22,467 bases of DNA from a virus. A program made the translations under genes and the position numbers. Below are positions 1 through 22,467 of this stretch, piece after piece (position 1 is the first letter of the stretch; each line of letters starts with the position of its first letter). The stretch is taken from IMG/VR virus record IMGVR_UViG_3300044618_002537, positions 1-22,467 of that record. One strand, 5' to 3'. A model generated the notes under the pieces. It made no database searches. It had not been told where the DNA came from and saw only the letters and a list, made by a program, of their open reading frames with translations.

Positions 1-2
1 TA

Positions 3-356
3 CGCCACCGTATGGGTTTTGGTTATTGGAGTCTGAGCCGATATCTCAAATACAAAGTTAAAAAAGCCGCTGATTTTTTGTTTCAGTTTGAACGTAATCT
101 TGCTACCTACTGCAAGAAGCGTGGCTATGATGGGGTTATCTGCGGACACATACATCACGCAGAGATCAAAGAGATAGATGGCATAATGTATATGAATGAT
201 GGCGACTGGGTTGAAAGCATGACTGCTTTGGTTGAACATCATTCAGGCACATGGGAAATAGTAACCTGGACCAAGGAACACGACAATGTGGATACTGATA
301 CTGTTGGCAGTGAACATAAACAATCCAAACGACATACCAGGAAGAGTAAGCATTGA
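3..356 (+). CDS. plcP: PlcP/LpxH-like metallophosphoesterase, C-terminal part (truncated by window start)
   Basis: The open frame already runs at base 3, so the gene starts upstream and only its last ~117 codons are visible. The visible part has the LpxH/PlcP C-terminal signature: an RxxMGFGYWSLSRYLKYKVK block, then GVICGHIHH (the GHxH metal-binding motif of calcineurin-like phosphoesterases), then YMNDGDWVES and an ALVEHHSGTWEI strand. LpxH hydrolyses UDP-2,3-diacylglucosamine. PlcP, a relative often annotated as LpxH, is a phospholipase C that removes phospholipid head groups under phosphate starvation, giving diacylglycerol. I prefer PlcP because the next gene is an Agt-type glycosyltransferase, the partner of PlcP in bacterial operons. 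The N-terminal metal-binding motifs lie outside the window. The last ~28 residues are a polar, basic tail (KQSKRHTRKSKH). Family confidence is high; the choice of PlcP over LpxH rests on context. Confidence 0.82.
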   Translation, partial: RHRMGFGYWSLSRYLKYKVKKAADFLFQFERNLATYCKKRGYDGVICGHIHHAEIKEIDGIMYMNDGDWVESMTALVEHHSGTWEIVTWTKEHDNVDTDTVGSEHKQSKRHTRKSKH

Positions 357-459
357 GTTTGCTACCGAATCTGAATGTGTGCGGGCTCAGTCTACCGTGC
401 AGTCCTGGTTGAAATTTGATTCTTTCCGAGTGACCACCAAATGTCAAAAACGATCTTAA
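310..459 (+). CDS. possible small overlapping ORF between plcP and agt
   Basis: A 49-codon frame starts at GTG 310 and ends at TAA 457-459. It overlaps the plcP end by 47 nt and the glycosyltransferase start by 19 nt. Its translation (…SIEFATESECVRAQSTVQSWLKFDSFRV…) has ordinary amino-acid composition and would fill the otherwise unexplained 84-nt gap between the two genes. There is no good ribosome-binding site before the GTG, and I do not recognise the protein. It may be real or chance. Confidence 0.3.
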   Translation: MNINNPNDIPGRVSIEFATESECVRAQSTVQSWLKFDSFRVTTKCQKRS

Positions 460-1448
460 TAATAACTGACAATGTCCCAGATCAAATCAACGGCGTGGTC
501 ACAACTTTCAAAAACCTGGAAGATCACGCTGATAGCAACGGGCATCGTATTGTATATATTGATCCCGGGCAGTTCCCTAATATTGCTTGCCCTGGTTATG
601 CTGAAGTTCGTCTGTGCTGGCCGCACGGTATCAGCAAAAAAATTAAGGCGCTACAGCCGTCGTATATTCACATTGCGACCGAAGGACCAGTAGGCCTATT
701 TGCCCGCTGGTGGTGCGAACGCAATCATGTTCCTTACAACACCAGCTACCACACAGACTTTGCCAAGTTTTTGAAACGAATGTATCATGTGCCTGAGTCC
801 TGGACCTGGTGGTATCTGCGTTGGTTCCACAAAAACAGTCATCGGGTACTGGTCACTACAGAAAGCATACGGCAAGACCTATTGGTACGTGGGTTTGACA
901 ATTTGCGTGTGTGGACTCGTGGAGTAGACCGAACCATATTCAACAGCACTCATCGTGGAGAAACTGTGGCAGGCCGTCCCATATTATTAAGTGTTGGTCG
1001 GGTCAGTGTGGAAAAAGGCCTAGATGATTTTTGCCGGTTAGACATGCCCAATGCTACTAAAATTGTAGTAGGTGATGGTCCATACCGACGAGAACTAGAA
1101 CGCCGGTATCCTGACATTGTTTTTGCAGGTGCCAAACGAGGAATCGACTTGGTTCGTTACTATGCCCAGGCCGATGTGTTTGTTTTTGCCAGTCGAGCAG
1201 ATACCTTTGGTGTGGTCAATATCGAAGCACTAGCCTGCGGAACTCCGGTTGCGGCTTATCCAGTGCCTGGACCCAAGGATATTGTTGAACCTGGACTTAC
1301 TGGATTTCTAAATGACCATTTACGGTTAGCAGTGGAGCAGTGCTTGACCTTGGATCGTGCGGATGTGGAAACGGCCAGTTTAAAATGGACCTGGGCCGAA
1401 TGTTGGCGTATATTTGAGGAAAACTTAGTAGACTGTTCTGTGGCATAA
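441..1448 (+). CDS. agt: GT4-family glycosyltransferase, Agt-like (glycolipid synthesis)
   Basis: This is a complete 335-residue GT-B glycosyltransferase. The N-terminal donor-independent lobe opens with ITDNVPDQINGVVTT, followed by HIATEGPVGLFAR (residues ~78-90) and NTSYHTDFAKFLK (~100-112). The C-terminal lobe has LSVGRVSVEKGLDDF (~182-196), VVGDGP, and the nucleotide-sugar motif FGVVNIEALACGTPVAAYPV with the EX7E arrangement (~255-280). This version, with AAYPVPGPKDIVE, is the one I associate with Agt proteins next to plcP, which transfer sugar from UDP-sugar to diacylglycerol at the inner membrane. The start ATG has no strong Shine-Dalgarno, so it may depend on translation of upstream genes. 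It is closed by an intrinsic terminator at 1462. The sugar specificity cannot be read from the sequence. Confidence 0.85.
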   Translation: MSKTILIITDNVPDQINGVVTTFKNLEDHADSNGHRIVYIDPGQFPNIACPGYAEVRLCWPHGISKKIKALQPSYIHIATEGPVGLFARWWCERNHVPYNTSYHTDFAKFLKRMYHVPESWTWWYLRWFHKNSHRVLVTTESIRQDLLVRGFDNLRVWTRGVDRTIFNSTHRGETVAGRPILLSVGRVSVEKGLDDFCRLDMPNATKIVVGDGPYRRELERRYPDIVFAGAKRGIDLVRYYAQADVFVFASRADTFGVVNIEALACGTPVAAYPVPGPKDIVEPGLTGFLNDHLRLAVEQCLTLDRADVETASLKWTWAECWRIFEENLVDCSVA

Positions 1449-1461
1449 AAACAACACATTT

Positions 1462-1488
1462 AAAGCCCGGTAAAACGGGCTTTTTTAC
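1462..1488 (+). terminator. rho-independent terminator after agt
   Basis: An 8-bp perfect stem (AAAGCCCG 1462-1469 with CGGGCTTT 1476-1483) has a 6-nt loop and runs into a TTTTTT tract at 1481-1486. It lies 13 nt after the agt stop codon. The loop bases GTAAA (1470-1474) are also complementary to TTTAC at 1484-1488, so a competing second pairing is possible. Confidence 0.85.
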
Positions 1489-1503
1489 GGGTTTACCAAA
1501 AGG

Positions 1504-1532
1504 TTGACCCAAAATGCCCGATTTGTTATACT
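1504..1532 (+). promoter_or_regulatory. sigma70-type promoter
   Basis: The -35 TTGACC (1504-1509) and -10 TATACT (1527-1532) are separated by exactly 17 bp. The site lies between the agt terminator and a small gene starting at 1563, which it would transcribe. Confidence 0.8.
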
Positions 1533-1552
1533 AGCATTATAGTGAATAACAA
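1523..1552. promoter_or_regulatory. inverted repeat over the -10 box, operator candidate
   Basis: TTGTTAT (1523-1529) is mirrored by ATAACAA (1546-1552). Inside it, ACTA (1530-1533) is mirrored by TAGT (1540-1543). The dyad covers the -10 box and the predicted start of transcription, a usual place for a repressor. A similar GTTAT/ATAAC dyad overlaps the -10 box at 7580-7610. AT-rich promoter DNA gives such dyads by chance, so this is tentative. Confidence 0.3.
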
Positions 1553-1562
1553 GGAGCAGAAA

Positions 1563-1835
1563 ATGAGCAAACTTACAGCATACACTTTAGAAATTTACAA
1601 AAAAGACCGCAGAATCAAAGAAGGTCAACGATTGGTTGAGAAGAAGGACTTCTGCCCAGTTACCCAGGATTATATCCAAACGGTGGTATCGGACAAGATT
1701 GCACAGGGTTTCGTTGTCAAACTGTTTGAAACCTTTGTGACCCGTACCAATCTCATGGGCGGTAAAGAGTATCAGGAACGCTACGATACACCACGTTTTT
1801 GTAGCCCAAGTAGTGAAGCATATTGGTCCATGTGA
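1563..1835 (+). CDS. small phage protein of unknown function
   Basis: This encodes a 90-residue protein starting MSKLTAYTLEIYKKDRRIKEGQRLVEKKDF. I chose ATG 1563 because AAGGAG (1551-1556) lies six bases upstream and a near-consensus promoter sits at 1504-1532. An in-frame GTG at 1542 lies before this Shine-Dalgarno and is unlikely. The protein is soluble, charged and predicted alpha/beta, with no motif I recognise. A monocistronic unit with its own strong promoter is typical of early phage genes that act on the host, but the function is unknown. Confidence 0.75.
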   Translation: MSKLTAYTLEIYKKDRRIKEGQRLVEKKDFCPVTQDYIQTVVSDKIAQGFVVKLFETFVTRTNLMGGKEYQERYDTPRFCSPSSEAYWSM

Positions 1836-1859
1836 GGTTAGCGGGCACTAACCTGCCCG
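1836..1859 (+). other. interleaved double hairpin (A-B-A'-B') after stop codon
   Basis: Directly after the TGA stop come four adjacent hexamers: GGTTAG, CGGGCA, CTAACC, TGCCCG. The first pairs perfectly with the third and the second with the fourth, with no spacer bases. The RNA can therefore form either of two exclusive 6-bp hairpins. A full pseudoknot would be sterically strained because the connecting loops have zero length. No U-tract follows, so it is not a standard terminator. The next -35 box starts at 1861. Confidence 0.5.
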
Positions 1860-1860
1860 G

Positions 1861-1889
1861 TTGACCAAATAAGGCATTTAGGGTATAAT
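1861..1889 (+). promoter_or_regulatory. sigma70-type promoter
   Basis: TTGACC (1861-1866) and TATAAT (1884-1889) are separated by 17 bp. It would drive the five-gene run from 1921 to 3364. Confidence 0.82.
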
Positions 1890-1920
1890 AGTTACATACA
1901 GTCGAAAAACGGAGCAGAAA

Positions 1921-2076
1921 ATGACCAAAAAACATTTTGTAGCAATGGCAAAAGAAATCAGCCAAATGCCTAACAAGGCAGACGCATTAACCGTGGCAAT
2001 TGCATTTTGCAAAGTGGCTGCCATGGTAAACCCAAGATTTGACCAGGCTCGTTTTTTAACCGCATGTGGAGTTTAA
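1921..2076 (+). CDS. small conserved-looking phage protein
   Basis: This 51-residue protein, MTKKHFVAMAKEISQMPNKA…NPRFDQARFLTACGV, is too short for usual ORF cut-offs. GGAGC (1911-1915) lies just upstream of ATG 1921, and the promoter at 1861 precedes it. The pattern of a KHFVAMAKEI start, an alpha-helical middle and an NPRFDxARFLxAxG end is one I recognise from small proteins in many phages and some bacteria. Its function is unknown. It is first in a tightly packed operon. Confidence 0.8.
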   Translation: MTKKHFVAMAKEISQMPNKADALTVAIAFCKVAAMVNPRFDQARFLTACGV

Positions 2077-2077
2077 T

Positions 2078-2425
2078 ATGACTGACATCAACAACATCAT
2101 CCAAGTTAATACAATCGTGAACGAAGCCAAACAGGCCGCCCGCGAAGCTGCCGAAAAATACTTCCAGGAGAAGTTGGGCGGTGTAGATCAATTTGCGTGT
2201 GGTTTTGCCTGGGTCGACATTTTTGGTGTCAAAGGCAACACCCGTCTTGGCAAGGCTTTCAAGGCCGCAGGCATTCGTAAATCCTACACCGGTTCATACC
2301 AAATCTGGAATCCAGCAGATATGCCGGTGCAGAATGTGGATACCCTTGAAGCAGGCGCCGAAGCAGCCGCTCAAGTGTTCAAGAAATACGGCTTTACAGC
2401 CTATGCTGGATCAAGGTTAGACTAA
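2078..2425 (+). CDS. conserved phage hypothetical protein
   Basis: This encodes 115 residues from ATG 2078, which has GGAG (2068-2071) six bases upstream. An in-frame ATG at 2066 lies before that site and is less likely. The N-terminus is helical (VNEAKQAAREAAEKYFQEK). The core reads ACGFAWVDIFGVKGNTRLGKAFKAAGIRKSYTG, and the end GFTAYAGSRLD is well structured. I recognise the pattern as a widespread phage protein without known function. It lies one base after the previous stop, and its own stop overlaps the next start (TAATG). Confidence 0.82.
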   Translation: MTDINNIIQVNTIVNEAKQAAREAAEKYFQEKLGGVDQFACGFAWVDIFGVKGNTRLGKAFKAAGIRKSYTGSYQIWNPADMPVQNVDTLEAGAEAAAQVFKKYGFTAYAGSRLD

Positions 2426-2589
2426 TGACCCTAGATCAAGCTCTGGCAGAAATCATGACCTACAGTGTGGCCCATGGTACGGATAGTCTTGGTGCCATTG
2501 AGTTGATGGTCAGGAACTATCGTACCTTGCCGGTTGAGCAACGCCTGGCAGTCAACGTGTTTATGGCCGCCACAAAGGAACCTGCGTGA
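2425..2589 (+). CDS. small hypothetical protein
   Basis: This 54-residue frame starts at ATG 2425, overlapping the previous stop (TAATG), and ends at TGA 2587-2589 inside the next start. The translation, MTLDQALAEIMTYSVAHGTDSLGAIELMVRNYRTLPVEQRLAVNVFMAA, looks like a compact helical protein. Translational coupling on both sides supports it being real. Function unknown. Confidence 0.7.
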   Translation: MTLDQALAEIMTYSVAHGTDSLGAIELMVRNYRTLPVEQRLAVNVFMAATKEPA

Positions 2590-3242
2590 GCAAGAAAACC
2601 CGCGACTCAATTGATGCTATAGACGCAGATCTTGTTTGGTCAGCGGCCTGTACAGCATATCGTATCAATGGTGGTTATCTCAAAGAGCCAGAAATGATTG
2701 GCGATCAAGTGATTCGCCCTACCAACCGTGACCTTGTGCGTAGAGCATTGGATCAAGATGGGTTGATTACCGATGCCGACCGCGAGCTGGCCCGGAACTG
2801 TCGTAGACATATGGCCGCAGCCGTAACCTTGCAAGCTCTTCGATCCGAACTGGGTGAGTGGTCACGAATTACAGCCCGGGTGTGTGATCTGAGCCGGATC
2901 ACCAGCATGTATGACTTTTCGGTTATCACAGCCATGCCACACAGTTATGTCAAGCAATTGAAAAAAGAATCCGTGGATGCTAGGCTAGCTCGTTGCGACG
3001 GACTAGTTGGCAAGCCGGGTGACAAGGTCGAATTGGCCATAGAGGTTGTGCGTAACAATTACAGTGCCAAGTACAATACATGGTTTGTGTCAGCCGTTAC
3101 CACAGACGACCATGCGGTGTTCTTTGCTTATCGAGAAGAGATTCGCCCAGAAAGTACTCTAAATATACGTGGCACCATCAAACGACACACTGATTCTGCC
3201 ACTCAACTCAACCGTGTCAAACTTGTGGAGGTATCAGCATGA
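2586..3242 (+). CDS. conserved phage protein with possible C-terminal OB-like domain
   Basis: This encodes 218 residues from GTG 2586, which overlaps the preceding stop (GTGA). The N-terminal ~115 residues are helical and charged (DLVWSAACTAYRINGGYLKEP… then ARNCRRHMAAAVTLQALRSELGEW). The C-terminal ~75 residues begin GKPGDKVELAIEVVRNNYSAKYNTWFVSAVTTDDHAVFFAYRE and end in a beta-rich IRGTIKRHTDSATQLNRVKLVEV. That alternation of strands and the GTIKxH ending resemble OB-fold modules in phage and bacterial nucleic-acid proteins, but this is inference. Its stop overlaps the next start (ATGA). Confidence 0.75.
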   Translation: MSKKTRDSIDAIDADLVWSAACTAYRINGGYLKEPEMIGDQVIRPTNRDLVRRALDQDGLITDADRELARNCRRHMAAAVTLQALRSELGEWSRITARVCDLSRITSMYDFSVITAMPHSYVKQLKKESVDARLARCDGLVGKPGDKVELAIEVVRNNYSAKYNTWFVSAVTTDDHAVFFAYREEIRPESTLNIRGTIKRHTDSATQLNRVKLVEVSA

Positions 3243-3364
3243 AAACTATTGCAGTGTTTATCTTTGGTTTCATAGTGGGCTCAATTGGTCTCACCGGAAC
3301 CATCAATTTGGTCAACAATGGTCTGAATCATGTGCAGGCCGTGAGCAAAGAATCTGCCAAATAA
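3239..3364 (+). CDS. small single-pass membrane protein
   Basis: This 41-residue protein overlaps the previous stop by ATGA. The N-terminus, MKTIAVFIFGFIVGSIGLTGTINLV, is a clear hydrophobic segment, either a signal peptide or a membrane anchor, followed by a short polar tail. It is the last gene before the next promoter. The function is unknown; small inner-membrane proteins of early phage regions often modify the host envelope or exclude other phages, but nothing here shows that. Confidence 0.65.
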   Translation: MKTIAVFIFGFIVGSIGLTGTINLVNNGLNHVQAVSKESAK

Positions 3365-3398
3365 TGTCGTTTTGGCAAACCCAATATAGCAATTATGG

Positions 3399-3427
3399 TT
3401 GACATTCGAACAGATTTCAAGTATAAT
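3399..3427 (+). promoter_or_regulatory. perfect-consensus sigma70 promoter
   Basis: TTGACA (3399-3404), a 17-bp spacer and TATAAT (3422-3427) match the E. coli consensus at all 12 positions. The predicted start is near 3434, giving a leader of about 59 nt before the gene at 3493. Confidence 0.9.
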
Positions 3428-3466
3428 GGTTATTGTAGTAGGTAGTAAATTTTAATTTAAACTAGT

Positions 3467-3491
3467 AAGGCAACACTTAGAAAGGCAACAC
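3467..3491 (+). repeat. tandem 10-bp repeat carrying duplicate Shine-Dalgarno
   Basis: AAGGCAACAC occurs at 3467-3476 and again at 3482-3491, 15 bp apart, just before ATG 3493. Each copy carries an AAGG core. The second is well spaced for the start codon, and the first may be a standby ribosome site or the trace of a small duplication. Confidence 0.6.
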
Positions 3492-3492
3492 C

Positions 3493-3822
3493 ATGTCACA
3501 AGACAAATTATTTACAGTAGCAGGTACAGCAACAAATCCCAACGGCACAGTTAAGGCTCGTTTCGCTAACGATTTGGTAGCTCGTATTAAGATTTTGAAC
3601 AAGGCAGGTTGCACTGCAATCAATTTAATTGAGCTCCCAAGCCCAATGACCAAATTGCAAGCTCTCCAACATTTGCAAAGCGTTGGTATCACTGAAGGTG
3701 ATGCTGGTTACGCAGTAGCAAACAAGTTGGCTGAGAAGACCAAGCTCGCTAAGAAAGGCGAAGTAAAAGTCAGTGGTGCAAAGGTCAAGGCATCTGCCAA
3801 AGCAGAAAAAGTAACAGCCTAA
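3493..3822 (+). CDS. conserved small phage protein, highly expressed
   Basis: This encodes 109 residues. The first ~75, LFTVAGTATNPNGTVKARFANDLVARIKILNKAGCTAINLIELPSPMTK and onward, form a compact alpha/beta domain I recognise from T4-like marine phages. The last ~35 residues are lysine- and alanine-rich (KTKLAKKGEVKVSGAKVKASAKAEKVTA), a nucleic-acid-binding type of tail. The perfect promoter at 3399 and the doubled AAGGCAACAC before the start imply strong expression. Function unknown. Confidence 0.82.
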   Translation: MSQDKLFTVAGTATNPNGTVKARFANDLVARIKILNKAGCTAINLIELPSPMTKLQALQHLQSVGITEGDAGYAVANKLAEKTKLAKKGEVKVSGAKVKASAKAEKVTA

Positions 3823-3826
3823 TACC

Positions 3827-3860
3827 CAGGGGCAACCATAAGTCCCCTGATATTTGTTTT
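3827..3860 (+). terminator. possible terminator hairpin
   Basis: CAGGGG (3827-3832) pairs perfectly with CCCCTG (3844-3849) around an 11-nt loop, followed by ATATTTGTTTT. It is four bases after the stop codon. The T-tract is interrupted, and it overlaps the left arm of the long inverted repeat starting at 3850, so terminator and long stem would compete for only part of the sequence. Confidence 0.5.
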
Positions 3861-3969
3861 GCTATTGGAAGCCATGGGCTTGATCAGGCCTGAGTAACTA
3901 TAGAGATAAGATGTAAACTCGAGTAATGCATATGATCTATAGCAAATAGTCCGATAGCAAAACAAATAT
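3850..3969 (+). ncRNA. 20-bp inverted repeat enclosing a palindrome-rich loop; structured leader or ncRNA candidate
   Basis: The left arm, 3850-3869, pairs with the right arm, 3950-3969, over 20 positions with one G-U wobble and no gaps. The 80 nt between them contain no gene. They can fold into a hairpin immediately inside the stem (AGCC 3870-3873 with GGCT 3877-3880) and a 7-bp stem CTATAGA 3898-3904 with TCTATAG 3936-3942, giving a multibranched outline like a riboswitch or small RNA. The right arm is followed by TTTT and, nine bases later, by the Shine-Dalgarno AAGGAG (3979-3984) of the DUF805 gene. Eight hexameric palindromes lie in the loop. I match it to no known RNA family. Confidence 0.5.
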
Positions 3970-3989
3970 TTTTAACCAAGGAGAAGTAA

Positions 3990-4358
3990 ATGAGCAAGCC
4001 AGTATTTCAAGACCTGTTTAAATTTTCAGGGCGTCGTAATCGTCAAAGTTACATTTATTTGTTGCTGTCACAAATTGGCGCATTGATTGGCCTCAGTATT
4101 GTAGCCGTGATTGCAACAGCCATGATTGCTTCGGTGGCACCCTTGGCATATCTATTGTTGATTGCAGTAGTGGCTGGATTTGTTGCGGTGTTTGTCAGCG
4201 GCTGGGCCAGCGGTAGTCAACGAATTCGTGACTTTGGTCATTCAGGAGTATGGATTTTGCTGACATTGATCCCATATGTTGGATGGATTGTCAGTTTGGC
4301 CATCATGTTTGTACCCAGTAGCGAAGGCGAAAACCGTTACGGCGCCAGCTGTATCTAA
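3990..4358 (+). CDS. DUF805 family inner-membrane protein
   Basis: This 122-residue protein has the DUF805 (YhaH-like) pattern. It has an N-terminal FKFSGRRNRQSYIY motif, hydrophobic helices at ~25-45 and ~52-72, a conserved QRIRDFGHSGVW motif at ~77-89, a third hydrophobic stretch (ILLTLIPYVGWIVSLAIMFV), and the terminal GENRYG motif. Length is normal for the family. The start ATG 3990 has a perfect AAGGAG five bases upstream. The long leader holds the inverted-repeat element at 3850-3969, which may control it. Family function is unknown; the location is the cytoplasmic membrane. Confidence 0.88.
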   Translation: MSKPVFQDLFKFSGRRNRQSYIYLLLSQIGALIGLSIVAVIATAMIASVAPLAYLLLIAVVAGFVAVFVSGWASGSQRIRDFGHSGVWILLTLIPYVGWIVSLAIMFVPSSEGENRYGASCI

Positions 4359-4380
4359 CAGTTGATTTGACCAAGCAATA

Positions 4381-4402
4381 AAAGCGGCTTTGGCCGCTTT
4401 CT
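4381..4402 (+). terminator. rho-independent terminator after DUF805 gene
   Basis: AAAGCGGC (4381-4388) pairs with GCCGCTTT (4393-4400) around a 4-nt loop, followed by only a short T run (TTTCT). It lies 22 nt after the stop. Confidence 0.7.
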
Positions 4403-4418
4403 CACGATAAATTATTAT

Positions 4419-4655
4419 ATGCTCGACGATCTAAAATTAGAAGAAACTCTTCGCCTGAACATATTAAATCTTATGTTGGTGTTGTATGATTGCGGGATCA
4501 AGGAAATACACCTTGGCGGACTCATGCGTATTCTTGGAGTAAGCAATGAAGTGTCTGCTACCTACGACGACCAGCTGGTCGAAGTTGATGAGGATTTTGC
4601 TAAGTATGTAGAAGCTATCAATGAGCCTAGGCCCACCGATCAAACTCTACATTAG
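4419..4655 (+). CDS. small conserved phage protein
   Basis: This encodes 78 residues with a helical core, LNLMLVLYDCGIKEIHLGGLMRILGVSNE, and an acidic end. The short pattern GIKEIHxGGLMRILGV is one I associate with T4-like marine phage proteins of unknown function. No strong Shine-Dalgarno precedes ATG 4419. A motif GATAAATTA at 4406 resembles, with one mismatch, the late-promoter-like sites found further right. Confidence 0.72.
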   Translation: MLDDLKLEETLRLNILNLMLVLYDCGIKEIHLGGLMRILGVSNEVSATYDDQLVEVDEDFAKYVEAINEPRPTDQTLH

Positions 4656-4656
4656 A

Positions 4657-4899
4657 ATGACCTTACCAATATTTAAAAGCGGTGATCCTTTATACATTGT
4701 AATTGTGCGTGACCTAGATGCTCGTACCAAGTTATCTAAATGGATTACCACAAGCCGAAGCATACAAGCCCGAGTGGAAGACAACCGTATGCATATTTTT
4801 GATCACAATACCTTGAGTTTATTCATGGTAACCTGGGAAAATGGTTGGAACAATTTGGTCATATGGGATCCTTGGGCAAAACGGCATATAAACCTTTAA
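4657..4899 (+). CDS. hypothetical protein
   Basis: This encodes 80 residues from ATG 4657, one base after the previous stop codon. A longer in-frame start at ATG 4621 would overlap the previous gene by 35 nt and has no ribosome-binding site, so I prefer 4657. The sequence is beta-rich with many aromatics (GDPLYIVIVRDLDART, then LFMVTWENGWNNLVIWDPW). I do not recognise the protein. Confidence 0.65.
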   Translation: MTLPIFKSGDPLYIVIVRDLDARTKLSKWITTSRSIQARVEDNRMHIFDHNTLSLFMVTWENGWNNLVIWDPWAKRHINL

Positions 4900-4904
4900 T
4901 TTTC

Positions 4905-4932
4905 TTGACATACTAGGCAAATAGTATATAAT
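4905..4932 (+). promoter_or_regulatory. sigma70-type promoter
   Basis: TTGACA (4905-4910) and TATAAT (4927-4932) are spaced by 16 bp. The predicted transcription start near 4939-4940 coincides with the first base of a UNCG hairpin. Confidence 0.82.
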
Positions 4933-4939
4933 TAACAGT

Positions 4940-4951
4940 GTGCTACGGCAC
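4940..4951 (+). other. 5'-terminal UNCG-tetraloop hairpin in leader
   Basis: GTGC (4940-4943) and GCAC (4948-4951) close the loop TACG, giving the C(UACG)G arrangement of the very stable UNCG class. It would sit at or within a base of the mRNA 5' end, where such hairpins protect transcripts from 5'-dependent decay. Confidence 0.5.
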
Positions 4952-4971
4952 TTTATAATAAAGGAAATTAA

Positions 4972-5157
4972 ATGAGCAATCATGAAACACTAAAAGCAGC
5001 ATTCGACACATACATCGCGGAAAATGAAAAATTTACAAGCAAAGGTGTAAAAGCTTCGGCCGCACGTGCTCGCAAGGCCCTGCAAGAGATGAGCAAGGCC
5101 ATTAAAGAGCGCCGCAAAGAAATCACAGCAGAGAAAGAAGCATTGGCCGCCAAGTAA
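4972..5157 (+). CDS. small basic protein, histone-H1/Hc1-like composition
   Basis: This 61-residue, lysine- and alanine-rich helical protein contains KASAARARKALQEMSKAIKERRKEI, a pattern like that in bacterial Hc1-like and phage small DNA-binding proteins. AAGGAA (4961-4966) precedes ATG 4972, and a strong promoter plus 5' hairpin sit upstream, so it is probably abundant. A DNA-binding or transcription-related role is inferred from composition alone. It ends two bases before the next gene. Confidence 0.75.
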   Translation: MSNHETLKAAFDTYIAENEKFTSKGVKASAARARKALQEMSKAIKERRKEITAEKEALAAK

Positions 5158-5159
5158 CA

Positions 5160-5618
5160 ATGGGTCATATAATTTTTCCACCCAAGGAAGAACTAGCCGA
5201 TGATAAGTCGGCTAGTACACCTACTTACACTTTTTCCAATATTAGCCCGGTTCTTAATAGTGGATCTATATCAGCACCTGGCGTGACGTTTACCACAGGA
5301 ACCACCTTTTCCAGTCCTTGGGCCAACACTGCCAGTCCATGGTTGGGCAATGGCATTACCAGTGATCCTGCAGGAACCGGACGGTTAAAACTCACCGGTG
5401 AAGGTGCTGATGTTGAAATCAATGGTAAAAGTCTTTCAAAAACAATTCAAGCTCTGGAACAACGATTAAACATGTTAGTTCCAAATCCTGAGCTGGAAAC
5501 AGAATGGGAAGAACTTCGCAAGTTGGGTGAACAATATCGTGCTTTAGAAGCTAAGTTAACGGAACAAGGCGAAATGTGGACTAAATTAAAGGCCATGCCG
5601 CCACCTGAGATTGAATAA
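5160..5618 (+). CDS. conserved T4-like phage protein with C-terminal coiled coil
   Basis: This encodes 152 residues. The N-terminal ~70 are low-complexity, rich in S, T, P and G. A conserved core follows, GRLKLTGEGADVEINGKSLSKTIQALEQRLNML at ~75-105, then a helical segment, NPELETEWEELRKLGEQYRALEAKLTEQGEMW, likely a coiled coil. I recognise the core from many marine T4-like phages, where it is unassigned and may be a structural or assembly protein. It is co-transcribed from the 4905 promoter, and its stop overlaps the next ATG (TAATG). Confidence 0.8.
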   Translation: MGHIIFPPKEELADDKSASTPTYTFSNISPVLNSGSISAPGVTFTTGTTFSSPWANTASPWLGNGITSDPAGTGRLKLTGEGADVEINGKSLSKTIQALEQRLNMLVPNPELETEWEELRKLGEQYRALEAKLTEQGEMWTKLKAMPPPEIE

Positions 5619-6310
5619 TGGAATATGATTGCATTTTGATCAACGGTGATAGTTATTCTGCACCCATGCCTAACCAAAAAGTATATGGGGATTTTTTATC
5701 AGAACATTTTAATATTCCGGTAAGAAACTATGCTATTCCTGGCAGTAGCAATCAACGCATACTGAGAAGTTCCATTGAGCATTTACATACAATTAAAGCA
5801 GAATTTCAAAATCCCTTGATAATAATTGGATGGAGCTTTGTCCGTAGATTGGAAGTTTGGTATTATGGAAACGAACAAAAAATAATAAAACAAATACCCG
5901 ATTCTCCAATATCAAGATTTATAACACTTGACCGAATAATCAATGCCGGTGAAGCAACATTAGAACAAAAGGCATTGATCAATGAGGATTTGTTTGTTCA
6001 TAAACAATTGATGGATTTCTATACAAACTTGTATATGTTTGCACGCATTTTAGAATCTCAAAATTTAAATTATGTTTTTTTCTCAGCAGCAAGAAATACC
6101 GATTGCCCTATACATTGTTTTCCTTATATCGAATCTCTGCTACAAGTGAAGTGGGTGGCAAATAATCCAAATATTTTTAAACTACACGATTTTTGTGTAA
6201 TGCAGTGGGCCAAAGAAAATGATCCAGAATGTCATCCTGTGACCGGACATCTGTCTGAAAATGGTCATAAAAAATTCAGCAATTTTATTTTGAACAATGT
6301 ATTAGATTGA
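5618..6310 (+). CDS. SGNH/GDSL-hydrolase-like protein, AT-rich
   Basis: This 230-residue protein begins DCILINGDSYSAPM, matching SGNH block I with its nucleophile Ser in GDS. Block II is NYAIPGSSNQRI at ~38-50. The C-terminal ECHPVTGHLSENGHKKF at ~204-220 stands where block V carries the catalytic His, though the usual DxxH is not clear. Such proteins are esterases or deacylases of lipids or glycans; in phages they may modify host surface polymers. Base composition is distinctly poorer in G+C than its neighbours (two sampled 60-base rows have about 27-28%), suggesting separate acquisition. It overlaps the upstream stop by TAATG. The next promoter begins inside its last codons. Confidence 0.72.
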   Translation: MEYDCILINGDSYSAPMPNQKVYGDFLSEHFNIPVRNYAIPGSSNQRILRSSIEHLHTIKAEFQNPLIIIGWSFVRRLEVWYYGNEQKIIKQIPDSPISRFITLDRIINAGEATLEQKALINEDLFVHKQLMDFYTNLYMFARILESQNLNYVFFSAARNTDCPIHCFPYIESLLQVKWVANNPNIFKLHDFCVMQWAKENDPECHPVTGHLSENGHKKFSNFILNNVLD

Positions 6311-6335
6311 CAAGAACCGATTTGCATGTTATAAT
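6307..6335 (+). promoter_or_regulatory. perfect-consensus sigma70 promoter
   Basis: TTGACA (6307-6312) overlaps the stop codon of the SGNH-like gene. A 17-bp spacer leads to TATAAT (6330-6335). Predicted start near 6342. ATAATA/TATTAT (6331-6336 and 6343-6348) is a small dyad across the start. Confidence 0.88.
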
Positions 6336-6355
6336 AGCTGTATATTATGGTAAAA

Positions 6356-6588
6356 ATGCATGAAAATTTGGTGTTATTTGGGCCTGATTTGCGTCAGGAA
6401 CTAAGTATTTTAGAGAGTAGAAAACACAACCGGGCTGTCGTTTGTTCGAACAGCGGAGGATTACAATCTAGATCTACTTCAAAACGGATTGGCTTGTGCC
6501 GTAAAGCAAGCAGTAGTAAAAGAGGACTTCGGAAATCCTCTTCATTGACAAATGGTATGAGCCCGGGGAGAAACAAAACCGCGCTTAG
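6356..6588 (+). pseudogene. frameshifted small gene, or structured RNA, behind a strong promoter
   Basis: One frame stays open from 6347 to 6679, but its middle is an S/R/K-rich string typical of out-of-frame translation. Natural-looking protein moves between frames. First is MHENLVLFGPDLRQELSILESRK (6356-6424), then in the +1 frame TTGLSFVRTAEDYNLDLL, continuing through KQAVVKEDFGNPLH to TGA 6546. Third is IDKWYEPGEKQNRA to TAG 6588. Joined, these give a plausible protein of about 76 residues broken by two shifts. The DNA also holds hairpins at 6383-6398, 6434-6454, 6492-6511 and 6520-6542, the last a 7-bp stem with a cUUCGg element. A decayed gene, a recoded gene, assembly errors and a regulatory RNA all remain possible. 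Confidence 0.4.
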
Positions 6589-6695
6589 AGAGTATGGCAC
6601 TGAGGCCCGAGGTCTTTATCTGTCCTGCGACTTTGTCTATGCGTCCATCCTGGGCACTCCGGTGAACGGTTCACTATAACCGAAAGGAGAAGACA
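6589..6695 (+). promoter_or_regulatory. leader of the cell-wall hydrolase gene with alternative hairpins
   Basis: I see no convincing gene in this stretch. Just before the Shine-Dalgarno AAGGAG (6684-6689) are two mutually exclusive hairpins: GTGAA/TTCAC (6662-6674, 3-nt loop) and CGGTT/AACCG (6667-6682, 6-nt loop). The second ends one base before AAAGGAG, so a switch between them could change access to the start site. Confidence 0.35.
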
Positions 6696-7247
6696 TTGAA
6701 ACTTATCTCAATATCCAACTTAGCAGTAAAAGTATTTTGTTTTGTAGCAGTAACAGCAGCCGTGGTGCATGTGACCAATGTCAAATTGGACACACTCAAA
6801 ACCACTAACGAAGTAGCTCGACAAGGATTTGTCAGTGCCGCAGATCGTGCCCGACAGTTGGATTGTCTTACCCGTAACATCTATTGGGAAAGTGCAACCG
6901 AGCCGTTCGAAGGCAAGGTGGCTGTGGCACAGGTCACCATCAACCGCGTAGAATCAGGACGTTTTGCTCCCGACATCTGCGGTGTGGTATATCAAAAGAA
7001 TGTGGTTTACGATCGGGTGGTCTGTCAGTTTTCCTGGTTCTGCGACGGCAGTAGCAAGATCCGACCCATTTATCCTGCACACTGGAAAGAGAGTGAAGAA
7101 GTGGCCAAAAAGGTTCTGCTGGAAGGCTTCAGACTGCCCAGCGTAAAAAACGCACTTTACTTTCATGCGGACTATGTGAATCCGCGGTGGGGTAAACCTC
7201 AGGTAGCAAAATTTGGAAGGCACATCTTTTATGCGGAAAAAATATGA
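6696..7247 (+). CDS. SleB-type cell-wall hydrolase (endolysin candidate)
   Basis: This encodes 183 residues from TTG 6696, with AAGGAG (6684-6689) six bases upstream; no nearby ATG fits. Residues ~8-28 (NLAVKVFCFVAVTAAVVHV) form a signal-anchor or signal peptide. The catalytic domain is the Hydrolase_2/SleB type. CLTRNIYWESATEPFEGKVAVAQVTINR at ~58-85 carries the catalytic Glu, followed by VCQFSWFCDG at ~112-121, and the end FHADYVNPRW…GRHIFYA is typical. These enzymes cleave peptidoglycan glycan strands. With an N-terminal membrane segment it could be a signal-arrest-release endolysin. Its stop overlaps the start of the next gene by ATGA, and that gene may encode the holin partner. Confidence 0.85.
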   Translation: MKLISISNLAVKVFCFVAVTAAVVHVTNVKLDTLKTTNEVARQGFVSAADRARQLDCLTRNIYWESATEPFEGKVAVAQVTINRVESGRFAPDICGVVYQKNVVYDRVVCQFSWFCDGSSKIRPIYPAHWKESEEVAKKVLLEGFRLPSVKNALYFHADYVNPRWGKPQVAKFGRHIFYAEKI

Positions 7248-7558
7248 TCAAAAATTTAGAAAAATTAGTGAGTGGTTCAAGAATCTGGTTAGAACAACAC
7301 TTGCCCAAAGTAAGTGCTGAAACCCTGGAGTGGTTGGCAGTAATCTTAATCCATTCAGCAACCATTCCCACCTTGTTGGCACTCATGACCGGACTCAGTG
7401 ATAATGTACCCAATCTGGACATAGTCATGTTCATGTGGGCTGGACTAGTGCTCCTGTTTTTTAGAGCTGTAGTGTTACGCAACCTGCTGAACATTATCAC
7501 AATTGGCCTAGGCTTTATTGCACAAGCTGTGATCATGGCCATGATCCTGTTCAAGTAA
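7244..7558 (+). CDS. small membrane protein, holin candidate
   Basis: This 104-residue protein has three hydrophobic stretches: ~27-48 (TLEWLAVILIHSATIPTLLALM), ~58-77 (LDIVMFMWAGLVLLFFRAVV) and ~82-102 (LNIITIGLGFIAQAVIMAMILF). The N-terminus is amphipathic and charged. It is translationally coupled (ATGA) to the SleB-type hydrolase, and size, topology and position fit a class I holin or spanin-like helper. I recall similar proteins in marine T4-like phages without assigned function. The holin call is inference from context. Confidence 0.65.
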   Translation: MIKNLEKLVSGSRIWLEQHLPKVSAETLEWLAVILIHSATIPTLLALMTGLSDNVPNLDIVMFMWAGLVLLFFRAVVLRNLLNIITIGLGFIAQAVIMAMILFK

Positions 7559-7562
7559 CAGG

Positions 7563-7591
7563 TTGACTCTAAACTTGCAAGGTGTTATAAT
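7563..7591 (+). promoter_or_regulatory. sigma70-type promoter
   Basis: TTGACT (7563-7568) and TATAAT (7586-7591) are separated by 17 bp. It lies four bases after the holin-candidate stop and would drive the run 7624-9542, including infA and the superoxide dismutase. Confidence 0.85.
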
Positions 7592-7610
7592 TGTAGTATG
7601 AATAACACCT
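7580..7610. promoter_or_regulatory. 9-bp inverted repeat centred on transcription start, operator candidate
   Basis: AGGTGTTAT (7580-7588) and ATAACACCT (7602-7610) are perfect inverted copies separated by 13 nt. They overlap the -10 box and span the predicted start near 7598. The left arm is upstream of the transcript, so an RNA hairpin is less likely than a protein-binding operator. Confidence 0.45.
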
Positions 7611-7623
7611 GCGAGGTTACGTA

Positions 7624-8019
7624 ATGGCATTTCATCTTGAAGGACCTTGGCTTTCAACCACTGGCAAACCACGTGGCCCTAAAAAGTGGGCCAGTGCCGA
7701 AGCCAAGCGAACAGCACAGACTCGCCAGGCCGAATGGGATCGCAAGCTGATTGAATTTGATGCTATGGCTCCTAAGTTTAGCACAGGACCTTACAACAGT
7801 CCCAAGAAAACCATTTCTGACTACATGCCCAAAACTCCACCAGGACGTGAAACTGCTCCGGTTACTAGTGTAGATACCGGTTGGATTACCTGTGTTAAAG
7901 TTCAAGATAAGGAATATACCGGCACCAAGATTAAAGGTATTGGCACTATGCACAAGTCAAATGCTGTGCCCGTTTTTAGCGATCAGGAAGCAAAAGACAT
8001 AAGTACGATGAGGAGATAA
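7624..8019 (+). CDS. conserved T4-like phage hypothetical protein
   Basis: This encodes 131 residues with a GAGGT ribosome-binding site (7613-7617) six bases before ATG 7624. The N-terminus, MAFHLEGPWLSTTGKPRG, and the C-terminus, YTGTKIKGIGTMHKSNAVPVFSDQEAKDISTMRR, are strongly patterned, and I recognise them from many marine T4-like phages. The middle (~45-85) is a proline- and serine-rich linker. Function is unknown. The stop TAA 8017-8019 lies eight bases before the infA start, so the two are probably translationally coupled. Confidence 0.82.
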   Translation: MAFHLEGPWLSTTGKPRGPKKWASAEAKRTAQTRQAEWDRKLIEFDAMAPKFSTGPYNSPKKTISDYMPKTPPGRETAPVTSVDTGWITCVKVQDKEYTGTKIKGIGTMHKSNAVPVFSDQEAKDISTMRR

Positions 8020-8027
8020 TTAGCCAA

Positions 8028-8246
8028 TTGGGTAAAGAAGATGTGATCAAAATGGAAGGTGTTATAGCAGAAGTGCTTCCCAACACCATGTATAGAGTTC
8101 AAATTGAAAACTTTGAAAAACCTGTGCTTGCTAATCTCAGCGGTCGTATGCGCCAAAATAACATCAAAGTGCTAATGGGTGATACTGTGGAAATGGAATT
8201 TAGCCCTTACGATCTTGGTCGTGGTCGTATTACACGTCGCCGATAA
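8028..8246 (+). CDS. infA: translation initiation factor IF-1
   Basis: This 72-residue protein aligns end to end with bacterial IF-1. MGKEDVIKMEGVIAEVLPNTMYRVQIEN corresponds to the E. coli start [28 protein letters not shown]. The middle SGRMRQNNIKVLMGDTVEMEFSPYDLGRGRI keeps the SGkMRkNyIrIlxGDkV…SPYDLxkGRI core and the single OB fold. IF-1 binds the 30S A site and tunes start-codon selection with IF-2 and IF-3. The start is TTG 8028, fixed by this alignment; GGAG at 8012-8015 is 12 bases upstream, rather far. It is framed by phage genes, so it is genuine viral cargo. Its role in infection (replacing host IF-1 or favouring phage messages) is inferred. Confidence 0.93.
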   Translation: MGKEDVIKMEGVIAEVLPNTMYRVQIENFEKPVLANLSGRMRQNNIKVLMGDTVEMEFSPYDLGRGRITRRR

Positions 8247-8250
8247 ATAT
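8242..8250 (+). promoter_or_regulatory. TAAATA late-promoter-like motif (doubtful)
   Basis: GATAAATAT matches the T4 late consensus TATAAATA in seven positions. It overlaps the infA stop and ends only four bases before the dismutase ATG, so transcripts from it would lack a leader. It may be chance. Confidence 0.3.
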
Positions 8251-8254
8251 TCTT

Positions 8255-8809
8255 ATGCACTTTAATATACGACAAGATCTAGACTTGCTTGAAGCAACTA
8301 CTCGTCCAGCCAAGCTGGAAACTACTCCCCTGCCCTACAGCGAAAAAGCACTGGATCCTGTTCTGAGCAAGGCCAGTATCGATTATCATTATGAGCATTT
8401 GGCCAAAGGTTATGCCCGACGCTACAACGCCGGCGAAGGCAATGCAGATTTTAACCGTGCCGGATCGTTTTTGCATAACAAATTTTTCCCACAATTACAA
8501 GCACCTAAAGGCGCCAATCGTCCCAAAGGTGCTGTGCTAGAACTAATCGAAACCAACTTCAAAACCTATGAAGACTTTAAAGCAGAATTTAAAAAGGTGG
8601 CCATGGCCGTCCAGGGATCGGGCTGGGTATATCTTAGCACATCGGGCACGATTAAAACCATCCCAAATCATCAAGTTAGAACAGATATCTGTGTGCTTGT
8701 TGACTGGTGGGAACATGTCTGGGCTCTAGATTATCAATGGGACAAAGAACGGTACCTAGATAATATATGGAAAATTATCAACTGGAATGTCTGTAGCGAA
8801 CGACTCTAG
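8255..8809 (+). CDS. sodB-like: Fe/Mn superoxide dismutase
   Basis: This 184-residue protein is an iron/manganese superoxide dismutase. All four metal ligands can be placed: His45 (DYHYEHL), His74 (FLHNKFF), Asp150 and His154 (VDWWEHVW). The active-site Tyr is Tyr53, and the GSGWVYL strand is present. The position equivalent to E. coli FeSOD Gln69 is Gly70, as in Mn-type enzymes. The second-sphere residue falls in PNHQV at His139, as in some His-variant SODs, so metal choice is uncertain. A ~20-residue N-terminal extension precedes the usual start (PLPYSEKALDP). It converts superoxide to peroxide and oxygen, probably in the cytoplasm. It starts eight bases after infA; the C-terminus overlaps the next gene by 23 nt. 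Confidence 0.92.
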   Translation: MHFNIRQDLDLLEATTRPAKLETTPLPYSEKALDPVLSKASIDYHYEHLAKGYARRYNAGEGNADFNRAGSFLHNKFFPQLQAPKGANRPKGAVLELIETNFKTYEDFKAEFKKVAMAVQGSGWVYLSTSGTIKTIPNHQVRTDICVLVDWWEHVWALDYQWDKERYLDNIWKIINWNVCSERL

Positions 8810-9542
8810 ACCGCCCTATCATAGATGGCAAAGCCACGGTGGAAAAACACTCAAATGGCTTGGCACTGACACACAATTACTCTACGATAACAACTGCCAC
8901 GATCCAGAACAACGAGCTCGTCTTGAACGGGCTGGCTGGTATCCATATTCAGACATAGACTATCAATTCAACTATCACGGATTTAGAACCGATGAGTTTG
9001 ATTCAAGTCCTAGAATATTGACCTTGGGTTGCAGCTACACACAAGGTGTAGGACTGCATCGGCATCAAATCTGGACCGAAGTGTTGGCCGCACAACTAGG
9101 CAAACAAGCGTGGAATTTGGGTGTCGGCGGCGGCAGTTTAGACACTTGTTTTAGGCTGTTAGAATACTGGATTGAGCATCTTAACGTTGAAGCAGTTGTG
9201 GTCCTGGTCCCTCACGTTGATCGTGTCGAAGTTGTGTTAAATGATGCCAGAGTCGAAAGTTGTGGACCTTGGACCACGAGCGATTTTATGAAAGACTTCT
9301 ATAGTTGTTGGATAGATCACTGTGATAATTCTCATATAAATCGTAGAAAAAACGTATTGGCCATGCAACAGATCTGCGCACAACATCAAATCCCTATACT
9401 ATTTTACTATCCAGAAACCGAATTTTGTGGACGTGGAGAAATTAGTGGCGGCAAAGCTAGAGATTTAACGCATTATGGTGCTGGTATGCACTTGCGTTTG
9501 GCACACAAAATTAAAAACGAATTAACAGAGTTACGAACCTAA
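8787..9542 (+). CDS. SGNH/GDSL-hydrolase-like protein
   Basis: This 251-residue protein has block I as PRILTLGCSYTQGVGL at ~75-90 (GCSYTQG in place of GDSxtxG), block II-like NLGVGGGSLDTCFRLLEYW at ~110-130, a VVVLVPHVDRVEV strand in the block III region, and ARDLTHYGAGMHLRLAHKI near the C-terminus, where the Asp and His of DxTH match block V. The N-terminal ~60 residues (HRWQSHGGKTLKWLGTD…NYHGFRTDEF) are typical of related viral proteins. Substrate is unknown; esterase or deacylase activity on a surface polymer is plausible. It overlaps the dismutase gene and is a different lineage from the SGNH-like protein at 5618. Confidence 0.75.
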   Translation: MSVANDSRPPYHRWQSHGGKTLKWLGTDTQLLYDNNCHDPEQRARLERAGWYPYSDIDYQFNYHGFRTDEFDSSPRILTLGCSYTQGVGLHRHQIWTEVLAAQLGKQAWNLGVGGGSLDTCFRLLEYWIEHLNVEAVVVLVPHVDRVEVVLNDARVESCGPWTTSDFMKDFYSCWIDHCDNSHINRRKNVLAMQQICAQHQIPILFYYPETEFCGRGEISGGKARDLTHYGAGMHLRLAHKIKNELTELRT

Positions 9543-9563
9543 AACTGCCATAGTACATCTTCT

Positions 9564-9572
9564 GGTAAATAC
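9564..9572 (+). promoter_or_regulatory. late-promoter-like TAAATA motif
   Basis: GGTAAATAC lies 21 bases before ATG 9593, in front of the first fibre gene. It resembles the T4 late promoter TATAAATA, read by a gp55-type sigma. AGAGGA (9578-9583) is the probable ribosome-binding site. Confidence 0.5.
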
Positions 9573-9592
9573 ACATCAGAGGACTCTAATCT

Positions 9593-12127
9593 ATGGCACA
9601 ACAAATAATCAACGTAGGCACTTCACCCAACGACGGGCAAGGCGATCCTATACGCACTAGTTTTCAAAAAACTAACAGCAATTTTAGCGAATTATACGCA
9701 CGAGCACAATCATCACCGCCACCGACTTTGGTAGGCAGCATTGGTGACGTGGCCGGCATGTATGCCTTTGACAGTACCTATTTTTACTATTGTTTTGCTA
9801 ACTATGACGGAAGCAGTGTGATCTGGGCCCAGGTTACTCAAATTGCCAACATCACTACTCCTAGTATCAACTTTGGCACAACAAATGTAACTATCCCATC
9901 GTCGGGCGGTAATGTGCTGGTCACTGTGGCTGGCACTGCCAACGTAGCCACTTTCACAGATCAAGGTATACGTGTAAGCGGATCGGTTTCTGCCACCGGG
10001 AATGTAAACGCAGGAAATTTAATAACTACCGGAATAGTTAATTCCAGTGGCAACATCACAGGTGCTTATTTCTTTGGTAATGCATCTACCATGGCTGGAA
10101 TTCCGGCTGCTTATAGCAATGCCAATGTTGTTGCCTATGCCGAAGGTGGCATTGTGGCCAATCTTATTCCTTACGGAAACGCTATCTACAGTCTAGGTAA
10201 CGTGGATAATTTCTGGAAAGATCTGTACCTCAGCAACAGTTCAATTTATCTTGGCAACGTGGTTATCAATGAAGGTTCTACTGGCGGACTTCAGGTTGAT
10301 GGACAAGAAGTGGTCACAGCCAATACTGCTATTGCTGGTGATATTACTACCACTGGAAATGTATCTGGCGATTACTTCTTAGGCAATGGTGCATTTTTAA
10401 CTGGCGTGGTTGTTGCAGGAGGCGCAGGTGCCACTGGAGCAACAGGTCTTACTGGCGCCACTGGCACAACCGGCCTTCAAGGTGCAACAGGCACAACAGG
10501 GTTAACTGGTGCAACTGGCACAGCAGGTACTAATGGATCTACAGGATTAACTGGTGCAACTGGGCCAGCTGGACTTGACGGAGTATCCGGGGTCAATGGC
10601 GCCAATGGTGCTAATGGTGCAACTGGACTTACTGGTACTACTGGTCTCACTGGTGCTACTGGCACCGCAGGCGCAACTGGCGCAGGTACAACTGGAGCAA
10701 CTGGCGTAGGCGCAACTGGCCCTGCCGGTGCAACTGGTATTACAGGAGCAACTGGTCTCACTGGTGCTACTGGCACCGCAGGCGCAACTGGCGTAGGCGC
10801 AACTGGCCCTACCGGTGCAACTGGACCAAGTGGCGGTCCTGTAGGAGCAACTGGCCTGCAAGGTGCAACTGGCACTGGTGTACTAAACGGAGACATGACT
10901 GGTAACATCAATGGTCAAGGTTACAGCATCAGTAATACTGCTAATATATCCACTGCAAATTTATCAGTCACTGGTGCAGTTAATTTAAATTCTAGCAGTA
11001 CCACAGTACCCGGAGTTCAAGTTGGCAGTTACATCTCTGGTCAAAGTGGTCAAAAATTAAACATACTAAATCAGTCAAATGGAATATATCTAGCCGGTGG
11101 TGGATCATCTGATATTGACATAACCAGTAGCTATGTGACCATAGGTAGTGGTCCTGGATTTAGTTTTAATCTTTATTCAAACAATGTTACTTTTTACAAT
11201 AGTCCAAACGTAGCTGGAAACATTAACTTTACCAGCAATATTTCTTTTGCTCAAAATGTTTCTGCCATTGGTAATGTTACTGGAAATTACTTTGTAGGTA
11301 ACGGTGCTTTCTTAACCGGTATATCCGGTGGTAGTGGTGGTATTGGAGCAACTGGCCCACAGGGAGCAACTGGCCCACAGGGAGCAACTGGTATCACAGG
11401 AGCAACTGGAACAGGTACCACAGGCGCAACTGGCGCAGGCACAACTGGAGCAACTGGCCCACAGGGAGCAACTGGTATCACAGGAGCAACTGGAACAGGT
11501 ACCACAGGCGCAACTGGCGCAGGCACAACTGGAGCAACTGGCCCACAGGGAGCAACTGGTCCAAGTGGCGGTCCTATAGGAGCAACCGGAGCAACCGGTC
11601 CTGGCGGTGTTGGCGCAACTGGCCCTACCGGCCCAACCGGCGCAACAGGAGCAGGTGGTGTTGGCTCAACTGGATTCACTGGTGCGACTGGTCCTAGTGG
11701 CGGACCAACTGGAGCCACTGGCCCAACTGGAGCCACTGGTGTTGGCGCAACTAGCAGAACTACAGCTAATGTAAGTACTGGTAGTTTAGGCAATGCAGCT
11801 ACCGCTAACGCAACAATTATTGGATACAAAGGATATAATTTATACAAAATATCCACCACAGATTCTGCTTGGGTTAGAATTTATACCAGTGATGCAGCAA
11901 GAACTGCCGACGCAAGTCGTACTCAAGGCAATGATCCAAACCCGGGTGCTGGTGTACTAGCTGAAGTAATTACCACAGGTAATCAAACCATATTGATGAG
12001 CCCAGGCGTGGTTTGTTACAACGATGAAACACCGCCCAACACTAATATTCCAGTGGCCATTACCAACAACAGTGGAAACACTGTGGCTATCACGGTTGAA
12101 TTGACCATACTGCAAACTGAACTATAA
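9593..12127 (+). CDS. collagen-like phage tail fibre protein 1
   Basis: This is an 844-residue fibre. The N-terminus, [34 protein letters not shown], is a common attachment module of phage structural proteins. A beta-rich part with GNV…[13 protein letters not shown] follows. Two collagen-like Gly-X-Y stretches lie at ~277-430 and ~578-720, dominated by GATG/GLTG triplets, with a beta domain between them that ends in another [13 protein letters not shown]. The C-terminal ~120 residues ([28 protein letters not shown]…) form a globular tip domain I recognise from marine phage tail proteins. It probably trimerises as a triple helix and contributes to receptor binding. An exact 84-bp tandem duplication lies in the second collagen region. 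A late-promoter-like motif precedes it. Confidence 0.88.
11374..11541 (+). repeat. exact tandem duplication, 2 x 84 bp, in fibre gene
   Basis: Bases 11374-11457 are repeated without change at 11458-11541; a third copy begins at 11542 but diverges after 19 bases. Each unit encodes 28 residues of Gly-X-Y sequence, so the reading frame is kept. Elsewhere in the gene, 43 bp at 10640-10682 recur exactly at 10751-10793. Confidence 0.9.
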
Positions 12128-12128
12128 C

Positions 12129-13802
12129 ATGAGTGATATCAACGAATACGTAGTCACACTGAAAAAAGGTCAGGACTGTGACTGTTTTTATGACGACATG
12201 GAAACTCCTGGTGGCACAGACTGCATTCCCGATCGTGCTGTAGAATGTGCAAATCGCAGACCCATAAGCCGTAACACTCACTATTGGTTGACTGCTGCCG
12301 AAGCCGAGGCTTTGCAAAATGATCCTAGAGTGGCCGCTGTTACCATGGGCGATATAGGACGATATGGGGTAGAACCTGTTTGGGAACAGACCGGAACCTT
12401 TAGCAAAACATCCACAGATAACACCAACGATCTAAATTGGGGAGTGTTGCGTTGCGTAGACGGCGTGCAAATTCCTGGCTGGGGCACCGACGGTACGCCA
12501 GATCAAACTGGAACAGCGCAATACAATGCCGCAGGACTTAACGTTGATGTGGTCATCATCGATGGATTCATGGACCCTACGCACCCAGAATTTGCGGTAA
12601 ATTCTGACGGCACAGGGGGTACTCGTGTCAATCAATTCAATTGGTTCAGTCTCAACAGTTATCTGGGGCGACCGGCTCAAAGTCCATATGTGTATACCCC
12701 CGTTGTAGACCCCGGAAATGCTCAAAGAACTACTGACAACAATCATGGTTGTAACGTGGCCGGTATTGCCTGCGGTTCAAATTATGGTTGGGCTCGCAGT
12801 TCCAATATCTACAATATCAATCCCTATGGCACGGATCCCAACAGCATGGATTTTTTCTTGTTATGGGACTACGTCAGAGCTTTTCATGCCACCAAGCCCA
12901 TAAATCCTGCCATCAATCAGCGCAACCCTACTATTTGTAATTGTAGCTATGGGCAGTTTGTCAGATGGCCAAATACCGCCACAGTGCCAGCGTTTGGTCC
13001 AGTGACCTTGGCTCGTTGGGGAGGAGTAACCAGTATCAATTCCTCAGGCTTGAGCAACGATACCTTGTTGGATCGAAGCATCTATGCTGTAGGAGGTGTG
13101 GCCACAACCAATTACTACAATCCAGCCATTGAAGCTGATGTACAGGATGCTCTCGATGATGGCATAGTGGTAGTGGGTGCAGCAGGAAATCTCAATACTG
13201 TGATCTTGTTGCCCACGGATCCCAACTATGATGGACTCGTTGGCAATCGCATCAACGCCACATACGGTGGTACAAATTACTACTGGGACATCAGCAAAGG
13301 TACCACTCCTGGATCGGTGCCCGGAGTTATCTGTGTTGGTTCCGTTGGCACAGCCAGTCAGGAATACAAGTCTAGTTTCAGCAACAATGGACCTGGCATA
13401 GATGTTTTTGCTCCCGGTTCTGATATCATGAGCAGTGTCAACAGCCCCGGCAGTTTTGGCGGTATACCGGACCCTGTGAATCCCAGCTACTGGATTACCA
13501 AACTCAGTGGAACCAGCATGTCCAGTCCGCAGGTTTGTGGCATGTTGGCCTGCCTGATGCAGAGCAATCTAAATCTAACCGCAACACAGGCCAAACAATG
13601 GATTGATTATTATTCAACCAAAAGCCAGATAACCGATACCGGCGGTGAGCAACGTGATCCTACTGCCCTGCGTGGTGCTCCAAATCAGTATCTTTTTGCT
13701 AAAAAACTGCGCCCAGACGATGGCAACACATTTCCGGTTAGTAACTTCTTTATAAGGCCCACTAGCGGCGCTGTTTGGCCTAGACCACAAATACGTAGAT
13801 AA
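12129..13802 (+). CDS. subtilisin-family (S8) serine protease in structural module
   Basis: This 557-residue protein has an S8 fold with the triad intact: Asp145 in VDVVIIDGFMDPTHPEF, His206 in NNHGCNVAGIACG, and Ser463 in LSGTSMSSPQVCGMLA. Asn354 in VVVGAAGNLN is the oxyanion-hole residue. The Asp and His motifs depart from the usual DTG and HGTHVAG. The first ~95 residues, with YVVTLKKGQ and YWLTAAEAEALQNDPRVAAV, look like an I9-type propeptide with an added Cys-rich loop. It starts two bases after fibre 1 and precedes an Ig-like structural protein, so it is probably a virion or tail component or a maturation protease. No signal peptide is seen. Possible roles are fibre processing or digestion of surface protein. 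Confidence 0.88.
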   Translation: MSDINEYVVTLKKGQDCDCFYDDMETPGGTDCIPDRAVECANRRPISRNTHYWLTAAEAEALQNDPRVAAVTMGDIGRYGVEPVWEQTGTFSKTSTDNTNDLNWGVLRCVDGVQIPGWGTDGTPDQTGTAQYNAAGLNVDVVIIDGFMDPTHPEFAVNSDGTGGTRVNQFNWFSLNSYLGRPAQSPYVYTPVVDPGNAQRTTDNNHGCNVAGIACGSNYGWARSSNIYNINPYGTDPNSMDFFLLWDYVRAFHATKPINPAINQRNPTICNCSYGQFVRWPNTATVPAFGPVTLARWGGVTSINSSGLSNDTLLDRSIYAVGGVATTNYYNPAIEADVQDALDDGIVVVGAAGNLNTVILLPTDPNYDGLVGNRINATYGGTNYYWDISKGTTPGSVPGVICVGSVGTASQEYKSSFSNNGPGIDVFAPGSDIMSSVNSPGSFGGIPDPVNPSYWITKLSGTSMSSPQVCGMLACLMQSNLNLTATQAKQWIDYYSTKSQITDTGGEQRDPTALRGAPNQYLFAKKLRPDDGNTFPVSNFFIRPTSGAVWPRPQIRR

Positions 13803-13832
13803 AATTGGCAATAAGTTACTTGCTTAATTTCT

Positions 13833-13841
13833 ACTAAATAT
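13833..13841 (+). promoter_or_regulatory. late-promoter-like TAAATA motif
   Basis: ACTAAATAT lies 19 bases before ATG 13861. It keeps the TAAATA core. AAGGA at 13847-13851 is the ribosome-binding site, so the transcript would have a very short leader. Confidence 0.4.
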
Positions 13842-13860
13842 GGTATAAGGACAGAATTTT

Positions 13861-16263
13861 ATGGCGCAACCCATCTGGATAACTGCTGCAGGTAGCTTAG
13901 GCACCATTGCCGAAGGTGTATTTTATCAGGTACCGTTGCAGGCCTATGAGCCCGATACCGAGGAAACAGTATATTTTGAAATAATTGCCGGGCAATTACC
14001 AGCTGGCGTACAAATTTCAACCAATGGATTACTAGCCGGAATACCCAGGGCAATTGCCAATGTGCAAGGAGTGCCCAAAGAAGTCAGCCGAGATGTTACC
14101 AGCAAGTTTGCTGTCAGAGCTTATACCACGATCACCATTGCTGGCAAAACTGTGGTCAATCGTTTGGCTGACAGAACATTTACATTAACAGTCACCGGTC
14201 AAGATGCTCCAGTGTTCACAACCCCAGCTGGTAACATAGCATCATACTACGACGGTAGTGTTGTCGCAGGATTACAAATTGGTTACACTGACACTGATCC
14301 GGACGACATTGTATTTGTGCGTTTGATTTCAGGCAGTTTACCACCGGGATTGACCATCAGTCGTACTGGGTTAATTTCTGGATTTACTGATCCCTACACT
14401 GCCATTGGCGAGCCAGCAGGCTTTAGTCGTACCGATCAAGGTTACGATCAATTTCCGTTTGACTTTACTACCTTGGCTGGCAATGCCACTTACGAATTTA
14501 TGTTAGAAGTTACTGACGGCAAAACGGCCAACGTACGAACTTTTAACATTGCAGTTTACAGTCGCAACAGTCTCACAGCAGACAATACCACAATAACTGC
14601 CGACAACACATTTATCACTGCAGATGGCACACCGGTTAGAATTCCTATTATCACTACCCCCGAAGGCAGTATTGGAGTTACTAGAAGCGACAACTTCTTT
14701 GCCTTCCAGTTTATTGGCATGGACTTGGATGGTGATCAATATCGTTTTGTTTTAAACGGTGATGACAGTTCGGGTGTGCCGGGATTAACATTAGATCCAG
14801 TTACTGGTTGGTACTATGGATACATTCCCAATCTAGGACTCACTGAAACTATTTACAATTTCAGCATACAAGTTTATAAACTAGACAATCCAACGTATAT
14901 CAGTAATCCGTATGATTACAGCCTAACAGTGACCGGTCCTATCAACAGTGAAATTCAGTGGGTGACTCCAACTAATCTTGGAACCATTGTCAATGGCTCA
15001 ACTAGCACACTGTATGTCAAAGCAATTAGTGTAAGCGGATTAGAATTGCAATATCAATTGTTATCAGGCAGTGCCAGTAGCTTGCCACAAGGGTTGCAAT
15101 TGTTACCATCTGGAGACATTGCCGGGCGTTGTAGTTTTGACACATTTACCTTGGACACAGGAACTACCACGTTTGATGTGTCACCACAGAACGGTATTGA
15201 TACACCTACTACCTTTGATTTAAGATTTTATTTCACTGTGCAAGTTACCAGTATCAACAATATTGTCAATGTTACCAAACAATTTTACATTACTGTGGTG
15301 CGTTTGTACAACGAGCCATACGAAAATCTTTATATTCAGGCCATGCCACCAGCTGATGATCGAGCACTAATCAACGGCTTGTTGCAAAATGCCAGTATAT
15401 TTCCACAAAGTCTTTTGTATCGACCCACTGATCCAAATTTTGGCGTGTCAACACGTGTGATTTATAATCATGCCTTTGGACTTACTAGCAGTACCTTGGA
15501 AGAATACTACAGCAGTTTGTATGAAAATCATTACTGGAAAAATTTAACATTGGGCGAAATAGAAGTGGCTCAGGCTACCAATGCTGCCGGCGAAGTAATT
15601 TATGAGGTAGTTTACAGTCGAGTTATTGATAATTTACTAAATGATGCCGGGCAAAGCGTGAGTAAACAAGTTACCCTGCCATATCCAATCACCGAAGCTG
15701 ACAGCACTGAAGTTAGTGTGGTTTACCCTAATAGTTTAATTAACATGCGTGACCAAGTCATTGACACAGTGGGGCAAATTGGAAATATTTTACCAACATG
15801 GATGCTGAGCAAACAAGCCAATGGACGTGTGCTGGGATTTACTCCCAGCTGGGTCATAGCCTATGCCAAGCCTGGAAAGGGCGCACAGCTGGCATATAAT
15901 ATCACGTCAGCAATTGGCAACACCCTAAATCTAATAGATTTTGAAGTAGACCGTTATGAATTAGATCGATTGTTAAGTAAAAATTGGAATCCAGCAACCG
16001 ACGAATGGGTGCCATCACCACCTAGTTACACCACTTTTGACGTTAATCTTATCATTCCGTCCAGTTGGACCAATGCATCGAATCAAACAGTTCAATGGAT
16101 TAACAGTTCTACCAGTGTAGTTGCCTGGTACAGCAGTGAATTTAGTACCCCAACCACATTTGATGGCAACAGCATGATGTTTATTGATCCTGTTGACATG
16201 TACACCAACACCACAGAATACGATAAATATCTCGTATTCCCAAAACGCACAATATTAGGATAA
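13861..16263 (+). CDS. large phage structural protein with repeated putative Ig (He_PIG-like) domains
   Basis: This is an 800-residue protein. At least four He_PIG-like modules are visible by the ending LPxGxxIxxxGxIxG. They are LPAGVQISTNGLLAGIP at ~49-65, LPPGLTISRTGLISGF at ~161-176, VPGLTLDPVTGWYYGYIP at ~305-322, and LPQGLQLLPSGDIAGRC at ~408-424. The C-terminal ~310 residues (from ~490) are a different, mixed alpha/beta region (QAMPPADDRALINGLLQNASIFPQSLLYRP…) of unknown function, conserved-looking among marine phages. Such proteins are tail or baseplate components mediating weak carbohydrate or surface contact. AAGGA at 13847-13851 supports the start, and it lies between the protease and fibre 2. 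Confidence 0.8.
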   Translation: MAQPIWITAAGSLGTIAEGVFYQVPLQAYEPDTEETVYFEIIAGQLPAGVQISTNGLLAGIPRAIANVQGVPKEVSRDVTSKFAVRAYTTITIAGKTVVNRLADRTFTLTVTGQDAPVFTTPAGNIASYYDGSVVAGLQIGYTDTDPDDIVFVRLISGSLPPGLTISRTGLISGFTDPYTAIGEPAGFSRTDQGYDQFPFDFTTLAGNATYEFMLEVTDGKTANVRTFNIAVYSRNSLTADNTTITADNTFITADGTPVRIPIITTPEGSIGVTRSDNFFAFQFIGMDLDGDQYRFVLNGDDSSGVPGLTLDPVTGWYYGYIPNLGLTETIYNFSIQVYKLDNPTYISNPYDYSLTVTGPINSEIQWVTPTNLGTIVNGSTSTLYVKAISVSGLELQYQLLSGSASSLPQGLQLLPSGDIAGRCSFDTFTLDTGTTTFDVSPQNGIDTPTTFDLRFYFTVQVTSINNIVNVTKQFYITVVRLYNEPYENLYIQAMPPADDRALINGLLQNASIFPQSLLYRPTDPNFGVSTRVIYNHAFGLTSSTLEEYYSSLYENHYWKNLTLGEIEVAQATNAAGEVIYEVVYSRVIDNLLNDAGQSVSKQVTLPYPITEADSTEVSVVYPNSLINMRDQVIDTVGQIGNILPTWMLSKQANGRVLGFTPSWVIAYAKPGKGAQLAYNITSAIGNTLNLIDFEVDRYELDRLLSKNWNPATDEWVPSPPSYTTFDVNLIIPSSWTNASNQTVQWINSSTSVVAWYSSEFSTPTTFDGNSMMFIDPVDMYTNTTEYDKYLVFPKRTILG
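16222..16230 (+). promoter_or_regulatory. late-promoter-like TAAATA motif
   Basis: GATAAATAT lies inside the end of the Ig-like gene, 36 bases before the fibre 2 start. It matches seven of eight bases of the T4 late consensus, and the spacing allows a normal leader. Confidence 0.55.
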
Positions 16264-16266
16264 CCA

Positions 16267-18885
16267 ATGTCAGTACCATATACGTTTGCCAATCAATCAG
16301 GTAACATTCCGCTAAGTGAGCTGGATGCTAACTTTTCAACTTTATCCAGTGCTGTACCACCTTATGCTAATGCTGCTGGTACTGCTACAACTGCAATCAC
16401 AGCGCAGACTGCTGCAACAGTTACAAACAATGCTCAACCATCAATAACTTCGGTAGGTACGCTGACATCAGTATCAGTTTCTGGCAACGTAAGCACCAGC
16501 GAATTTTTCTTGGGCAATGGTAGTTTATTAACCGGCCTACAAAGTCAATCGGCTGCTAGTTTGTTGATTGGTAACACATTGAGCAGCAATGTGCTATTCA
16601 GTAGTTTGACCACCGTTGGAAACTTGGCAAATCTCAGTGTCACAGGCAATGTCAACGTGACTGGCAATGTGACCGGCAACTATGTTCTTGGTAACGGTAG
16701 TTTGTTAACTGGTATTGTGACCAGCAGTAATGCTTCAAACATAACCGGAAACACCTTAAGCAGTAATGTGTTGTTTAGTAGTTTGACCACCGTTGGTACG
16801 CTAGCAAATCTCAGTGTTGCTGGCAATGTAACTGCTCCATATTTTATTGGTAACGGTAGTTTACTCACCGGAGTGAGTCCAGGCGCCACCGGAGCAAGTG
16901 GACTAACTGGAGCTACTGGCTTACAAGGCACCACTGGATTTCAGGGTGCAACCGGTACTCCTGGTCTAACAGGCTTTGTTGGTGCCACTGGTTTACAAGG
17001 CGCCACCGGAATTGGTGCTACAGGTGCAAGTGGTATTATTGGCCTACGGGGCGCCACCGGACCAGACGGTATTCAAGGACCACAAGGTGATCCTGGACTG
17101 ATTGGTGCCACAGGAGCAAGTGGTTTAACAGGAGCCACAGGGTTAACTGGGGCCACTGGACCTGGATACACTTTACAATCATCCACCACTGTGGCTATGA
17201 ACCTAGGCCTAGTGACCTTTACTACCAATTTGACTGCATCCACCCAGTCTGCTTATACCGGTGGTGTACGAGTTCGAGCTCTGCAAGGTGTTGGACCAAC
17301 CATATTTTTAGAAGGTATAATCTCCAGTTTCAGCGGCACCAGTTTGACATTGATAGTTGATACCTTGTCAGGATCAGGGTCGCAACCAGGTCCATGGAAT
17401 TTTACACTACAGGGTAACCAAGGCGCCACAGGTGCCAGTGGACTGTCTGGTGCCACAGGCCTAGGATATGCGCTCAACAGTTTATCAAATGTAGAAATAA
17501 CCCTGGCTTCTAATAGAACATTTACCACAACATTTAATACCAATTTAAGTGCGTACTTCACCAACATGCGAATTCGTGCCAGTGCCACACTCGACGAAGA
17601 TGCTTTCATAGATGGTATTATTCAATCAATCAGCGGAACCACCCTAGTGATAGATCCGCAACTAATCAGTGGCTCTGGTTATTATGATGATTGGAAGTTC
17701 AGTGTAGTTGGATTGCAGGGTGCCACTGGATTGACTGGAGCTACAGGACAAGCCATTACTGGACCAGGATATGCCGGATTAACAAGTTCAACAACAAAAA
17801 CACTATCAGCACCAGCGACACTTGCATTTGTTACCAATGTCAATACTGCTAACACTGCATATATTGTAGGTGATCGCGTAAGAGTAATTGACAGCGGCAC
17901 CTACGTCTATTGGGCAGAAGGTCAATTGGTATTGGCATCGGGCACTGATTTTTGGATTGACGCAGATATTGTAAGCACTGCGGGCAATGGATATACCGGC
18001 AACAGTTGGAACTTTTCCATTGCGGGCTTGCAAGGAGCTAGCGGACTGACCGGAGCCACTGGGTCCGGTGCAACTGGATTGACTGGCGCAACTGGCATTG
18101 GAGCCACTGGATTTGATGGAGCTACTGGTTTAACTGGTAGTACTGGACCACAAGGAACCATAGGTGCTACTGGAGCAAGTGGTATACAAGGAACCATAGG
18201 TGCAACCGGTGCCTCTGGATTAACAGGATCAACAGGTGCCACTGGTGCATTCACCGGGGTGCTGACTGCCAACATGGATGGCATGGGTTACAGTGTTTCA
18301 AACATTGGCACATTCCAAGCTGGTAATTTGTCAATGACCGGCAATATTACTTCTATTGGATTTATCAGTGCTGCTGGCAATGTGTTGACTGCAAACAGTT
18401 TGGTCATCGCTGGCGGAGTAGGTGGCGACATCACCGGCGCCAATGTTGTTACGGCAAATGTATTCTCTGCATCTGGCACAATTACAGGTGGCGGATTTAC
18501 AAGCACTGGACTAATAAGCACCACTGGCAATGTTGTTAGTGGTAATGTTCGAACAGGATACATATCAACCACAGGCAACATTGAAGGTAGTGGTGTCGGT
18601 ACCTCTAACATTGAACGTTTTAACATTGGTTTTAGTTTTCCAGGCACTGGAGGATTTACCACTTTGTCCACTTCGAGCAATTATAATGCATATGGCAATG
18701 TTATAATTGTTAATCCAGCTATTTTTACAGTATCTGTGTTCACGGCCAGTGCATTGACCGCTATCACTGGTTCCACAGGTGCAATTGCATCAGTTTCTAA
18801 CAGCCCAACATCGGGCGGAAGATTAGCATTTTGGGACACCACAAACAGCCGCTGGAGTTATGTAAGTGACAATTCTGCAGTTTAA
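16267..18885 (+). CDS. collagen-like phage tail fibre protein 2
   Basis: This is an 872-residue fibre with AGGA (16257-16260) before ATG 16267. The N-terminus has [18 protein letters not shown], a tail-attachment-like motif. Three GNGSLLTG-type repeats follow at ~82, ~142 and ~195, with near-duplicated 55-60-residue units ([16 protein letters not shown]). Collagen-like segments flank three related ~85-residue beta modules at ~300-386, ~400-485 and ~500-589. Each begins near a GP/GL-x-Y motif and ends WNF/WKF…LQG. A second collagen run (~590-663) and a beta-rich tip of ~200 residues end the protein. It lacks the fibre 1 tip domain, so the two may bind different targets. It starts four bases after the previous stop. 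Confidence 0.87.
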
Positions 18886-18900
18886 CATTAAAAAATAACA

Positions 18901-20121
18901 ATGGACATAATAGGAGTTACATTCAACGGCGGCGTAACGGTTTCTACCAGTACAACAGTTGGAAAATTATATGCCTGGGGTTATAACGGAATTTATGGTC
19001 AATTAGGACTAGGTGATCTAGTAAGTCGCTCCGAGCCAACACAAGTAGGTAGCGGAGCATGGACACAAGTAGCCAGTGGCAAAAATGGGCAAAGTTTATT
19101 CTCTGGCGCTGTTGCCAACGACGGCACCTTATGGACTTGGGGTAACAATGCCAGTGGAGCACTCGGACAAGGTAGTTATTCTGGTAACAACTGCTCGTCC
19201 CCTGTACAGGTTGGTACATTGGCCACCTGGAGTAAAATATCCATGGGAAATAACTGTGGTTTTGCAATCAAAACCAATGGCACACTTTGGGCCTGGGGCG
19301 GGGGTGCCAATGGACAACTGGGTCTTAATAATCAATCTGACTATGCCTCACCAAAACAAGTTGGCACACAAACCAACTGGGCACAGATTGAAGGCACTGC
19401 CGGACGATCGACTTTTGCGGTCAAGGCCGATGGCACACTATGGTCTTGGGGTAATAATTTTAACGGACAACTGGGTCAAAACACCGCAGGTTCCCTTGCT
19501 CAACGCAGTAGCCCAGTACAGGTTGGGTCGTTAAACAATTGGTCTCAGGTTGCCGCTTGCGATGGCCAAGGAGCCATGGCTGTTAAAACCGACGGTACCT
19601 TGTGGGGCTGGGGTCGAAACACTCAAGGACAATTAGCACAAGGCGATCTTATAAATCGATCTAGTCCAGTACAAATTGGTTTACAAACCAACTGGGACAA
19701 AGTAGCGGTATCCACTCAAGATACTATGGTCACAGCTGCTATCAAAACCGACGGCACTTTGTGGACCTGGGGACCCGGCAGCAATATGCTGGGACAAGGA
19801 GCCGGTGTTGGTGTACTTACTAGTCCTGTACAAGTTGGTGCCCAAAACAACTGGGCTCAGATCTGTTGCGGGCGTTATCATATGTTGGCTGTTAAAACTG
19901 ATGGAACATTATGGGCCTGGGGCAGCAATAGCAATGGACAATTGGGCACTAACTCGTTGGTTACCACTAACAGCCCTGTACAAGTAGGAGTACTTACTGA
20001 GTGGCAGTCTGCTGATCGAGGCTCATTGGCAGCAGGATGGGGCGAAAGTTTTGCCATAACAAAAATCACAGGAGTATACGTATATCCAGTGCAACTTACT
20101 CAAGTAACCGGAACTCCATAA
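18901..20121 (+). CDS. RCC1-like seven-bladed beta-propeller protein
   Basis: This 406-residue protein is built from seven repeats of about 52 residues, each with L(Y/W)xWGxNxxGQLGxG followed by SPxQVG and a W…VA strand. The repeats start near residues 23, 76, 129, 180, 233, 286 and 337, a full propeller. The LWAWG element, the GQLG turn and the AVKTDGT strand are the RCC1 signature. In eukaryotes RCC1 is a Ran exchange factor, but bacterial and phage RCC1 repeats serve as binding propellers. No signal peptide is seen; the location among fibre genes suggests a virion tip or adhesin. The start ATG 18901 is 15 bases after the fibre 2 stop, with a weak ribosome site. Confidence 0.9.
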   Translation: MDIIGVTFNGGVTVSTSTTVGKLYAWGYNGIYGQLGLGDLVSRSEPTQVGSGAWTQVASGKNGQSLFSGAVANDGTLWTWGNNASGALGQGSYSGNNCSSPVQVGTLATWSKISMGNNCGFAIKTNGTLWAWGGGANGQLGLNNQSDYASPKQVGTQTNWAQIEGTAGRSTFAVKADGTLWSWGNNFNGQLGQNTAGSLAQRSSPVQVGSLNNWSQVAACDGQGAMAVKTDGTLWGWGRNTQGQLAQGDLINRSSPVQIGLQTNWDKVAVSTQDTMVTAAIKTDGTLWTWGPGSNMLGQGAGVGVLTSPVQVGAQNNWAQICCGRYHMLAVKTDGTLWAWGSNSNGQLGTNSLVTTNSPVQVGVLTEWQSADRGSLAAGWGESFAITKITGVYVYPVQLTQVTGTP

Positions 20122-20125
20122 TTTC

Positions 20126-20134
20126 GGTAAATAT
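20126..20134 (+). promoter_or_regulatory. late-promoter-like TAAATA motif
   Basis: GGTAAATAT begins four bases after the RCC1-like stop codon and is the first of two such motifs before the gene at 20204. Confidence 0.45.
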
Positions 20135-20171
20135 AAAGAAGTAAAAAATCTTAATATCTATGGTTAAACAC

Positions 20172-20180
20172 CATAAATAT
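20172..20180 (+). promoter_or_regulatory. late-promoter-like TAAATA motif
   Basis: CATAAATAT lies 23 bases before ATG 20204, with AGGA (20194-20197) between. It matches seven of eight bases of the T4 late consensus TATAAATA. Confidence 0.55.
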
Positions 20181-20203
20181 CTTGGTAAAAATTAGGACAA
20201 CTT

Positions 20204-21109
20204 ATGACCAGTGCAATTAACCCAAACAACATCGACGGTGCTTACCCAGTAGCCGGACAAGATAACAATTCACAAGGATTTCGTGATAATTTTACCAACA
20301 CGAAAACCAACTTTGAATACGCCGCAGAAGAAATTACAGATCTGCAAAACAAAGCTGTTCTCAAAGCCGCACTAACTGGCGGCACTCTTAACAACAACAT
20401 GCTAGGCAGTGTGTTAAGCAATGTACAACTTCAAGATGTTAGCGAAACCAGAGTTGCACTAGGAACACTCAGCGGTTCTGTAACAATTAACTATGCCGCA
20501 GGCAGTGTTCAAACTGTAACTACCAATGGTGCCATCAGCTTGGCATTTACAAATTTCCCCCCATCGGGTTCTGCCGGTGTAGTATCTGTGGTAGTTACTG
20601 TCAGCAACGTAGCACACACATTAACTTTGCCTGTAGCAGTAAGTGTTAATGCTGTAGGTATTCCAGGATTGACCAACAACGTAATTACATTTGCATCCAC
20701 TGGTGTTTATAGTTTTGTGTTTACTACCAGTGACGGCGGAACAACCATTGCTGTCAATCAGACCAATGAAAAAATGCAACCGTTCAACAACAGCTCAGAA
20801 GATCTGGCCAGTACCGCTGCTGTTAGTCTAGCCACTACAACCAGCTACTTTACCACTGGTGGATCTGAAACAGCTACCTTGGCTGCTGGTGTTGAAGGTC
20901 AAGTCAAAGTATTGGTTGCACAAAATGTCGTTGCTGGTAACATGACTGTAACTGTAACCAATGCAGGATGGAAAGCATCAGGCACAGGAACAATTACTTT
21001 TAATGGCAACAGTCGAGGACAAAGTACTATCGTCATGTATGTTGCTTCCAAATGGTATGTCATTGCCACAGGTCCTGACGCCAACAATACCTACCCAGTT
21101 TTGGGCTAA
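20204..21109 (+). CDS. conserved T4-like phage structural protein
   Basis: This encodes 301 residues. The N-terminus, INPNNIDGAYPVAGQDNNSQGFRDNFTNTKTNFEYAAEEITDLQNKAVLK, is a highly conserved signature in marine T4-like phages, where it is annotated as a tail-fibre-like or hypothetical structural protein. The rest is two beta domains: GTLSGSVTINYAAGSVQTVTTNGAISLAFTNFP… at ~85-185, and a C-terminal ~100 residues (FTTGGSETATLAAGVEGQVKVLVAQN…) resembling a fibre tip. A similar attachment motif occurs in fibre 1 ([21 protein letters not shown]), suggesting a shared docking function. Two late-promoter-like motifs precede it. Confidence 0.83.
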   Translation: MTSAINPNNIDGAYPVAGQDNNSQGFRDNFTNTKTNFEYAAEEITDLQNKAVLKAALTGGTLNNNMLGSVLSNVQLQDVSETRVALGTLSGSVTINYAAGSVQTVTTNGAISLAFTNFPPSGSAGVVSVVVTVSNVAHTLTLPVAVSVNAVGIPGLTNNVITFASTGVYSFVFTTSDGGTTIAVNQTNEKMQPFNNSSEDLASTAAVSLATTTSYFTTGGSETATLAAGVEGQVKVLVAQNVVAGNMTVTVTNAGWKASGTGTITFNGNSRGQSTIVMYVASKWYVIATGPDANNTYPVLG

Positions 21110-21116
21110 CAGGTAG

Positions 21117-21145
21117 TTGACATTAGCTGAACTTTGTTGTAAACT
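21117..21145 (+). promoter_or_regulatory. sigma70-type promoter, possibly leaderless
   Basis: TTGACA (21117-21122) and TAAACT (21140-21145) are separated by 17 bp; the -10 is only a partial match. The predicted start is at or within a base or two of ATG 21152, and no Shine-Dalgarno is visible, so the message could be leaderless. Confidence 0.6.
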
Positions 21146-21151
21146 GTAGCA

Positions 21152-21370
21152 ATGGAACATCCATTGATAACAAATTTAGAACATCTTTCGGTTGATGAAC
21201 TCAACACCAAGATTTCTGAACTCCATAAAAAATTAACCATAGCTTATCGTAGCGGTAATGGGTATGTGTGTGATCAAATACGCATGGCTCTGGAAAGCTA
21301 TCAAGCCATGTACGATCAAAAAACACGCAAAGGGCCTACTCCGTTTGACGACGTAATAGACATCTCATGA
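21152..21370 (+). CDS. small conserved T4-like phage protein
   Basis: This encodes 72 residues: LEHLSVDELNTKISELHKKLTIAYRSGNGYVCDQIRMALESYQAMYDQK, a two-helix, coiled-coil-like protein. The pattern LS(v/l)(d/e)EL…L.KKLTIAYR(s/t)GNG is one I recognise in many marine T4-like phages. Function is unknown. It begins a new unit after the structural genes, behind a sigma70-like promoter, and its stop overlaps the next start by ATGA. Confidence 0.82.
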   Translation: MEHPLITNLEHLSVDELNTKISELHKKLTIAYRSGNGYVCDQIRMALESYQAMYDQKTRKGPTPFDDVIDIS

Positions 21371-21969
21371 ACGTAAGATTAGAATATAGCAGTGAATTTA
21401 TCAGCGGTGTTCATTGGGACAACTCCATGCTCATGAACAATTATACAATTAGGTTGTACATGATGACCAATTGTTCTGACAGTGTCAGCCAAAACATTGC
21501 CTTTGAACGATTAAAGTATTACATTTATAGTCAGCTCAATCACAGTGTTTTTATTAACCAAAACAATGAATTGGCTTTGGAAAAATATCAACAAGCTGGC
21601 ATCAAAACGTTGATGTTGCCAGCCGAACCAGTTGATCAACTGTTGGGTATTATGTTATACTGTAAGCTCAATGCCATCATGGAAGGGCGCATGATCATAA
21701 ACGAAATTGAAATCAGCAGTGACCTCGGTGAACGTATGATTTATCTACATGCCGCAGATGAAAATTTGGGCCCGTTTGAAGACGCCGGGTGGTGGCACAA
21801 TGTTGATTTGCCATCAAGATCTACTTTAGAATCCAACAATGATAAAGTGGTTGCTATGAATAATATCAACGCTTGGCGAGAGCTCGAATTAGATTGGCCA
21901 GAGCTCACCGCATCGGCCGAAGATAATACTGTGGTGTTTGCAGAATTTGGAAAAGATGATACAAAATAA
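21367..21969 (+). CDS. conserved T4-like phage hypothetical protein
   Basis: This encodes 200 residues, ATGA-coupled to the previous gene. Recognisable blocks are IAFERLKYYIYSQLNHSVFINQNNE at ~44-68, TLMLPAEPVDQLLGIMLYCKLNAIMEGRMIINEIEISSDLGERMIYLHAADENLGPF at ~80-137, and GWWHNVDLP. The combination EPVDQLxGxMLxxKLNAIMEgRM with ENLGPF…GWWH is typical of a family in T4-like marine phages with no known function. Its stop codon overlaps the start of the next gene by 14 nt. Confidence 0.82.
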   Translation: MNVRLEYSSEFISGVHWDNSMLMNNYTIRLYMMTNCSDSVSQNIAFERLKYYIYSQLNHSVFINQNNELALEKYQQAGIKTLMLPAEPVDQLLGIMLYCKLNAIMEGRMIINEIEISSDLGERMIYLHAADENLGPFEDAGWWHNVDLPSRSTLESNNDKVVAMNNINAWRELELDWPELTASAEDNTVVFAEFGKDDTK

Positions 21970-22467
21970 ATTTGGTGAATTAGTATATTCTGAATCAGAT
22001 GTGTGCGATTTGCTCATGCAAGGACAAAGCACAGTTGATTTAAAAAATTTAATTGTTGACAACACCGTGGATTTAGCCCGATTGTTAGACATATTGGATC
22101 CTGTGCCAGAATTTGTGTGTGAACAAGAACATAGCGCAACTGTGTCTGAATTTCATGCAAAGCAACAATCAAATTGGCACATGCCCAAAGAATATAAAAA
22201 TGTTGACATAGCCGAGCATATTTTAAATTTGTGTACCAGTCAAGACGAATTGCAAAGATGCGGCGCAGAATTGTTAATGTATCAAGAACGAGATTTGTTT
22301 GATTTGTTACAATATCTTCGATATCTAGTCGATGTCATGCAACAAAATCAGATCATCTGGGGAGTAGGCCGCGGGAGTAGTGTGGCCAGTTACGTATTAT
22401 ATAAATTAGGAGTGCATCGTATTGACAGCATGTACTATGATTTAGACCCCTCAGAGTTTTTGCGTTA
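21956..22467 (+). CDS. phage protein with DNA polymerase III alpha-like GRGS element (truncated by window end)
   Basis: The frame opens at ATG 21956, overlapping the previous gene, and is still open at the window end after 170 codons. The first ~120 residues contain SNWHMPKEYKNVDIAEHILNLC and ERDLFDLLQYLRYLVDVMQQN. Residues ~136-168 read GVGRGSSVASYVLYKLGVHRIDSMYYDLDPSEFL, which closely resembles the palm segment GxGRGSxAGSLVAYxLGITDxDPLxxdLLFERFL of bacterial DnaE/PolC. The downstream PDxDxDF catalytic Asp motif is not visible, and neither is a PHP domain at the N-terminus. I recall short proteins of this type in marine T4-like phages, so it is probably a stand-alone relative and not a full polymerase. 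Confidence 0.75.
   Translation, partial: MIQNKFGELVYSESDVCDLLMQGQSTVDLKNLIVDNTVDLARLLDILDPVPEFVCEQEHSATVSEFHAKQQSNWHMPKEYKNVDIAEHILNLCTSQDELQRCGAELLMYQERDLFDLLQYLRYLVDVMQQNQIIWGVGRGSSVASYVLYKLGVHRIDSMYYDLDPSEFLR

Follow-up and report, generated by a model that had tools for sequence, protein, structure and literature searches.

A putative PhoB-controlled operon for membrane lipid remodelling in large T4-like phages known from metagenomes

Can a phage carry both of the enzymes with which bacteria strip phosphate from their membrane lipids and replace it with sugar, and, if so, is the pair tied to phosphate shortage? The question is raised by one end of a viral contig, IMG/VR record IMGVR_UViG_3300044618_002537, of which positions 1-22,467 were analysed (hereafter the window). 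The initial annotation, made from the sequence alone, read window positions 3-1448 as a plcP-agt pair in a T4-like phage and inferred that the phage performs both steps, freeing phosphate for its own DNA or keeping the membrane intact while doing so. The observation is confirmed and the interpretation is supported, although the annotation missed a conserved small gene between the two, and the enzymatic activities, the lipid change during infection, and the benefit to the phage are inferred.

The first gene, at window 3-356 on the plus strand, is the 3' part (117 of 274 codons) of an open frame that has no upstream start inside the window and contains the motifs CGHIHH and GDWVES. It is completed on a sister contig, L084 (IMGVR_UViG_3300044624_002493, 59.8 kb), which carries an identical glycosyltransferase gene and encodes a 274-aa metallophosphoesterase at L084:5092-5916, preceded by a short unnamed ORF and, further upstream, a rubrerythrin gene (L084:3779-4219). 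The second gene, at window 441-1448 on the plus strand, is a complete ORF of 335 aa that contains AAYPVPGPKDIVE. Pfam assigns Metallophos/Metallophos_2 domains to the first protein and GT4 domains to the second. A terminator-like hairpin with a T-run follows the second gene at 1462-1486 on the plus strand (AAAGCCCG GTAAAA CGGGCTTT TTT); it was read by eye and was not listed by a consensus scan, probably because its T-run is counted in the stem.

Several lines of evidence indicate that the first gene encodes PlcP rather than LpxH. The two NCBIfam LpxH equivalog models score far below their cut-offs (TIGR01854, 31 of 190 bits; NF003743, 44 of 134 bits). A scan of bacterial genomes returned Proteobacteria and Campylobacterota PlcP proteins that align at about 46-58% identity over nearly the full length. 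In a tree of 70 proteins, ten LpxH sequences (E. coli plus nine from genomes that also have PlcP) separate from all 60 phage and bacterial PlcP sequences with support of 100 on a very long branch, the longest in the tree. The calcineurin-like metal-ligand residues (D13, H15, D43, D46, N84, H85, H122, H206, and H208) are invariant in the phage and bacterial members aligned. The predicted fold alone does not decide the matter; the model is only moderate (pLDDT 79), and its nearest solved structure is LpxH (Z about 19, 19-20% identity), as expected for the wider family.

The second gene groups with Agt. When the phage GT4 was searched against ten bacterial genomes, its best match in all six that have the operon was the gene immediately downstream of plcP (E 1e-73 to 1e-90, 41-44% identity), with the next GT4 in any of those genomes no better than 1e-25. 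Phage GT4s and the Agt genes adjacent to plcP in Proteobacteria form one clade in both a quick tree of 82 sequences (support 99) and a careful tree of 34 (98/100), apart from WaaG in both trees, WaaB in the quick tree, and other GT4s. The protein is modelled confidently as a GT-B fold (pLDDT 93; MshA, Z 29.9). Of 14 residues probed by mutation in the SAR11 (HTCC7211) enzyme GTcp (PMC8231724), twelve are invariant across the phage and bacterial members aligned, and the window protein has the identical residue at all 14. The residues needed for GTcp activity, G16, G82, G85, H104, R163, R190, K195, D256, T257, F258, G259, E264, and W320, are all present in the window protein. However, 13 of 36 phage GT4s, not including that of the window, carry Glu where GTcp needs Asp256 (for example, those of the loci L062, L010, and L069), which may signal a changed donor or acceptor; D256E cut GTcp activity by more than 90%.

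The pair is a recurrent feature of viral contigs. All 46 viral copies of this GT4 that are not cut by a contig end have plcP upstream on the same strand, 42 of them within about 130 nt and the rest within 0.91 kb. Contigs with plcP reach 525 kb, and 15 of 24 tested also encode the T4 major capsid protein gp23; L086, a locus whose contig has gp23, shares the genes that follow agt with the window. Both genes evolve under strong purifying selection (dN/dS 0.03-0.13 where measurable). Elsewhere in the window are an Fe/Mn superoxide dismutase gene (8255-8809), which with the rubrerythrin gene of L084 places oxidative-stress genes in the same phage, a subtilase (S8) gene (12129-13802) and an RCC1-repeat protein gene (18901-20121) among collagen-repeat tail-fibre genes (9593-12127 and 16267-18885), and, running off the window end at 21938-22465, a gene matching a phage family of DNA polymerase III alpha-like proteins (phrog_11127). 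In locus L007 the GT4 is directly followed by a CHASE2-domain adenylate/guanylate cyclase gene (L007:7431-9446; identified by Pfam), a membrane sensor in a phage; similar genes follow the GT4 in L050 and L083, as judged by sequence likeness.

A third gene lies between the two enzymes. A 57-aa ORF (MWILILLAVNINNPNDIPGR...CQKRS) at window 286-459 on the plus strand, in another frame, overlaps the plcP end by 71 nt and the GT4 start by 19 nt. It is found in 188 viral loci (109 distinct), with an in-frame ATG 8-10 codons before the aligned start in 185, and outside the plcP overlap its pN/pS is 0.31 in its own frame against 1.29 and 1.28 in the other two. It was not seen in the bacterial plcP loci searched or in reference phages; a match to Mosig_00121 was disregarded as circular, because that sequence was part of the alignment behind the profile. 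The protein begins with a short hydrophobic stretch, and a role as a membrane tether for PlcP or the glycosyltransferase is only a guess.

Other phages keep plcP but exchange Agt for a different glycosyltransferase. In the close sample, the plcP loci without GT4 all have, where sequence continues, a GT2 gene of 235-241 aa in the same place (44 loci; for example, L009:6439-7161). A search with that GT2 found plcP directly upstream in 73 of 79 loci, nearby in 2, and cut off by contig ends in 4, with no GT4 in any. In a wider, more distant sample of 80 distinct plcP loci, 43 had GT4, 11 had GT2, 17 had neither nearby, and 9 ended too early. Bacterial plcP genes likewise have varied partners (PMC4796936), which by inspection of the ORFs include a BtaA-like protein (locus L183) and MGDG-synthase-like proteins (L180 and L204). 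The phage GT2 was not found beside bacterial plcP, and it has only weak matches in ten bacterial genomes and in reference phages.

Is the module linked to phosphate shortage? The window does not contain the region upstream of plcP, but a search for Pho boxes, as the initial annotation had proposed, was positive in relatives, including L084. A direct repeat with 11-bp spacing (consensus TGTAAYANAAY TGTAATA) occurs in 60 of 89 distinct 100-nt phage plcP upstreams, whereas Markov shuffles give a mean of 1.4 and a maximum of 5, and other spacings give 0-7. On L084 it lies at 5042-5063 (TGTAACACAAG TGTAATATCTT), 28 nt before the plcP start. The spacing and form are those of a Pho box, for which the E. 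coli unit is probably TGTCATA, although the fourth base in the phage repeats is mostly A instead of C, and 29 of 89 upstreams lack the repeat. Upstreams of bacterial plcP show the same preference for spacing 11 (23 of 77, against 0-1 at other spacings), mostly as GTCAY, and the repeat accompanies both phage glycosyltransferase variants. A strict genome-wide Pho pattern finds few sites; of its ten hits, three lie just before plcP and four before the pstS that follows agt. A TAAATA motif resembling the T4 late promoter lies within 25 nt of the plcP start in 65 of 89 upstreams (L084:5080-5088), without an obvious Shine-Dalgarno, so late expression is possible instead of, or besides, PhoB control. 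A recurrent hairpin-like element, CTGGANCCGTAACCAG, often after a GGTCAC...GGTGAC segment, also lies near plcP or the end of the glycosyltransferase gene (L084:4771-4786, L064:5507-5522, L092:7019-7034, L112:7018-7033, and others) and has no Rfam match.

The strongest evidence that the module serves phosphate shortage is its linkage to pstS. In L092, L109, and L113 the gene after agt is PstS, in L092 and L109 behind three tandem repeats. Six of 24 long contigs have PstS above cut-off, and by position all six sit directly before plcP or directly after the glycosyltransferase. Over all loci retrieved, 33 distinct cases lie near plcP, most with the 11-bp repeat. One contig that carries pstS-plcP-GT2 also has a permuted tmRNA gene (L028:2973-3554).

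Taken together, these results support, with good confidence, a phage-borne lipid-remodelling operon, plcP - small ORF - agt, most likely switched on by PhoB of an as yet unknown host when the cell is short of phosphate. PlcP would remove the phosphorylated head group from host phospholipids to leave diacylglycerol, and Agt would add a sugar from a UDP-sugar to make a glycolipid that can keep the membrane intact, with the released phosphate feeding synthesis of the large phage genome. In part of the lineage, a phage PstS beside the operon would add phosphate uptake. Enzyme identity is well supported by sequence, whereas activity, PhoB binding, the lipid change in infected cells, and phosphate supply as the benefit are inferred.

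Alternatively, the two enzymes may remodel membrane lipids mainly to change the cell surface, for superinfection exclusion or resistance to other phages, predators, or cationic peptides. Glycosyltransferases of temperate phages alter host surfaces (discussed in PMC12619734), and lipid composition has been linked to phage attachment and antibiotic protection. This purpose seems unlikely, as the Pho-box-like repeats and pstS linkage tie the module to phosphate shortage and PlcP is needed only if the lipid phosphate is removed. It is more doubtful still that the GT4 glycosylates phage DNA, virion protein, or host polysaccharide and merely sits beside a phosphate-scavenging PlcP. The glycosyltransferases of large aquatic phages are usually discussed as DNA or virion modifiers (PMC12619734), and some phage members carry Glu at the position of GTcp Asp256, but the strong clade with plcP-adjacent Agt, the constant linkage to plcP, and the conservation of the diacylglycerol-contact residues R163 and W320 in all 36 phage members argue against another acceptor. 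A true LpxH paired with an LPS glycosyltransferase is very unlikely; despite the LpxH-like fold and the annotation of isolated relatives as UDP-2,3-diacylglucosamine hydrolase/diphosphatase, the equivalog scores and both sets of trees oppose it, and LpxH and PlcP coexist as separate genes in bacterial genomes. Finally, although the gene runs off the contig end and the family is bacterial in origin, misassembly of bacterial DNA onto a phage contig is contradicted by the recurrence of the pair with viral flanks in many contigs from many samples, by the separate phage clades, and by the small ORF and GT2 variant, which were not found in the bacterial plcP loci.

PlcP, Agt, and PhoB-controlled phage genes are each known (PMC4796936, PMC8231724, PMC10976474). 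The bacterial plcP-agt operon of SAR11 and Erythrobacter (context type 2 in PMC4796936) has the same two enzymes, adjacent and in the same order, with Pho-box-type repeats upstream in part of the bacterial set; the phage version differs in its T4-like carriers, the overlapping 57-aa gene, the AT-rich TGTAAY repeat, a GT4 only about 40-45% identical to bacterial Agt, the use of GT2 in part of the lineage, and pstS beside it in some members. The phage GT4 shares with GTcp and A. tumefaciens Agt its length (335 against 334 aa), the motifs GRVxxEK and FxSxxDTFG, the His104/Asp256 dyad, and the Arg163 and Trp320 equivalents, but belongs to a distinct viral clade in which some members have Glu for Asp256. 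Among reference phages, only Pelagibacter phage Mosig EXVC030M, Synechococcus phage S-SRM01, and one unannotated gut-derived record have a PlcP-like gene. Those of Mosig and S-SRM01 are 48% and 36% identical and annotated as LpxH-type, with no glycosyltransferase beside plcP, although Mosig has a phosphate ABC transporter (PstS-like) gene next to it. The plcP-agt DNA has no match in reference phages, and a GT4 hit in 'Acinetobacter phage MD-2021a' (CAKLQH020000017.1) is flanked by bacterial housekeeping genes and looks like mislabelled chromosome. No published phage plcP-agt operon was found in ten full-text searches of an open-access library, subscription papers and preprints not being covered; a study of phosphorus genes in soil phages does not mention plcP or lipids.

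A broader reading, judged somewhat more likely than not, is that a family of T4-like jumbo phages has its own modular, PhoB-controlled lipid-swap cassette, with a fixed PlcP and a new small membrane protein, an exchangeable lipid glycosyltransferase (Agt-type GT4, or a GT2 that was not found beside PlcP in any cell), and an optional PstS. Infection would then turn host phospholipid into phage-specified glycolipids to pay for viral DNA. By a rough estimate, a 350-kb genome holds about 700,000 phosphates, so a burst of tens of virions may need roughly as many phosphates as a bacterium has phospholipids. Phage phosphate genes known so far act mainly on uptake and nucleotide recycling, as do those of cyanophages placed under the host PhoBR system, which are reported to act in phosphate uptake and nucleotide metabolism (PMC10976474). 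Here the phage would draw on the largest non-nucleic-acid phosphate store of the cell, its membrane.
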